A DNA stretch of 64,000 bases from Chloroflexota bacterium. GTDB taxonomy: Bacteria; Chloroflexota; Dehalococcoidia; Bin125. The first letter of the stretch is position 1. Each line of letters opens with the position of its first letter. The notes beneath the pieces were generated by a model, which saw only the letters and a program-made list of their open reading frames with translations, had not been told where the DNA came from and made no database searches. The translations under genes and the position numbers were made by a program. Positions 1 through 64,000 of the stretch are shown here, piece after piece. The stretch is taken from the NCBI GenBank assembly GCA_028875225.1, contig JAPPFB010000021.1:87308-151307 (forward strand), given 5' to 3'.

Positions 1-75
1 GCTGCGTCTTGCATTTGCAGCTATGGCTGCGTCTTGCATTTGCAGCTATGGCTGCGTCTTGCATTTGCAGCTATG
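1..75. repeat. 25-bp tandem repeat, three perfect units
   Basis: Three identical head-to-tail 25-bp units (1-25, 26-50, 51-75), each starting GCTGCGTCTT and ending GCAGCTATG, followed by the first bases of a fourth. The array begins at the window edge, so its full length is unknown. The last unit contains the stop codon of the minus-strand membrane-protein gene, so the array lies directly 3' of that gene. Confidence 0.95.
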
Positions 76-547
76 GCTGCAGGGTAACGAGCGCCGCTTG
101 CACGGGCAGCAGGATGACCATCAGTACGGCGAAGACCAGTGGTCCGCGATCGTTGAGGGCGTCGGTCAGCTCTTCGGAGATGTTGCCGGTCTTGCGGGCC
201 TGCAGCGAGAGCAGCCGTACCCGTCGCACGCCGGCGAACATGCCCGGCACGAGCACGAACAGCGAGATCAGGTAGAGCACTTCCACGGCCAGGAGCCAGC
301 CGGTCTCGATCGGATCGACGCCGTCTGCACGGATGCCCCAGATGGCCCCCAGCACGCCAGTCGCGATGATCCCGGGCAACAGCATCCGCGTATGCGCGCG
401 GTCGGCGGAGCGAAAGAGGACATCACGCTCGATCGCATCGTCGGTTTGCCAGGCGCGGGTCAGGGCCAACGCCAGCGAGGCGACGCCGCCCGCGTAGACG
501 AGCGCCGCCGTGGTTGTGAGAAAACGGAAGACGTCGTCTTCACCCAT
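71..547 (-). CDS. DUF2269-like integral membrane protein
   Basis: A 158-residue hydrophobic protein with about four predicted membrane segments (near residues 7-28, 53-72, 83-104 and 135-155) and a charged loop between segments 3 and 4. It resembles small predicted integral membrane proteins of the DUF2269 type; no catalytic motif is visible. It stands alone: upstream is a 549-bp gene-free stretch and downstream is a tandem repeat that overlaps its TAG stop. The family assignment rests on hydropathy and general look and is moderate at best. Function unknown. Confidence 0.65.
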   Translation of the reverse strand: MGEDDVFRFLTTTAALVYAGGVASLALALTRAWQTDDAIERDVLFRSADRAHTRMLLPGIIATGVLGAIWGIRADGVDPIETGWLLAVEVLYLISLFVLVPGMFAGVRRVRLLSLQARKTGNISEELTDALNDRGPLVFAVLMVILLPVQAALVTLQP

Positions 548-710
548 AAGCGGGGTCTCTCGATCTCCTGGTGGGAAGAACCGGAACCGCGTTCGCCGAA
601 TGCGAAGATATTCTCGCCGAGGAGACGCTTTCAGGTTTTCGGTGAACTTTTTTTCCGGACACCCCGCTGCTACGAGTTCCCAGTGTTTTGCAGGGAATTG
701 GGTCGTCCAG

Positions 711-810
711 AGTTTCAGGTTTTTTCAGGTTTTTTCGGGTTTCTTCAGGGTGGTTCAGGGGCAGTCGGTGTTCGATCCTGTTCGATTCTGTTCGGATCAG
801 TTCGGCAGAG
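711..810. repeat. 10-bp phased direct repeats
   Basis: Five consecutive 10-bp units at 711-760 share the core TTCAGG or TTCGGG at the same position in each unit. Four more units at 771-810 each begin TTCG. The period equals one DNA helical turn, so the cores lie on one face of the duplex. A related, oppositely oriented array lies upstream of murT (61550-61610); both contain CTGT(T/C)CGGATC(A/T)G when read in the matching direction. Confidence 0.75.
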
Positions 811-994
811 CGTGAGAATCGCGAGCTCACGATTGAGTGGGCTCGGCCGAGTCCTGGAGTCCGTTGGATGGAGATGCGAATGCGATTCATCGGGTGATTG
901 ACTCTCACGGTTGCCTGTTGGGATTCATAATACCGTCCCTTTGTTCTGAATATGGAGCGGCGGGTGTGTCTGAGCTGGCAAATGGAGGGTCGGG

Positions 995-1023
995 CGAGAT
1001 TTCCAGCGAAGCTGGGAATGACG
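995..1023 (-). repeat. Dispersed palindromic repeat, single copy
   Basis: Copy of the intergenic family with outer ends CGTCAT and TCTCG around a short hairpin (CCCAGC...GCTGG); here it reads on the minus strand. It lies between the phased repeats and the 3' end of pyrG. Confidence 0.8.
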
Positions 1024-1096
1024 AAATCTGATCTGCGGACTGTTCTCGACCTTGAGTGGGGACCGTGGCGGCTGCGGCGAAACGGTGGGGACTCCA

Positions 1097-2779
1097 TCAG
1101 TGTGAGGAGTTGGTCGCGCCGACGGGATGGCGCAGCGCGGTCTCAGACTCGGCCAGGACGGAATCGATGAAGCCGAGAAAGAGCGGATGCGAACGCTCGG
1201 GCCGTGACTTGAGCTCGGGATGGAACTGCGAGCCGAGCATGAACGGGTGCTCGCAGACCTCGGCGATCTCGACCAGCTCGCCGTCGCGCGAGGTGCCGCT
1301 GGCGATCAGTCCGGCCCGCTCGAAACGATCGCGGTATTGCGGATTGAACTCCCAGCGATGTCGATGCCGTTCGTAGGCGAACTCGGACTGGTAGAGCTCG
1401 TAGGCGCGCGTCTCGGGCAAGAGGGCGCATGGATATTTGCCCAGCCGCATCGTGCCGCCCATTTCTGTGACCTCGCGTTGCTCGTCGAGCAGGGCGATGA
1501 CCGGGTCATCGGTGTCCTCGTCGGCCTCGGTCGTGTTGGCGCGGGGCAGGTTGAGCCGCTCGCGGGCGAAGGCGATCACCATGTTCTGCATGCCTCGGCA
1601 GAGACCGAGGTAGGGGATGTCCTGTTCGAGCGCGAACCGAGCCACGCCGACTTCGCCCTCGATGCCCCGCTCTCCGAAGCCTCCGGGCACGATCACGCCA
1701 TCAACGTCGGCCAACGCCGTAGCGATCTCCGGCTGGTCGGCGTGATCGAGATCGTCGGACTGGATCCAGGTGATCTCCACGCTCGCACCGCGTTGCGCGC
1801 CGGCGTGGATCAGCGCTTCCTTGACCGAGAGATACGCGTCGCGCAGTTCCACGTACTTGCCAACGATTCCGACGCGGCAGACGCGCTCGGTGTCCGCCAG
1901 ACGGTCCGTCCATTCCAGCCAGTTGTCAATCGAGCGTCCCGGCTGCGACGGTCTGGCGGTCAAGCCGAGGCGCTCGAGCGTCAGTTCCGTCAATCCGGCT
2001 CGCTCCAGGATGGCCGGTACCTGATAGATCGAGGAGGCGGTCTCCAGTGTCATCACCGCTTCCACCGGGACGTCGCAGAAGAGGGCGAGCTTGTCGGTGA
2101 TCGCACTGTCGGCGGGAATGTCGGTGCGCGAGATGATGACGTCGGGCTGAATGCCCATGCTGCGCAGCGTGCGAACCGAGTGTTGGGTGGGCTTGGTCTT
2201 GAGTTCGTCGGTCGCTTTGAGGTGAAAGAGCGGGGTGACGTGGATCGCGAGCGTGCCGTTGCGCGGCTCCTCGTAGCGCATCTGGCGGATCGCCTCGAGG
2301 AAGGCCTGGCCTTCAATGTCGCCGACGGTGCCGCCGACCTCCACGATCAGGACATCAACGCCGGCGCTACGAGCCAGGTTGCGGACGCGCTCTTTGACCA
2401 GGTCGGTGACATGCGGCACGGTCTGGATGGTGCCGCCCAGGTAGTCGCCGCGGCGCTCCCGCTCGATCACCGCGGCCGAGATCTGGCCCATCGTGACGGA
2501 GGACGCGGCGGTCAGGTTCTGGTCGAGGAATCGTTCGTAGTGGCCGAGGTCGAGATCGGTTTCGGCGCCGTCGTCGGTGACGTAGACCTCGCCGTGCTGA
2601 TAGGGCGACATCGTGCCCGGATCGACGTTGAGATAGGGATCGAGCTTCTGCACGGTGACGGAGAGGCCGCGGGACTGGAGCAGTCGTCCGAGCGAGGCGG
2701 TGGTGATGCCCTTGCCGACGGAGGAGATGACCCCGCCGGTGATGAAGATGTACTTCGGTGAGGGTTCGCCGTTGCTCAC
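1097..2779 (-). CDS. pyrG: CTP synthase
   Basis: Makes CTP from UTP, ATP and glutamine, the last step of de novo pyrimidine nucleotide synthesis. The 560 residues match the usual length. The N-terminal synthetase domain carries the P-loop region GGVISSVGKG (15-24). The C-terminal class I glutamine amidotransferase domain has the nucleophile Cys394 in LGLCRGMQ and a His/Glu pair in FHPE near residue 525. Start is GTG, overlapping the stop of the upstream MoaD/ThiS-like gene by four bases (GTGA), so the two are probably co-transcribed and translationally coupled. Most family members have Leu rather than Arg after the catalytic Cys; this is probably harmless. Confidence 0.97.
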   Translation of the reverse strand: MSNGEPSPKYIFITGGVISSVGKGITTASLGRLLQSRGLSVTVQKLDPYLNVDPGTMSPYQHGEVYVTDDGAETDLDLGHYERFLDQNLTAASSVTMGQISAAVIERERRGDYLGGTIQTVPHVTDLVKERVRNLARSAGVDVLIVEVGGTVGDIEGQAFLEAIRQMRYEEPRNGTLAIHVTPLFHLKATDELKTKPTQHSVRTLRSMGIQPDVIISRTDIPADSAITDKLALFCDVPVEAVMTLETASSIYQVPAILERAGLTELTLERLGLTARPSQPGRSIDNWLEWTDRLADTERVCRVGIVGKYVELRDAYLSVKEALIHAGAQRGASVEITWIQSDDLDHADQPEIATALADVDGVIVPGGFGERGIEGEVGVARFALEQDIPYLGLCRGMQNMVIAFARERLNLPRANTTEADEDTDDPVIALLDEQREVTEMGGTMRLGKYPCALLPETRAYELYQSEFAYERHRHRWEFNPQYRDRFERAGLIASGTSRDGELVEIAEVCEHPFMLGSQFHPELKSRPERSHPLFLGFIDSVLAESETALRHPVGATNSSH

Positions 2780-3054
2780 TGGCTCGATGTCGCTCCTTGT
2801 GATCCGTCTGGACCTGCTCCGCCCTGAAGATTGACCAGCAGATCGACTTCGTCCCCGTCGTTGAGTTGATCATCGACCTGGGCCTGAACGGAGTTGATGA
2901 CAACCGCGATCGCTTCCTGGTCCTGCTCCGAGAATTCTTCCGCCTCGAGAATGTGCTGCGCCGTGATGCCGTCGAACCAGTCAACCGTGAGGTTCGATTT
3001 CTTCGACTTGGAGAGCGGCACAAGGGTCATGAAGAGCTTGACGTTGATGGCCAT
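2776..3054 (-). CDS. MoaD/ThiS-like ubiquitin-fold small protein
   Basis: A 92-residue acidic protein of beta-grasp look, with the pattern of MoaD/ThiS sulfur carriers (hydrophobic strand, internal helix, and a GDEVDLLVNLQGG strand ahead of the tail). True carriers end in Gly-Gly; here the GG is followed by about 15 more residues (AGPDGSQ...SSQ), so conjugation would need processing or does not occur. ATG chosen over the GTG one codon earlier because GGAG lies about 6 bases ahead. It is the first gene of a two-gene unit with pyrG, an unusual partner, and its role there is not evident. Confidence 0.6.
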   Translation of the reverse strand: MAINVKLFMTLVPLSKSKKSNLTVDWFDGITAQHILEAEEFSEQDQEAIAVVINSVQAQVDDQLNDGDEVDLLVNLQGGAGPDGSQGATSSQ

Positions 3055-3087
3055 CACGGTCTCCGTCGCTGGTTGGTTGGGAGTGTA

Positions 3088-3960
3088 TCAATGGGCTACG
3101 GCGAGAATGCCGGCCGCCTCGTGCAGAATGTGGACGGCGGCACTCCGGACGCCGGGATTGTTGGGTTGCCCGCCCATGGGATAGGGGAAGAGCGTCGCAT
3201 AGCGCGACAGCGTCACCGCGAGTTGTTGCGCCATTGCGGAGTACTCGGCGTGCGGGAATTCGCGCCAGAACGTGGCTGCTTCTCCCCAGCAGGCGGCCAG
3301 CGCCTGGGTCTCGTGCGAGTAGCGTTGCGGTTCGAGTTCGATGTCGCTGTCGAGCACTTCGATCCGTTCGAGCAGGTCGCGCCGGGCGCGATCCATCGAT
3401 TGAGCGAAGGCTTGTCCAGCAACCTGCACGATTTGCCCTGAATCGGGTGGGCCATCTCGACGAGCGGTGATCAGGATCAGGACCGGAGCGTCGTTGAATT
3501 CCGATTCCGCCAACCAGGGCGAGACCTGTTCGGTCAGGGGGCCGTCGCGACGCCAGGCGCGGCGTTGGTCGTCGCAGCCGACGATCAGGCCCCAGGTCGG
3601 ACCGAAGGCGGAGACGCCGACCCCGTACGCCGTGACCGGCCGGTTGGAACGCAGTTCGCTGCGGACTCGTCGACGCCAACGAAACCGTTGCAGCCGGTTG
3701 GGGAAGGACCGATCGACAATCTGCGAGCCGACGCCGAGCGCCGTGAGTCCATCTTCAAGCAGCGCGGGCAGCTCGGCGTCTTGCGGCGGCTGGTAGCTGA
3801 TCCCCGTGACCGCGCCGATCACATGGCTCGGTTGCGCCGCGCCGATGTGCTCCAGATGACCGACCAGACAGCCGAGCAGCGGCGCCCAGTGATACTCGTA
3901 TTGCGCCTCGACGAGTGCCTGCAGGCCGGACCTCCTTGTGCGGCGGCCTGGGATCGGCAA
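3088..3960 (-). CDS. Hypothetical protein
   Basis: About 290 residues, no recognised family. The N-terminal third (EYHWAPLLGCLVGHLEHIGA, then a GAVTGISYQPP segment) faintly recalls papain-fold BtrH N-terminal domains, which carry Cys/Gly segments, but this is weak. The C-terminal half is alpha-helical and rich in Ala, Glu and Arg. The start is uncertain: the longest frame begins with TTG preceded by GGCGG, and no ATG or GTG lies close downstream. The gene stops shortly upstream of the MoaD-like gene on the same strand, so it may belong to that transcription unit. Function unknown. Confidence 0.6.
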   Translation of the reverse strand: MPIPGRRTRRSGLQALVEAQYEYHWAPLLGCLVGHLEHIGAAQPSHVIGAVTGISYQPPQDAELPALLEDGLTALGVGSQIVDRSFPNRLQRFRWRRRVRSELRSNRPVTAYGVGVSAFGPTWGLIVGCDDQRRAWRRDGPLTEQVSPWLAESEFNDAPVLILITARRDGPPDSGQIVQVAGQAFAQSMDRARRDLLERIEVLDSDIELEPQRYSHETQALAACWGEAATFWREFPHAEYSAMAQQLAVTLSRYATLFPYPMGGQPNNPGVRSAAVHILHEAAGILAVAH

Positions 3961-4129
3961 CAGCCGCCAGGGTCAAGATAGGGGCAGCCTGCGTCTGATC
4001 GTGGCGTTCAGAGTCGGAGCGATCCGGACTGTTCGCACAGCACTAGAGCTTAAGATCCATATTGGTGTTCATACATATCTCACCACTTCGTCTGAAACTG
4101 GATACACTTGTCTCAAACGTCTCGTCCTC

Positions 4130-4960
4130 ATGTCTAAGATCGTCGTGGCGGGACGGGTGGTGAACAAGATGGCTGTTCGGATCGCGATGAGCAACGTGTG
4201 TATGCGGCGGTCGGCGAAGAGGTTCGCGGTCCTGGGCCTGCTGCTGATTGGCCTGTGCCTGCCGCAGGCGATCACGCAGGGGACCAGTCATCCGGATCTG
4301 TCTGCGCCGACCGGTTTCACGGGCACGTTGAAGACCAGCGGGATCGAGTTTTCCTGGACGGCTCCGACGGTGGAATCGTCGGGCGGATTCGAGATCGAAC
4401 TCGTGGGCTACATGATCCAACGGGCCTATCAGTTTGCGGACGGATCCGCTGGATGGACCGTCGAGTACGAAAGCAGCAGCGACACCGGCACCAGCCAGAC
4501 CGTGTCGCCAACCCTGGCTGAAGACTCGGACTACGACTTCCGCGTCATCGGAATCTTCAGGATCAACGACAGCTACAACCGGAGAGGGCCGGCGTCATCC
4601 ACCGTGACCATCACGATTCCCGCTACGCCTTCGGCCTCAAACCTGACCGCCGCCGTTGGGGATGACGGGATGGATGTGAGCTGGACGGCGCCGTCGCTGT
4701 CCTGGCTCTCAAATCTGCCGTCACTGACTTCGATCGTCGTTGAGCGCCTGGAAACCGACGCCGACGGAGTCGCCGTCGCCGGAGCGTCGTGGACCGAACT
4801 GACGACGCTTGGGACCAGTGCGACGTCGTACACGGACACGACGGGCGGCAGTGGATCGTCCTACCTCTATGGCGTGCGTTCCGTGTACGACTTCGTGCGT
4901 GGCGACCGGGTTGAAATGTCGACACCAGTGGCCGTGCCACTACCGGTCGTGAGCGATTGA
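4130..4960 (+). CDS. Secreted fibronectin type III protein (first of two)
   Basis: Predicted extracellular protein of about 276 residues. A basic N-terminus and hydrophobic stretch (FAVLGLLLIGLCLP) form a signal sequence. Two fibronectin III domains follow, each starting with the strand pattern SGIEFSWTAP or DGMDVSWTAP and ending in a YxxRV/YGVRS strand. No enzymatic domain is seen, so adhesion or surface display is the likely role. Start uncertain among in-frame ATGs at 4130, 4169, 4187 and 4202; only the last few precede the signal sequence closely. The next gene encodes a paralogue with the same plan. Confidence 0.75.
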   Translation: MSKIVVAGRVVNKMAVRIAMSNVCMRRSAKRFAVLGLLLIGLCLPQAITQGTSHPDLSAPTGFTGTLKTSGIEFSWTAPTVESSGGFEIELVGYMIQRAYQFADGSAGWTVEYESSSDTGTSQTVSPTLAEDSDYDFRVIGIFRINDSYNRRGPASSTVTITIPATPSASNLTAAVGDDGMDVSWTAPSLSWLSNLPSLTSIVVERLETDADGVAVAGASWTELTTLGTSATSYTDTTGGSGSSYLYGVRSVYDFVRGDRVEMSTPVAVPLPVVSD

Positions 4961-5068
4961 GGATCGGAATGAGCCGAAACGCGCAGACCGTTGTCGTGTG
5001 CGCGGAGCGGACCGGCAGCTGTCAGCACTGGCTTGTCTGATTGGCTTGCTGTGGTTGGAGAACGAGCA

Positions 5069-5812
5069 ATGACTGGACTGACCGGATCACCAGTGCGTCG
5101 GCCATGGGCGCTCGCGTTGGCTATTGCAGGGCTGCTGCTCGGTCTATTGCTCGCCTCGGTAGTAGAGGCGAGCAGTACGCCTGCGCCGACCGACCTCTCC
5201 GCGACAGTGGCGACGGGCGGAATTGAGCTGTCCTGGAGCGCGCCGACGTTGGAGCCGGGCGAAGATGCGCCGACCGGATACGACGTTGAGATGCGAACGA
5301 CAAGTGCCGCCGGAGCGGGCGACTGGAAGACGATCGCGGAGGATGTGAGCGACACCGAGTACACGTCGACCGAATTGCTGATGACGGAGCAGACGTACGA
5401 GTTCCGAGTCAGCGCGGTGTACAGCGAGGATTCGAGCAGCGATCCGAGCGATTCGGTATCGGTCACCGCACCGGGCGTCTCCAAGCCGGGCAGCCTGACC
5501 AAGACGCGAACCACGAGCGGCATCGAGCTGACCTGGCTCGCGCCCACGCTGTCCTGGACGGGCATTGCGCTGACGCTCAGCGGCTACGTCATCGAGCGGG
5601 ACTCCTGGTACACGGTTTCGCATCCAGAGCTGGGACAGGACTACACGAGCGAGGTGCTGGACACGCCCGCGTCCGACGCGACGTCGTACACCGATGCCTC
5701 CACGGTTGACACGAGGACGTATGGGTATTCGATCTACGCCGTCTACGGCTACGTAAGAAGCAACGACCAGGATGGCGACTTCGTCTTCCTGCAGGGCGTC
5801 GGCAGCGAGTAA
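5069..5812 (+). CDS. Secreted fibronectin type III protein (second of two)
   Basis: Paralogue of the preceding gene, 247 residues. The hydrophobic segment ALALAIAGLLLGLLLASVVE acts as signal peptide or anchor, followed by two FN3 domains (GGIELSWSAP and SGIELTWLAP strands). ATG chosen because GGAG lies 8 bases upstream; a longer TTG frame adds residues with no domain value. The C-terminus ends shortly after the second domain with no sortase or LPxTG signal, so the protein is free or held by its N-terminal segment. The tandem pair suggests local duplication followed by divergence. Confidence 0.75.
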   Translation: MTGLTGSPVRRPWALALAIAGLLLGLLLASVVEASSTPAPTDLSATVATGGIELSWSAPTLEPGEDAPTGYDVEMRTTSAAGAGDWKTIAEDVSDTEYTSTELLMTEQTYEFRVSAVYSEDSSSDPSDSVSVTAPGVSKPGSLTKTRTTSGIELTWLAPTLSWTGIALTLSGYVIERDSWYTVSHPELGQDYTSEVLDTPASDATSYTDASTVDTRTYGYSIYAVYGYVRSNDQDGDFVFLQGVGSE

Positions 5813-5850
5813 GTACGACAGTTCGGTCTGTGGGTATGCTGTGCTGACGT

Positions 5851-7173
5851 ATGCCCGTCTCCCACGCTGCGCCGAACTCGGTCGAGCCGACGATCGACGT
5901 CTTGCCCAATGGGCTGCGCGTCGTCGTGACCGCCATTCCGCACTCGCAGGCGGCGGTGCTGGCGGCGTATGTCGGCGTTGGCTCGCGCGATGAGGCGCGG
6001 GAAACGCTGGGGCTTTCCCACTACCTGGAGCACATGCTGTTCAAGGGGACCGAGGCGCGGCCCGAGCCGACGGCGATTTCGGCAGCGATCGAAGGCGCCG
6101 GCGGCTCGCTCAACGCGTTCACGACTCGAGAGCTGACCAGCTATTGGAATCGGGTGCCCTTCGACCGGCTGCCGCTGGCGATGGACGTCCTGGCCGACTC
6201 GGTTCGCCACTCACTCTTGGCCGAGGCCGAGATCGAGCGGGAACGCACGGTGATCTGCTCCGAGATTCGCCGCGCGCACGATCAACCGGGTCAGCGCGTG
6301 ATGCAGCTGATCAGTGACGCCGCCTACGGTGAGCAGCCACTGGGCTGGGAGATCGCCGGCGACCTGGAGTCGGTCGGTGCGGTGACGCGAGAGCACCTCG
6401 CCGATCACATTGAGACGTTCTATCGACCGTCGAGGATTGTCTTGTCGGTCGCCGGCAATGTCCGTCGCGAGGAAGTAGTCGAACTGGCCGAGCGTCACTG
6501 GAGTTGCGGTTGGCAAAACGCTGCCTCCGAGCCGGCGCCGCCACGATCCTCGGCAGCCGATTCGATGTCAGACGACCTGGCCCAGATTGAAGTCCGAGAG
6601 CTCGAACAGTGCAACCTGGCGTTGGCGTTGCGCTCGATCCATCGCCTCGATCCCGACCGCTACGCGATGGCGTTGCTCAACGAAGTGCTGGGCGGCGGGA
6701 TGAGTTCTCGCTTGTTCACTGAGATCCGCGAGAAGCGCGGCCTGGCTTACTCGGTCGGTTCGCATCCGACCGCCTTTGACGACGCGGGTCACCTGACGAT
6801 CATGGCCGGCGTCACCGACGAGCACGTGTTGGAGACGGTCGATGTCGTCTTTGACGAGCTGGGCAAGCTTGTCGCTGCACCGGTCACTGATGAGGAGATT
6901 GAGCGGGTTCGCGAACACGCGATCGGCTCGTTCCGGCTTGGCCTCGACGCGGCCGCGAGCTGGTGCCATCGGGCCGGCGGGATGCTGCTCTCGAATGGAT
7001 TCATCGAACCGGTCGAAGAGACGATTGCCGGCTATGAATCCGTCACTGCGGACGACATTCAGCGAGTTGCGCACAGAGTGGTCCGCGAGGGCAATCTGGC
7101 CGCGGCGGTGGTCGGTCCGTTCAATCAGGCGGAAGAGTTGCGCGAGCGAGTCGACCGCTTCAGCCCGAACTGA
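5851..7173 (+). CDS. M16 family zinc metallopeptidase
   Basis: Peptidase of the pitrilysin / mitochondrial processing peptidase beta type, 440 residues, the usual size of the single-chain bacterial form. The inverted zinc motif HYLEH (His57, Glu60, His61) is complete, with the downstream zinc-ligand Glu in the TVICSEI segment near 138. The C-terminal half has the EIREKRGLAYSV signature of the inactive second M16 domain. No signal peptide is seen, so it is probably cytoplasmic, degrading short peptides. It starts 38 bases after the FN3 gene and is followed closely by the CitE-like pair. Confidence 0.93.
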   Translation: MPVSHAAPNSVEPTIDVLPNGLRVVVTAIPHSQAAVLAAYVGVGSRDEARETLGLSHYLEHMLFKGTEARPEPTAISAAIEGAGGSLNAFTTRELTSYWNRVPFDRLPLAMDVLADSVRHSLLAEAEIERERTVICSEIRRAHDQPGQRVMQLISDAAYGEQPLGWEIAGDLESVGAVTREHLADHIETFYRPSRIVLSVAGNVRREEVVELAERHWSCGWQNAASEPAPPRSSAADSMSDDLAQIEVRELEQCNLALALRSIHRLDPDRYAMALLNEVLGGGMSSRLFTEIREKRGLAYSVGSHPTAFDDAGHLTIMAGVTDEHVLETVDVVFDELGKLVAAPVTDEEIERVREHAIGSFRLGLDAAASWCHRAGGMLLSNGFIEPVEETIAGYESVTADDIQRVAHRVVREGNLAAAVVGPFNQAEELRERVDRFSPN

Positions 7174-7196
7174 CGACGGAAGCGTGGTTGCCAGCC

Positions 7197-7898
7197 ATGG
7201 ATAACGTACGCGCGATGTTCGTGGTGCTTCCCGACGCGCCGATGCCCGATCCGGGGGACGTTGAAGCCGCCGACGGGCTGATCCTTGTCTTTCCCCAGGA
7301 CGAGGGTGACTACGCCGCGGCGCACGAGCGCGCGGCGGCAGCGATCGAGGTCGGGCTACCCGTGTATCTCGTCATCCCGCCGCTGGACTCTGGACAGGCG
7401 CGTGGTTATCTGCAGCACTCGCTTCAGCCAGGGATCTACGGAGTCGCGGTCCAGACGGCCGCGAGCGTCGATCAGCTGCGCTACCTGGAAGGCGTGCTGG
7501 AGGAACTCGAACTGCGGGCCGGGATCCGTCCCGGATTGACCGCGATGGCGGTGGGGTTTCACGATCCACGAGCGATCGACATCATGTCCGACTGCCTGGC
7601 CGCGATGCGCGACTCCTCCGATCGGATGACGTGGATCGCCTACGACCATGTGGAGATGGCCGAGTCGTTGGGCGTCCAACCTGACAGTCCAACGGTCGCG
7701 ACTGCCAGCTCCAACGTGATCATGACGGCTGCGGCCTACAACTTGCCGGTCGTCTACGGATCGCCGCCCGACGCGGCGTACGCCGCGTCGCTCGGCTTCC
7801 GTGGCTGCGCCACCGGAGAGCTGACCGACCTGGAGGGTCTGCGAGCGACGTTCACGAGACCCGAACCTGAGAACGACGATGACGAGGAGGATTCGTAG
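7197..7898 (+). CDS. Degenerate CitE/HpcH-like TIM-barrel protein
   Basis: A 233-residue protein whose spacing of strands and helices and location beside a CitE homologue suggest the HpcH/HpaI aldolase/citrate lyase beta fold, but every catalytic motif is altered. The DLED acidic loop is LVFPQDEGD, the VRTN substrate Arg segment is LVIPPLDSG, and the GxxD motif is IAYDHVEMAESLGV. An acidic DDDEEDS tail ends it. Its TAG stop overlaps the GTG start of the intact paralogue by one base, so the two are co-translated and may form a hetero-oligomer. Fold assignment is inference; catalysis is unlikely. ATG preferred over the TTG three codons earlier. Confidence 0.6.
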   Translation: MDNVRAMFVVLPDAPMPDPGDVEAADGLILVFPQDEGDYAAAHERAAAAIEVGLPVYLVIPPLDSGQARGYLQHSLQPGIYGVAVQTAASVDQLRYLEGVLEELELRAGIRPGLTAMAVGFHDPRAIDIMSDCLAAMRDSSDRMTWIAYDHVEMAESLGVQPDSPTVATASSNVIMTAAAYNLPVVYGSPPDAAYAASLGFRGCATGELTDLEGLRATFTRPEPENDDDEEDS

Positions 7899-8788
7899 TG
7901 GCAGCCACGGTGATGCGTTCTATGTTGTCGGTTCCGGGCATCCGCGAGCGATTCATCGAGAAGGCACGCGACGCCGAAGCGGACGTGCTCTGCTTCGATC
8001 TCGAGGACTCGGTCGCGTGGGACGACAAACCGGCCGCGCGAGATCTGCTTTGCCGTCTTCTGCCCAACTTCCCCAAGCGCGGGCGCCAGGTCTTTGTCCG
8101 CACCAACGGTTACGACACCGGGCTGATCGAGCAGGAACTCGATGCGATTGTGCGGCCGTGGCTGGACGGCGTGAGCGTGTCCAAGATTGAGTCGGCGCGC
8201 GATGTCCAGCGGATCGACGACTATCTGACGCTGCTCGAACGGGCCCGTGGCCTGGACGACGGTCAGGTCAAGATCGCGGCCTGGATTGAGAACGCCCACG
8301 CCGTCGCCAATGCGTATGAGATCTGCGCGGCCTCGGAGCGGCTGGTCGGCATCTGCGTCGGCGGCGAGGACTACGCGGTCAGCATCGGCGTGCGGCGGAC
8401 CAAAGGCGGCGCAGAGCTGGAGCTGGCGCGTCGGGCCTCGGTCAACGCGGCTCATGCAGCCGGGATTGCGCCGCTCGACACGCCCTGGACCGATATCCGC
8501 GATCCAGAGGGCTATGAGGACGAATTGCGGCGGATGAAAGAGATCGGTTTCCAGGGCAAGTTCTGCATTCACCCCGACCAGCTCGGTCCGGCCAACCGCA
8601 TCTTCAGCCCCCCGGCCGAAGACGTCAACTGGGCCCGCCGAGTCGTCGACGCGTACCAGGATGGCGTCGAGCGCAACCTCGGCGCGGTCGCGTTGGACGG
8701 CCAGATGATCGACAAGCCCGTCCTCGAACAGGCCGAGTACGTCCTGGCCTGGTCGGACCAGATCGCGGCGATGGAGTCGGCGCGCTAG
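7898..8788 (+). CDS. CitE-like HpcH/HpaI aldolase family lyase
   Basis: Predicted magnesium-dependent C-C lyase acting on a CoA thioester or hydroxy acid (malyl-CoA, citramalyl-CoA or similar). The 296 residues carry the family motifs: LCFDLEDSV near residue 32 (metal-site acidic residues), the VRTN Arg near 66, the IEN Glu near 129, and GGEDYAVSIG near 150. GTG start, preceded by a strong GAGGAGG seven bases upstream. Co-translated with the degenerate paralogue before it. The exact substrate cannot be fixed from sequence. Confidence 0.9.
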   Translation: MAATVMRSMLSVPGIRERFIEKARDAEADVLCFDLEDSVAWDDKPAARDLLCRLLPNFPKRGRQVFVRTNGYDTGLIEQELDAIVRPWLDGVSVSKIESARDVQRIDDYLTLLERARGLDDGQVKIAAWIENAHAVANAYEICAASERLVGICVGGEDYAVSIGVRRTKGGAELELARRASVNAAHAAGIAPLDTPWTDIRDPEGYEDELRRMKEIGFQGKFCIHPDQLGPANRIFSPPAEDVNWARRVVDAYQDGVERNLGAVALDGQMIDKPVLEQAEYVLAWSDQIAAMESAR

Positions 8789-8807
8789 AGCTGGCTGGTA
8801 GCCGAGC

Positions 8808-9083
8808 TCATGGTCGCGGGCGAAGTGCAACCGAGATAACCTCAACGACATCCAGGTTCATCGGCTCAAAGATTAGGGTGACTACTCCATAGCCGACCGC
8901 GAATTCATTCAGATCGTACCCGTAACCCTGCGAAACTCTGACGACACGAGGGTTGTTCTCCGTTGAATCTCGCATAATCGACTCGATCGCTTCATTGAAA
9001 TCAAGCCACGCCTGTTCGTCCGCTTCCCGTGACATGAACTCCTTGACTTCTCTCGAAACCAGTACGTCATACGGCACGACCAC
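8808..9083 (-). CDS. RelE/ParE-like toxin of a Panacea pair
   Basis: A 91-residue protein with the RelE/ParE look: an N-terminal strand (YDVLVSREVKEFM), two helices, then strands ending in VEVISVALRPRP. Such toxins cleave ribosome-bound mRNA or poison gyrase; which applies here is not visible. GTG start lies inside the 3' end of the upstream Panacea gene (17-base overlap), the classic antitoxin-then-toxin order with translational coupling. The assignment relies on size, fold pattern and partner rather than on a diagnostic residue set. Confidence 0.6.
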   Translation of the reverse strand: MVVPYDVLVSREVKEFMSREADEQAWLDFNEAIESIMRDSTENNPRVVRVSQGYGYDLNEFAVGYGVVTLIFEPMNLDVVEVISVALRPRP

Positions 9084-9654
9084 TGCTACCTGTCCACGAG
9101 ACCTTCCGTCCAGCGCGCAGGTCAGCCCGACCTCTAGCGGTCGCTTCCCGCAAAGCGTTGTCTTCCTCGACTGTCTTGAGCAACTCGGGCTTTGCTTTGG
9201 GGGCAGGAGACAGGCGCTGCCCGCGCAAGGTCGTGCGGAAGAATATCTTCATTGATTGAATCGACAAGACGGGTCGAGGATCGTCCGAGAGCCAGGCCTC
9301 CTGCCAGGGCGATTCCAAATGCGTCTGGTTTCTGAGTTCCCACGCCGGCATCCAACCGTAGCGCTGTTGGACCATTTCTAACATTCTTCTGCGCCAGGGC
9401 TCCATTTCAAGCGGGCCTTCCGGCGGTGGAATGGGACTTCTGCGAAAACTCCTGTATTCGTCGAACAGTGCGCGAACCACCGGTCCGTGCTCCCAAGCTT
9501 CAATCTCTTCCTCAAACATCGGCTCATTCGAAAGGGCCAGCGCATAACCCTGCGCGTAGTAGCACAGCTTTTGCAACTTCAAATGCGTGATCAGATTGCC
9601 TTCTTCGTGAGCGCGTCGAATGAAGTACTGGGCGGCGTCATGCACGCTTGACAT
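9067..9654 (-). CDS. Panacea-domain (DUF4065/SocA-like) antitoxin
   Basis: The 195-residue protein begins with a clear Panacea domain: VHDAAQYFIRRA, then the LQKLCYYAQGYALAL core, EAWEHGPVVRALFDEYR and, later, a helix-rich C-terminal region. Panacea proteins act as antitoxins that neutralise unrelated toxin folds encoded next to them. ATG chosen because GAGAGG lies five bases upstream; the longer frame adds ten residues without a binding site. The gene precedes and overlaps the RelE-like gene. The C-terminal 60 residues (KAKPELLKTVEEDN onward) are a charged extension that may hold the toxin-binding specificity. Confidence 0.85.
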   Translation of the reverse strand: MSSVHDAAQYFIRRAHEEGNLITHLKLQKLCYYAQGYALALSNEPMFEEEIEAWEHGPVVRALFDEYRSFRRSPIPPPEGPLEMEPWRRRMLEMVQQRYGWMPAWELRNQTHLESPWQEAWLSDDPRPVLSIQSMKIFFRTTLRGQRLSPAPKAKPELLKTVEEDNALREATARGRADLRAGRKVSWTGSSGRAV

Positions 9655-9722
9655 GCTGGCCTCTCTCTGCTGCGGTCGGAGCAAGCCGGACCATAGCCAG
9701 CATACGTCTCCGAGAACGCGCG

Positions 9723-10916
9723 CTAGAAGCCGCCCCTGGCCTCTCTGCCGAGTCGGAAGGCGCCGGTGCGCTCATAGGCGACATCGGCGACGTAGATGTG
9801 CTGACTGGCGACGAGGATGTCGCGTAGCACCTGTTGCAGTGGACTATCAGTGAATGCCGCGGCTCCGCCGCCGTGGTGATGGGCAAAACGAACCACGTCG
9901 ACGCAGGTGTCAGTCACCCAAGTGACCATGGCCCGAATCCGAGCGTCATAGGCAGGCGTGATCGGTTCGCCCGCCTCGCGTTGGGCCATCGCGTCGTCGA
10001 GCGTGGACAGCGCGTAGGCACGCGCCGCTTCGTAGCGGCACGACATCTCGCCATAGTCCCGTTGGAATGCGCCCCGGTCGGCGACGGCGCTGGCCTGTCC
10101 GAATCGTGTTCGATTGCCGACATCTCCAGTCAGCAGATCGAGCGCTCGCCGGGCCGATCCGAGCGCGATCCCGGTGTGTCCTGGGCTGAGAAACGTAATC
10201 GTTGGGTTGGCGAACCAGGGGCCGCCGCGGTAGGAGTGCACGCCGCCGAATGAGGTCATGAACGGACGCTCGACGACCACATCGTGCAGTTGGTAGTGGC
10301 AGCTTCCCGTGCCTTCCAATCCCATGACGTTCCAGCTGTCCTCGACTTCCACCTGCTCCAGCGGTACCAGCGACCCGACGACCGGCGGCAGTTCGTCCGC
10401 CGGGGTCGGGCGTCCACCGTCCTCCATGCGCACGATTGCGTTGGCCAACACCCATCCGCAGTGACGGATGCCGCTGGCGAAGGACCAGCGCCCGTTGAGC
10501 CGGAAGGAGCCGTCCGACTGCGCCGTGGCGATGCCCTCGGGATTGGCCGTGCCGGCGACCCGAGGGAACTGCCCGCCAAACACCGTGTCCAGCCCGTTCC
10601 CGTCGGGCAGATGCGACGCTGCCATGGCCGGCGACTCCGCCTGGATCATTGCGACCCAGCCGCTGGAGACGTCGACCGAGGCGAGCTGCTCGAAGACTTC
10701 GACCTGAGAGGCAGGATGGACGTCATAGCCTCCGACCTCCAGCGGCGACGCCATCGAGAACAGCCCGGCGGCTTCCAGGGCCGCGACCGACTCAAGCGCA
10801 AGGGTCTTGCCTCTGGTTGATGCACCTGCGAAATCTTTGAGCGTCGGCCCGACCGATTCCGCCCGCTCGATCCATTCGGAGCGTTCTCGCTGACGTTCAG
10901 GGCTGGTGCGGCTCAT
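9723..10916 (-). CDS. Flavin-dependent monooxygenase-like protein, acyl-CoA dehydrogenase fold (paralogue 1)
   Basis: A 397-residue protein of the acyl-CoA dehydrogenase type 2 / HsaA-like group D monooxygenase family, which use reduced flavin to hydroxylate organic substrates. Visible marks: an N-terminal helical domain, the SGIRHCGWVLANA beta-domain segment near 150, GTGSCHY near 205, and a C-terminal HHHGGGAAAF helix start near 350. The catalytic Glu of true acyl-CoA dehydrogenases (EGT motif) is absent. It ends the minus-strand cluster; its start overlaps the stop of paralogue 2 by four bases (ATGA). Substrate unknown; a flavin reductase partner is not seen in the window. Confidence 0.85.
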   Translation of the reverse strand: MSRTSPERQRERSEWIERAESVGPTLKDFAGASTRGKTLALESVAALEAAGLFSMASPLEVGGYDVHPASQVEVFEQLASVDVSSGWVAMIQAESPAMAASHLPDGNGLDTVFGGQFPRVAGTANPEGIATAQSDGSFRLNGRWSFASGIRHCGWVLANAIVRMEDGGRPTPADELPPVVGSLVPLEQVEVEDSWNVMGLEGTGSCHYQLHDVVVERPFMTSFGGVHSYRGGPWFANPTITFLSPGHTGIALGSARRALDLLTGDVGNRTRFGQASAVADRGAFQRDYGEMSCRYEAARAYALSTLDDAMAQREAGEPITPAYDARIRAMVTWVTDTCVDVVRFAHHHGGGAAAFTDSPLQQVLRDILVASQHIYVADVAYERTGAFRLGREARGGF

Positions 10917-12103
10917 GCAGGGGCCTCCTGATCAACGGCGAGACGCCGGGCGCCGTCGATTTCGTAGTTGATGTCAGAGACGATCACATGGTTGGACGCG
11001 GCGAGCATGTCGCGGTGCAGTTGGTCCATCGGGTGCTCGGTGAAGTTGGCCGCGGCGCCGATTGCGCGCCAGACCATGCGGACGGCCTCAAGACAGCGGT
11101 CGCCGACCCACGATCCCATGGCGCGGATGCGAGCCTCGTCGGCGGGCGTAATCGTTTCTTCGCGCTGTCGCTGTTCCGCTGCCCGCGTGAGCACGTCGGC
11201 GGCGTAGACGCGCGCGGCCGCCACGCCGTGCGCGACATCGCTGTAGTCGTGCCGGATCGTGGTTCGCATGCCCAGCGCCTGGCCGGTCGAGAATCGCGTG
11301 CGCCCCGCGTACTCGCGGAACAGATCCAGCGCGTGCTCGGCGAGTCCAATACAGCTGGCGGCCACGCCGACCACCAGAAAGGTCGTCATTGGTACGCCGA
11401 ACCAGGGTCCGCCGCGCAGCGGCTCGGGGCCGCCGAACGGCATCCGGTGGTACGACGGCAGGAACAGATCTTGGGCGTTGTAGTGCGGGCTGCCGGTGCC
11501 CTGCAGCCCGCTGACTCGCCAGCTGTCCTCGATCTCGACGAGCTCCGTGGGGATCGCCATCGCGGTCTCTAACGGTCGGCCATTGGCGCCCAGTTGCGGC
11601 TCGCCTTTGGCGTCGAGTAGACGCACGCCGCCGAGCACCCAGCCGCAATGTCGAATCCCGCTGGCGTAGGACCAGCGTCCGTTGAGCAGATAGCCGCCCT
11701 CGACCGGCTGCGCGGTGCCTTCGGGATTGGCAGTGCCCGACCACTTGGGATACGCGGACCCGAAGGCCGCGTCGAATGCCGCTCCGTCCGGTAGATGCGC
11801 GCCGGCGATCCCGGCGACCATCGCCTGCACCATCGTGCACCAGCCGGCCGACACGTCGGCGCGCGCCAGGTCAACGAACGCTTCCAGTTGCGTCCGTGGA
11901 TGCGCGTCCAGTCCGCCCACTTCGCGGGGACCGCAGAGCTTCCACGCCTCGATCTCGTCAAGCGCCGCCACCGAGGCCGGAGCGAGTGTGCGAAGTTCAA
12001 CCGACTCCTGTGAGTGTGCTCGGAGGGTGGGCGCGATCGACTCGACACGCTCGCGCCAGTCGGCGAGTTCGCGTCGCAGGTCGTCGCTGGAGAGCGTCGT
12101 CAC
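10913..12103 (-). CDS. Flavin-dependent monooxygenase-like protein (paralogue 2)
   Basis: 396 residues, closely related to paralogue 1 along its length: LRREVADWRER-type N-terminus, SGIRHCGWVLGG, GTGSPHYNAQD and a C-terminal WRAIGAAANFTEHPMDQL segment. Here the HHHGG of paralogue 1 is replaced by WRAIGAA, so the flavin or substrate pocket may differ. Its ATG overlaps the stop of the retropepsin-like gene upstream by four bases, and its own stop overlaps the next start, giving a three-gene coupled unit. Confidence 0.85.
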   Translation of the reverse strand: MTTLSSDDLRRELADWRERVESIAPTLRAHSQESVELRTLAPASVAALDEIEAWKLCGPREVGGLDAHPRTQLEAFVDLARADVSAGWCTMVQAMVAGIAGAHLPDGAAFDAAFGSAYPKWSGTANPEGTAQPVEGGYLLNGRWSYASGIRHCGWVLGGVRLLDAKGEPQLGANGRPLETAMAIPTELVEIEDSWRVSGLQGTGSPHYNAQDLFLPSYHRMPFGGPEPLRGGPWFGVPMTTFLVVGVAASCIGLAEHALDLFREYAGRTRFSTGQALGMRTTIRHDYSDVAHGVAAARVYAADVLTRAAEQRQREETITPADEARIRAMGSWVGDRCLEAVRMVWRAIGAAANFTEHPMDQLHRDMLAASNHVIVSDINYEIDGARRLAVDQEAPA

Positions 12104-12534
12104 GATGCGCCGTTGCGAGTTGGCGAGCGCTTGTGGAGTTGCTCGGCGAATGGGTCGACGATCAGGCCCAAGGACTCCAGGATGGTCAATCCGATGATCG
12201 GCTCTTCGCCGTCCTCGCCAAAGATGACACGGCTCGACGCACTGTCATCAAGCAGCTCAAACTGAGCGTCCGCGACGAAACGCCTCTGGCTGGAGCCATC
12301 AAAGAGATAGATGTCTGTCGCGGCCCGGGGCATGATCCCAATCGAAAGCAACGCCGACTCAGGTACGACGCAACTCATCGAGCCGGTGTCGACGAGAAAA
12401 TCGGCTCGCCATGTTCGATCCGGTTCAGCCGGATTGATCACCGTCACAGGCACGTATGTCAATCCCACTGGCGTCTCCTCGAGGATCCGCGTCAACTGCG
12501 CGACGGCTTCCGGCTTCGGCGCGATTCGCAGCAT
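12100..12534 (-). CDS. Retropepsin-like clan AA aspartic protease domain protein
   Basis: A 144-residue single-domain protein. FLVDTGSMSCVVPESALLSIG contains the catalytic DTG triad of retropepsins near residue 47, and IIGLTILESLGLIVDP near 115 is the hydrophobic-Gly strand that closes the fold. Such proteins act as homodimers. No signal peptide or membrane segment is seen. It sits inside the monooxygenase cluster, 43 bases after paralogue 3 and overlapping paralogue 2 by four bases, so it is expressed with them. A role in processing or quality control of neighbours is speculation. Confidence 0.8.
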   Translation of the reverse strand: MLRIAPKPEAVAQLTRILEETPVGLTYVPVTVINPAEPDRTWRADFLVDTGSMSCVVPESALLSIGIMPRAATDIYLFDGSSQRRFVADAQFELLDDSASSRVIFGEDGEEPIIGLTILESLGLIVDPFAEQLHKRSPTRNGAS

Positions 12535-12577
12535 CGAATCGTCCTTCCCACTGCGTCCAACAGGCTCAGCCTATCGA

Positions 12578-13753
12578 TCAGAGTCCCGGCCGGACCGGGA
12601 TTCCCAGCTGGTGCTGGCCCCGGCGGATGTAGGCGGATTGCGTCTGGATTACGTGCTGGCTGACCGTTTGAATGTCGCGCAGTAGCCGGGCGAGGACGTT
12701 GTCGCTGTACACCGCCGGACCGCCGGCGTGTTCGTGCACCGTTCGGACGACATCTTCGGCGGTCTGATGGGCCCAGCGCAGCGCCGCACGGGCGCGATCG
12801 TCCATTTGCACGGCGTCTTCCAGCGAGCGAATCGGCGCGTCCAGCAGCTCTTCGAAGAGATGGTGGCCGTAGCCCTCCATCGCTTCGACCAGCGCGACGC
12901 AGCGTCCCAAATCTCCCTGGAAGTGCTGTTGTTCCGAGATCGACGCGCGCTGTCCGGTTCGTGTGTGTGCCGTCGCCTGTCGTGTGATCTCCTCGACGGC
13001 TCGCTTCGCGATCCCGAGCGGGAATCCGTAGCCGGCCGCTGTCAGAAAGGTGACAGTTGGGCGCGCCAGCCAACCGCCGCCTCTCAGCGGCGGGCGCTCA
13101 AACCCGGCCAGGCACATCTCGTCGGGCACGAAGACGTTCTCGTAGCGGTAATGCGTCGAGCCGGTGCCGCGCATACCCAGCGTGTGCCAGGTGTCCTCGA
13201 TCACAACATCCGCCTTCGGCGCGGCGACCGTGACCAGAGGCGGCGGCTTGCCCGGTTCCGGCTCCTGCGCCGGGATCCGGCACTGAGCGAGCACGTAATC
13301 GCTGTGATGGATGCCCGAAGCCCAGCCCCATCGACCTGTGACCATCCAGCCGCCCTCGACCTGTTCGGCTTCGCCCTCGGGCGCGATCGACCCGCAGGTG
13401 ACGGGCCAGCGCTGGTCGGCGTTGGCGAAGATCCGCTCGACGGCGCTGTCTGGCAGGCGCGACGCGAGCCAGGCCGACTCGTGCGCGCCGATCAAGGCGC
13501 ACCAGCCGGCGGAGGAGTCATGCGACGTGATGTCCGCGATCACCTGGGTCTGCAGCCTCGGATGGGCATTGACGCCGCCCAACTCCTCAGGTGAACACAG
13601 GTTGAAGGCATCGACGCTGCGCAGCGCCGCTTCAGTGGCCGGCGAGAGCTGGCGCAACTCCTCGTTGGCCTCCGACTCACCCCGCAGCGTGTCGCCAATC
13701 CCGGCAATCCGCTCGCGCCATTCCGCTCGCTGCTCGGCCAGTGTGTTGCTCAT
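12578..13753 (-). CDS. Flavin-dependent monooxygenase-like protein (paralogue 3)
   Basis: A 391-residue paralogue. ATG chosen over a much longer frame because GAGGGG lies just upstream and the protein then starts like its relatives (AEQRAEWRERIAGIGDTL). Family segments: ASGIHHSDYVLAQ near 140, GMRGTGSTHYRYENVFVPD near 195, and HEHAGGPAVYSDN near 350. It shares with paralogue 4 the GMRGTGS motif and EDTWHTLG, so 3 and 4 form one subgroup and 1 and 2 another. Confidence 0.85.
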   Translation of the reverse strand: MSNTLAEQRAEWRERIAGIGDTLRGESEANEELRQLSPATEAALRSVDAFNLCSPEELGGVNAHPRLQTQVIADITSHDSSAGWCALIGAHESAWLASRLPDSAVERIFANADQRWPVTCGSIAPEGEAEQVEGGWMVTGRWGWASGIHHSDYVLAQCRIPAQEPEPGKPPPLVTVAAPKADVVIEDTWHTLGMRGTGSTHYRYENVFVPDEMCLAGFERPPLRGGGWLARPTVTFLTAAGYGFPLGIAKRAVEEITRQATAHTRTGQRASISEQQHFQGDLGRCVALVEAMEGYGHHLFEELLDAPIRSLEDAVQMDDRARAALRWAHQTAEDVVRTVHEHAGGPAVYSDNVLARLLRDIQTVSQHVIQTQSAYIRRGQHQLGIPVRPGL

Positions 13754-13800
13754 CGATCCCCTCACTCCGCTGGTTCCATCTAGGTTATGAGGCCGCGGAC

Positions 13801-14982
13801 TCAGATTCCCGGTCGAACCTCGAGGCCCAGCCGATGCCGGCCCAGCCTGACGTATGCGCTGTCGCCCGGCATGACGTGCTGAGACGACGTCTGGATGTCG
13901 CGCAACAATCTCTGAATCATGCTGTTTTCGTAGACATCGGCGCCGCCCATGTGATCGTGGACGATCTTGACGATGCGCTCGGTCGTCTGGTTGCACCAGC
14001 GATAGGCGGAGCGAGCCCGATCGCCCAGTTTCACGGCCTGCTCGACCGTGTCGACCGGCGTGTCATGTAGCTGCTCGCAGAGGTTGCGCCCGTAGCCCTC
14101 GATCGCCTCCAGCATCGCCTGCGCCTCACCGATGTCGTGTTGCACCCGTTCTCGTTCTCCAATCGACCCTCGGTACGCCCGCCGACGACCCGCCGGCGCG
14201 TGTGCGGCGAACTCCTCCAGCGCTCGGCGGGCGATCCCGAGGCCGGTCGCGTACATCGCCGGAACGAGAAAGATCGGGTTGGGCCGAGTGACGAAGCCTG
14301 TGCCGCGGGCCGGCGGCAGGTCCAGATTGACGAGCTGCATCTCGTCGGGGACGAACAGCTCATCGAAGCGATAGTGCGCCGAACCGGTGCCGCGCATGCC
14401 CAGCGTGTGCCAGGTGTCCTCGATCACGATCTCCTCGCGACGCGCAGCCACGGTGACTGTCGATCGAGGCGCGCCGGCCTCCGGTTCCTCCTCGGCGATG
14501 AAGCTCTGGATCAGCACGTAGTCGGCCGTGTGAATCCCCGAGGCCCAGGCGGATCGAGCGTTGACGACCCAGCCGCCTTCAACCGACCGAGCCTCACCTT
14601 CGGGAGCCAGACCTCCAGCGGTGACGGGGAACCGCCAGTCGCGGTCGCCCGGACGAAAGAGTCGCGCGGCCGTCTCGTCCGGCAATCGCGTGGCGAGCCA
14701 GGCCGACTCCTGGCAACCGTTCATCAGGTTCCAGCCGGTCGATGGATCGGCGGCGGAGATCGTCGCGACGGTCTCGAGCTGGGCGACCGGATGCAGGTCG
14801 GAGCCGCCGAGTTCCACCGGCGAACAGATCCCGAAGGCGTCAACGCGGTGCAGGGCGTCCATTGTTGCAGGCGAGAGGTGGCGCAGCCGGTCATTGTGAT
14901 CGGCCTCGGCGCGAATGATCGGCGCGATCGACTCGCTACGCTCACGCCACTCATTGCGCTGTGCGTTGAGATCGGACGACAT
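13801..14982 (-). CDS. Flavin-dependent monooxygenase-like protein (paralogue 4)
   Basis: 393 residues; first gene of the minus-strand cluster. The start is set at the ATG preceded by AGGAGAGG and matches the N-terminus of paralogue 3 (LNAQRNEWRERSESIAP). Markers: ASGIHTADYVLIQ, EDTWHTLGMRGTGSAHYRF, and HDHMGGADVYENS near the C-terminus. Divergent from the acyl-CoA dehydrogenase gene across a 104-bp gap that must hold both promoters. Co-location of four paralogues with acyl-CoA dehydrogenase and a MaoC hydratase suggests oxidative degradation of a complex organic compound feeding beta-oxidation; this is inference. Confidence 0.85.
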   Translation of the reverse strand: MSSDLNAQRNEWRERSESIAPIIRAEADHNDRLRHLSPATMDALHRVDAFGICSPVELGGSDLHPVAQLETVATISAADPSTGWNLMNGCQESAWLATRLPDETAARLFRPGDRDWRFPVTAGGLAPEGEARSVEGGWVVNARSAWASGIHTADYVLIQSFIAEEEPEAGAPRSTVTVAARREEIVIEDTWHTLGMRGTGSAHYRFDELFVPDEMQLVNLDLPPARGTGFVTRPNPIFLVPAMYATGLGIARRALEEFAAHAPAGRRRAYRGSIGERERVQHDIGEAQAMLEAIEGYGRNLCEQLHDTPVDTVEQAVKLGDRARSAYRWCNQTTERIVKIVHDHMGGADVYENSMIQRLLRDIQTSSQHVMPGDSAYVRLGRHRLGLEVRPGI

Positions 14983-15086
14983 CGGTCGCGCCTCTCCTGG
15001 CCTCTCCGGTCGAGGCTGACCGTACCGGGCATACACTGGGTTCGCAACGCGGTCGAGGGAGTGTTGCGGCAGATTGGAGGGTGCTG

Positions 15087-16274
15087 ATGGCTGGTGTATC
15101 CGACGTGCGGGAGATTATTGCCGGCGACGGCGAGACCGGTGTGGAGATCACGCGCAACGTGCGCCGCTGGGTCGACGAACAGGTCATCCCCCACGCGACC
15201 GAGCTGGAGCATTCCGGCCAGTTCCCGGCCAAGATCCACGCCGATATGTGCGAGATGGGCATCTTCGGGATCACGTTCCCAGAGTCGCACGGCGGGCTGG
15301 GGCTCTCGTTCGAGACCTACTCGGCCGTGATCGAGGAGATTTCGCGCGGCTGGATGGGTCTCGCCGGGATCATCAACACCAACGTGATCGACGGCTGGAT
15401 CATCGACGAACACGGCACGCAGGAGCAGAAGGACCGCTTCCTGCCCGGCCTGGCGACCGGCGAGAAGCAGGGTTGCTTCACGATCACCGAGCCCAACGCC
15501 GGCTCTGACGCGCAGGCAATTCGCACAACTGCCTCGCGTGACGGCGACGACTACATCCTCAATGGCAACAAGCTGTTCGTGACCAACGGCGACCGCGGCG
15601 ACGTCTACCTGGCCATGACCAAGACCGATCCGTCGGCGCAGCCGAGGCATCGCGGCATCTCCGCCTTCCTGGTCGAGAAGGACACGCCGGGATTCTCGAT
15701 CGCGCGGACGATCGACAAGCTGGGCTACAAGGGGCCGGAGACGGCCGAGTTGTTCCTCGAAGACGCCCGCGTGCCCGCCGAGAACCTGCTCGGCGGTTCG
15801 GAGGGCCGCGGCTTCCAGCAGATGATCTCGGGACTTGAGATCGGCCGGATCAACGTCGCCTCGCGCGCGACGGGCGTCGCCCAGGCGGCCTTCGATGAGG
15901 CGATCATCTACGCCCAGCGGCGCGAGACGATGGGCGTGCCGATCGCGCAGCACCAGGCGATCCAGCTCAAACTGGCCGAGATGGCAACCAAGATTCGCGC
16001 GGCGCGCCTGCTGACCCGCGACGCGGCGCGCAAGAAGGACTCGGGCCAACGCTCCGACCTCGATGTCGGCATGGCCAAGCTGTTCGCCACCGAAGTGGCG
16101 CTGGAATGCACGCTCGAATCGATGCGCGTCCACGGCGGCGTCGGCTACACCAAGGAGCTGCCGGTCGAACGCTTCTACCGCGACGCCCCGCTCATGGCCG
16201 TCGCCGAGGGCACCAATGAGATCCAGCGCATCGTGATCGCACGCCGCCTGCTGGAGATGTACGCGGTCGAGTAA
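15087..16274 (+). CDS. Acyl-CoA dehydrogenase
   Basis: FAD-dependent alpha,beta-dehydrogenation of an acyl-CoA, first step of beta-oxidation. About 395 residues with all family marks: CFTITEPNAGSD near 130, LNGNKLFVTNG, GVPIAQHQAIQLKLA near 280, and the catalytic base in AVAEGTNEIQR near 380. ATG preceded by GGAGG at six bases; a GTG two codons earlier lacks that spacing. It is followed by a MaoC hydratase, so dehydrogenation and hydration may be consecutive steps. Chain-length preference cannot be read. Confidence 0.95.
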   Translation: MAGVSDVREIIAGDGETGVEITRNVRRWVDEQVIPHATELEHSGQFPAKIHADMCEMGIFGITFPESHGGLGLSFETYSAVIEEISRGWMGLAGIINTNVIDGWIIDEHGTQEQKDRFLPGLATGEKQGCFTITEPNAGSDAQAIRTTASRDGDDYILNGNKLFVTNGDRGDVYLAMTKTDPSAQPRHRGISAFLVEKDTPGFSIARTIDKLGYKGPETAELFLEDARVPAENLLGGSEGRGFQQMISGLEIGRINVASRATGVAQAAFDEAIIYAQRRETMGVPIAQHQAIQLKLAEMATKIRAARLLTRDAARKKDSGQRSDLDVGMAKLFATEVALECTLESMRVHGGVGYTKELPVERFYRDAPLMAVAEGTNEIQRIVIARRLLEMYAVE

Positions 16275-16287
16275 CTGATGTCGTGTT

Positions 16288-16382
16288 CCGTCATACCCGC
16301 ACTCCGAGGCGGGTACCTCGCCGAGCGCGGGACGACGGAAGTGAACACTGCGAGATTGCCGAGGCAGGCTCGGCAATGACGG
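16288..16382. repeat. Dispersed palindromic repeat, inverted pair
   Basis: Two copies face each other (16288-16320 and 16351-16382). Both have outer ends CCGTCAT...CTCG. The left stem reads ATACCCGC with GCGGGTA; the right, read in its own orientation, is ATTGCCGAG with CTCGGCAAT, so stem bases have changed in pairs. The right copy contains an in-frame ATG upstream of the MaoC start that should not be used as the gene start. Confidence 0.85.
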
Positions 16383-16399
16383 AAGAAGAGAGCTGTCCC

Positions 16400-16864
16400 A
16401 TGCCAACGAAGGAACTGTACGGACGCTACCTGGACGAGTTCGAGATCGGTGAAGTGATCGAGCACTGGCCCGCCCGCACCGTCACCGAAGCCGATGACCT
16501 GATGTTCTGCATGCTGACGATGAACCATCATCCGCTGCACACCAACAAGCAGTACGCCGAGGACACCCAGTTCGGCCAACGCGTCGTCTCCGGCCCGTTC
16601 GTGTACTCGCTCGTCTTCGGCATGACCGTGCCAACCATCTCCGGCAAGGCAATCGCTAACCTCGCCACCTCCGACCTGCGCCACACCGCCCCCGTCTTCC
16701 ACGGCGACACCCTCCAGGCCAGAACCGAAGTCCTCGAAGTCCGCGAGAGCAAGAGCCAGCCCGACCGAGGCATCGTCACCGTCCACACGACAGCCGCCAA
16801 TCAGGACGGTACCGAGGTCCTCTCATTCCATCGAGCGGTGATGATCCCCAAGCGCCCCGATTGA
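16400..16864 (+). CDS. MaoC-like dehydratase/hydratase
   Basis: Single hot-dog domain of 154 residues, likely hydrating an enoyl-CoA or acting on a related thioester. The active-site segment MLTMNHHPLHTN near residue 40 carries the conserved polar/His arrangement of R-specific hydratases, though the usual Asp is Asn here. GQRVVSGPFVYSLVFGM is the family's substrate-tunnel helix. The start is the ATG following AGAGAG; longer frames run into the repeat. Ends four bases before the stop of the convergent dam gene. Confidence 0.88.
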   Translation: MPTKELYGRYLDEFEIGEVIEHWPARTVTEADDLMFCMLTMNHHPLHTNKQYAEDTQFGQRVVSGPFVYSLVFGMTVPTISGKAIANLATSDLRHTAPVFHGDTLQARTEVLEVRESKSQPDRGIVTVHTTAANQDGTEVLSFHRAVMIPKRPD

Positions 16865-16867
16865 GCC

Positions 16868-17698
16868 TCAGCCGGACTGGATCAAGTACTCACGAACCGG
16901 CCCCCGGCTCTTGGCCTTAGAGTTGATGGCTCTTCTGACCTGAACCTCGTTGAGGCAAAATGCCTGCGACGAATACATCGACGCGACGTCCGGATGCCCC
17001 GAATTGGACAGCGTCACGCATGAACCCTGAGCGGCCAATGTCGTCGCGGTTCTCGCCAGCCGAGCTTGTTCGTCCATCCCGAAGTCCTTGGCCGTGTACG
17101 AGGTGAAGTACGCCGTCTCACTCAGCGGAACATATGGCGGGTCGAAGTAGACGAAATCCCCTTCGCGTGCATTGGCAGGCGCCTCAGCGAAGTCCGCCAC
17201 CGTCAACTCCACCCCCTGCAGCGCCTCCGACGCCGCCCGCAAATTCTCCTCGTCGCAGATCCTCGGATTCGCGTAGCGGCCGTGCGGCACGTTGAATCCG
17301 CCCTTGCTGTTCACTCGATAGAGGCCGTTGTAACAAGTCTTGTTGAGGAAAATCAGGTTCGCCGCCCCACCGAGACTGCAGGTCAGCTTCTTGCTCCGGA
17401 TCGTGTAGTAGTACTCGGCCCGATCCTCGGCCTCCCGATACTTGCGCTGATGCACCGACAGCGCCCTGATCAGCCCCTCGACATTGTCCCGCACCTGGAC
17501 GTACGCGTTGATCAACTCCCGATTGCTGTCCGACAGCACCGCCCATTTGAAGCGCCCCTCGGACTGCAGCGCAAAGAACAATGCTCCCCCTCCGACGAAC
17601 GGCTCATAGTACGTCTCGATCTGTTCCGGCACCGCCTGGAGCAGCTCCGGGAGCAACGATTTCTTCCCGCCCGCCCATTTGAGAAACGGCTTGGCCAT
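16868..17698 (-). CDS. dam: DNA adenine methyltransferase, Dam/D12 class
   Basis: Methylates adenine N6 in a short DNA target, typically GATC. The 276 residues are the standard length: FLKWAGGK (5-12) begins the SAM site, YEPFVGGGALFF (31-42) follows, LNKTCYNGLYR (118-128) is the D12-class signature and DPPY (186-189) is the catalytic tetrapeptide. No restriction endonuclease gene is adjacent, so it looks like a solitary methylase. The stop of the DUF402 gene lies just two bases upstream of its ATG, so the pair is co-transcribed. Confidence 0.92.
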   Translation of the reverse strand: MAKPFLKWAGGKKSLLPELLQAVPEQIETYYEPFVGGGALFFALQSEGRFKWAVLSDSNRELINAYVQVRDNVEGLIRALSVHQRKYREAEDRAEYYYTIRSKKLTCSLGGAANLIFLNKTCYNGLYRVNSKGGFNVPHGRYANPRICDEENLRAASEALQGVELTVADFAEAPANAREGDFVYFDPPYVPLSETAYFTSYTAKDFGMDEQARLARTATTLAAQGSCVTLSNSGHPDVASMYSSQAFCLNEVQVRRAINSKAKSRGPVREYLIQSG

Positions 17699-17699
17699 C

Positions 17700-18254
17700 T
17701 CAGCCGCCCCCGTTTCTCACACTCACGATCGCCTGCTCAATTGCCGCGTCGATCCGCTCCATCAATAACTCCGACCGGTTCAGGTACAGATGCTTGGTCC
17801 AATCGATCCGCCAACGCTGCTCAATGCTCAGCTTGCGCTCTGCGGTCGCCTCTTCGACCTCGTCCTCATCCTCAATCGTCACCTCGCCATCGGGACGAAT
17901 CAGCGCATCCAGCAGCAAATCGTGAAACTCGACCGTCTGACCGTCAAAACAGACCCTGTCGACCGTATCCAGCCGATAGATGCGCAGCGAACCGTCCGGT
18001 CGATGCAGCCGATACGCGCTGTACGGCTTGCCCGGCCACCAGACGCCCCAGCTCGTGAATCCGCTCGCTCGCGGATACCGCTCGATCGCCCGCGGATCCC
18101 GGTCCGCCACCCAGCGCCCGACGATCACCTCGGCCGTCGTCAGCCAGCGCTCGAGTGGAAACTCGAGAGTCCGCCCGTCCAGGGCGACCTTGCGCTCGGT
18201 GATCGTGGCAGTCGGAGTGGGCGGCAGATCGGAACGGTCGACGGACTCGCTCAT
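17700..18254 (-). CDS. DUF402 domain protein
   Basis: A 184-residue protein. The central region (GFTSWGVWWPGKPYSAYRLH, then RVCFDGQTVEFHDLLLDALIRPDGEVTIEDEDE) matches the DUF402 domain, whose characterised members are metal-dependent nucleotide or RNA-end hydrolases with acidic ligands in the D-L-x-L-D and DEDE segments seen here. The C-terminal helix is charged. Its close coupling with dam is uncommon; a shared nucleic-acid function is possible but inferred. Divergent from purA across 166 bp. Confidence 0.75.
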   Translation of the reverse strand: MSESVDRSDLPPTPTATITERKVALDGRTLEFPLERWLTTAEVIVGRWVADRDPRAIERYPRASGFTSWGVWWPGKPYSAYRLHRPDGSLRIYRLDTVDRVCFDGQTVEFHDLLLDALIRPDGEVTIEDEDEVEEATAERKLSIEQRWRIDWTKHLYLNRSELLMERIDAAIEQAIVSVRNGGG

Positions 18255-18302
18255 GCGCGCAGACTACCGCCAGCCACAATCGTTGCCAGCGCTTGCCAGC
18301 GT

Positions 18303-18330
18303 TTGCGGTCGCATTCCACCGTGCTACGCT
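18303..18330 (+). promoter_or_regulatory. Possible sigma-70-type promoter of purA
   Basis: TTGCGG and TACGCT separated by 16 bases, about 90 bp before the purA start, in the divergent gap. Directly upstream is a tandem pair of TTGCCAGCG units (18283-18302) that could bind a regulator. Weak match, not tested. Confidence 0.3.
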
Positions 18331-18372
18331 TGCCTGCGGTTCGCGGTGGCCCTTCCTTTCACCGTCGAGTAA

Positions 18373-19710
<1,338 letters not shown>

Positions 19711-19760
19711 TTGCCCTCACCTCACCGCCTCGCACAGGTGACGTGCGCGTAAACTGATCC

Positions 19761-19834
19761 AAGTCGCCCCCGCGAAGGCGGGGGCCCGCAGTGTCTGCCT
19801 CGTCGCCGCACCCCCGCCTTCGCGGGGGCGACTT
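19761..19834. repeat. Perfect 24-bp inverted repeat of palindromic arms
   Basis: Left arm 19761-19784 and right arm 19811-19834 are exact reverse complements, and each arm is itself a hairpin (CCCCCGC gaa GCGGGGG type). They differ in sequence from the CGTCAT...ATCTCG family but share the paired architecture. A third hairpin (CCCGCA...TGCGGG) lies at 19928-19943. A transcription-terminating role after purA is possible but there is no T tract. Confidence 0.85.
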
Positions 19835-19973
19835 CTCCATAGGGGCCTCTGCGCACCTCTTCACAGCGAGAGGGATGCGGACGAAGACACTGCATTCTGA
19901 TCCCCTCTCCCTCCAGGAGAGACCTGTCCCGCACTTGATGCGGGAGCTAGGGTGAAGGCTTCGGAGCCGGCCA

Positions 19974-20507
19974 ATGTCGGAAACCGTCATCTCGGTCCTC
20001 GTCTGGCTGCACGTCATCGGCGTCGCCATCTGGCTCGGCGGACAGATCGTCACCGCCGCCTGCGTCATTCCCGCCCTCCGCGCCGTCGGTGACCGCACCA
20101 TCTGGCTCAATGCCCTGGAAGGGTTCACCCGCCGTTTCGGCCGCATCGGCGTCGCCGCCATGGTCGTCATTGTGATCAGCGGCGGCGCGATGATCGATCC
20201 CCGCCTCGATCAGGTCGAGAACTTCGGCGAAGACCTCTATGCCGCTCGCTGGGGCTACATCTTCGTGATCAAGATGGCGCTCTGGGCTGTCATGATCGCC
20301 CTGATCGGCCTGCACCAGTTCGTCTTCGGTCCGCGCCAGCTCGAGCTCGCCCGCGAGTCCGCCGAGGCGGATGAAGACACACCAGAGTTGCAGCGCGTGC
20401 GACGTATCACCATCGCCCTCTCCATCTCCGGATTGCTGATGACCCTGCTCGTCGCCGGCGCTGGCGCCTTCCTCGGCAACCACAACTTCGCGATGCTGCC
20501 CTCCTGA
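19974..20507 (+). CDS. CopD-like integral membrane protein
   Basis: 177 residues with four hydrophobic segments (about 5-25, 55-72, 95-115, 145-165). The first contains WLHVIGVAIWLGG, the signature of the CopD/copper-resistance-D and related cytochrome-like families in which the His may bind copper or heme. It is followed five bases later by a thioredoxin-fold protein, and a cytochrome c lies three genes downstream, so a redox or metal-handling context is plausible. Ends in an open CopD-like helix with NHNF. Confidence 0.75.
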   Translation: MSETVISVLVWLHVIGVAIWLGGQIVTAACVIPALRAVGDRTIWLNALEGFTRRFGRIGVAAMVVIVISGGAMIDPRLDQVENFGEDLYAARWGYIFVIKMALWAVMIALIGLHQFVFGPRQLELARESAEADEDTPELQRVRRITIALSISGLLMTLLVAGAGAFLGNHNFAMLPS

Positions 20508-20512
20508 CGAAC

Positions 20513-21463
20513 ATGTCTCGAATCGTCCTGGCACGAGCTCTGGCGGTGTTGACGCCGATCGTTGCTGTGGCAGCGCTGTTCCTGTTCGCCGGCAGCTCAC
20601 ACGCGGACGCCCAGAACGCCTCACTCTCGGTCAGCCTGGCCACCTGGAAATCTACCGCGGGCACGATTGAACTGTGCATCGACCTGCGCGACGCCGCCGT
20701 CGGCGAAACGCGCCAGTGCCCGCAGCGTCGACTGCTCACTTTCACTCGAACCGGGGAGAATCGATGGCTGCGCTCGCGCTCCATCGCCGTCGCCCCTGAG
20801 GTCGAGCTCTGGGTCCGCGCTCGGCGCGTGGGGCAACGGCTCGACCTCGGACTGGGCGTCTCCATTGAAGGAGCGCGGCGCGGCCTCAGAGCACGTTCCT
20901 GGTCGCTGGACTGGCCCGCCACGCCCGTCGATCAATGGCAGGAAACCAGCGCAATCTCCCTCCAATTGCCCGTCGCGCCGCACCATGAACTCTGGGACGC
21001 ACCCCCTGGCATCGCAGTCGGCGCGCGACGCTTGCAGATGGGCACGGCGGCACCCGAGTTCCGCCTGCCCGAACTGGGAGGGGAGAACGACACCCTGCGC
21101 TCTCTCTCCTCCACCAGATCCGCCGGCCATCGCATCACCGTGATCGTCTTCTGGGCATCCTGGGCGCCGTTCGTCGGCGAGACGCTGACCGTACTCTCCA
21201 ACCTGGCCGAGCACGAAGAGGACGTGTTCGTGCTCGGCGTCAACGTCTACGAAGTCCGCGAAGGCGCCGGCCAGGTGTTCGCGCAGGAGCACGCCAACAA
21301 TCTCTTGCATCTGTCCGACGTCGATGGCTCTGTGGCGCGGCACTATCGAGTCGATGGCCTACCCGAACTGTTTCTGCTCGACGCCCGCGGCGTTTACCGC
21401 GGCGTGGTTCGCGGCGCGGCGCCGCTGGCCGAGATCCTGGCCGCCATCCAGGGCATCGAGTGA
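20513..21463 (+). CDS. Thioredoxin-fold (TlpA/AhpC-like) protein without active-site cysteines
   Basis: 316 residues, secreted or membrane-anchored by an N-terminal hydrophobic segment (about 7-27). The first half (30-165) is an unrecognised beta-rich domain. The second half is a TlpA-type thioredoxin fold: APEFRLPELGG near 180, then VIVFWASWAPFV near 210-221, then the cis-Pro segment VDGLPELFLLD near 280. In TlpA/ResA the motif is WCxxC; here both positions (218 and 221) are Ala and Val, so thiol chemistry is lost. Possibly a binding or chaperone role. Close behind the CopD-like gene. Confidence 0.8.
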   Translation: MSRIVLARALAVLTPIVAVAALFLFAGSSHADAQNASLSVSLATWKSTAGTIELCIDLRDAAVGETRQCPQRRLLTFTRTGENRWLRSRSIAVAPEVELWVRARRVGQRLDLGLGVSIEGARRGLRARSWSLDWPATPVDQWQETSAISLQLPVAPHHELWDAPPGIAVGARRLQMGTAAPEFRLPELGGENDTLRSLSSTRSAGHRITVIVFWASWAPFVGETLTVLSNLAEHEEDVFVLGVNVYEVREGAGQVFAQEHANNLLHLSDVDGSVARHYRVDGLPELFLLDARGVYRGVVRGAAPLAEILAAIQGIE

Positions 21464-21546
21464 ACCTGGTCGGATAGCCTGCACGGAACACGCTCAACCC
21501 GCGTCGAGCCTACGCGCCGTGCGCGAAGCCACTGAGGAGCATCACC

Positions 21547-22434
21547 ATGCGCGAATACGAGGACATTCTCTACGAAACCAAAGGACGGCTCGGCATCGTC
21601 ACACTCAACCGGCCCGAAAAGATGAACGCGCTCAGCCACCGACTCCGGGCCGAGCTGTTCGACGCGCTCAAGGTCGCCGAGGCCGACGGTGATGTCCACG
21701 TCGTGATCATTCGCGGCGCCGGCCGCACCTTCTCCGCCGGCTACGACATCACGCCCGTGCCCAACCTGTCCGAGTCCGACTACCTCGACTATCGCTCCGG
21801 CCTGCCCTCGGTCGGACCGATCCATCCCGGTCAGGGTCAGTGGCCGCAGCACCTGCTCTCCGGCTACTGGCAGATCTGGGAACTGGCCAAGCCGGTCATC
21901 GCCCAGGTCCACGGCTACGCGCTCGCCGGCGGCTCCGAGCTCGCCTCGATGTGCGACCTGATGTACGTCGCCGAAGACGCGATCATCGGCTACCCGCCCG
22001 TCCGCGCCATGACCACGGTCGACATCCTCTACCACCCCTGGCACATGGGCATGCGCAAAGCGCGCGAGCTCTGCTACACCGGCGACTCCGTCACCGGCCT
22101 CGAAGCGGTCGAACTGGGCTGGGCCAACCGCGCCTTCCCCGTGGACCAGCTGGCCGAGGAAACCGAGAAAATGGGCGAGCGGATCGCCAACATCGCCCCC
22201 GACATGGTCATGATGTCCAAGCGCGGCCTGAACCGAGCCTACGAAGTCATGGGCTTCCGCACCGCCCTCCAGGTCGGCGCCGACATCCAGGCCCTCTCCA
22301 CCTTCCGCGACTCCGCCGGAGAGTTTGGTCGCATCGCCCAGGAAAAGGGCCTCAAAGCCGCCCTCGACTGGCGAGACGGCCCCTTCCAGGACTACGGAGC
22401 CGCCAAGAAGCGCCCCTCTGCGCCCAAGAGCTAG
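21547..22434 (+). CDS. Enoyl-CoA hydratase/isomerase family (crotonase) protein
   Basis: 295 residues with the crotonase fold. The oxyanion hole is formed around RTFSAGYD and ALAGGSELASMCD. The first catalytic Glu is present (SELA), but the second, normally in a GQPE-like segment, is replaced (IGYPPVR), so water addition as in classical hydratase is doubtful; isomerase, thioesterase or lyase activity are alternatives. It lies after an 83-bp gap from the thioredoxin-like gene. Downstream noncoding sequence has a GC-rich hairpin near 22448-22475. Confidence 0.85.
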   Translation: MREYEDILYETKGRLGIVTLNRPEKMNALSHRLRAELFDALKVAEADGDVHVVIIRGAGRTFSAGYDITPVPNLSESDYLDYRSGLPSVGPIHPGQGQWPQHLLSGYWQIWELAKPVIAQVHGYALAGGSELASMCDLMYVAEDAIIGYPPVRAMTTVDILYHPWHMGMRKARELCYTGDSVTGLEAVELGWANRAFPVDQLAEETEKMGERIANIAPDMVMMSKRGLNRAYEVMGFRTALQVGADIQALSTFRDSAGEFGRIAQEKGLKAALDWRDGPFQDYGAAKKRPSAPKS

Positions 22435-22621
22435 CTCACCACACTCCCGAAGCCCCGGACTGGATGCGGGGTCCAGACCGCGACCTCAATGCGCAGCCCC
22501 AGCGCCGTCCTCGCCGATTCCGCCTAACCAGATGCTGCGGTAGGATACGTCGGAGTCGTGCGCGTGCGTCTACGCCACGAAGATCGGGCGACATCGAAGC
22601 AGCGAGATGAAGTAGAGGTCT

Positions 22622-23242
22622 ATGCCCAGTCGCACCGGGATTCCCCAGTCCTTTGGCATCATCATGGTCTTCGCCCTGCTCACCGCAGGCATCTTCGCTC
22701 TTGTCGGCTTCGCCATCCACAAGGGGGCCGACCGCAGCATCGTCGAGGCCAAGGCGCTCTCCGAGGTCGCCGGCGCCGAAGGCTGGGAGACTGGTCTGTT
22801 CTGCATCGAAGAGGGCAAGGAAGACCATCCCTCCCTCTCCTTGACCGAGCGCCCGCCCGAGACCTGCGCCGAAGCCGCGCCCCTGCCGATCGAGAACCTC
22901 AACGACGATGAGTACGGCGGTGAAGACGCGGTCCGCGCCGCCGCCGATCCCTTGCGCGGCGCCGACCTTTACGTCGCCAACGGCTGCCAGGTCTGTCACG
23001 GCGAGGCGGGCGAAGGCATCGTCGGTCCCACCATCGCTCGCACCGGACTCGACATCCAGGGGGTGATCTCCCAGTACCGGCAACCCCGCGGCATCATGCA
23101 GGAGTTCGCCGCCGAAGACGTCTCGGTTGAAGACATCGCCGACATCTGGTCCTGGCTGCAAACCTTGCCCGCCGTCGAACCGCTCATCGACCCCAACAAC
23201 GACGCGCTCGGCCACGAGAACTACGGCCAGTGGGCTCAGTAG
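22622..23242 (+). CDS. Membrane-anchored monoheme cytochrome c
   Basis: 206 residues. One N-terminal membrane helix (about 11-33, uncleaved or signal anchor), an acidic linker, then a cytochrome c domain with heme-binding CQVCH (122-126) and probable axial Met159 in RGIMQEF. Acts outside the cytoplasmic membrane as an electron carrier. Two additional cysteines in the linker (61, 82) are not part of a heme motif. No oxidase or cytochrome maturation genes are seen nearby. Confidence 0.9.
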   Translation: MPSRTGIPQSFGIIMVFALLTAGIFALVGFAIHKGADRSIVEAKALSEVAGAEGWETGLFCIEEGKEDHPSLSLTERPPETCAEAAPLPIENLNDDEYGGEDAVRAAADPLRGADLYVANGCQVCHGEAGEGIVGPTIARTGLDIQGVISQYRQPRGIMQEFAAEDVSVEDIADIWSWLQTLPAVEPLIDPNNDALGHENYGQWAQ

Positions 23243-23264
23243 CCGCACCCTCTCCCTAGGGCCA

Positions 23265-23296
23265 CCGTCATTGCCGCGCTTGCCGCAGAAATCTCG
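23265..23296 (+). repeat. Dispersed palindromic repeat, single copy
   Basis: Outer ends CCGTCAT and ATCTCG match the family; the stem is imperfect (TTGCCGC... GCCGCAGAA), so this may be a decaying copy. Located after the cytochrome c gene. Confidence 0.75.
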
Positions 23297-23390
23297 CAGC
23301 GCCCAGCATTCGTTCCCATCTCAGGCCGGACTTCAATCCCTGCCCTAACCTGAACGCGCTTCCGCTCGCATCGCCAGTAGAGAGTTCACC

Positions 23391-24182
23391 ATGGGCGCAC
23401 ACCCCACACCCGCCGCCGCGTACTGGGCCTTCTTCGAGAACTTCAACGCCAAGGACCCGACCGGCTGGGCCGGCGCCATGTCCTACCCGCACGTACGGGT
23501 CTCGGCCAGGCAACAGCCGAGGCGTGGCGACGGCCCCAGTCCGCGAACCGCATCAGGCGTCTACCCAACCGCCGCCGACTATGCATCCATGGCCACCAGC
23601 GCCGGCTGGGAACGCTTCGAGGCCACCGGCTGGGTGCGCACGCAGGGAATCACGCCGCGCGTCGTGGCCGCGTCCGAGACCAAGGCGCACCTCTCAGGCG
23701 GCTGGACCCGGCACCGCGCCGACGACTCCGAAATCATCACCAACCGCGTGCTCTACGTGTTGACCAGGATGGACGAGGGCTGGGGGATCCAGGCCCGCTT
23801 CGGCGTCGACGGCTGGTCGCGGGACGACGCTCGACCGGCGGAATCCGACGCCGCGCTGGCCGCGCTCGGACGCCTCATGACCACGCTCGAAGCCGGCGAC
23901 GTCGAGCCCTGGCTCAACTGCTTCCACTATCCCCTCACGCTGGTCGGCGCGCCCGGCGCCGTCGACACGATGGACGACGCCGACGCCATGCGCGACGCCT
24001 TCGGCGACTGGGCCGGTCAGGCCCTGCCGATCAGCTACACGGCCGACGTCATCGCCGCCGGTCAGAACGGCGTCACGCTGTCACAATCAATCACCCGCGG
24101 CGACGACTCCTTCCACCAATCCTTCCTCATCGCCGACCGCGACGGCGACTGGAAGATCCTCGCCGTCTCCGCCATCACCTGA
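23391..24182 (+). CDS. Tandem NTF2-like/SnoaL-fold protein (first of pair)
   Basis: 263 residues forming two NTF2-like domains. The first has an AAYWAFFENFNAKDPTGWA helix, a buried PHVR strand, and a GGWTR strand with TNRVLYVLTRMDEGWGIQA. The second has LGRLMTTLEAGDVEPWLN, YPLTLVG and a final DGDWKILAVSA strand. No catalytic residues are conserved enough to name a reaction; many such proteins are unassigned. A similar gene follows 16 bases later. Function unknown. Confidence 0.7.
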   Translation: MGAHPTPAAAYWAFFENFNAKDPTGWAGAMSYPHVRVSARQQPRRGDGPSPRTASGVYPTAADYASMATSAGWERFEATGWVRTQGITPRVVAASETKAHLSGGWTRHRADDSEIITNRVLYVLTRMDEGWGIQARFGVDGWSRDDARPAESDAALAALGRLMTTLEAGDVEPWLNCFHYPLTLVGAPGAVDTMDDADAMRDAFGDWAGQALPISYTADVIAAGQNGVTLSQSITRGDDSFHQSFLIADRDGDWKILAVSAIT

Positions 24183-24198
24183 ACATGGCCGCCTGAAC

Positions 24199-24969
24199 AT
24201 GGCCGGATACGAGTCGCCGGAAGCCGCCTACTTCGCCTTCCTCGCCACCTTCAATGCCCGCGATGCCGCCGGCTGGGCCGGAGTCAACCACTGGCCTCAC
24301 GCCAGGATCTCCGCCGCCGCCGATAGCGCCGCCCACTGGCGCCCGCCAACCCGCATCTTCATCGACGCGGACGAGTACCTCGCGGCCCCGCTCTGGGACG
24401 ATCTCGAGGCCACCGGTTGGGCCCGCTCCGAGTCCGATCCGCCCACGATCGTCCAGTCCTCAGACGTCAAGGCCCACATCGCCGGTGGCTGGACCCGCTA
24501 CGACGTCGACGGAAACGCCATGGCCGCCAACCGCGTCGTCTACGTCGCCACCAGGACCGACGACGGTTGGGGTCTCCAGGCCCAACTCAAGACCGACAGT
24601 TTCGTTGCCGGACGCGACTATTCGGCGGCGGAGTCCTACGTCCTGCAGGCGGTCGAGTCCACACTCGAACTGTTGGGCGCCCGCGAGGTCGACGCCTACG
24701 CCGAGGCGTTGGCCTATCCGTTCACGCTGATCGGACCGCCGGGCGTCGTCATCCAGATTGCTTCCGCTCCCGAGACGGCAACGGCCATGCGCAGCGTCGG
24801 CGACGACCAGCTGGACGTTCCCTCAGGGTCCGTGCGGGTCGTGAACTGCGGCGACAGCGGCGCCAATGTGACGTTTCAGGTTGAGCGCGACGGCGTGACA
24901 CAGGACGCACTGGCGCTCGTCGGCCGGCGCGGCGGCGTCTGGCGGATGCTGGCAATCTCCGGGATCTGA
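24199..24969 (+). CDS. Tandem NTF2-like/SnoaL-fold protein (second of pair)
   Basis: 256 residues with the same two-domain plan as its neighbour: EAAYFAFLATFNARDAAGWA, GGWTRYDVDGN, NRVVYVATRTDDGWGLQAQ, then YPFTLIGPPG and GVWRMLAISGI. The shared positions of Trp and Tyr show a duplication. Its stop lies six bases before the convergent stop of the dipeptide permease. Function unknown. Confidence 0.7.
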   Translation: MAGYESPEAAYFAFLATFNARDAAGWAGVNHWPHARISAAADSAAHWRPPTRIFIDADEYLAAPLWDDLEATGWARSESDPPTIVQSSDVKAHIAGGWTRYDVDGNAMAANRVVYVATRTDDGWGLQAQLKTDSFVAGRDYSAAESYVLQAVESTLELLGAREVDAYAEALAYPFTLIGPPGVVIQIASAPETATAMRSVGDDQLDVPSGSVRVVNCGDSGANVTFQVERDGVTQDALALVGRRGGVWRMLAISGI

Positions 24970-24975
24970 GAACGG

Positions 24976-25917
24976 TCAGTCGCCCTCGAGCGCGCCACGC
25001 AGGCGAGGGTCGAGCACATCTCTGAGCCCGTCGCCGATGATGTTCAGGCTCCAGACCAGCAGCGCGATACAGGCGCCGGGGAAGACCCACAGCCACCAGC
25101 CGTTGCCGGTGATGATCACCTGCCGTCCCTCTGAGACCAGGCCGCCCCAGGTTGGATCGGGCGGCCGGATTCCGAGGCCGAGGAAGGAGAGACCAGCCTC
25201 GGCGATGATGGCGAATCCCGCCCCCAGCGAGACCTGGACAATCACCGGCTGGAAACTGTTGGGCAGCACGTAACGCATCATGATCCGCAGACTGCTCGCC
25301 CCGATCGTCTGCCCGGCGAGCACGTAGTCCTGCTCGCGCACCGACAACGCCATCGACCGCGCAATCCGCGCCACCCAGGGAATGTTCGCGATTCCCACCG
25401 CCACGATGATGTTGATGATGTCCCTGCCGAGCACGGACACCAACGCGAGAGCCAGGATCAATCCGGGGAAGGCGAGTACCGCGTCCATCAGACGCATGAG
25501 CGCCTCGTCGACGATCCCACGCGAGTACCCGGCCGCAATGCCAATCGGCAGGCCAAAGATCGCCCCAAACAGCGACGCGCCGAACCCAACCGCCAGCGCG
25601 GCGCGGGTCGCGTTGAGCACGCGCGAGAACGTGTCGCGGCCGATCTTGTCGGTACCGAAGGGATGATCAGCGTTGGGAGACTGCCAGGAGACGTAGAGCC
25701 CGTTCTCGTCGGTCGCCTGCTCCTCGAATCCGGGGATTGGAAACAGGTCGACGAAGATGGCGATCAACACGAACGCCGACAGTATGACCACGGCCGGCCG
25801 GACCAGACGCACCCGCAAGAACCGTCGCATGAAAATGCGCAGCGGCTCAAACCGGCTGGCGTCCTCGGGAATCGGGTAGCCGCCCGACGTCGTCTCGGCG
25901 GTCGCCTGGTCAGCCAT
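24976..25917 (-). CDS. ABC transporter permease, DppC/OppC type
   Basis: 313-residue inner-membrane permease of a peptide or nickel-type importer. One helix after an N-terminal cytoplasmic segment, then the BPD_transp_1 domain with the ATPase-docking EAA loop in the form ARSMALSVREQDYVLAGQTIGAS and C-terminal GDGLRDVLDPRLRG, typical of DppC. Overlaps the DppB-type gene by eight bases. ATPase genes (DppD/F) are not in this window. Confidence 0.93.
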   Translation of the reverse strand: MADQATAETTSGGYPIPEDASRFEPLRIFMRRFLRVRLVRPAVVILSAFVLIAIFVDLFPIPGFEEQATDENGLYVSWQSPNADHPFGTDKIGRDTFSRVLNATRAALAVGFGASLFGAIFGLPIGIAAGYSRGIVDEALMRLMDAVLAFPGLILALALVSVLGRDIINIIVAVGIANIPWVARIARSMALSVREQDYVLAGQTIGASSLRIMMRYVLPNSFQPVIVQVSLGAGFAIIAEAGLSFLGLGIRPPDPTWGGLVSEGRQVIITGNGWWLWVFPGACIALLVWSLNIIGDGLRDVLDPRLRGALEGD

Positions 25918-26863
25918 AGCGGATCCTCGGATCGAGCACGCCGTATGAGATATCGGTCAGCAGGTTGGCGACGACAATGGCAATGGCAATCACCAGGATC
26001 ATCGCCTGCACAATCAGCAGGTCACGCTGCAACGCCGCCTGGACCAGCCAGCGCCCCATGCCGGGGATGTTGAAAATCTGCTCCACGATCACCGCGCCGG
26101 CGAACACGCGCGCCAGCAGCAGTCCAACAATCGTTACGACCGGTAGCAGGCCGTTGCGCAGCGCGTGCAGCGCGATCACCCGGCGCTCGCGCAGCCCTTT
26201 CGCGCGCGCCGTGCGGACATAGTCCTGCCGCATCACCTCCAGCATGGAGGATCGCGTCTGCCGCGCGACGATCGCCGAGAGCACCCAGCCCACGACAATC
26301 GTGGGCATGATCAGCGACTTGATCGATGCCACCGGATCGACCCAGATCCGTTCGAAGCCGGCCGCCGGCAGCACGTCCCAGGTCACGACCAGCAGCAGGA
26401 TCAGGATCAGGCCGGTCAGGTAGTCAGGGATCGCGACGCCGCCCACCGAGAGCATCGTCACCAGCCGGTCGGCGAGGGAGTTGGGCCTGATCGCCGACAG
26501 AACGCCTGCGGGAATGCCGATCAGCATTCCGACCACGATCGTGGCCACGCCCACGTGCAGCGTGTTCTGCAACCGTTGCAGCAGTTCCGGACCGATGTCG
26601 CGGTTGGTCAGCGTCGACTGACCGAAGTCGCCCGACGAGAGGATGTTGCCGATCCAGTCGACCATCTGCTCGGGAACGGACTTGTTCAGTCCCAACCGTT
26701 CCTCGATCTGCTGGCGGCGTTCCTCGGAGATTGCTTCGCCTTCGCCGGACAGCGCGGCCACGGGATCGCCGGGCAGGATGCGGAAGATCGCGAACGAAGC
26801 GATCGCGACCAGGATGATCACGGCGATCGACTGGAGCACACGGACCGAGATGTATGTCCACAT
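25910..26863 (-). CDS. ABC transporter permease, DppB/OppB type
   Basis: 317 residues, six membrane helices. The N-terminus RVLQSIAVIILVAIASFAIFRILPGDP is the DppB signature; the EAA loop is RSSMLEVMRQDYVRTARAKG; the C-terminus is ISYGVLDPRIRYG. Forms a heterodimer with the DppC-type permease encoded next. The substrate-binding protein lies upstream on the same strand across 175 bp. Confidence 0.93.
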   Translation of the reverse strand: MWTYISVRVLQSIAVIILVAIASFAIFRILPGDPVAALSGEGEAISEERRQQIEERLGLNKSVPEQMVDWIGNILSSGDFGQSTLTNRDIGPELLQRLQNTLHVGVATIVVGMLIGIPAGVLSAIRPNSLADRLVTMLSVGGVAIPDYLTGLILILLLVVTWDVLPAAGFERIWVDPVASIKSLIMPTIVVGWVLSAIVARQTRSSMLEVMRQDYVRTARAKGLRERRVIALHALRNGLLPVVTIVGLLLARVFAGAVIVEQIFNIPGMGRWLVQAALQRDLLIVQAMILVIAIAIVVANLLTDISYGVLDPRIRYG

Positions 26864-26960
26864 CGCAGCGTTCCGGTCAATCTTGCGTCACCGCTCGGAA
26901 GGACTGAAGGGAACTACCAAGGGTCACTGCCCGGTGGGAACCCCCCTCTGCCTTCGGCAT

Positions 26961-26988
26961 CTCCCCCCGCGTTGCGGGGGGGGGAGAG
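26961..26988. repeat. GC hairpin in transporter operon
   Basis: CTCCCCCCGC and GCGGGGGG stem with a GTT loop, in the 175-bp gap between the binding-protein and permease genes. Such a hairpin may stabilise the 3' end of the upstream binding-protein mRNA so that it is made in excess over the permeases. This role is inference. Confidence 0.6.
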
Positions 26989-27038
26989 ATGAGATGACGC
27001 CGGAGCAATCGTCTCAGCCGAAGGAGAGTGACTGATCG

Positions 27039-28877
27039 TTAGACCTCGTCGCTCCACAGCCAGCGGCTCTGCCATTTGCCTTCGCCGTTGAACAGCGTTT
27101 CTTCGGCGTTCTGGATGGCGTTGCGCACGCCAGTGAAGTTGACGCCGTAGAGCATCGTGTAGAAGTGACCCTCGCCAACGATGATGTCGTTGATGCGGCC
27201 GTAGAGCTGACGCCGCTCTTCGACATCGAACGTCGCCCGAGCGTCGGCGACCAGCTGGTCGAGCTCCGGGTGAATCGGGCTGGCTACGTCTTGCGGGCCG
27301 GTCGGGTTGTAGACCCCGGACTCGGTGTAGGCCAACGAAGCGATCCAGTCGGGCTCCGGGTAACGGCTCCAACCGGTGATCGTCATGTGGTACTCGCCAT
27401 TCTCGAAGAAGGCGGGGATGAACTGGACCAGCTCCAGCGGCTCGAAGGCCACATCGATGCCGAGCACTTCCTTGATCTGCTGGACGTAGACCTGGCAGGC
27501 GTCGATCTTGACCTGGTTGACATATGTCGTCAGCGAGAGTCCGCCCGCGGCGTTGAGCGCCTCGACGTCGACGCCCGACATGGCCAGCAGTTCCTTGGCC
27601 CGCTCGCGCCGGTCGGCGATGTTCGGGTAGGCGACCTGCGGGTTGCCCGGCACCTCGCTGTAGGCCAGCGTGCCGTTCGGCCACTGACCACCCAGCGCCT
27701 GGATCATCAGGTTGTTGTGTACGGCCTGGTTGACCGCTTCGGGGTGAACCGCGTGCATGATCGCCAGGCGCAGGTTCATGTTCTCGAGCGGCGCTTTCTT
27801 CGAGTTGAAGACCAGGATCTCCGAGACGAACGCGCCCTGCATCTCCACGATGCGCCAGTCGGGGTGCTCTTCCACCTGCGGGTTGAACTGCGGCTCGGGA
27901 ATGAACATCGTGTCCAGGTCGCCCGACAGACCGGTCGCGATCAGCGTCGAGTTCTCGGTGATGATGTCGTACCGCATCTCTTCGAAGTACGGCACCTGGC
28001 TGCCCGTCGCCGAGCCCGGCTCCGGTCCCCGCATCCAGTGATTCGGGTTGCGCTTGCCCAGCACGTGCGACTGGTCGACCCACTCGACGAAGCTGTACGG
28101 GCCCGTGCCGACCGGGTTGAGACCGTACTCGTCACCCAGTTCGTCTGCCGTCGGCACGTGGATCATCGCGCCGGCGCGGTCGCCCAACAGGTGCATGACG
28201 GCAGCCGACGGCTCCGACAGCAGATACGTGGCGGTCGTAGCGTCGGGCGTCTCGACCGTGTGCACTACCTCGAAGTTGGCTTTCGGCGTCGAGGCCGGAT
28301 GCGAGGTCACACGCTCGAGGTTGAGCTTGACGTCCTCGGAACTGAACGGCTCCCCGTTGTGGAAGCTCACGCCGTCGCGCAGCGAGAATATGATCGTCGT
28401 GTTGTCGGGGAACTCCCAGGACTCGGCGAGCGAAATGTCGCCGCGCTGGTTGTTCTCGGTGTCGTGCATGACCAGGTAGTCATGGAACGGCTGGAAGAAG
28501 TAGGCGTCCGTCCCCGAGGTGCCCGTGTGCGGGTCGAGGGACGTGGTATTGAGATGGACGCCGGCGTTCCACATCGGAGCAATGCCCGGTCCGGCCGCTG
28601 TCTGAGCGACCGCCGCCTGTTGCTGCTCCTGCTGTTGCTGCTGGGCCGGTGCGGCTTGCTGCTCTTGCGCTTGCGCCTGCTGCTCGGCCATCGCCTGCTG
28701 CTCTTGCGCCTGCTGCTGGACCTGCGCCGCCGCAGGCTGTGCGTCATCGTCGTCGTCGCCACAGCCAACCAATGCCAGACCTGCCGCGCCGACGCCGGCT
28801 CGCGCCGACGCCCGCAAGAGGGAACGCCTCGACATCTTGTTGCGCCGCATGCGCTGCCAATAGTTCCGCGTGCTCAT
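27039..28877 (-). CDS. Peptide-type ABC transporter substrate-binding lipoprotein (family 5), Tat-exported
   Basis: 612 residues. The N-terminus has a twin-arginine region (MSRRSLLRA, 15-23) and lipobox LVGC with Cys39. It is followed by a run of Asp and then about 45 residues very rich in Gln and Ala (47-93). The binding domain has SBP_bac_5 marks such as LRDGVSFHNGEPFSSEDV and VGTGPYSFVEW. It captures an oligopeptide or similar solute and hands it to the downstream DppBC permease. The low-complexity Gln/Ala segment probably acts as a flexible tether. Confidence 0.93.
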   Translation of the reverse strand: MSTRNYWQRMRRNKMSRRSLLRASARAGVGAAGLALVGCGDDDDDAQPAAAQVQQQAQEQQAMAEQQAQAQEQQAAPAQQQQQEQQQAAVAQTAAGPGIAPMWNAGVHLNTTSLDPHTGTSGTDAYFFQPFHDYLVMHDTENNQRGDISLAESWEFPDNTTIIFSLRDGVSFHNGEPFSSEDVKLNLERVTSHPASTPKANFEVVHTVETPDATTATYLLSEPSAAVMHLLGDRAGAMIHVPTADELGDEYGLNPVGTGPYSFVEWVDQSHVLGKRNPNHWMRGPEPGSATGSQVPYFEEMRYDIITENSTLIATGLSGDLDTMFIPEPQFNPQVEEHPDWRIVEMQGAFVSEILVFNSKKAPLENMNLRLAIMHAVHPEAVNQAVHNNLMIQALGGQWPNGTLAYSEVPGNPQVAYPNIADRRERAKELLAMSGVDVEALNAAGGLSLTTYVNQVKIDACQVYVQQIKEVLGIDVAFEPLELVQFIPAFFENGEYHMTITGWSRYPEPDWIASLAYTESGVYNPTGPQDVASPIHPELDQLVADARATFDVEERRQLYGRINDIIVGEGHFYTMLYGVNFTGVRNAIQNAEETLFNGEGKWQSRWLWSDEV

Positions 28878-29025
28878 CTACCAGTTCCTTTCCGTCGGCG
28901 TCTCTGCCGGCCAGTCCTGGGCACGGCCGACCGTCACTCTGAGCGCGCCGCCAATCTGGGAAGCAGGCTACCACGCCCCTCCGACACCAGCGACGCGTCG
29001 AATCTGGGGCGAGGCAATTCCGCGG

Positions 29026-30852
29026 CTAATCCGTCGGCCGCGAGAACTCGATCGGACCGCCGCCCACGACATGCAGACTGGCAACCAGTTCCACGCGTCC
29101 CGCGCTCGTCTCAAACTCGGCGGTCGTCATTTGGCTGGTCACTTCGCCGTCGGATCCGACCAGCGTGAACACCGTGGAGTAGTACTCGATCGACGTGATC
29201 GTGACGCTCTCGGCGAGCAACTCGGCGGTGTCGGCTTTGAGGATCTGGGCGACGTGATCGAACCGATCGTCGCCCGGAATCAGCGGTCCGCTTTCGATCA
29301 CCAGCTCATAGACGGGCGGTCCGCCGCCGCCGGTCGTGCGCGTCACCCAGGCGATTTCGAGCAAAGCCTGCAATGGATTGAGATTGAAGCGATCTGGTTG
29401 GCCAAGAAACTCGTCAACGGTCGCTTCGGCAAAGCCCAGCAAGGCTGGACTCGACGGCGACCAGACCGGTTCGCCTGCCTCCTCAGCGTCGCTGGTCCAG
29501 ACGCCGTCGCGGCTCCAGAACAGGCGGAAGGTGCTGGCGTCGTCGATATTCACTGTCGTCTCGAACGCGCCCGCAACGCGAGAACTGCGAACGATTGTCG
29601 AGGCCAGTCGCGCTTCGCCGTCGATCGAGGCCTGGGCGACAAACTGAACGTGCAACTCGTCGGCTTCGGCCATCCAACGGGCGGCCAGTTCCAGCAGTTG
29701 GTCTGGCGCTAGCAGTTCCGGCGGTTCGTCGCCGGAGTCGTCTTGCGCGCCGGGGTCATCGTCGAAGTCGCCCAGCGGCTCCAGGAACGACCCGTCCACC
29801 AACGGCTCCGGCGTCGGAAACGCGAGCGGCTCGTTCCAGGCGATCAGGGTGGCCACCGTCGAGACGTAGAATCCGACAGCCTCATCCGAGTCGTCCGACC
29901 CTGCTGCATCGTCTGCACTGCCCGCGTCGTCGCCCGACAGGCCGAACACGTCGCGCAGTCTGACCTCCGTCTCAACCAGCAAGGGCGCCCCGGACGCCTG
30001 GCTGATCGCCAGGCGCAGCTGCATCGAATCGATCTCTCCGGCAGCCGCTTCGATGCCCCACGCCTGCAGTTGCTGCGCAGCCGTGGCATCGAGCGATTCG
30101 GGATCAATCGTGCATTCGACAATCCAGGCCGGCTCGCCGGCGTGTTGCCCCTCCACGGTCGTGCCGCCAACCGCGTCGACGCAGCCGAAGGTTTGTCCCA
30201 GTTGTTCTCGGTCGGTCAGATCCGTCGGACTGGCGCCCAGAATGCCCGACAGGCCATCCAGTGTCTCCTCGAACTGATCGCTCAGATCGATCCAGCCCTC
30301 CATCTGGGGCATGGAGAGATAGGCGGCGTTCTCCTCGATCAGCACGCGCATCAGCAGAGGCTCATCCAGTTCGGCTTCCGCGTCGCCGGCGAGTTCGCCC
30401 GCCACCTCGAACAACGAGCTGGCGTCGATCACCACGAACGCCGTGTAGGGCTCCATCTGGACGGTGACCGTCGTCGCGACCTGCGCGGCGAGCCCGCCCA
30501 GGTTGAGGTCCACGTCGATCGCCATCTCCCACGACTCCAGCTCGGCGACCCAGGATTCGAATGCGCCCCTCGCTGCGGCAAACAGCGGATCCTCGTCCTC
30601 CAACTCGGCTGCCTGTTCCGGCTGACCCGCAGCCGGCTCGTCCGCCTGCTGTGACTGTGAATCCTGCTCAGACTCCGAGGACTGCTCAGGCGCCGCGCGC
30701 TGCGTGGTCGACTCGCTGGCGCCTTGCTCGGTCGGCGCCTCCTGCTGCTCGGCCTGCGACGGCTGTGGTTGCGACTCGTCGTCACTGCACCCCGCAACGA
30801 CCAAACCCAGGGCGATCATCAGCGCCAGCGGCACCAGAAACAACGCACGCAT
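29026..30852 (-). CDS. Large lipoprotein with two LolA/LppX-like domains
   Basis: 608 residues. Signal peptide with lipobox VAGC (Cys22), then a 60-residue Gln/Ser/Glu-rich tether (23-85). Two similar half-sized domains follow (about 88-310 and 385-600), each with strands such as AIDVDLNLGGLAAQ / LHVQFVAQASIDG and long beta-meander patterns typical of LolA/LppX/LprG lipid-binding barrels or DUF6612-like folds. An acidic Asp/Ser linker separates them. Probably a surface lipoprotein; lipid binding is inference. Divergence or shared operon with the binding-protein gene is not clear: 148 bp lie between. Confidence 0.7.
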   Translation of the reverse strand: MRALFLVPLALMIALGLVVAGCSDDESQPQPSQAEQQEAPTEQGASESTTQRAAPEQSSESEQDSQSQQADEPAAGQPEQAAELEDEDPLFAAARGAFESWVAELESWEMAIDVDLNLGGLAAQVATTVTVQMEPYTAFVVIDASSLFEVAGELAGDAEAELDEPLLMRVLIEENAAYLSMPQMEGWIDLSDQFEETLDGLSGILGASPTDLTDREQLGQTFGCVDAVGGTTVEGQHAGEPAWIVECTIDPESLDATAAQQLQAWGIEAAAGEIDSMQLRLAISQASGAPLLVETEVRLRDVFGLSGDDAGSADDAAGSDDSDEAVGFYVSTVATLIAWNEPLAFPTPEPLVDGSFLEPLGDFDDDPGAQDDSGDEPPELLAPDQLLELAARWMAEADELHVQFVAQASIDGEARLASTIVRSSRVAGAFETTVNIDDASTFRLFWSRDGVWTSDAEEAGEPVWSPSSPALLGFAEATVDEFLGQPDRFNLNPLQALLEIAWVTRTTGGGGPPVYELVIESGPLIPGDDRFDHVAQILKADTAELLAESVTITSIEYYSTVFTLVGSDGEVTSQMTTAEFETSAGRVELVASLHVVGGGPIEFSRPTD

Positions 30853-30937
30853 ACAGCCACCTCCACACGGTCATTCGCAGTGGATTCACTGTATCGCGCA
30901 CTCGCGGGCTGGCACCCCGCGATTGAGGTAGCGGCGC

Positions 30938-31918
30938 CTACGCAGCCGACAGCGCCAGCGCCCGGATTTCGCCGAACTCCCGGTCCAGCTTGCGCCAGCT
31001 GTCGCCGCCGTCCTCACTCAGGTAGACGTAGCCGTAGAGCGTCGCTGCGGCAATCGTGTCGGGCGCTGAGGGGTGGCTGGCCAGCCAGTAGACCACCGAC
31101 TTTGGTGCGACCGGCAGCTCGCAGGGCGCCCAGGTCCGGCCGCCGTCGGTCGTGCGCTGAATCGCGCCGGTCGTGCCGGGAATGCCGTCGCCGCTGGCGA
31201 CGAACATCGTGTTCGGATCGTCATGCTTGACGATCATCGCGCGGCAGTACGACCGCGGCGTCCGCTCGGTCAGCGGCGGAAACTCGTGCTGTAGCCAGGA
31301 CTCGCCTTCGTCGTCCGACCGGGCGATTCCGAAGGGGCTGGTGGCAAAAGTCGCCGCACCCTCGGGCGCGGTCGCGCGGCCCATGCAGTGGATGTCGGCC
31401 TGGAACGTCTCCGGCCCCAGCGGATTGCCCCGCACCCAAGTGTCGCCGCCGTCGATCGACTTGTGTACCCCGTCGACCTCAACTCCGGCGTAGATGCGCT
31501 GCGAATTCAGCGGGTCGATCACCACCACCGTCGTCCGCGGCGTCCCAATCGGACATTCTTCAACAATGTCGACCGGCAGGTCGTCCCACGATTGTCCGCC
31601 GTCGCGCGAGCGCCGAACGCCCGGGCGTCCGCCGGCGAATATCGTGCTGGTGTCGCTCGGGTCGACGGCCAGCGACCACGTCTGCCGGTCCGGCTCGTAG
31701 CTGTCGACCACGCTCCAGCTCGACCCGTTGTCCTCGGACAGCAGCAGCGCTTCATCCGCCCCCGCCATCAAACGGTTGGCGTCATCGGGAAACACCACCA
31801 GCGATCGGACCGACTGCTCGCCGACGCCCCGCCCCTTCTGCCACACCCCACCGCCATCGGGCGAGCGCCAGACCCCCTGTCCAATCGTGCCTACGTGAAT
31901 CATGATCTGGTCCGACAT
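30938..31918 (-). CDS. Seven-bladed Asp-box (BNR/sortilin-like) propeller protein
   Basis: 326 residues composed of seven Asp-box repeats of the S-x-D-x-G-x-x-W type: SPDGGGVW, SEDNGSSW, SRDGGQSW, SIDGGDTW, SDDEGESW, TTDGGRTW and SEDGGDSW. Seven copies fit a single seven-bladed beta-propeller. No signal peptide appears from the chosen ATG, which is preceded by GAGG, so it may be cytoplasmic. Members are often described as exo-alpha-sialidase-like or photosystem assembly-like (Ycf48), but no catalytic triad is seen here. Function unknown. Confidence 0.8.
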   Translation of the reverse strand: MSDQIMIHVGTIGQGVWRSPDGGGVWQKGRGVGEQSVRSLVVFPDDANRLMAGADEALLLSEDNGSSWSVVDSYEPDRQTWSLAVDPSDTSTIFAGGRPGVRRSRDGGQSWDDLPVDIVEECPIGTPRTTVVVIDPLNSQRIYAGVEVDGVHKSIDGGDTWVRGNPLGPETFQADIHCMGRATAPEGAATFATSPFGIARSDDEGESWLQHEFPPLTERTPRSYCRAMIVKHDDPNTMFVASGDGIPGTTGAIQRTTDGGRTWAPCELPVAPKSVVYWLASHPSAPDTIAAATLYGYVYLSEDGGDSWRKLDREFGEIRALALSAA

Positions 31919-32219
31919 ATCGCGCCTCTTCTCTGTCGTAGTTGCCGTCAGGGTAGGCGTTTCGCATTCACCGCAACCGACGCCACTCTCCACTCCCCAC
32001 CATTCCCAACTCCACCGCCGTCACTCCCAGCCCCAACCCCGTCATTCCCAGCTCTGCTGGGAATCTCGCCCCCTTTTGAGCATCGCAACAAACGAGATTC
32101 CCAGCAGAGCTGGGAATGACGGAATCAAGGCTCAAAGTCAAGGTAGAGGTGCACTCACTTTTGGCGTCACTCCGTACACGCTGGCAACCAGGACAGATCG
32201 CATCTCCGTCGCGCACCCC
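31919..32219. other. 301-bp gene-free region
   Basis: Lies between the propeller gene start and the 3' end of the carboxylase gene. It includes an irregular C-rich tract (31981-32040) with partial repeats, then the inverted palindrome pair described separately. No plausible gene. A promoter for the propeller gene should be on the minus strand but no strong match is visible. Confidence 0.65.
32039..32122. repeat. Dispersed palindromic repeat, perfect inverted pair
   Basis: Copies 32039-32068 and 32093-32122 are exact 30-bp reverse complements. Each has CCGTCATT...ATCTCG ends around a CCCAGC...GCTGGG hairpin. A spacer of 24 bp separates them, so the pair can form either two small hairpins or one large cruciform. 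Confidence 0.9.
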
Positions 32220-33782
32220 TTACGGCATGTACGGATACGGACACGGACCCAGCTGCGTCCGCAGAATTGCCTGAGCATCCTCCACAAACTCGCACAGCAG
32301 CGGGCGCGTTTCCGCCGGATCGATGATGTCCTGGCCCGTCGCCTCCGCCGTCCGGAAGGGGGAAGCGAGGTCCTGCAGACGCTGTTCGATCTCCGCCTGT
32401 TTGGCCTCTGGATCGTCGGCCGTGTCAATCTCCCGCCGATAGGCGGCCATCGCCCCGCCCTCGATGTGCATCGAGCCCCAGCGGCCAGAGGGCCAGGCCC
32501 AGCGCTGGAACATCCCCGTCGGACGGTGCTGACACTGCCCCGCGACGCCGAAGATGCGGCCCATCACGACCGTCGCCCAGGGCATCTGCGACTGGCAGGT
32601 GGCCATCACCAGCCGCGCGCCGGCCCGCTCGATGCCCAGCTTCTCCGACTCGATCCCGACCATGAATCCGGGCTCGTCGGCGAACGAGATCATCGGCAGG
32701 TGGAACATGTCGCAGAGCTGGATCAGGCGGATCACCTTGCTCCCGCCCTTGACGTCGGTTGAACCGCCCTCGTGCATCGGGTTGTTGGCCATCACTCCGA
32801 CCGGATAGCCGTTGATCCGCGCCAGTCCCGTAATCCGCGAGCGGCCGTAGAACGGCGCGATCTCGAAGAACGATCCCTCATCCACGCACCAGTTGATCGC
32901 CCGGTGCCCGTCGTACGCCCGCCGCCGATCCCGAGGCACCAGCCGACGCAACCGCTCCTCGCGGCGGTTCGGATCGTCGGTCGGCTCCGCTCGCTCCGGC
33001 ATCTCATACACGTTCTGCGGCAGGTAGCTGAGAAACTGCCGAATCTGGCGGAAGGCGTCCTCCTCGTCCTCGGCCAGGTTGTCGACCGAGCCCGACTGGT
33101 AGACGTGGATCCGCTCGTCGCCCAGGTCCTCCTTGGTCACGTCGTAGCCCAGCGCCGCCTTGACCACCGGCGGACCGCCGGGGAAGAGCTGCGAAATGCC
33201 TTTGACCATGATCGTGAAGTGGGCCATGCAGGCATTGACCGCGGGCAGCCCCGCGACCGATCCCATCACCGCCGAAACCACGGGCACATTGCGCAGCAGG
33301 TCGGTGTCGAAGGTCGACCACATGTTGCCGTCGGGCAGATACGTGCGGCCCAGCGTCTCGAATCCGCGCACCGAGCCGCCCGCCGCGTCCAGCATCCGCA
33401 CGTACGGCAGGCGCCACTCCAGCGCCCGCTGGTTCGAGCGTTTCTCCGAGCCCAGTCCGTCCGATCCGTCGCCGCCGCCCGATCCGCCGCGCACCGTGAA
33501 ATCGCCCGCCGAGACCACCACCTTGCGCCCATTGACCTTGCCGAACCCCTCGATGGCGCCCTTGGGCGTGAACGCGACCAGCTCCCCCGCCTCGTCATAC
33601 TCCGGCCGGCCGACGAGCGACATGAACTCGGTCAGTGTGCCCGGATCCAGCAGCCCGTCAATCCGCTCGTTGACCAGCAACTTCCCCCGTCGCCGCTGCC
33701 GAGCCACCCCCTCCGGCCCACCCCGACCCTTGGCCAGCTCCTTGCGCTTGGCAATCTCGGCAATCTCTTGTTCCCAGGTCAT
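32220..33782 (-). CDS. Acyl-CoA carboxylase carboxyltransferase (beta) subunit
   Basis: 520 residues, like propionyl-/acetyl-CoA carboxylase beta subunits. Transfers CO2 from carboxybiotin to an acyl-CoA. N-terminal GKLLVNERIDGLLDPGTLTE is typical, and the GGVQ-type segments and LPMISFADEPGFMVG with GA(R)LVMATCQSQMPW mark the crotonase-like N and C halves. Related decarboxylase beta/alpha subunits have the same fold. Its biotin carboxylase alpha subunit is not in the window. Product class (propionyl, acetyl, methylcrotonyl or geranyl) is not assignable. Confidence 0.9.
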   Translation of the reverse strand: MTWEQEIAEIAKRKELAKGRGGPEGVARQRRRGKLLVNERIDGLLDPGTLTEFMSLVGRPEYDEAGELVAFTPKGAIEGFGKVNGRKVVVSAGDFTVRGGSGGGDGSDGLGSEKRSNQRALEWRLPYVRMLDAAGGSVRGFETLGRTYLPDGNMWSTFDTDLLRNVPVVSAVMGSVAGLPAVNACMAHFTIMVKGISQLFPGGPPVVKAALGYDVTKEDLGDERIHVYQSGSVDNLAEDEEDAFRQIRQFLSYLPQNVYEMPERAEPTDDPNRREERLRRLVPRDRRRAYDGHRAINWCVDEGSFFEIAPFYGRSRITGLARINGYPVGVMANNPMHEGGSTDVKGGSKVIRLIQLCDMFHLPMISFADEPGFMVGIESEKLGIERAGARLVMATCQSQMPWATVVMGRIFGVAGQCQHRPTGMFQRWAWPSGRWGSMHIEGGAMAAYRREIDTADDPEAKQAEIEQRLQDLASPFRTAEATGQDIIDPAETRPLLCEFVEDAQAILRTQLGPCPYPYMP

Positions 33783-33888
33783 AGTCGGCTCCGTCGCTTC
33801 GTAATCTTGGAGCAGGTTACGAGGCCTGTGCTCCAGAGAGGATCAGCCAATGACGACGAGGAGGTCGACGACAGGTGGAGCTTCTAGT

Positions 33889-34383
33889 TCAGCGCGCCGC
33901 CGCGATGGCCGACTGGGCGCGCTCCTGTAGGTCGAGTTGCGGCGACCACTCGGCGTCGATCTGAGTGCGAATCATGGTCGCTTTCACTGCCGAGGCGAAC
34001 TCCTGGACCGCGAGTTGCTGCAGCGACTCGGTCAACGTCTGCTCGGGATCCGGCGCCAGCCGCTTGCCGCGCGTCCACCAGGCCTGCTGCATCGTCTCGT
34101 CCGAGGCCTGCATCAGGACTTCCTCGGTGACCGCGCGATGACGAACGAGCGCATACAGGATCTGCACCGGGGTCTGCGGAGGTTCGAGCCGCGCCGGCGG
34201 CAGGTCCTCCGGCCAGATCAGGTCTGCCTCGGCCGAACACGCCTCGGCCGCGCAGTCGGCGAGGGAGCCGATCGGCGTCGGACGATGCAACTGTTCCTCG
34301 GTCGCACCGGCGAGCGCCGTCGTCAGCACCCGCCGCGTCAGCAGCAGCGCGTAGCCCCAGGCTTCGGCGGCGTCCGACTTCAT
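33889..34383 (-). CDS. DinB-like four-helix protein (tentative)
   Basis: 164 mostly helical residues. Three long helices carry patterns similar to DinB/DUF664 (VQILYALVRHRAVTEEVL, LQQLAVQEFASAVKATMI), but the usual three metal-binding His residues are not clearly present. Lies six bases after the stop of dapA on the same strand, so it may be the last gene of the dap run. Function unknown. Confidence 0.55.
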   Translation of the reverse strand: MKSDAAEAWGYALLLTRRVLTTALAGATEEQLHRPTPIGSLADCAAEACSAEADLIWPEDLPPARLEPPQTPVQILYALVRHRAVTEEVLMQASDETMQQAWWTRGKRLAPDPEQTLTESLQQLAVQEFASAVKATMIRTQIDAEWSPQLDLQERAQSAIAAAR

Positions 34384-34389
34384 CCCGGT

Positions 34390-35307
34390 CTAGATCAGGT
34401 CCTGGCCGCCCGCGACTTCGAGTGCGGAGCGGATCGTGGCCTGGATGCCTTCGTCCGGGTCGGCCAGCGGCGCCCGCAGCGGACCGGCGTTGAAGCCGAT
34501 GTCGTTCAGCGCCCACTTGACCGGCGCCGGATTGCCAATCAGGAACATCGCCTTCACCAGCGGCGCGAGCTTGACGTGGATGCGTCCTGCCTCCGCCGTG
34601 TCGCCCCGCTCCCAGGCGTCGTACATCGCCTTGAGCTGCCCGCCAACAAGGTGCGAGATCACCGAGACGGTCCCGTGCCCACCCATCGCGAGAAGGGCAA
34701 GGTTGTCTTGGTCATTGCCGCTCCACATGCGGAAGCCCGGCGGAGCCGTGCGGATGATCTCGGCGATCTGTTCCAGGTCACCCGAGGCTTCCTTGACACC
34801 GACAATGTTGGAGCAGTCTTCCGCCAGCCGGACAACCGTCTGCGCCGACATGTTCAGCCCGGTCCGTCCCGGCACGTTGTAGAGCATGATCGGCGTCTCG
34901 GGCACGGCGTCGGCGACCGCTTTGAAGTGGTGGTAGAGGCCATCCTGCGACGGCTTGTTGTAGTAGGGCACGACCTGCAGCAGGCCGTCAACGTCGAGCT
35001 TTGCCGCCTGCTCGGAGGCGTCGACCGCAGTCGCGGTGCTGTTCGAACCCGTCCCCGCAATCAGCGTCCCGCCGGCGTCGTGAACCACGTCCGCAAGCTC
35101 GCGGAAGAGCACTCGCTCCTCCTCGTGCGTCAGGGTTGGCGACTCACCCGTCGTACCGGACACCACGACGCCGTCGGAGCCCGACTTGAGCAGCGCCGAA
35201 GCCAGATGCTGCGCCTGCTCGACATCGATGCCGCCGGCCTCGGTCATCGGCGTCACCATCGCTGTGTAGAGGCGTCCCCAGTTCGGAGCGTCGTTTGCTT
35301 CAGTCAT
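34390..35307 (-). CDS. dapA: 4-Hydroxy-tetrahydrodipicolinate synthase
   Basis: Condenses pyruvate with aspartate semialdehyde, the first committed step to diaminopimelate and lysine. 305 residues. TIM-barrel marks: GTTGES (51-56), YYNKPS, YNVPGRTG with the catalytic Tyr143, and the Schiff-base Lys172 in GVKEASGD. The ATG used matches the usual N-terminus (RLYTAMVTPM). Its substrate-producing enzyme asd and the following enzyme dapB are two and three genes upstream on the same strand, so the run is a lysine/peptidoglycan precursor operon. Confidence 0.95.
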   Translation of the reverse strand: MTEANDAPNWGRLYTAMVTPMTEAGGIDVEQAQHLASALLKSGSDGVVVSGTTGESPTLTHEEERVLFRELADVVHDAGGTLIAGTGSNSTATAVDASEQAAKLDVDGLLQVVPYYNKPSQDGLYHHFKAVADAVPETPIMLYNVPGRTGLNMSAQTVVRLAEDCSNIVGVKEASGDLEQIAEIIRTAPPGFRMWSGNDQDNLALLAMGGHGTVSVISHLVGGQLKAMYDAWERGDTAEAGRIHVKLAPLVKAMFLIGNPAPVKWALNDIGFNAGPLRAPLADPDEGIQATIRSALEVAGGQDLI

Positions 35308-35379
35308 GATTCGGGCTTTCCGTCGGTCGGGATCCAAAGATCAAGGCTACTAGGTTGCGCCCGCTCAATTCCAAATGCC

Positions 35380-36327
35380 TCAGGCGGAGGTCGGCGCGTC
35401 GGGGTCGAGCAGGCCGGCTTCCTTCAGCTCGGTCCAGAGCGCACCGGGGATTGGCGTCTCAACCATGCGGACGTTCTCTTCCACCTCGGCGATCGAGGCG
35501 GCGCCGGGGATCACGGCGGCGAGCGCCGGGTGAGCGAGGATGAACTGCAGCGCCGCCGCCTTCAGGGGCACATCGTGACGGTCGCAGACGGCCTTGATCG
35601 CTCGAGCGCGCTCCAGCATCTCGGCAGGCGCCGCGCGATAGTTGTAGCTTGCGCTCTCGCCCAGATCCGAGGCGAGTATCCCGCTGTTGTACGGCCCACC
35701 GGCGATGACGCTGATCCCGTTCGCTGCGCAGTACGGCAGAAACTCGGTTAGCGCGCCCTGTTCCAGCAGGGTGTAGCGCCCGGCCAGGAGGAAACAGTCG
35801 AGCGGGAGTTCGCGAGCGAACCGCAACTCCATCTCCCACTGGTTCATCCCGGCACCGATTGCGCCGACCAACCCCTGTTCCCGCAGTTCGATCAGTGCGG
35901 GAAACGCCTCGCGCATCGCCTGATCCTCGTGGTCGTCGGGATCGTGGACGAGCAGGATGTCGATGTGGTCAACGCCCAGGCGCTCCAGGCTCGATTCGAA
36001 GGTACGCATGACACCGTCGCGGCTGAAGTCGAAGTGCCACTGTTCCGTGCCGGCGGCGTCCTCCTCCAGGCGCCGCCCAACCTTGGTCGAGATCACGACG
36101 TCCGAGCGATCGAGGCGGGCGAGCGGTCCGCGGTAGCGACGCTCGCTCTCGCCATTTCCGTACATCGGGGCCGTGTCGAAGCAACGAACGCCAAGCGCGG
36201 CAGCCCGATCGATCAGCCCGTCGGCCTCGGCCGGTTGCGCGTCGATCGCAAGGAAGACGCCGCCCAGTCCAAGCCGGGTGACCCGCAGAGCTGTACGTCC
36301 GATTCGCCTAGTGTCGGTCGCCTTCAT
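35380..36327 (-). CDS. Aldo/keto reductase
   Basis: 315-residue NADPH-dependent oxidoreductase. The catalytic tetrad is visible: Asp in FDTAPMYG with Tyr of the same segment, Lys in VISTKVGRR and His in ILLVHDPDD. Further marks: RLGLGG at the N-terminus and NSGILASDLG. It belongs to the L-galactose dehydrogenase-like/pyridoxal-type group rather than to beta subunits. It sits between dapA and asd without being part of the classical pathway; substrate unknown. ATG at the fifth codon of a longer frame is equally possible. Confidence 0.9.
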   Translation of the reverse strand: MKATDTRRIGRTALRVTRLGLGGVFLAIDAQPAEADGLIDRAAALGVRCFDTAPMYGNGESERRYRGPLARLDRSDVVISTKVGRRLEEDAAGTEQWHFDFSRDGVMRTFESSLERLGVDHIDILLVHDPDDHEDQAMREAFPALIELREQGLVGAIGAGMNQWEMELRFARELPLDCFLLAGRYTLLEQGALTEFLPYCAANGISVIAGGPYNSGILASDLGESASYNYRAAPAEMLERARAIKAVCDRHDVPLKAAALQFILAHPALAAVIPGAASIAEVEENVRMVETPIPGALWTELKEAGLLDPDAPTSA

Positions 36328-36366
36328 GGCCGCGATCATACCGGCCCGTCGGCGAGCCTGAGTGCC

Positions 36367-37392
36367 TTAGAGGCAGCCGTCGTCGAGCATCCACTCGACC
36401 ATCTGGATGATGTTCAGCGCCGCGCCTTTGCGCAGGTTGTCGGCGACCACCCACCAGGCGAGACCGTTCGGGTTGGTCACGTCGACCCGGGCCCGACCGA
36501 CCAGCGTGTCGTCGATCCCGTCGGCGTCGAGCGGCGTCGGCCACTCGCCCGCCCCGCGACCGTCGATCACCGTCAGTCCCGGCTGCGCGGCCCAGCGCTC
36601 TTGCGCTTCCTCCGGCGAAATCGGGCGGTCGAAGTCGGCGTGGACGGCGATGGCGTGCGCTCGCTCGGTTGGGATGCGGACGCAGGTTGCGGAGAGCGGC
36701 AGCTCGGGCTGGTGCAGAATCTTGCGAGACTCGACCAGCATCTTCCACTCTTCTTTGGTGTAGCCGTCATCGAGGAAGACGTCGACCTGGGGCAGTGCGT
36801 TGTTGGCGATCTGCTTGGGGTACTCGGAGATCTGCTCGTCGGAGATCGAGTCGCCGCCCGCGAGCGCGGCGTTCTGTTGCTTGAGCTCGACCACTGCCGC
36901 GCCGCCGGATCCTGAGGTGGCCTGGTAGGTGTCGGCGATCACCCGGGTGACCGCGCGATCACGAATCAGCGGATGCAGCGAGAGCACCAGCGGGACGGTG
37001 GTGCAGTTGGGAGTGGAGATGATGCCGTTGTGCTGGCGCAGGTCTTCCGGGTTGACCTCGGGCACGACCAGCGGCACGCCTTCCTGCTGTCGGAAGGCGG
37101 AGGAATCGTCAAAGGCGACCGCGCCCTTTCCGGCAGCGACGGGGCAGAGTTCCTTCGACGCTGCGGTCGAGGCGGAAATGAAGGCCACGTCGGCCCCGTC
37201 GAAGGCGTCGTGCGTGGTCTCGTGGACGACGTGCGTTTCGCCGCGGAAGCTGAGTTCGCGTCCTTCCGAGCGCTTCGTCGCGAGCAGCCGGAGTTCCTTC
37301 ACGGGGAAATCCCGTTCTTCCATGCAGCGGAGGAATTCTGCCCCCACGACGCCGGTCGCTCCGACGAGGGCAACGGTCAGTTCACGTCCCAC
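36367..37392 (-). CDS. asd: Aspartate-semialdehyde dehydrogenase
   Basis: Reduces aspartyl phosphate to aspartate semialdehyde for lysine, threonine and methionine synthesis. 341 residues. NADPH-binding GATGVVGAEFLRCMEER at 11-27 and nucleophile Cys130 in ISTPNCTTVPLVL; active-site Arg/His in VRIPTERAHAIAV. The segment DTYQATSGSGGAAVVELKQQ is typical of the long (bacterial archaeal-like) form. It follows dapB after 95 bp containing a hairpin. Confidence 0.95.
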   Translation of the reverse strand: MGRELTVALVGATGVVGAEFLRCMEERDFPVKELRLLATKRSEGRELSFRGETHVVHETTHDAFDGADVAFISASTAASKELCPVAAGKGAVAFDDSSAFRQQEGVPLVVPEVNPEDLRQHNGIISTPNCTTVPLVLSLHPLIRDRAVTRVIADTYQATSGSGGAAVVELKQQNAALAGGDSISDEQISEYPKQIANNALPQVDVFLDDGYTKEEWKMLVESRKILHQPELPLSATCVRIPTERAHAIAVHADFDRPISPEEAQERWAAQPGLTVIDGRGAGEWPTPLDADGIDDTLVGRARVDVTNPNGLAWWVVADNLRKGAALNIIQMVEWMLDDGCL

Positions 37393-37423
37393 GGTGTTGC
37401 TCCTATTCCTTCACAGACACTCG

Positions 37424-37466
37424 CTACCCCTCGCAGGGGGAGCTGCCGAAGGCTGAGGGGTCCGTC
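37424..37466. repeat. GC hairpin between dapB and asd
   Basis: ACCCCT and AGGGG arms with a further CCTCAGCC-like arm near 37450-37466 that can pair with the left side; forms one of two alternative stems. Resembles other short palindromes in this window (for example 55472-55505 with CTCCCCC...GGGGGAG) more than the CGTCAT family. Confidence 0.45.
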
Positions 37467-37487
37467 GGTAACTCATCGCAACTCGTC

Positions 37488-38294
37488 TCAGTCCGTTCGC
37501 AGTCCGAGCAGGCGGTCGAGACCGATGACCAGGTGGTCGAGCTCGGGCGCGGCGCGGACGGCGCGGAGGATTTCGGGGATGAACGAGGCGCGGCTCATCG
37601 AGTCGTGGCGAATGGTTAACGTCTCGTCGTTGCCGCCGAACACGATCACCTGGTGCGCCACCAGGCCCGGCAGCCGGACCGAGTGCAGCGATGCGCCGCC
37701 CAGTTCGGCGCCGCGCGAGTCGTAGCCCTCTACGTTGTGGCGCTCGGCCTGCTTGCGCGTGAAATCGCGGGCGCGGGCGGCGCGCATCGATTGCGCCGTG
37801 GCGACCGCAGTGCCGGATGGCGCGTCGACCTTGCCGTCGTGGTGCTGCTCGATGATCTCGACGGAGTCGAAGAGCGGCGCGGCGACGTTGGCCAGGTGCA
37901 TCATTAGGACCGCGCCGAGTGCGAAGTTCGCAGCGATCACGCCTCCGAGACCCGCGCCATTGACGCGTCGTTCGGCCTCGGCGATGACGTCGTCCGACAG
38001 CCCACTGGTACCGATGACAGGGCGAATCCCTGCGTCGACCGCAGCTGGAATGAGGTTCACGGTCCATTCGGCGTTGGAGAAGTCAACGACCACGTCCGGC
38101 GACCAGTCGGCGAGCGATTCCAGCGAGTTGCTGAGCGGGACCTCGCGACCATCAATCGCAATCGCGGTCTCGTTGGACAGGCCGTCGAGCGCCCCGACCA
38201 GTTCGAGGTCGTCGGCCGACTCGATCGCCGTCATGATCTGGCGGCCCATATTGCCGGCGCCGCTCATCGCTACTCGGATGCTGGGCCGGGCCAT
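37488..38294 (-). CDS. dapB: 4-Hydroxy-tetrahydrodipicolinate reductase
   Basis: Reduces the DapA product with NAD(P)H. 268 residues. N-terminal nucleotide-binding motif SGAGNMGRQIMTAI, and the substrate/active-site segment EQHHDGKVDAPSGTA with the catalytic His pair and Lys. The C-terminus RLLGLRTD is usual. Downstream of pnp by 27 bp on the same strand; likely in the same transcript with asd and dapA. Confidence 0.96.
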   Translation of the reverse strand: MARPSIRVAMSGAGNMGRQIMTAIESADDLELVGALDGLSNETAIAIDGREVPLSNSLESLADWSPDVVVDFSNAEWTVNLIPAAVDAGIRPVIGTSGLSDDVIAEAERRVNGAGLGGVIAANFALGAVLMMHLANVAAPLFDSVEIIEQHHDGKVDAPSGTAVATAQSMRAARARDFTRKQAERHNVEGYDSRGAELGGASLHSVRLPGLVAHQVIVFGGNDETLTIRHDSMSRASFIPEILRAVRAAPELDHLVIGLDRLLGLRTD

Positions 38295-38321
38295 GACTCA
38301 CCTACTCAATTGCCGCTCGGT

Positions 38322-41021
38322 CTAGCGGCTGGGGGCGCCGAAATCGCTGCGCGGTGGTGGCGGTGGCGGTGGCGGGCCATCGCCCTGGGGCTCCTGACCG
38401 CGACGGATGTTGACTCGCGAGAGGATGCCGCCTCGGCGGCGCGGCGCCACGTTCGTGTCGGGCTGGCGTTCTTCCTGTTCGCCCGCATCGTTGCGCGGCG
38501 AGCGCTCGCCGCGCTGTCCGGCGGACTGTTGGTTCGAGCCATCGCTCGATTGCTGGTTCGGTTCGCCGCCCTGCTGTTGCGCGGCGCCTCGGCGTCGCCG
38601 ACGCCGTCGGCGACGAGGCTGTCCTTCCCGCGGCGGAGCCACGGCGGCCGATCCCTCATCGGGTCCAGCGGAGGCCAACGGCGTCGGAACAGCGGTCTCG
38701 GCAGCTTCCGGCTCGGACGCGGCGACGGCCTCGGCGGGCTGTTCCGCGACGGCCGTCTCCATTGGCTCTGCTTCTGCCTCCGCCTCGACCGGTTCAGGCT
38801 CTCGAGCGACGCGTGGACGGCGCTGGCGAGGCTCGCGGGGTTCCCTCGGCTCACGCGGCTCCCGCTCCCGTCGCGGCGGACGATCGTCCCGGCTGCGGCG
38901 CTCGCGCGGTTCGCGCGGCTCTCGCGGTCCGGAGTCGGTGTCGCCGTTGAGCAGCGCCTTGCGCGAGGCGTTGACCCGGCCGAGGTTGTCCACTTCGATC
39001 ACGATGATCTGCATCTCGTCGCCGACGCTGACAACGTCCTCGACCTTGTCGACCCGGTAGTCGGCGAGCTCGGAGATGTGGACCAGCGCGTCCTTGCCCG
39101 GGACCATCTCGACAAAGGCGCCGAAGGGCAGGATGCGGACAACCTTGCCGGTGTAGATCTGGCCTGGTTCGATGTCGCGCGTCATGGCCGAGATGCGCTC
39201 GAAGGCGGCCTCACCCGAGGCCTGATCGACGGCAGTGATGAAGACCGCGCCATCGTCCTCGACCGAGATTTCGGCGCCCGTGTCGTCCTGCAAGGCGCGA
39301 ATGTTGCGGCCGCCGGGGCCGATCAGTTGGCCAATCTTGTCCTGCGGCACATCGATGCGCAGGATGCGCGGCGCGTGCGGTGACATCTGCTCGCGCGGCG
39401 CCTCGATGCACTGGGTCATCACGTCCATGATTTCCAGTCGGGCGTCTCGGGCCTGGTCGAGCGCCCGGGTCAGGATCTCGAGGTCAATGCCCTTGACCTT
39501 CATGTCCATCTGCAGCGCCGTCACGCCGTCGCGCGAACCGGCGACCTTGAAGTCCATGTCGCCGAGGTGGTCTTCCATTCCGACGATGTCGGTCAGGATG
39601 GCGACGTCATCCTCTTCCTTGATCAGGCCCATCGCGATGCCCGCGATCGGCGTCTTGATCGGGACGCCGGCGTCCATCATCGAGAGGACCGAGGCGCAGA
39701 CCGACGCCATCGAGGTCGAACCGTTGGACGCGAGCACCTCGGAGACGATCCGGATCGTGTAGGGAAACTCCTCGAAGGGCGGCAGGATCGCGGCCATCGC
39801 ACGCTCACCGAGCATGCCGTGACCGATGCTGCGCCGCGACGGATTGCCGACGCGGCCGGTCTCGCCGGTCGAGAAGGGCGGGAAGTTGTAGTGGTGCATG
39901 AAGCGCTTCGAGTCCTCGGGCGTGAGGTCATCGAGCCGCTGAGCCATGCCCGACCCAGCCAGGGTCGTGAAGCTGAGCACCTGGGTCTCGCCGCGCTGGA
40001 AGAGTCCCGATCCGTGTGTGCGCGGCACGAGGTCGACCTCGGCGGACAACGGTCGCAAATCGGCGTGTCCGCGACCATCGGCGCGGACGCCGTCGTCGAG
40101 GATGCTGCGCCGCACGATCCGCTTCTCCAGCGCGTCGAAGGCCTCGGCGTGCGCTTCAGAGTCGGCGTCTTCGTCGAGACCTTCAAGCAGCGAAGCCTTG
40201 ACGGCGGCTCGACGGCTGTCGCGGTCGGCCTTGTCCTCGGCCTCGCGCAGCGCCGAGCTCAGGTCGGCGCCGATCTGTTCCTCGATTGCGGAGAGGATGT
40301 CGGCGTCAACCGACTGGGGCGTGTATTCGCGCTTGGCCGGGGCGACCTCGGAGGCGAGCGCCTCCTGCATCTCGCAGATCGTGGTGATCGCCTCCTGACC
40401 GATTGCCAGCGCCTCGACAAGCAGCGATTCGGGCACTTCGCCGGCTTCCGCCTCGACCATCGTGATCGCGTCCTTGGTGCCTGCGACGACAAGGTTGAGG
40501 TCGGAATCCTCGAGCTGGGCGAACGTCGGTTGCAGCACCAGTTCGCCATCGACATGGCCGATGCGCACCGAGGCGACCGGGCCGTCGAAGGGGATGTCGG
40601 AGACACAGAGCGCCGCCGAGGCGGCGATCGTGCCCAGCGTGTCAGGCGGGTTCTCCATGTCGACCGAGAAGATCGTGATGATCAGCTGTGTGTCGTCGTT
40701 GTAGCCCTTGGGAAAGAGCGGACGGATGGGCCGGTCGGTCAGCCGCGCGGAGAGCACGGCGGTCGTGGTCGGACGGCCTTCGCGGCGAAAGAACGAACCG
40801 GGAATCCGGCCGGCGGCGTAGAGCCGCTCCTCGAACTCTACCGAGAGCGGGAAAAAGTCGATCCCGGGTCGCGGCTTGGAGGCCGTGGCGGTGCCGAGCA
40901 TCATCGTGTCGCCGTAGCGAATCGTGACCGCGCCGCCGGCCTGGTGCGCAAGCTTGCCGGTCTCGATCGTGAGGGTCCGTCCGGCGATTTCCTGCTGGAC
41001 GGTGCGTGTGGTGATTTCCAT
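38322..41021 (-). CDS. pnp: Polynucleotide phosphorylase with long disordered tail
   Basis: Phosphorolytic 3'-5' exoribonuclease of RNA turnover. 899 residues. Two RNase PH domains (about 10-145 and 330-550), a helical linker, KH domain with [16 protein letters not shown] near 565, and S1 domain near 620-690 ([17 protein letters not shown]). The usual length is about 700 residues; here some 200 residues follow (692-899): EPREP repeats, a nine-Arg run, Gln/Ser-rich stretch and an eight-Pro run. Such tails may bind RNA or partners, as RNase E tails do; this is inference. Follows rpsO across a strong hairpin. Confidence 0.96.
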
Positions 41022-41060
41022 GGGTTGTCGTGTTCCTGTGCTTCCTTCTGCCTATCGAGT

Positions 41061-41084
41061 CTGCCGCCGTTTCCTCGGCGGCAG
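41061..41084 (-). promoter_or_regulatory. Perfect 9-bp hairpin in the pnp leader
   Basis: CTGCCGCCG and CGGCGGCAG with a TTTCCT loop, about 40 bp ahead of the pnp start and about 110 bp after rpsO. In Escherichia coli a hairpin at this same place is cut by RNase III and allows PNPase autoregulation. Placement is suggestive; a weak terminator is an alternative. Confidence 0.55.
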
Positions 41085-41192
41085 CCCTTCATTGATCTGC
41101 AACGGCCGGCCCGTGTCGGGCGCGCGTGGGGCGCGTCGCTGATGTTCGTCCGAGACGGTCCACAGCGCTGGCTCGGATCTGTTCGCCTCGCG

Positions 41193-41459
41193 TTAGCGGC
41201 GCAGACCCAGTTCGCTGATCAGCGCGGTGTATCGGTTGACATCCTCACGGTTGAGGTAGCGAAGCTGTCGCCGCCGCTGGCCAACGAGCTTCGTCAGCGC
41301 GCGCCGAGTGTGATAGTCGTGCCGATGTTCGCGCAGGTGATCGGTCAACCGCGAGATTCGCTGGGTCAGCTGTGCGATCTGGACCTCAGGCGATCCGGTG
41401 TCGGTGTCGTGTTGACCGAACTGCGCCGCAATGGCGGCCTTCTCATCCTTACTCAGCAT
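41193..41459 (-). CDS. rpsO: Ribosomal protein S15
   Basis: 30S subunit protein binding the central domain of 16S rRNA. 88 residues from the ATG that gives the standard N-terminus (MLSKDEKAAIAAQFG). Signatures DTGSPEVQIAQLTQRI, LTDHLREHRHDYHTRRAL and the C-terminal YLNREDVNRYTALISELGLRR are all intact. A longer in-frame start exists eight codons upstream but is not needed. The rpsO-pnp order is widely conserved. Confidence 0.98.
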   Translation of the reverse strand: MLSKDEKAAIAAQFGQHDTDTGSPEVQIAQLTQRISRLTDHLREHRHDYHTRRALTKLVGQRRRQLRYLNREDVNRYTALISELGLRR

Positions 41460-41679
41460 GTATGCACCTGTCCACCTGTCCACGTGGGGCCATCAGGCGA
41501 GTCTGCGCGAGGGGGTTGCCCTGTTCCCGGTGAGTACCAGGTTCCTTCGAGTCTGCTGGCGACTCTCCAAGCCGCCGGCTCCCCACCGCTTCGCTGCGTG
41601 GTCGTCTCGTTGCCTAGACGTTATCAGACTGTTCCGCCGGGCAGACGACAGATCGGTCGCGTATGCGACACTGGGCGTC

Positions 41680-42024
41680 ATGGCCGTGCTGATGACCCAT
41701 CCGATCATGATCGTCCGGGCGCGTCTCGATCCGACGGTATTGCAGGAGTTCGAGGACTGGCATCGCCAGACGCACTTGCCGCACGTGCTCGAGATTCCGG
41801 GCATCGTCTCGGCCTTCCGCGTGCGTGGTTCCGACCCGATCGCGGGCGCGCATCTGATGGGTTACACGTTCGAGGACGAATCAGTTGTCCAGGCGGCCCT
41901 CTCCTCGGAAGAAGCCCAGGTCGCGCGCAGAGACTGGGACCACTGGGCTGACCAGGTGTACGAACTGTCGGTTGAGATCTACGCGCCGCTCGCGCCGTTG
42001 CCGATTTTTCAGCACCATAACTAG
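41680..42024 (+). CDS. EthD/ABM-like small dimeric alpha-beta barrel protein (tentative)
   Basis: About 110 residues. The start pattern PIMIVRARLDPTVLQEFEDWH followed by LPHVLEIPGIVSAFRVRG is the layout of DUF4286/EthD-type ferredoxin-like dimers, many of them involved in small-molecule oxidation or degradation. Start at the ATG giving MAVLMTHP or the ATG four codons later; neither has a clear binding site. Lies divergent from rpsO across about 220 bp. Function unknown. Confidence 0.6.
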   Translation: MAVLMTHPIMIVRARLDPTVLQEFEDWHRQTHLPHVLEIPGIVSAFRVRGSDPIAGAHLMGYTFEDESVVQAALSSEEAQVARRDWDHWADQVYELSVEIYAPLAPLPIFQHHN

Positions 42025-42080
42025 GGTCGTGGCGCCTCGGCTACACACGCGCCCTGTTTCGTCGCGTCTGAACAACATTC

Positions 42081-42508
42081 CGTCATACCCGCGCTTGCCG
42101 CGGGTATCTCGCAGTGAACTGCTTGGCGATCCAGCGCTCGCAATGCCGCCTCACGCCAGATCCGGATAGAGGTCGCACCACTCAGGGTTGAACACTTCGA
42201 TCAAGCCTCGCCGTCGCGCCTTGCTCCAGCGCTTGATCTGCTTTTCGCGCTCGATTGCCTCAATCATGGTGTCGTGCGGCTCCATCCAGACCAACTTGTC
42301 GATCTGGTAGCGCCTGGTGAACTCCGAGCCCTCGCCGCGTTTGTGCTGCCACACCCGGCGGGCCAAGTCGTTGGTGACACCCGTGTAGATCGCGCCATGG
42401 CGTCGGCTTGCCAGGATGTAGACGCATGGCTGTCGAGGCATGCCCGAGAGAGTATCGGTCGCGAGTGCGCGTCGCTACGAGATACCCGCGGCAAGCGCGG
42501 GTATGACG
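42081..42508. mobile_element. GIY-YIG gene enclosed by perfect 31-bp inverted palindromes
   Basis: Left copy 42081-42111 and right copy 42478-42508 of the dispersed repeat are exact 31-bp reverse complements (CGTCATACCC...GTATCTCG). They sit 39 and 36 bp outside the ends of the enclosed GIY-YIG gene, giving a 428-bp unit with almost nothing else in it. No target-site duplication could be confirmed by eye. The architecture resembles a miniature element with its own nuclease, parallel to REP-RAYT pairs, but mobility itself is inference. Confidence 0.5.
42151..42441 (-). CDS. GIY-YIG domain nuclease-like protein
   Basis: 96-residue single-domain protein. The GIY-YIG fold marks are present: VYILAS then AIYTGVTNDLARRVWQHKRG (catalytic Tyr and Arg), LVWMEPH, and the metal-site Glu within EAIEREKQIKRWSK, ending in LIEVFNPEWCDL. 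Small stand-alone members like UPF0213/YhbQ are often of unclear role. This one is enclosed on both sides by identical inverted copies of the intergenic repeat, suggesting that it acts on or depends on that repeat. Confidence 0.88.
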   Translation of the reverse strand: MPRQPCVYILASRRHGAIYTGVTNDLARRVWQHKRGEGSEFTRRYQIDKLVWMEPHDTMIEAIEREKQIKRWSKARRRGLIEVFNPEWCDLYPDLA

Positions 42509-42547
42509 ATTCTCTTTTGCGATAACAACGAGATTGGCGACGAGCCC

Positions 42548-42889
42548 TCAGAGATCCAGCGCGACCTCGTCCTTGATCGCTGTTTTGCCTTCGGGGAGGG
42601 TGAAGAAGTTGCAGAAGCAGGTGCCCTCGAAATCGACCAGGCCGTTGAGGACCGGTTCGCAGACGCAGATGGTGTCGTCGTTGTTGGCCGGCTGGCAGGG
42701 GCAGTAGAACTTGCCGAAGCGCATTCGCATGTTGACGAAGTCTTCGATCGTCTGGTCGGCGTTCATCAGGATGTAGCCGCGCTCCTCGCAGAACTTGTCC
42801 GCGAGTTCGGTCATCTCGGCGCGGTACTGTTCTCGCAGCGCGCGCTCTTCCTCTTCCGGCAGGTCAGTCAGGCGTTCGAACTCGGCCAT
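42548..42889 (-). CDS. Ferredoxin-thioredoxin reductase catalytic-chain-like Fe-S protein
   Basis: 113 residues. FYCPCQPANNDDTICVC followed by GTCFCNFF gives the CxC ... CxC ... CxC spacing of FTR beta chains, which bind a [4Fe-4S] cluster beside an active-site disulfide. The His of the final CHC motif, which stabilises the intermediate in FTR, is Phe here. The FTR alpha subunit is not nearby. Most likely a redox Fe-S protein; transfer of electrons to a thioredoxin-type partner is inference. ATG chosen with GAGG seven bases upstream. Confidence 0.75.
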   Translation of the reverse strand: MAEFERLTDLPEEEERALREQYRAEMTELADKFCEERGYILMNADQTIEDFVNMRMRFGKFYCPCQPANNDDTICVCEPVLNGLVDFEGTCFCNFFTLPEGKTAIKDEVALDL

Positions 42890-42926
42890 GATTCGGCCTC
42901 TTCCCATTGGATTGATTGTCTTGAGT

Positions 42927-44423
42927 TTAGGCTGAGGCCTCGGCCCGAGCGGCGGCGAAGCGCACCAACGATCGGACCGGCACGCCGGTCGCGCCCTTGA
43001 CCTGCGTGCCGCGGGTCTTGGAGGCGTCGTCGGTGCCGGCCATGTCGAGATGCGCCCAGGGTGTGTCGCCGGCGAAGCGAGCGAGGAACTTGGCCGCGGT
43101 GATCGCGCCGGCCAGCCGACCGCCGGTGTTCTTCACGTCGGCGACCTGGCTGCGAATCTGCTCGTCGTACTCGGGGAACATCGGCAGTTGCCAGAACTTC
43201 TCGCCGGCGCGTTTGCCGGCTTCGATCACTTCGGCCGCGAGGTCGTCGTCGTTGGCCATCACGGCCGTGGCGACGTCGCCCAGCGCCACTGCCGCCGCGC
43301 CGGTCAGCGTGGCGACGTCGATCAGCGGGGAGAGGCCGAGGTGATTGGCGTAGGACAGCGCATCCGCGAGGACCAGGCGACCCTCCGCGTCAGTGTTGAT
43401 CACCTCAATCGTGTGACCATTCATCGCGGTCAACAGGTCGCCGGGCTTAATCGCGTTGCCGCCGGGCATGTTCTCGGTGCAGGGGGCGAGCGCGGTGACG
43501 TTGATCGGCAGCCTGAGGTCGGCGATCGCGCCCATCGAAGCGACGACTGCAGCGGCCCCCGACATGTCCTGCTTCATCGCCTCCATGTTGGCCGCCGGCT
43601 TGATCGAGATGCCGCCGGTGTCGAAGGTGATGCCCTTGCCGCAGTAGCCGAGGCCCGGCTCATCAGCGGCGCCGCGGTGGCGCAGGATCAGGAACCTGGC
43701 CGGCTGGTGCGATCCCTTGGCGACGCCGAGGAACGATCCCATCCCCAGCTCGGCCGCGGTCGCCTCGTCCATGACCTCGATTTCGACGTCGTGATCGGCG
43801 GCCCAGGCTTCGGCCCGGTTGGCGAGCTCGGTCGGAGTCAACAGGTTGGACGGCTCATTGGCCAGATCGCGGGCAAAGTTGGCCGCGCCGGCGAGCGAGC
43901 GCCCGTGCGGAATCCCCGCCTCGACGCCGGCGACATTCCGGGAATGCAGCGATACGCGTTCGAGCACGTTCGGCGCCTTCTTCGGCGACTGATGCCGGTC
44001 GAAGCGGTAGAGCCCGAGGTCGAGACCTTCGCAGATGGCGCCGGCGATCTCTTCGGTCGTGAAGCCGCATTCCTCGCCGTCGACGGCAACCGCGAGCGCG
44101 CCGGAGGAGAGCGACCGAGCTTTGCGCGCGCCGTTGGCAGCGGCATGGCGGATCTCGTCGAGTCCCATCTTCTCGGCCGGTCCGAGTCCGGCGATTACGA
44201 CTCGGGAGGTTTCGGTCTTGCCAAACGTATGCACGACGACGGTTTCGTTGACTGCGCCTGACAACTCGCCGGACTCGACAAGCGGCGCCAGGCCGCCGTC
44301 AAGCGCCTCGTTGAGCTGGCGCAGCGCGCCGCCATCGAGGATGTCGTCATCCTTGGTCGCGAAGATCAGCAGGTGGTCGGCGGCGGCGTCAAGCGGGGGC
44401 TGGCCGCTGGCGGTGATATCCAT
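42927..44423 (-). CDS. pepA: Leucyl aminopeptidase (M17)
   Basis: Cytoplasmic dimetal aminopeptidase, 498 residues. The C-terminal catalytic domain has GKGITFDTGGISIKPA (metal-binding Lys/Asp), the signature NTDAEGRL and the closing MAGTDDASKTRGTQVKGATG. The N-terminal macro-like domain is normal. ATG selected to give MDITASGQ; the longer frame adds 21 residues of poor quality. Gap to the divergent PAP2 gene is 116 bp. Confidence 0.95.
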   Translation of the reverse strand: MDITASGQPPLDAAADHLLIFATKDDDILDGGALRQLNEALDGGLAPLVESGELSGAVNETVVVHTFGKTETSRVVIAGLGPAEKMGLDEIRHAAANGARKARSLSSGALAVAVDGEECGFTTEEIAGAICEGLDLGLYRFDRHQSPKKAPNVLERVSLHSRNVAGVEAGIPHGRSLAGAANFARDLANEPSNLLTPTELANRAEAWAADHDVEIEVMDEATAAELGMGSFLGVAKGSHQPARFLILRHRGAADEPGLGYCGKGITFDTGGISIKPAANMEAMKQDMSGAAAVVASMGAIADLRLPINVTALAPCTENMPGGNAIKPGDLLTAMNGHTIEVINTDAEGRLVLADALSYANHLGLSPLIDVATLTGAAAVALGDVATAVMANDDDLAAEVIEAGKRAGEKFWQLPMFPEYDEQIRSQVADVKNTGGRLAGAITAAKFLARFAGDTPWAHLDMAGTDDASKTRGTQVKGATGVPVRSLVRFAAARAEASA

Positions 44424-44539
44424 GGGTGTCTCTCGGCGGGTCTCTAGAGGAACTGGGCCTGAACGGAACGGTGCAATCCAGATCATCCTAACGACCGCCC
44501 CGATGCATCCGGGTGCGTGGCGGGGAATAACGTGGCCAA

Positions 44540-45253
44540 ATGCGGGAATTCCTACGCGAGCTGGCGGCAGTCGCGGCAGCCGCGCTGGTCTACTACCTGG
44601 TTCGCGGCGCCGTTTCCGACCGCGCCGACGAGGCGTTCCAGCGCGCTCGCGACATCCTCAACCTGGAACAGCGTTTGTGGCTGGACTGGGAGCTTGCGAT
44701 CCACGAGGCGATCCTCGGCTCCAACGCACTGATCGATGTTGCCAACGGCACGTACTTCTGGGGGCACATGCCGCTGCTGATCGTGATCGCGGTGTGGCTC
44801 TGGCGATCGCACCGGACAATTTGGCGCACGTTCCGCAACGCGCTCCTGGTTTCGGCTGCGGTGGGTATGGTCTGCTACTACCTATTCCCGACGGCGCCGC
44901 CGCGGCTGATGCCCGGGCTGGGCTACATCGACACGCTGGCCTTCCGCGCGGCGCCCGCCTACCAGGCCCAGGAGGTCGGCCTGTTCGTCAACCCATACGC
45001 CGCGTTGCCCTCACTGCACGTCGGTTGGGCGCTGCTGGCCGGTCTGGCGGTCTGGCAGACATCGAGACACCCGCTCATGCGCGCGTTTGCCGTCGCCATT
45101 CCGCTGTCACAGAGCTGGGCCGTCGTGGCGACGGCCAACCATTGGACGCTGGACGCCTTCGCCGGCATTGGTGTCTGCGCGATCGCGTGGGGGGTCGTCG
45201 TCCTCAGTCGTAGGCTGAGCTTCAGGATGCCGATCCAGTTCGACAGGGGCTGA
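44540..45253 (+). CDS. PAP2-superfamily membrane phosphatase/transferase
   Basis: 237 residues with about six membrane segments. The phosphatase motifs are the SLHVG segment (ALPSLHVGWALL) and ATANHWTLDAFAG, which hold two catalytic His residues; the first (Lys/Arg) motif is in APPRLMPG. Matches the PAP2_3/inositolphosphotransferase (Aur1-like) group that uses lipid phosphates. Substrate unknown. Overlaps nothing; the next gene follows after two bases. Confidence 0.85.
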   Translation: MREFLRELAAVAAAALVYYLVRGAVSDRADEAFQRARDILNLEQRLWLDWELAIHEAILGSNALIDVANGTYFWGHMPLLIVIAVWLWRSHRTIWRTFRNALLVSAAVGMVCYYLFPTAPPRLMPGLGYIDTLAFRAAPAYQAQEVGLFVNPYAALPSLHVGWALLAGLAVWQTSRHPLMRAFAVAIPLSQSWAVVATANHWTLDAFAGIGVCAIAWGVVVLSRRLSFRMPIQFDRG

Positions 45254-45255
45254 CC

Positions 45256-45570
45256 ATGCAGATCGTGACGACCGAAACCGTGCCCAACCGGGAGATCGCC
45301 GAAGTGTTGGGCCTGGTCAGCGCCAACAGCGTTCGCTCGCGCAATGTCGGTCGGGACATCCTGGCCGGGATCAAGAGTCTGTTCGGCGGCGAGATTCACG
45401 CCTACACGAAGCTGATGAGCGACACGCGAGTGCAGGTCATCGAGAAGCTGGAAGCGTCGGCCAGCGCCATGGGCGCCGACGCCATTGTTTGCACCCGCAT
45501 GATGTCCTCCGATGTCGGGCAGAACATGGCCGAGGTCTACATGTACGGCACGGCGGTCAAGCTGAAGTAG
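45256..45570 (+). CDS. UPF0145 (YbjQ-like) protein
   Basis: 104 residues of a conserved family forming pentamers or decamers of unknown function. Diagnostic strands: MQIVTTETVPNREIAEVLGLV, helix ILAGIKSLFGGEIHAYTKLM, and GADAIVCTRMMSSDVGQ...EVYMYGTAVKLK. Two bases after the PAP2 stop on the same strand, so co-transcribed. Convergent with coaBC (6 bp). Confidence 0.92.
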   Translation: MQIVTTETVPNREIAEVLGLVSANSVRSRNVGRDILAGIKSLFGGEIHAYTKLMSDTRVQVIEKLEASASAMGADAIVCTRMMSSDVGQNMAEVYMYGTAVKLK

Positions 45571-45576
45571 CAGACC

Positions 45577-46824
45577 TCAGTCGGCCCGAACCGGCCACTC
45601 GGGATGCGACTTGAGGCGCTCCAGGATGGCCACGCCGACGTCGTACTTGTGCAACAGCGGCAGACGCTCGGGCTCTCCCGACGCGTCGAGCAGCACGACG
45701 CGGTTGGTGTCGACCTGGAAGCCGGCGTCGGACTGGCTGACGTCGTTGGCGGCGATGAAGGCGAGGCCCTTCTTTTCGATCTTGGCCCTCGCGTTTTCGA
45801 TCAGGTCGTCGGTCTCGGCGGCGAACCCGACTTTGAGCAGATGGGGCGCGTCGATTGAGGCGATGACATCGGGATTCTCGACCATCTCCAGCGTCATGCC
45901 CTCCCGATCCGCGTCTTGCTTCTTGAGTTTCGATTCGGCCGCTTCCGCCGGTCGGTAGTCCGCTACTGCCGCCGCCATCACGAGGGCGTTCGCCCCGCGG
46001 GCCGCCTTCTGGATCTCTTCCTGCATCTCGATCGCGGTGCCAACGGAGCGTACGACGATTCCGTAGCGTCCGTCGGGCGGCGGCTGCGTGGTGATCAGCG
46101 TGACCGCCGCTCCCTGGTCTCGAGCGGCCTCGGCCACCGCGACGCCCATTTTGCCGCTGGAGTGATTGCCGACAAACCGGACCGGATCGATCGGTTCACG
46201 TGTGCCGCCGGCCGTGACGATGATGTGTCGCCCGCGCAGGTCGCCCACGGTTCGGCCGACCGCCGAGCGCACGGCCGCGGCCAACTCGATTGGTTCGATC
46301 AGTCGTCCCAGGCCGCGCCCGCCCGAGGCGAGCCGCCCGATCGCTGGTCCGGCGATGAAGACGCCGCGGGCCTTGAGCAGCTCGAGGTTCGCCTGCACCG
46401 AGGGTTGGGCATACATCACCGAATCCATCGCCGGCGCGACGACCAGCGGTGCGGACGTAGCCAGCGCGGTGAGCGTGACTGGATTGTCGCCGATGCCCTG
46501 GGCCAGCTTGGCGATCGTTGTCGCCGAGGCCGGGGCGACCAGCATGGCGTCGGCGCGACGGCCCATCGCCACGTGCTGCTCGGCGGGGGCAGAGGGATCC
46601 CAGAGATCGGCTGCCACTTCACCCTTGACCAGCGAACGGAACGTTAACGGAGGAACGAAGCGCGCCGCCGACGGAGTCAGCGCGACATCCACGATGGCGC
46701 CGGCGTCCTCGAGCCGGCGCGCCGCTTCGACGCTTTTGTAAGCGGAAATGGAACCGGTCACGCCCAGTGTGACGCGGCGGCCGCCGAGCGGCTGCGGCGC
46801 AGGGACATCGCCTCCGCCGCTCAT
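45577..46824 (-). CDS. coaBC: Bifunctional phosphopantothenoylcysteine decarboxylase / phosphopantothenate-cysteine ligase
   Basis: Two middle steps of coenzyme A synthesis. 415 residues. The N-terminal CoaC flavoprotein domain has TGSISAYKSVEAARRL and the catalytic His in QHVAMGRRADA. The substrate motif usually PAMNxxM is PAMDSVM here and the usual LACG flap is RLASGG, so an Asn and a Cys common in CoaC are replaced by Asp and Ser. The C-terminal CoaB domain has ITAGGTREPIDPVRFVGN (CTP ligase). Overlaps coaX by four bases. Confidence 0.93.
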   Translation of the reverse strand: MSGGGDVPAPQPLGGRRVTLGVTGSISAYKSVEAARRLEDAGAIVDVALTPSAARFVPPLTFRSLVKGEVAADLWDPSAPAEQHVAMGRRADAMLVAPASATTIAKLAQGIGDNPVTLTALATSAPLVVAPAMDSVMYAQPSVQANLELLKARGVFIAGPAIGRLASGGRGLGRLIEPIELAAAVRSAVGRTVGDLRGRHIIVTAGGTREPIDPVRFVGNHSSGKMGVAVAEAARDQGAAVTLITTQPPPDGRYGIVVRSVGTAIEMQEEIQKAARGANALVMAAAVADYRPAEAAESKLKKQDADREGMTLEMVENPDVIASIDAPHLLKVGFAAETDDLIENARAKIEKKGLAFIAANDVSQSDAGFQVDTNRVVLLDASGEPERLPLLHKYDVGVAILERLKSHPEWPVRAD

Positions 46825-47597
46825 GGGGTGCCTTCGGCGTTGAAGTAGTAGAGCTCGCGCAGTCCCCAGAGAATCAGGTCTTCGTCAACGATGTCCAGGA
46901 CTTGCGTCTCTTCCGCGATCCGCGGCGCCCAGCCGCCGGTCGCGACCACCCGAGCCTGTCCCAGTTCCTGGCGGAAGCGGGCAATGATCCCCTCGACCAG
47001 GCCGACGTAGCCGAACAGGATGCCGCTTTGCAGTGCGGTCTCGGTGCGTGTGCCAATCGCGGCGGGCGGGCGGTCCAGGTCGATCCGGGCCAACCGGCTG
47101 GCCCGGTCGAACAGCGCCTCAGTCGAAATGCCGATCCCGGGCGAGATCGCGCCGCCGACGTAGACGCCATGCTCATTGATGGCGTCGAACACCGTGGCCG
47201 TACCGAAGTCGACCACGATCAGTGGCGGCGGTCCATACCGGGACAGCGCGGCCACCGCGTCGACGATGCGGTCCGCGCCGAGCTCTTCCGTGTGTTCGAT
47301 TCCGATCCGGACCGGCTTGCGCATGTGCGGTGAGACCAGCAACGGTTCCGTCCGGAGGAACTTGCGACAGACTTCCTGGAACACGGGCGCCAGCGGGGGC
47401 ACGACCGACGAGATGATCGCCCCGTCGATCTGCGCGATCTGGATGCCCTCGTAGCGCAGCAGCGATGCGACGAAGATGCCGTACTCGTCGGACAGTCGGT
47501 CGTGCTGGGTCGCCAGACGCCAAGTATGGACAATTTTACGGTCGTTAAACACGCCGATCTGCAGGGTCGTGTTGCCGATGTCGATCGCAATCAACAA
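46821..47597 (-). CDS. coaX: Type III pantothenate kinase
   Basis: First step of coenzyme A synthesis, phosphorylating pantothenate; 258 residues. Marks: IAIDIGNTTLQIGVF with the catalytic Asp, EELGADRIVDAVAAL, the VDFGTATVFD strand and GGAISPGIGIS. Needs a monovalent cation, unlike the CoaA type, and resists feedback by CoA. Coupled to coaBC so two CoA steps are co-expressed. Divergent from dnaA across about 390 bp. Confidence 0.95.
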   Translation of the reverse strand: MLIAIDIGNTTLQIGVFNDRKIVHTWRLATQHDRLSDEYGIFVASLLRYEGIQIAQIDGAIISSVVPPLAPVFQEVCRKFLRTEPLLVSPHMRKPVRIGIEHTEELGADRIVDAVAALSRYGPPPLIVVDFGTATVFDAINEHGVYVGGAISPGIGISTEALFDRASRLARIDLDRPPAAIGTRTETALQSGILFGYVGLVEGIIARFRQELGQARVVATGGWAPRIAEETQVLDIVDEDLILWGLRELYYFNAEGTP

Positions 47598-47990
47598 GAC
47601 AGATTGTCCTTCCCGATGCGCCAGGGACTCACGATCCGCGCCACGCCGGCGCGGCGCGATCGTCCCGCTGCTTCATCATCTCGCGCATTCTAGGCAAGAT
47701 CGGCTCCAGCCAATCGGTCGGCGCTTCGCCCGAGTCGCCAGCGGGGCAGAGATGACAGAACGAGACTTGTCAAGAGGCCCGCCAAGGCGAGTGGACGAGT
47801 CGGGGAAGATGTGGATGAGATATCTGGTCACGCCCCTGGTTGTCACGGATCGGCGACCGGCTGTTGTCTGCGCAGATGCTGGTTAGTATGTTCCCTCAAG
47901 CGGCCCCTCTCTTGAGCGGCGAATCTGGTCAGCCCGTCAGGGCATCCGCTTCGCTTGCAGCAGTCTTTGCCATAAGGAGGCGACAGCGGC
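47598..47990. other. 393-bp divergent regulatory region between coaX and dnaA
   Basis: No gene found. Contains TGTGGATGA (47810-47818), one mismatch from the TGTGNAWAA DnaA box, and the dnaA promoter candidate below. This gap is a natural place for oriC or dnaA autoregulation, but I see no cluster of DnaA boxes and no long AT-rich stretch, so an origin is not claimed. Confidence 0.6.
47864..47892 (+). promoter_or_regulatory. Probable dnaA promoter
   Basis: TTGTCT and TATGTT separated by 17 bases, about 100 bp before the dnaA ATG. The gene itself has a strong AAGGAGG ten bases before the start. A good consensus match for a housekeeping promoter. Confidence 0.45.
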
Positions 47991-49400
47991 ATGGTCACCC
48001 GAACCGCCCGCTCATTTGGCGATCCGCACTCGGATCACCGCGCCATCTGGCAGCGCTCCCTGCAAATCCTGAGAGATTCGCTGGACCGCGAGACCTTCGA
48101 CACCTGGTTCGCCGACACGCACGCGATCGAGATTCGCGGCGGCGTGCTGCACGTCGGCGTGCCGACGGTGATCAAGCTGGAGACCCTGCGCGGCAGTTAC
48201 TATCCGCAACTGGCTTCGGCGGTGCGACAGGCTTCGGGCCGCTCCATGGAGATCGAACTCCGGGTCGCGGCGGCGCCGGAGGCGGTGACCCAGGCACTCG
48301 ACCTCTCCTCCGGCGACGACAGCCCGCTGTCCGCCGAGCGCAGTCAGCCGATTCAGCCGGCGCGCAGCCGACCTTCCGTTCTCAACCAGGCCACGTTCGA
48401 TCGCTTTGTCGAGGGCACGTCCAATCAGATCGCCGTCACCGCTTCCCGCCGCGTGGCCTTCCATCCCGGGGAAGACACCAATCCACTGTTCATTTACTCC
48501 AGTTCCGGGCTGGGCAAAACCCATCTGCTGCACGCCATCGCGCACGTCACCATGCAGTCGCACTACACGGTGCTGGTTGACACGGAGTCCTATGTCCGCC
48601 AATTCGTCAACAGTGTCGGCGCCGGCGAGCGGGCCGCCTTCCAGGAAAAGTATGAATCGGCCGAAGTCCTGATCATCGACGATGTGCAGAAGCTGGGCGG
48701 CAAGGTCCAGACCCAGGACGAGTTCTACAACGTGTTCAACGCGCTGCATCAGCGCGGCCGGCAGATCGTGATCGCCTCCGACATGCCGCCCCGACGGCTG
48801 ACCGGGCTGAGCGAGCGCCTGGTCACCCGCTTCGAGGGCGGGCTGGTGGTCGAGATCAACCCTCCCGACCTCGAGTTGCGCATGGCCATTCTGCAGCGCA
48901 TGAGCCGCGACTGGAACATGGTTGTCGATGAGCCGACGATCCAGATGATCGCGGAGCGCGGCGGGACGAATGTCCGCTCGTTGCTGGGCGGCCTGCAGCG
49001 GGTGCGGGTGTTTGCCGAGAGTGAACGCTCCCCAGTCACCCCGGGCGTCGTGATGCGGGCCCTGGCCGGGCATGCGCAAGAAGAGCTGCGCAAGGCCAAG
49101 CCCACGGTGGCCGAGCTAATCGCCGCGGCCTCGGACATCACCGGCGTCGCGCCCGATCTGTTCACCGCGGCGCGCAAGGATCGGCGCACGGCGCGGGCCC
49201 GGCAACTGGTCATGTACCTCGCCTGTCACCACACCGATCTGTCGCTCAATGCGATCGGCGACGCGCTCGGCGGACGCGACCACTCGACAGTCCTCCACGG
49301 CCGGGACAAGGTCGAGCAGCTGCTCGCTGATTCCAACAATGCCGATTCACAATGGTGGATCCAGCAGATCTCAGAGATTCGCTCCCGGCTGCGTCTCTAA
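47991..49400 (+). CDS. dnaA: Chromosomal replication initiator DnaA
   Basis: 469 residues. Domain I about 15-90, linker to 125, AAA+ domain from 130 with Walker A SSSGLGKTH (171-179; commonly GGVGLGKTH) and Walker B VLIIDDVQKL, then domain IV with the DNA-binding RRTARARQLVMYLACHHTDLS and GGRDHSTVLHG signature. Binds DnaA boxes and opens oriC. Obg and nadD follow on the same strand, and gyrB is convergent three genes on, matching a replication-linked neighbourhood. Box-like sequences are at 47810 and 49617. Confidence 0.97.
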   Translation: MVTRTARSFGDPHSDHRAIWQRSLQILRDSLDRETFDTWFADTHAIEIRGGVLHVGVPTVIKLETLRGSYYPQLASAVRQASGRSMEIELRVAAAPEAVTQALDLSSGDDSPLSAERSQPIQPARSRPSVLNQATFDRFVEGTSNQIAVTASRRVAFHPGEDTNPLFIYSSSGLGKTHLLHAIAHVTMQSHYTVLVDTESYVRQFVNSVGAGERAAFQEKYESAEVLIIDDVQKLGGKVQTQDEFYNVFNALHQRGRQIVIASDMPPRRLTGLSERLVTRFEGGLVVEINPPDLELRMAILQRMSRDWNMVVDEPTIQMIAERGGTNVRSLLGGLQRVRVFAESERSPVTPGVVMRALAGHAQEELRKAKPTVAELIAAASDITGVAPDLFTAARKDRRTARARQLVMYLACHHTDLSLNAIGDALGGRDHSTVLHGRDKVEQLLADSNNADSQWWIQQISEIRSRLRL

Positions 49401-49616
49401 CCGCTCCAGGTCCAACTTCCACACGGCGTCAACCGACCGTCCAGCGCGACGGACCATTGACTCACGCGCCGCCAACAACTGGACCCGCGGCATGCTCAAG
49501 CGCGGCATTGGATTCCGCGCTCTGTCCCCAACCTCAACAGCACCAGAGACAACGACAGCAGATCACTACCCTCTCTTGCCATTCCTGAATTCCTGATCCG
49601 AAGTGCCCGCCGAGCG

Positions 49617-49625
49617 TGTGGATAA
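49617..49625 (-). promoter_or_regulatory. Perfect DnaA-box sequence TTATCCACA
   Basis: TGTGGATAA on the plus strand, ten bases before the obg start, in the 234-bp gap after dnaA. A perfect match to the classic box, but alone, so it could be a regulatory site for obg or part of an unseen origin. Confidence 0.5.
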
Positions 49626-49634
49626 ACTCGATTC

Positions 49635-50909
49635 ATGATCGACTCCGTTGAAATCGAAGCTGAAGGCGGCGCCGGCGGTCGCGGCGCGGTGTCGTTCCGG
49701 CGGGAGAAGTTCGTCCCGCGCGGCGGCCCCGATGGCGGCCGCGGCGGCCGCGGCGGCGATGTGGTTGTCCAGGCCAACGCTCAGCTCAACACGCTGCGAC
49801 GTTATCGGCGCCAACAGCGGTTCCGCGCCGAGGCCGGCGCCAACGGCGGTACCAATCAGAAGCGCGGTCGCGCCGGCGCGACCATGGTCCTCGAGCTGCC
49901 GGTCGGCACGATCGTGTCCCGCGTCCGGGGCCGGGATGCGGAACAGCTGGTCGACCTCGAGGCTGACGGACAATCGCTGGTGGTCGCCTGGGGCGGTCGC
50001 GGCGGACAGGGCAATATGTACTTCCGCAGCGCCACCAACCAGACGCCGCGCGTGGCCCAGAGAGGCGAGCCCGGCGAGCGCTGCCGACTCAGGTTCGAGT
50101 TGAGCGTGCTGGCCGACGTCGGCATCGTCGGGCTGCCTAACGCGGGCAAGTCCTCCCTGCTGCGGCACTTGAGCGCTGCGCGCCCGAGAGTCGCCGATTA
50201 CCCCTTCACAACCCTGGAGCCCCACCTCGGCGTCGTCTCGGTTGGCTGGGACGAGTTCGTGATGGCCGACCTGCCTGGTCTGATCGAGGGCGCTGCCAAC
50301 GGCGCGGGCCTGGGGCACGACTTCCTCCGGCACACGTCGCGGACGCGGCTGCTGGTCCACCTGATCGACGGTTCGCAGGATGACCCGCGCGCAGCAAAGG
50401 CCCTCGTCGACCACGAACTCGGCGGCTACTCGGCGGAGCTGGCGGCGCGTCCCCAGATCGTGGTGATCAACAAGGTCGATCTCGAGGAAGTCGACCTCTT
50501 CCGCGAAGAAATCGCGGCGCAGTTCACCGATATGGAATCGACGCCGCTCTTCTGCTCCGCCGCAAGCGGCGAAGGCACGGACGAAGTGGTGACGGCGTGC
50601 GCGAGAGCGCTCCAGGACCTTCGTCTGGACGAACCGCCCAGAACAGCAGAGGTTCCCGTCGTCCGGCCCAGGCAGGATGGTCGCCGCTTCGAAGTCGACG
50701 AGCTGGCCTCAGGTCTGTTCCAGGTGCGAGGCGCATCGGTGGAGCGTTTTGTCTCGATGATGGAGCTGGATCAGGATGAAGCCCTGGCCGAGACCTATCG
50801 CTGGCTTGACCGGCGCGGTGTGGCGTCTGCCCTGAAGCGCGCCGGTTGCCAGCCTGGCGATGTCGTCAGGATCGGTCAGTCGAGCATCACCTGGGAGTGG
50901 GAGCGCTGA
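49635..50909 (+). CDS. obg: Obg/CgtA GTPase
   Basis: Essential GTPase of 50S ribosome assembly and stress control. 424 residues. Glycine-rich Obg fold at the N-terminus (EAEGGAGGRGAVSFRREKF, GGPDGGRGGRGGDV), the G domain with GLPNAGKSSLL (G1), DLPGLIEG (G3) and NKVD (G4), and a C-terminal Obg-OCT domain (REVVRPRQ to SITWEWER). A perfect DnaA box precedes the start. Directly followed by nadD. Confidence 0.96.
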   Translation: MIDSVEIEAEGGAGGRGAVSFRREKFVPRGGPDGGRGGRGGDVVVQANAQLNTLRRYRRQQRFRAEAGANGGTNQKRGRAGATMVLELPVGTIVSRVRGRDAEQLVDLEADGQSLVVAWGGRGGQGNMYFRSATNQTPRVAQRGEPGERCRLRFELSVLADVGIVGLPNAGKSSLLRHLSAARPRVADYPFTTLEPHLGVVSVGWDEFVMADLPGLIEGAANGAGLGHDFLRHTSRTRLLVHLIDGSQDDPRAAKALVDHELGGYSAELAARPQIVVINKVDLEEVDLFREEIAAQFTDMESTPLFCSAASGEGTDEVVTACARALQDLRLDEPPRTAEVPVVRPRQDGRRFEVDELASGLFQVRGASVERFVSMMELDQDEALAETYRWLDRRGVASALKRAGCQPGDVVRIGQSSITWEWER

Positions 50910-50914
50910 CGGTC

Positions 50915-51544
50915 GTGGCTGAGGACAGAGGGCTGCACTTCGAGCCGCACGAACGGGTTGGCGCCCTGGGCGGCACATTCGATCCACTACATCGAGCCCA
51001 CCTGCACCTGGCCGATGCTGCAGCCCAGGCACTGGAACTCGACCGCCTGGTCCTGATCCCGGCCGGCGATCCCTGGCGCAAGCGAGACCGCGAGGTGACG
51101 CCCGCGGATCATCGCCTCGCCATGACCGCCGCCGCCGTCGCTCAACGCGGTGGCGGTCTCGAAGTGTCCGATCTGGAAGTCCGCCGCGATGGCCCGACCT
51201 ACACGCTCGACACGGTGCGCGAACTGCGCGATCGTGGCGCCCAGCAACTCTGGTGGATCATGGGCGCCGACGCGGTCCTCGATCTGCCGCACTGGCACAA
51301 ACCGAACGAAATCCTTACCTGCGCGCGGATCGCGGCCGCCGTTCGTCCCGGCGCCGAGCTGGACCGCCGCCAGCTCGACAAGATCGTCTACGGCCTCGGC
51401 CGCTGGCTCGACTGGGTGCCGATGGAACCAATCGATTTATCGGCGTCCGAGCTGCGCCAACGGATCGCGGCGGGCGACGATGTCTCGGACGACGTGCCGG
51501 CAGCAGCGCTCGGATACGCGCGAGCGCACGGGCTGTACACGTAG
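50915..51544 (+). CDS. nadD: Nicotinate-nucleotide adenylyltransferase
   Basis: Converts nicotinate mononucleotide to deamido-NAD. About 209 residues. GALGGTFDPLHRAHL holds the HxGH-type motif (here HRAH), WWIMGADAVLDLPHW is the usual second segment and DLSASELRQRI is the ISxSxxR motif. The reading frame extends into obg; GTG at 50915 is chosen because the obg stop is just upstream, and another GTG at 50897 is possible. The common obg-nadD pairing is retained. Confidence 0.93.
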   Translation: MAEDRGLHFEPHERVGALGGTFDPLHRAHLHLADAAAQALELDRLVLIPAGDPWRKRDREVTPADHRLAMTAAAVAQRGGGLEVSDLEVRRDGPTYTLDTVRELRDRGAQQLWWIMGADAVLDLPHWHKPNEILTCARIAAAVRPGAELDRRQLDKIVYGLGRWLDWVPMEPIDLSASELRQRIAAGDDVSDDVPAAALGYARAHGLYT

Positions 51545-51576
51545 CGTTGCTCCGCGTTTGGGGAGGGAACTCCGGG

Positions 51577-52239
51577 TCAGCCTCGTCCAATGTTGTCCGA
51601 GGTGTAGTGCTCCTTGCGCACCAGGACGGTCAAGCGTGGGCCCGGGGGGAAGAGAAACGGTCTGAGCGGCAGCGTCTGCACCCAGGCGAAGCCGGCGTCG
51701 TAGGCGAGCTGTCCGAGCTGTCCAAACGTCCGCAAATGGGGCGCTGTCCCGTTCGAACCGAGCAGACTCGACCAGACGCCGTTGATAGCCGCTGAGCGCG
51801 ACCGCGCCACCTCCCACAGCACCGCGACGCCGTTGTGGTCGAGCACCCGCCAGAGCTCCTCGAGCACTCGCCGCGCTCGCTCGTCGTCCCAGCGTCGGAG
51901 TTGGTGCGGGACCACGGCGAAATCGAATGAACCATCGCCGAACGGCAGACGCTGCGGTTCGGCGCGGAGGATCTGAACGCCCAGCCGCTCCGCTGGCGCG
52001 CGATCATCGGTGAGTACGGCGGAGGGCGTCGGTTCAAGCCCGGCGGCGGCGGCGATCAGTGCGGCGAGCGGCGGCGAATCAGGCCCGAGCACAAGCAAGC
52101 GTTCGACCGGCGCCATCGCGGTCAGCGCGACCAGTTGCGGCGCCGGCGAGTCCTCGAGCGCCAGGCGCGGCTGGCCGCGCCACCAACGCCGCAACGCCGG
52201 CGGGACTGTCAGCCGGGGAGCCGAAGCGAGTTGGGTCAC
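51577..52239 (-). CDS. SAM-dependent methyltransferase-like protein (tentative)
   Basis: About 220 residues. RLLVLGPDSPPLAALIAAAAGL is a nucleotide-type Rossmann strand-loop, FGDGSFDFAVVPHQLRRWDDE and VLEELWRVLDHNGVAVLWEVAR match the acidic and post-motif strands of class I methyltransferases (Methyltransf_11). The usual GxGxG is not fully conserved (GPDSPPL). GTG start directly after the gyrB stop, so it is co-transcribed. Function unknown. Confidence 0.65.
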   Translation of the reverse strand: MTQLASAPRLTVPPALRRWWRGQPRLALEDSPAPQLVALTAMAPVERLLVLGPDSPPLAALIAAAAGLEPTPSAVLTDDRAPAERLGVQILRAEPQRLPFGDGSFDFAVVPHQLRRWDDERARRVLEELWRVLDHNGVAVLWEVARSRSAAINGVWSSLLGSNGTAPHLRTFGQLGQLAYDAGFAWVQTLPLRPFLFPPGPRLTVLVRKEHYTSDNIGRG

Positions 52240-52243
52240 TCGA

Positions 52244-54951
<2,708 letters not shown>

Positions 54952-54957
54952 CGATCG

Positions 54958-55455
54958 GTGCCGCGGCTGCGCAGCAACATCGTCGCGGTGTACATCGTCC
55001 GTCCGGCGCTTGACGGGGTCGAGCTGCTCATGCTTCAGCGACCCGAGGGACACCGATTCGCCGGCGCCTGGCAGACCGTCGGCGGTCACATCGAGGAGAA
55101 GCAGGGAGAAACCGCCTGGCAGGCCGCGTTGAGAGAACTGAACGAGGAAACCGCCCTTGACGTCGAGCGCTGGTTTCGGATCGACCGCCCCGAGACCTTC
55201 TACAACCCGGAAAACGACACGATCTACTTTGTCCCCGCCTTCGCCGCCCTCGTCGCGACCGGCGCGGAACCGACGATCTCAGACGAACACCAGGCCTGGC
55301 GCTGGCAGAGACCCGATGATGCGGCAGAAACCGTCGATTGGGCGGCGATGCGGGACTCGATCCTGATGGTCGGCGAAGCGCTCGCCGATCCGGAGCATCC
55401 AGGCCTGGGCGTGACCGAGTTCGATCCACTCAACATCGGTGACCTGAGCCAGTAG
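54958..55455 (+). CDS. Nudix hydrolase
   Basis: 165 residues; GTG start six bases after trmO. The Nudix box is GGHIEEKQGETAWQ followed by LRELNEETAL, with the catalytic REUXEE glutamates intact, but two extra residues (KQ) between the Gly and first Glu and Ala for the final Gly. Substrate class is not readable; dihydroneopterin-triphosphate or nucleotide pyrophosphatase are options. Followed by hairpin repeats. Confidence 0.88.
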   Translation: MPRLRSNIVAVYIVRPALDGVELLMLQRPEGHRFAGAWQTVGGHIEEKQGETAWQAALRELNEETALDVERWFRIDRPETFYNPENDTIYFVPAFAALVATGAEPTISDEHQAWRWQRPDDAAETVDWAAMRDSILMVGEALADPEHPGLGVTEFDPLNIGDLSQ

Positions 55456-55471
55456 TGAACCGCCCAACCGG

Positions 55472-55505
55472 GTCTCCCCCTCCGGGGGAGATGTCGCGGA
55501 GCGAC
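55472..55505. repeat. Short adjacent GC hairpins
   Basis: TCTCCCC...GGGGAGA stem, then GTCGC GGA GCGAC stem, after the Nudix stop. Similar but not identical composition to the hairpin at 26961-26988. Could aid transcription termination of the trmO-Nudix unit. Confidence 0.5.
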
Positions 55506-55625
55506 AGAGGGGGCCCGCAGGTGATCGTCGAACACTTCGCATAGGCTTGTGCTTCCCTTCTCTGGCGAGTCTTCAATGGGCACCACGAAACTGACCATCC
55601 CCCTCGACCGTGCAACGATGAGCCC

Positions 55626-56711
55626 ATGACCTCCATTGGACTGATCGGCTTCGAGCGATCCGGCAAGACGACGCTGTTCAACGCTCTGACCGGGGCTGGG
55701 CGGCCGACAGGCTTCTCCACCCACATGGAGCCGCATGAAGGCGTCGTGCCCGCCGCCGACGCCCGCCTGAACAAGCTCTCCGACCTGTATCAGCCGAAGA
55801 AGACCACGCCCGCGGTCCTTGACGTCCTGGACTTCCCGGGCGCGGGCTTCTCCGGCGCGCTGGGCGGCGGCAACGAGCCCCCCTCGAGCCGCTTGCTCGA
55901 CCAGCTCGCCCAGCTCGACGCATTGGTCCACGTCGTGCGCGCCTTCGACAACGACGCCGTCCCCCATCCGGCTGAGCGGATCGATCCCGAGGCCGACATC
56001 GAAGCGATGCAACTGGAGCTGACCTTCGCCGACCTCGCTCTAATCGAAAAGCGCCTCCAACGCATCGCCGACGAGACCAAGTCGATGAAGGCGGCCGAAC
56101 GGGTCGCCGTTGACCGCGAACGAGACCTGTTGGGCCGGCTGCAGACCCATCTCGGTGAGGGCGGCACGCTGCTCGACGCTCCGCTCTCGGAGCTCGAACG
56201 AGCCGATATCCGCCACTACCGCTTTCTGACCGAGCGACCGATGCTGACCATCTTCAATGTCGACGAAGAGTCCGCCGCCGAGGGCGCGATCGAGGGCATC
56301 GCCCTCTCGGCGCGACTGGAAGAAGAACTGCGCGACTTCGACGACGACGAGGCGGCCGCCTATCGCGATGAGCTCGGCGTCGGAGCCGGCGCGGTCGAGA
56401 CGGCGCTCCAGGAGACGTTCCGGCTGCTCGGCCTGCGTACCTTCTTCACCGTCGGCCCCGATGACTGCCACGCCTGGAACATCCGAGCCGGAGATACCGC
56501 GCCCCAGGCCGCCGGCAGGATCCATACCGACTTCGAACGCGGCTTCATCCGCGCCGAGGTCGTGCGCTGGGACGATCTGCTCGATTGCGGCGCTGCGGTC
56601 GGCGCCTCGGGCGCGGAAGCCGAAGCCAAGAAGCGCGCCCAACTCCGCACCGAGGGCAAAGACTACGAGGTTCAGGACGGCGACGTCCTGCACATTCTCT
56701 TCAACGTCTGA
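55626..56711 (+). CDS. ychF: YchF/DUF933-type GTPase-like protein, divergent P-loop
   Basis: 361 residues of the ribosome-associated YchF ATPase family. The C-terminal TGS half is very typical (TAPQAAGRIHTDFERGFIRAEVV, EGKDYEVQDGDVLHILFNV). The P-loop GFERSGKTTLFNAL keeps GKT but lacks the NVGKS wording and the G3 segment is DFPGAG instead of DIAGL. NVDE stands in the place of the specificity motif. Nucleotide choice may therefore differ. Start ATG without a strong binding site. Confidence 0.9.
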   Translation: MTSIGLIGFERSGKTTLFNALTGAGRPTGFSTHMEPHEGVVPAADARLNKLSDLYQPKKTTPAVLDVLDFPGAGFSGALGGGNEPPSSRLLDQLAQLDALVHVVRAFDNDAVPHPAERIDPEADIEAMQLELTFADLALIEKRLQRIADETKSMKAAERVAVDRERDLLGRLQTHLGEGGTLLDAPLSELERADIRHYRFLTERPMLTIFNVDEESAAEGAIEGIALSARLEEELRDFDDDEAAAYRDELGVGAGAVETALQETFRLLGLRTFFTVGPDDCHAWNIRAGDTAPQAAGRIHTDFERGFIRAEVVRWDDLLDCGAAVGASGAEAEAKKRAQLRTEGKDYEVQDGDVLHILFNV

Positions 56712-56721
56712 AGTCCAGGTT

Positions 56722-56752
56722 CGTCATTCCCGCGCTTGACGCGAGAATCTCG
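56722..56752 (+). repeat. Dispersed palindromic repeat, single copy
   Basis: CGTCATTCCCGCG...CGCGAGAATCTCG. Family ends intact, stem imperfect by a base. Between ychF and xdhC. Confidence 0.8.
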
Positions 56753-56788
56753 CAGTGTTCGCTTCGGCGGTCCGCGTATCCTGACCCC

Positions 56789-57625
56789 ATGGCCAGTTCC
56801 GCCGAGATCGCCCGCGCCCTGCTGATCGCCGCCCGCGAGGGCCCGGCCGTCGCCTCATGCACCGTGATGGGCGCAACCGATGGCGTCGAGGTCGCGCTCG
56901 GCGCCAAGATGCTCGTGTACGAGGACCGCAACCTTGGCGAGATCGGCGGCGGCCCACTCGAAGCGGCCGTGGCTGACTTCGGACGCCGAGCGATCCCCAA
57001 ACACCTCGTCCAGACCTGCGCCTTCACGCCGGACGGCGAGCTGGTCGAGGGCCGCCGCGCGATCGAAGCCGCCGACGCGATCGTCGAGATCCTTGTCGAG
57101 GTAGTCGAGCCGGCCGCGACGTTGCTCGTGGTCGGCGGTGGACATGTCGGCCTCGCCGTCGGCCAGCTCGGCGCGATGCTCGGCATGGAAGTCGCCATCA
57201 TCGACGACCGCGAAGACTACGCCAACGAAGACCGCTTCCCCTACGAGGCGAACGTGATCTGCGGCGACTTCGGCGACGAGCTCGAACGCTTCCCGATCAC
57301 CGCCAACACCTACATCGTGCTCGTCTCGCGCGGACACAAGGTCGACGAGTTGGCGCTCCGCACCGTCGCCGAACGCGGCGCGGGCTATGTCGGCATGATC
57401 GGTTCCAAGCGCCGCACCCGCACCGTGCTCCAGCACCTGGCTGAAGAGGGCCTTGATCCGCAGGCGCTCGACAAGGTCTTCACCCCGATTGGCCTCGACA
57501 TCGGCGCGGAAACCCCAGAGGAGATCGCCGTGTCGGTATTGGGGGAGATCATCCTCGTCCGCCGCGGCGGAGGCGCGCAGCCGATGTCGGAGCACGGCCG
57601 CATGCTGGCCTCAATCCGGCGCTAA
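56789..57625 (+). CDS. XdhC/CoxI-family protein with Rossmann domain
   Basis: 278 residues. N-terminal XdhC_CoxI part (ALGAKMLVYEDRNLGEIGGGPLE) lacks the usual GSTPR motif; C-terminal Rossmann domain LLVVGGGHVGLAVGQLGAMLG and VSRGHKVDELALRTV, with a GYVGMIGSKRRT end. XdhC proteins deliver molybdenum cofactor to xanthine/CO dehydrogenases. No such enzyme is in the window. A separate XdhC N-domain protein follows. Confidence 0.88.
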   Translation: MASSAEIARALLIAAREGPAVASCTVMGATDGVEVALGAKMLVYEDRNLGEIGGGPLEAAVADFGRRAIPKHLVQTCAFTPDGELVEGRRAIEAADAIVEILVEVVEPAATLLVVGGGHVGLAVGQLGAMLGMEVAIIDDREDYANEDRFPYEANVICGDFGDELERFPITANTYIVLVSRGHKVDELALRTVAERGAGYVGMIGSKRRTRTVLQHLAEEGLDPQALDKVFTPIGLDIGAETPEEIAVSVLGEIILVRRGGGAQPMSEHGRMLASIRR

Positions 57626-57657
57626 ACTGGGAAGCCGAGAGACGCAGAGGAACGACG

Positions 57658-57975
57658 ATGCCACAGGACGAAGTCTACGAAGCCATGTCCAGCGCCTTCG
57701 ATCAGGGCGCGCCGGTCGCGCTAGCCACGGTGGCCCAGACGCTCGGCTCGACCCCGCGCAAGACCGGCGCCAAGATGTTGGTCCGCGAGGATGGCTCGTT
57801 TGTCGGCACGATCGGCGGCGGCTGCGGCGAGGCCGAGGTCTGGCAGGAAGCGATGGACGCGCTCGACGACGGCGATGCCCGCATGGTCACGGTCGACCTG
57901 ACCGAGCCGGTTGACGGCGAAGACAAGATCTGCGGCGGGATCATGCGCATCTTCGTCGAGAAGCTGGAAGCCTGA
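57658..57975 (+). CDS. Stand-alone XdhC/CoxI N-terminal domain protein
   Basis: 105 residues: ALATVAQTLGSTPRKTGAKMLV, GTIGGGCGEAEVW and a KICGGIMRIFVE end with a conserved Cys. It has the GSTPR motif missing in the upstream XdhC-like protein, so the pair may form a split complete XdhC. Thirty-two bases after the first gene. Confidence 0.88.
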   Translation: MPQDEVYEAMSSAFDQGAPVALATVAQTLGSTPRKTGAKMLVREDGSFVGTIGGGCGEAEVWQEAMDALDDGDARMVTVDLTEPVDGEDKICGGIMRIFVEKLEA

Positions 57976-57997
57976 TCCGAGGCGCGCGGGGACTCCG

Positions 57998-58372
57998 ATG
58001 CCAGACACCGCCGTCAATCCGACCAGCGAGGTCGAACTCAAGCTGCCCGACGATCCGCGCGTCACGCCGCTCGTCCGCCGCCTGGCGACCGAGCATTGGG
58101 AAATCCTTCGTGACGGCGCCCTGCGCAGCGGCATGCCGATCGTCGCCGCCTGGATGGATATCTACGTAGATCGTGAAGACAGAACCCTGTTTTTCGTCCC
58201 TGTTCACTGTGACGTGACGTTTGAGGAGTCCTGGGATTTCAGGCGCTCGCTGAATTCCCGTGTAGAAGCGTGGTTCCACGGACTGTCACCCGCCGAGCGC
58301 GAGGTCGCCGGGTTAATCCCGGTCAGCGTCGTTGGGCTGAAACGCGCCGACGGACGCGCCAATGGCGCTTGA
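57998..58372 (+). CDS. Hypothetical protein coupled to a HEPN gene
   Basis: 124 residues, no recognised family; the ATG has GGGGA six bases upstream. Alternating polar/hydrophobic pattern suggests a small alpha/beta fold: PLVRRLATEHWEILRDG helix, AWMDIYV and TLFFVPVHCDV strands, then SLNSRVEAWFHGLSP helix and IPVSVVGLK strand. Its last eleven bases overlap the start of the HEPN protein, the arrangement of toxin-antitoxin pairs. It lacks the GSxxxGxxxxxSDxD motif of MNT antitoxins. Likely an unfamiliar HEPN partner; unproven. Confidence 0.65.
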   Translation: MPDTAVNPTSEVELKLPDDPRVTPLVRRLATEHWEILRDGALRSGMPIVAAWMDIYVDREDRTLFFVPVHCDVTFEESWDFRRSLNSRVEAWFHGLSPAEREVAGLIPVSVVGLKRADGRANGA

Positions 58373-58787
58373 CCCAGCCGACTTGACTGACCTGGGCGAG
58401 CGCCTGCTTGCCGATCCGCTGCGCAATGAGGCCGCTTGCCGGGCTGCGGTCAATCGGCTCTACTACGCCTGCCATCTGACGGCTCGCGACCAGTTGTACG
58501 GATTGGACGCTGGTGGCCTGTCCGGCCGAAGGCCATCCCACGTCGCGGTCATTGACGCTGTTCGATCTCGGCATGATGTCGATGCGGCGACCAGACTCGA
58601 CGACTTGAAGCGCATGCGCGAAGTCGCAGACTACGTTCGCGACTCCGAACATTCGGAAGTCCGCGCCGTCTTCGCAGAGGCCGGCGCATCAGACTGGTCT
58701 GAACTGGCCGACGTGGCAGTCGGCATCACGCGTCGCCTGTTGCCGCTCCTGGAGACGATTCCCGCCGGCCAAGCGCAGGATGCATAA
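58362..58787 (+). CDS. HEPN-domain protein, possible RNase toxin
   Basis: 141 residues, all-helical. The segment RLYYACHLTARDQL contains R32 and H38 in the Rx4-6H arrangement that defines catalytic HEPN RNases, within the usual RLYYA helix. The later helices (RLDDLKRMREVADYV, LADVAVGITRRLLPLLETI) close the HEPN bundle. It overlaps the upstream gene by 11 bases. HEPN toxins cleave RNA and are normally held by a partner. Confidence 0.75.
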   Translation: MALDPADLTDLGERLLADPLRNEAACRAAVNRLYYACHLTARDQLYGLDAGGLSGRRPSHVAVIDAVRSRHDVDAATRLDDLKRMREVADYVRDSEHSEVRAVFAEAGASDWSELADVAVGITRRLLPLLETIPAGQAQDA

Positions 58788-58946
58788 GCGATCACCCGCC
58801 CGGCACTGGGAACACTGGTAAGCTAGGTACCAGCCGCCCGTACCGGGCCGTTCCGGCATTGTCAGGCCGGAAGGGAAGTCCGAGGCGACACGCCGCACCC
58901 AGCGAGCGGCGCGCGCTGAGCGCCGGCGGCACAGCAGGAGTTCGGT
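58788..58946 (+). other. Structured noncoding stretch before tatA
   Basis: Contains several hairpin candidates in 159 bp: CTGGTA...TACCAG near 58815-58833, CCCG TAC CGGG near 58837-58847, and TTCCGGC...GCCGGAA near 58851-58872. It also holds CAGGCCGGAAGGG, which recalls the SRP RNA tetraloop region (CAGG...GGAA...), but the 3' AGCA side is not matched. Ends with CAGGAG, a good binding site for tatA. Function unproven. Confidence 0.35.
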
Positions 58947-59195
58947 ATGGCAATGATCGGGTTTGGTCCTGTCGAAGCGATTGTCGTCGTGATCGTCGTG
59001 CTGGTCGTCTTCGGCGCGGGTCGTCTGGCCGGCGTCGGCAAGGCGCTGGGTACCGGCCTGCGTGAGTTCCGCGAGGAAGCGCGAACGTCCGATTCGGAGA
59101 CGGAGGGCGACGAAGACGCATCGGATGAAGTCGCGGTTTCGTCGAGCGAGTCTGAAGACGAAGACAAGCGGTCCTCGTCCGGCTCCTCCGGTTGA
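58947..59195 (+). CDS. tatA: TatA-like twin-arginine translocase subunit
   Basis: 82 residues: an N-terminal membrane helix (GPVEAIVVVIVVLVVFGAGRL), the amphipathic LAGVGKALGTGLREFREEA and a Ser/Glu-rich acidic tail. FG near the end of the helix and the GLREFRE amphipathic helix are TatA hallmarks. A Tat-exported lipoprotein (27-29 kb) would use this machinery. TatC is not in the window. Strong binding site AGGAG. Confidence 0.88.
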   Translation: MAMIGFGPVEAIVVVIVVLVVFGAGRLAGVGKALGTGLREFREEARTSDSETEGDEDASDEVAVSSSESEDEDKRSSSGSSG

Positions 59196-59227
59196 CGTGT
59201 TGACGTTCTGACGCCAGTACACCACTG

Positions 59228-59986
59228 TTGACCCGGCTGCGCGCGGTTGCCCTGGATCTCTGGGGCACCCTGATCGTGGACGCCCCCGGCGGCGGCCGCA
59301 GGCGGATGCGCCGACGAGAAGATCGCCTGACCCGGGCCTACGAACAGGCCGGCGCCGGTGCCGCCGCCGCCGACGCGGTGCCCAGAGCGATTCGCCACGC
59401 GATCGACGAACTCGTCATCGCCCACCAGTCCAACGTCGACCTCTCCGGCGAGGACCGTGTCAACGCCGTGCGCCGCTCGATGCTGGAGCAGTGCCCCGCG
59501 ACCGTCGAGGACGACGCCCTGCTCCAAGAGCTGACCGGGGCCATCTGCGAGAGCGCCAGCTGGGAACCGCCCGACGTTATTGACGGCGCCGAACAGGAGC
59601 TTGAAGCGCTGAAGCGGCGCGACCTTCGCCTGGCAGTCGTCTCCAACACGGGACTCGCGCCGGGCCGGTTCGTCCAACGCGCCCTCGTTGAGCGCGGATT
59701 CGGCCGCTGGATCGACCACTGGATCTGGTCCGACGACGTCCTCAGCTGGAAGCCGGGCCAGGCGATCTTCGCCGCCGCCCTCGACGCGCTCGGAACGACC
59801 GCTGCCGAGACCGCCTTCGTCGGCGACACGCCCGAAGCCGACATTCTCGGCTCCCGCCACGCCGGCTTCGCCCTCTCCGTCCTGGTCGGCGGCAAGGCCG
59901 AAGCGGGAATCGTTCCCGACATCGAGCTTCCGTCGATCAAGGGGCTGACCGCCTCAATGGTCGAGGCTGGCCTGCTCTCACTCTGA
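59228..59986 (+). CDS. HAD-superfamily hydrolase
   Basis: 252 residues, TTG start. Motif I ALDLWGTL has nucleophile Asp and Trp at the DxD+2 position as in haloacid-dehalogenase-type members; motif II VVSNTG; motif III Lys in SWKPGQAIF; motif IV VGDTPEADILGSRHAGF. Phosphatase or dehalogenase of unknown substrate. Follows tatA by 32 bases. Confidence 0.85.
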   Translation: MTRLRAVALDLWGTLIVDAPGGGRRRMRRREDRLTRAYEQAGAGAAAADAVPRAIRHAIDELVIAHQSNVDLSGEDRVNAVRRSMLEQCPATVEDDALLQELTGAICESASWEPPDVIDGAEQELEALKRRDLRLAVVSNTGLAPGRFVQRALVERGFGRWIDHWIWSDDVLSWKPGQAIFAAALDALGTTAAETAFVGDTPEADILGSRHAGFALSVLVGGKAEAGIVPDIELPSIKGLTASMVEAGLLSL

Positions 59987-60322
59987 GGAGCCCCACGTAA
60001 GGATTCGCCGCCGGACCCCGTCCCCGCAAGAGGCTGGCGCGTACACCTCCTACCCTCGATCTCGTCATTCCCGCCTGTGGCGGGAATCTCGTTCCTACCA
60101 CTCAAGAACGCCGAGGGGAGCGAGATTCCAGGCAGAGCCAGGAATGACGGAATCCAGAAGGACGCCCAGGTCGCCCGACGGAAGGGACCACGCCGTTGCG
60201 AATGCACCGCCACGGGTTCGGGAGGGTTCTCCCCGTCAAAGGGGATGATCGGTGCGTCGCCCCCGACGCAGTCCTTGCCGCCTACGCCTCCGGTCCTGTC
60301 GACAGAAACATATGCTGAGGAC
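59987..60322. other. 336-bp gene-free region
   Basis: Between the HAD gene and the site-2 protease. Contains an inverted pair of the dispersed palindrome (60063-60150), then GC-rich sequence; no gene seen. A binding site GAGG precedes the protease ATG. No strong promoter match. Confidence 0.6.
60063..60150. repeat. Dispersed palindromic repeat, inverted pair
   Basis: Left copy 60063-60091 (CGTCATTCCCGC...GCGGGAATCTCG) and right copy 60121-60150 (CGAGATTCC...GGAATGACGG) face each other. Outer ends match; inner stems differ (CCCGCC/GGCGGG versus CCTGGC/GCCAGG) so each copy has its own hairpin. Spacer about 29 bp. Confidence 0.85.
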
Positions 60323-61498
60323 ATGAGATTCGGCATGTTCGGCGGGAACGGCATCAAGGTCGGTCGGATCCTGGGGATCCCGATCCGTCTCGACCTGTCC
60401 TTCTTCTTCGTCTTTGCCCTGCTCGTCTTCCTGATCGCCACGCAGATCCTGCCCGACTCGGTCAACGGACTCGGCGGCGCCGAGCGCTGGCTCTATGCCG
60501 TCGGGGCCGGTGCGGTCTACTTCCTCTCGCTGCTCATCCATGAACTGGCGCACTCGCTCGTGGCCCGGCGCTACGGCATGGAGGTCGCCTCGATCACCCT
60601 GTTTTTTTTCGGCGGCCTGTCGCTGATTCGCGAGGACTCGCGACGTCCGGGCCAGGAATTCTGGATCGCTGTGGTCGGACCGCTGGCGTCGCTCGTCCTG
60701 GGGGCGATCTTCATCCTCCTCTCGCTGTTCGCCCTGCCCGATGACACGACGATTGGCCACGTCGCCTTTGTGCTGGGATTGTTGAACTGCTTCCTCGCCG
60801 GCTTCAACATGTTGCCCGGCTTCCCCCTGGACGGCGGCCGCGTCGCGCGCTCGTTGATCTGGCGCCTGACCGGCTCGCGCCATCGAGCCACCCGAGCCTC
60901 GGCCCGCCTGGGACAGCTGCTCGGCGCGGCCATGATTGTCTACGGACTCGGCGGACTGCTGACCGACGCCGCAATCTTCAACAGCGGCTTCAACTCGCTC
61001 TGGATCGCCCTGATCGGGTTCCTGCTCATGACCCAGGCATCCCAGGGCGTCAAGACCGCCGAGTTGGAGCGCGACCTGGCCAGGTTGCGCGTGGGCGAAC
61101 TGATGCTCGCGCCGCCCGTCGCGCGCACCGCGGAAGCGGACCTGCCGGTACGTATTCTCGCGCCCTCGCGCGCGCAGCTCGACCAGCAGGACGTGTTCAT
61201 CGTCGCCGAGGGCGGCACCGCGGTCGGCATCGCTTCGGCCATTCAGATCCTCCTGCTCGAGGACGAGCGCTACCAGAGCGACCGCCTGCGCGACATCATG
61301 ATCGCTGCCGACCAGGTGCAGCCGCTCGACCCGGGCGCCGGCGCCGACGAGGCGCTGCAGCGCCTCCACCAGGAGCGCACCTTCGTCCTGCCCGTCGTTG
61401 AACGTGGACGCCTGCTCGGAGTTGTCGGCCTTGACCAGATCCTCAAAGCATTGGGCCAGGGCCCGCCGCCGAGACTCGATCCCTCCTCCGGCGCCTAG
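60323..61498 (+). CDS. Site-2 protease family (M50) membrane peptidase with CBS domains
   Basis: 391 residues. Metal site HELAH (73-77) in helix 3 and the second-metal LDGGRVARSL segment near 175; six membrane segments. The C-terminal part (from about residue 265) is a CBS pair. The Rip-like layout suits intramembrane cleavage of anti-sigma factors or related substrates, as in Rip1 and SpoIVFB; CBS domains may sense ATP or adenosine. A longer frame in front adds residues from the noncoding repeat region and is not used. Confidence 0.9.
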   Translation: MRFGMFGGNGIKVGRILGIPIRLDLSFFFVFALLVFLIATQILPDSVNGLGGAERWLYAVGAGAVYFLSLLIHELAHSLVARRYGMEVASITLFFFGGLSLIREDSRRPGQEFWIAVVGPLASLVLGAIFILLSLFALPDDTTIGHVAFVLGLLNCFLAGFNMLPGFPLDGGRVARSLIWRLTGSRHRATRASARLGQLLGAAMIVYGLGGLLTDAAIFNSGFNSLWIALIGFLLMTQASQGVKTAELERDLARLRVGELMLAPPVARTAEADLPVRILAPSRAQLDQQDVFIVAEGGTAVGIASAIQILLLEDERYQSDRLRDIMIAADQVQPLDPGAGADEALQRLHQERTFVLPVVERGRLLGVVGLDQILKALGQGPPPRLDPSSGA

Positions 61499-61549
61499 TG
61501 CCCCGACGAGCAGCCAACCCGGATTCTTCTGTTCATACACCGATCATCT

Positions 61550-61610
61550 CTGGACAAAATGTGCCCAGACTGAGCCAGATCCGGACAGATCTGGACGAAT
61601 CTGGACACCC
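61550..61610. repeat. 10-bp phased repeats upstream of murT
   Basis: Units TGAGCCAGAT, CCGGACAGAT, CTGGACGAAT, CTGGACACCC at 61571-61610 and a slightly off-phase TGGACA near 61550. Core (C/T)GGAC recurs every 10 bp. Related in reverse orientation to 771-810. No gene in the 61499-61770 gap. Confidence 0.7.
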
Positions 61611-61770
61611 AATCGCTCGATCCCCAGTGCAGATCGCCACTTCCACTCCGACCCACCGAATTCTCCCTCCCAACTCCGCCGCCGCCCACTTCGCACGCTG
61701 AGCCAGCGCGAGTGCCACTGACGCGCCGGCCGATACAGTCGATGGTGTGAGCCATCGCCGCCCGACAACT

Positions 61771-63153
61771 ATGCCGTCTCCCCGTCTCGCCGCAGCCGTC
61801 CTGGCTGGCAAGGCCGTTCGGATGGCGATGAGAGCGCTGGGTTCCGGTGGGACTGCGCTGCCCGGTCTGGTCGTCGAACGATTGCATCCCGACGCCGTGA
61901 ACCGCCTGGCGGCAGGGCTCGCCTCCGCTGCGCTGATCACCGGAACCAACGGCAAGACCACGACAGCCGCAATGCTGGCCCGCATCCTGCGCGCCGACGG
62001 CCGGACCGTGGTGCATAACCGCGCCGGCTCGAACCTGGTGCGCGGCGTCGCTTCCGCGCTCATCGAGTCGGCCTCGCCGCTTGGTCGCTTGCCAAACGGA
62101 ACCAACGCCGTTCTGGAAGCAGACGAGGCCGCGCTGCCGACCATCGCCGCCGCCGCGCCGCCCAGCGTCGCCGTCTTCACCAACCTGATGCGAGATCAAC
62201 TCGACCGCTACGGCGAGATCGAATCGATTGCGCGTCGCTGGGCGGCTGCCTTGCCGACGTTTCCGCCTGACACGACCATCGCGCTCAACGTCGACGATCC
62301 GCTGATCGCGTCGCTCTCGCACCACTGGACCGGGTCCAGTCTGAGTTTCGGCATCGAGGATCCCGACATTCCTTCAGCGCCCGACGGCGAAATCATGGAT
62401 GCGGTCTGGGATCCGGACACCGACGACGATTTCCGTTACTCTCGCCGCTACTTCGCCCAACTCGGCCGCTGGCACACCGACTCGGGCGCGCGGCGGCCCA
62501 CTCCGGACATCGCCGCCGACCGCATTACGTTCGGCCCCGGACCGACGAGCTTCACGCTCCGGCTGCCGCAGTCGTCGGTCAACATCGCACTGCCGGCCGA
62601 GGGCCTCTACAGCGTCTACAACGCCCTGGCGGCATCGGCAGCCGCGACGGCGCTCGGCGTATCTGCCGAAACCATCCGCGACGGTCTGCAGTCACACGAG
62701 GCGGCCTTCGGCCGCCAGGAAGAGATGATCGTCGAGGGCCGGCGCGTACGCGTCCTGCTGGGCAAGAATCCGTCGGGCATGAACCAGGCGCTGCGCACGC
62801 TCCAGCGCCCTGGCGAGCGCCATCACCTGCTGATCCTGCTCAACGACGGCGTCGCCGACGGCACCGACGTCTCCTGGATCTGGGACGTGGACTGGGAATC
62901 GCAGGCCCAACACTGCGAGTCGCTCACCGTCGGAGGCCGCCGCGCCGCCGACATGGCGCTCAGGTTGCAATACGCCGGGTTTCCCGCTCCCTGCTCGCCA
63001 ATCGAGAACGATGTCGGATGTGCGCTGCGCGCCGCCCTGGACACCGTTCCCGACTCGGGCCGTCTGACGATTCTGGCAACATATACCGCGATGCTCGACG
63101 TCCGCCAACGGCTTGGACAGATGGGCGCCTCGCGTCTCTGGGATGTGGCCTGA
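61771..63153 (+). CDS. murT: MurT-like lipid II amidotransferase subunit (Mur ligase)
   Basis: About 460 residues. ATP-binding GTNGKTTTAAML is present, as is the GATase-interacting C-terminal DUF1727 part (LLILLNDGVADGTDVSWIWDVDWE, the Asp pair of the MurT/GatD site). With GatD it amidates D-Glu in lipid II. The usual Cys4 zinc ribbon in the middle domain is missing: the RYSRRYFAQLGRWHTDSGARRP segment has no cysteines. An earlier GTG start at 61747 is possible. Confidence 0.9.
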   Translation: MPSPRLAAAVLAGKAVRMAMRALGSGGTALPGLVVERLHPDAVNRLAAGLASAALITGTNGKTTTAAMLARILRADGRTVVHNRAGSNLVRGVASALIESASPLGRLPNGTNAVLEADEAALPTIAAAAPPSVAVFTNLMRDQLDRYGEIESIARRWAAALPTFPPDTTIALNVDDPLIASLSHHWTGSSLSFGIEDPDIPSAPDGEIMDAVWDPDTDDDFRYSRRYFAQLGRWHTDSGARRPTPDIAADRITFGPGPTSFTLRLPQSSVNIALPAEGLYSVYNALAASAAATALGVSAETIRDGLQSHEAAFGRQEEMIVEGRRVRVLLGKNPSGMNQALRTLQRPGERHHLLILLNDGVADGTDVSWIWDVDWESQAQHCESLTVGGRRAADMALRLQYAGFPAPCSPIENDVGCALRAALDTVPDSGRLTILATYTAMLDVRQRLGQMGASRLWDVA

Positions 63154-63935
63154 TGACAAGCACCGCCAAGACTGCGCTCAACATCGCCGTGCTCTATCCC
63201 GACCTGCTCAATCTCTACGGCGACCGAGGCAACGCTCGCGCGCTCGAGCAGCGCTGCGCAGCCCGCGGGATGGAGGCAACTGTCACAGGCGTCGACATCG
63301 GCGACGACTGGGATACCGACCAGGCGGACATCGTCCTCGTCGGCGGCGGGCAGGATCGCGAGCAGCGCCGAGTCCAGGCAGACCTCCAGCGCCGAGGCGA
63401 CGACCTGCGCGACTACGTCGACGACGACGGCGTCGTGCTCGCCGTCTGCGGCGGGTTCCAGCTCTTTGGCCATCAATATCGGGGTTGGGACGGCGAGATC
63501 ATGGAAGGCATCGGCATCTTCGACGCCGTTGCGGCGCACCCCGGGCCGAAGATCGCGCGTTGCGTTGGCAATGTGGTCGCTCTCTGGGAAGGCGAAACGG
63601 TCGTCGGCTTCGAGAATCACGGCGGCCGCACCTACCTCAACGATGGGCAGGAAGCGCTCGCCGACGTGGTCAACGGGTTCGGCAACAACGGCGGAGACGG
63701 CCTCGAGGGGGCGAAAATCCGCAACGCGTACGGCACCTATCTGCACGGCGCCGTGCTGCCCAAGAATCCGCGCCTGGCCGACCGTCTGATCTCACTGGCG
63801 CTGGAGCGCCGCTACGGTCCCGAGGCGGCCGAGCTGGCGCCGCTCGATGACAGCGTCGCGCTCAAGGCCCACGCCGAGGCGCTGCATGCCGCATTGTCAG
63901 CCGGAGAATCGCCAATGGGACGCCGCTTCGCATAA
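63153..63935 (+). CDS. gatD: GatD-like glutamine amidotransferase subunit
   Basis: 260 residues. Class I amidotransferase with nucleophile Cys99 in LAVCGGFQLFG and a C-terminal GTYLHG near 205; NLYGDRGN near the start is typical of GatD/CobQ-like. Starts inside the TGATG that ends murT, so the two are translated together. Provides ammonia from glutamine to MurT. Confidence 0.93.
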   Translation: MTSTAKTALNIAVLYPDLLNLYGDRGNARALEQRCAARGMEATVTGVDIGDDWDTDQADIVLVGGGQDREQRRVQADLQRRGDDLRDYVDDDGVVLAVCGGFQLFGHQYRGWDGEIMEGIGIFDAVAAHPGPKIARCVGNVVALWEGETVVGFENHGGRTYLNDGQEALADVVNGFGNNGGDGLEGAKIRNAYGTYLHGAVLPKNPRLADRLISLALERRYGPEAAELAPLDDSVALKAHAEALHAALSAGESPMGRRFA

Positions 63936-63983
63936 CGTGCATGACGTACAGTCGAACTGTCAGCATCCGAACGAGGAATCGCC

Positions 63984-64000
63984 ATGACCGCGACCACAAC
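63984..64000 (+). CDS. Start of a gene cut by the window end
   Basis: ATG preceded by GAGGA begins a frame reading MTATT before the window ends. Too short to identify; follows gatD by about 50 bp on the same strand. Confidence 0.4.

Follow-up and report, generated by a model that had tools for sequence, protein, structure and literature searches.

A GIY-YIG nuclease gene framed by inverted CGTC-tagged palindromes in a Chloroflexota genome: a putative minimal REP-nuclease-REP element

Few short repeats of bacterial genomes are as common as CGTC-tagged palindromes. The CGTC-tagged REP superfamily includes the dRS3 repeats of Neisseria and RPE-4/6 of Rickettsia, and the survey that described it reported no dedicated enzyme (Di Nocera 2013, PMC3733652). 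Chloroflexota are not among the taxa for which it records CGTC repeats (PMC3733652). REPs with a different tag, GTAG, are the repeats of RAYTs, which are HUH (Y1) enzymes. GIY-YIG enzymes, the family considered here, are known as homing nucleases (PMC1564403).

In the window, by which we mean the whole 64,000-nucleotide stretch of Chloroflexota DNA that was analyzed, a small GIY-YIG gene stands between two tagged palindromes:

42024..42545, no strand: stretch without counterpart in 13 congeners, enclosing the whole REP-gene-REP unit (flank alignment)
42081..42111, + strand: left palindrome with CGTC tag, outward head, same sequence as the right copy
42151..42441, - strand: GIY-YIG nuclease gene, 96 aa (Pfam PF01541, active site, AlphaFold model)
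42478..42508, - strand: right CGTC-tagged palindrome, head outward, exact inverted copy of the left

The sequence-only reading of this DNA had described perfect inverted 31-bp repeats at 39 and 36 bp from a gene of 96 residues, and both coordinates and identity proved exact. Each palindrome is built of CGTC, a 9-bp stem (ATACCCGCG/CGCGGGTAT), a 5-nt loop and CTCG, the stem-loop reading ATACCCGCG-CTTGC-CGCGGGTAT. The right REP (42478-42508) has a subterminal GCAC at position 40-43 that matches the dispersed elements described below. With up to three mismatches, the 23-bp REP core occurs in the window only at 42081-42111 and 42478-42508, with none expected from shuffles. The flanks of the 13 congeners can be aligned until about 42022-42024, and the alignment resumes at about 42537-42564.

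The same reading had counted at least nine related copies dispersed between genes. We find nine, of several stem types, as four pairs and one single copy; ORFs that overlap some of them are mechanical calls, and the REPs are counted as intergenic:

16289..16381, no strand: gene-free outward-facing REP pair, 93 bp (CGTCATACCCGC...GCAATGACG)
19762..19835, no strand: two copies of another tagged palindrome (AGTCGCCCCCGC type) as an outward-facing pair without a gene
32040..32121, no strand: gene-free outward-facing REP pair, 82 bp, arms identical
56722..56752, + strand: single REP copy
60063..60150, no strand: gene-free outward-facing REP pair, 88 bp, partner imperfect

The four gene-free pairs measure 74-93 bp, and many REPs of this genome are likewise outward-facing pairs that bound gene-free elements of about 80-150 bp. 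Genome-wide sequence searches returned 120 CGTCATNCCCGC sites versus 1 for the reversed control, and 72 copies of the window's exact REP type (up to two mismatches) versus 0 in the control. NCBIfam and Rfam gave no match. Behind the hairpin, the dispersed copies carry CTCGC, eight variable bases and GCACGG. The CTCGC-N8-GCAC block of the 93-148-bp gene-free pairs is also present at three of the four gene-element ends (those of the window unit and of its 84% homologue in genome G002), the distance to GCAC being equal in three; gene-bearing and gene-free units therefore have more than the palindrome in common. CGTC is invariant in 34 aligned REP copies, which had been selected by CGTC. A gene framed by REPs, accompanied by gene-free REP pairs with the same ends, is also the arrangement of RAYTs and REPINs. 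Single symmetric palindromes that bear a CGTC tag at each end were seen at three loci (L123 at about 362-392, G000:C22:67061-67091; L271; L272) and are possibly collapsed REP pairs or targets. A separate near-identical repeat of about 45-50 bp (L033, 8910-8960 region, query 311-360) occurs in many places and in every congener examined.

The 96-residue protein matches Pfam GIY-YIG (PF01541) with an E-value of 1.5e-16 and 60.9 bits against a cut-off of 22.6. Residues Y8, Y19, G21, R29, E66 and N85 are invariant in 38 relatives and correspond to the GIY-YIG active site, with the catalytic Tyr, Tyr, Arg, Glu and Asn of the nuclease superfamily all in place. GIY-YIG is the sole domain detected, and the Y1/HUH transposase domain that marks RAYTs was not found in the protein. 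Its AlphaFold model has a pLDDT of 93. The nearest solved folds are UPF0213 proteins, the branched-DNA nuclease Slx1 and the UvrC nuclease domain; Foldseek ranks 1zg2 first (TM about 0.53), followed by Slx1 and UvrC, and the profile similarity to 1zg2 has an E-value of 4e-10. Given that these folds include a branched-DNA nuclease, this protein could plausibly make structure-specific cuts at an extruded hairpin. GIY-YIG enzymes hydrolyze DNA without a covalent intermediate. They are not known to join strands, nor is any of them known to mobilize DNA in the manner proposed here.

The geometry, and the analogy with RAYTs and REPINs drawn from it in the sequence-only reading, extend far beyond this genome. 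Among protein relatives from bacterial genomes of many phyla, 75 had enough flanking sequence, and 38 of these genes have an exact inverted repeat of at least 15 bp common to both 250-bp flanks, versus 5 of 873 other ORFs at the same loci (p about 2e-41) and 3 of 268 ORFs of up to 200 aa. A second sample, drawn from the genome's own class, gave an inverted repeat for 18 of 36 GIY-YIG genes and for none of 24 copies of a conserved neighboring control gene. Under a strict tagged-hairpin definition, outward heads stand on both sides in 19 of 80 cases versus 4 of 825 for other ORFs, and outward hairpins outnumber inward ones on either side. Stems vary by taxon (GTCATTCCCGC, GTCATCCCGG, GTCACCCCGG and GTCATTGCGAGG, among others), and left and right stems are the same in 29 of 39 pairs (shuffled mean 2.3, maximum 9). 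Many relatives have CCA-like REP tails; the tail in this genome is CTCG. The expectation that gene copies are always bordered by repeat pairs did not hold, a recognizable pair being present at about half of them under strict criteria. UvrC loci, used as a further control, showed no shared inverted repeat of at least 15 bp, but their ORF borders are partial and we do not rely on them. Same-type dispersed copies in the 20-kb loci stand at 2.2 versus 0.36 per 100 kb away from home, a weak signal (18 copies, 10 of 47 loci).

The REP-gene-REP layout also occurs in annotated public replicons of Neisseria gonorrhoeae, Sphingobium, Shinella and Rhizobium (Rhizobiaceae), the gene copy of N. gonorrhoeae standing among repeats of the dRS3 (CGTC-1) type. 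Two N. gonorrhoeae matches (L265) are 2.17-Mb records listed as plasmids, evidently chromosomes. Three distant GIY-YIG genes (L158, L159 and L160, in G049, G060 and G038) lie directly behind tRNA genes (Ile, Asn and Asn) and have the 3' part of the tRNA repeated at their other side; these units look like minimal elements targeting tRNA ends.

Genomes carry one to several GIY-YIG genes, each with its own REP type (four in G002, three in G009). The second gene of the present genome (L002, 1380-1850), 53% identical to the first, is framed by a different palindrome, CCGTCCCCGCCTCNGAGCGGGGACC, and has a syntenic orthologue in G010. REP stem type tracks the protein tree, with 41 changes versus 59.5 when shuffled, and does so within the genus as well (9 versus 12.7); in both cases none of 1000 shuffles reached the observed value. 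This agreement is partly joint inheritance of linked sequence, because the orthologue pairs of the genus are syntenic, and we rejected their matching REP types as separate proof that recognition takes place. Cognate recognition is better tested by genome-wide counts. Across 16 genomes, cognate REPs are more numerous than non-cognate ones (p 5e-4). The REP type that frames the G007 gene was counted 181 times in G007 itself and 12 times in G008, with no copy in the 14 other genomes, and the type of the G001 and G009 genes occurs only in G001, G009 and G013. The window type, with its 72 copies here, has 13 in G002, home of the 84% homologue with identical REPs. It also occurs in G009, G010, G013 and G017, where a gene flanked by it was not found; four genomes of this kind have, in falling order, 185, 36, 25 and 21 copies. 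A fourth REP type is commoner in genomes without a detected cognate gene than in those with one. Nothing clear of this GIY-YIG family was found in G013, G025 and G040, which have many REPs. The sequence-only reading had allowed that repeats and gene might fail to co-occur across taxa, and this applies in part: several genomes are REP-rich with no detectable cognate gene. REPs can evidently outlast, or be missing, their gene, and draft assemblies may have lost repeat-framed genes.

The orthologous gap between the two convergent genes lacks the nuclease gene in all 13 congeners. It holds mostly 0-43 bp, with REPs of other types in four congeners and a different, repeat-like filler in one; the slot of G010 is filled by a symmetric single palindrome. 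Empty sites in relatives, which the sequence-only reading had proposed to look for, are thus present, and the site is an REP insertion slot; that it is empty of the gene in relatives and used by other REPs excludes a fixed syntenic location with no link to repeats. The closest homologue of the whole unit, in G002 (84% protein identity, identical REPs), occupies an unrelated, non-syntenic site, at which none of 11 other genomes, the present one among them, has the gene. Most other orthologues within the genus stand at syntenic, conserved sites, indicating that the gene itself moves seldom. One intergenic site in G009 and G014 (L136 and L192) holds different GIY-YIG elements, 47% identical and with different palindromes, which suggests an insertion hot spot. 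In the Sphingobium fnrL-fixJ gap, strain TomTYG46 has REP-gene-REP, a lone symmetric palindrome, CGTCACCCCGGGTCAAGCCCGGGGTGACG, stands in TomTYG64 and TomTYG74 (its arms deviate by one base in TomTYG74), and two further strains have no palindrome. Judged from these sequences, the gene-less palindrome may be a target or a deletion scar, the latter because inverted palindromes contain direct repeats. The nearest congener lacks the REP pairs at the sites orthologous to L117, L028, L005 and L016. Diverged intergenic flanks hide any target or duplication there, and none of the available relatives showed an exact empty site that would define a target or a duplication. A related gene occurs some 20 times in G027, as copies or fragments (L193-L196, L198, L203-L205) that often lie at contig ends and are mostly interrupted by in-frame stops; it is carried together with a REP-like pair in a larger multi-copy unit whose flanks are conserved. 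We rejected this multi-copy gene as proof of activity, since most copies have stops and ride in the larger repeated unit.

The pairing recurs across phyla, the palindromes match and face outward, gene-free elements have the same ends, and presence and absence alternate at orthologous sites. We consider it highly likely that the association of nuclease and palindrome is specific, real and functional. The probable explanation, in our view, is a minimal REP-nuclease-REP selfish element, in which a GIY-YIG endonuclease is paired with its own CGTC-tagged palindrome type. The small, probably Slx1/UPF0213-like enzyme would recognize the hairpin that its cognate REP forms when extruded or single-stranded, and would nick or cut it; another REP-bounded segment would then serve as the template for repair of the break or be joined to it. 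Short REP pairs would spread in many copies by this route and the nuclease gene occasionally; the gene would be mostly vertically inherited, at one to few copies per genome, and the palindromes would form a large population, as with RAYTs and REPINs. On balance we think it more likely than not that the enzyme drives the spread of the palindromes. Since GIY-YIG enzymes hydrolyze DNA and are, to our knowledge, not strand joiners, homing-like copying by break and repair is more likely than true transposition or strand transfer.

Homing could also act alone, the symmetric CGTC...GACG palindrome being the target, cut at its centre, with the gene copied between the arms and the REPs spreading otherwise. 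The symmetric palindrome of TomTYG64 and TomTYG74 where TomTYG46 has REP-gene-REP, the similar palindrome in the orthologous slot of G010 and the existence of GIY-YIG homing nucleases (PMC1564403) are consistent with this. A gene-less palindrome is, however, equally explained by deletion between direct repeats within two inverted palindromes, many congeners have an empty site with no palindrome, and the gene-free elements that share the subterminal block would be left unexplained, so that homing alone appears unlikely.

More doubtful still is a role in hairpin processing, for the host or selfish, in which the enzyme would trim palindromes or remove them and be kept near REPs without spreading them. 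The Slx1-like fold, with its structure-specific relatives, and the symmetric collapsed palindromes would suit such a role, yet cognate copies tend to be more, not fewer, where the cognate gene is present, and a host repair gene would be expected at a fixed site in most relatives, whereas this one is absent there in 13 of 13 congeners. It is similarly improbable that an unrelated transposase moves the REPs in trans, with the GIY-YIG gene as cargo trapped between two of them. The same protein family is enclosed across phyla by REPs with differing stems, other ORFs are hardly ever so enclosed (5 of 873), the active-site residues are kept, and CGTC REPs had no associated transposase in the 2013 survey (PMC3733652); all of this argues against cargo, although several genomes do have REPs without the gene, and in G027 the REP-gene-REP rides in a larger multi-copy unit with its frames mostly broken.

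If the REP-nuclease-REP reading is taken more widely, a stand-alone GIY-YIG nuclease, with neither transposase nor recombinase, might propagate tagged palindromes in general and account for the CGTC/GTCAT-type intergenic palindromes across phyla, Neisseria dRS3 included; we put this forward tentatively, as a serious possibility. On the present sequence comparisons, GIY-YIG nucleases are strong candidates for the movers of CGTC palindromes. The survey that defined these repeats had concluded that they have no dedicated enzyme; one nuclease family, whose pairing with them recurs and follows the tree, is now a concrete candidate, present in hosts that can be cultured, and opens the question to experiment. 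Among open-access papers, none was found that connects GIY-YIG genes with CGTC REPs.

Compared with known systems, the window REPs share with CGTC REPs an unpaired CGTC tag at one end, an 8-9-bp stem opening with AT, a 4-5-nt loop, inverted pairs and many intergenic copies (120 versus 1 in the control). They differ in the tail, which is CCA in most CGTC REPs, not strictly so in the source (PMC3733652), and CTCG in this genome. UPF0213/Slx1-like proteins (1zg2, 1ywl; Slx1) are closest to the enzyme in solved fold and sequence profile, and none of the solved relatives was found described as repeat-linked. GIY-YIG homing endonucleases such as I-TevI and its relatives have in common with it the catalytic domain and, probably, selfish insertion, whereas the present element has no intron, intein or DNA-binding modules and is palindrome-bordered and intergenic. 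MITEs and other TIR elements resemble it in their short gene-free copies carrying the ends of the gene-bearing copy; here, in contrast, the ends are palindromic, the unit contains no DDE transposase, and no target duplication is seen in the diverged flanks. With RAYTs and REPINs the element shares a palindrome-framed gene in single to few copies, many short inverted REP pairs and mostly vertical inheritance, but a RAYT system pairs an HUH (Y1) enzyme with GTAG REPs, and the present element pairs a GIY-YIG nuclease with a CGTC tag. If our reading is correct, two unrelated folds, HUH in RAYTs and GIY-YIG here, would have converged on living with tagged hairpins. The CGTC REPs, apart from the tail, and the RAYT/REPIN-like way of working are already known; the link between GIY-YIG nucleases and CGTC REPs appears to be new.
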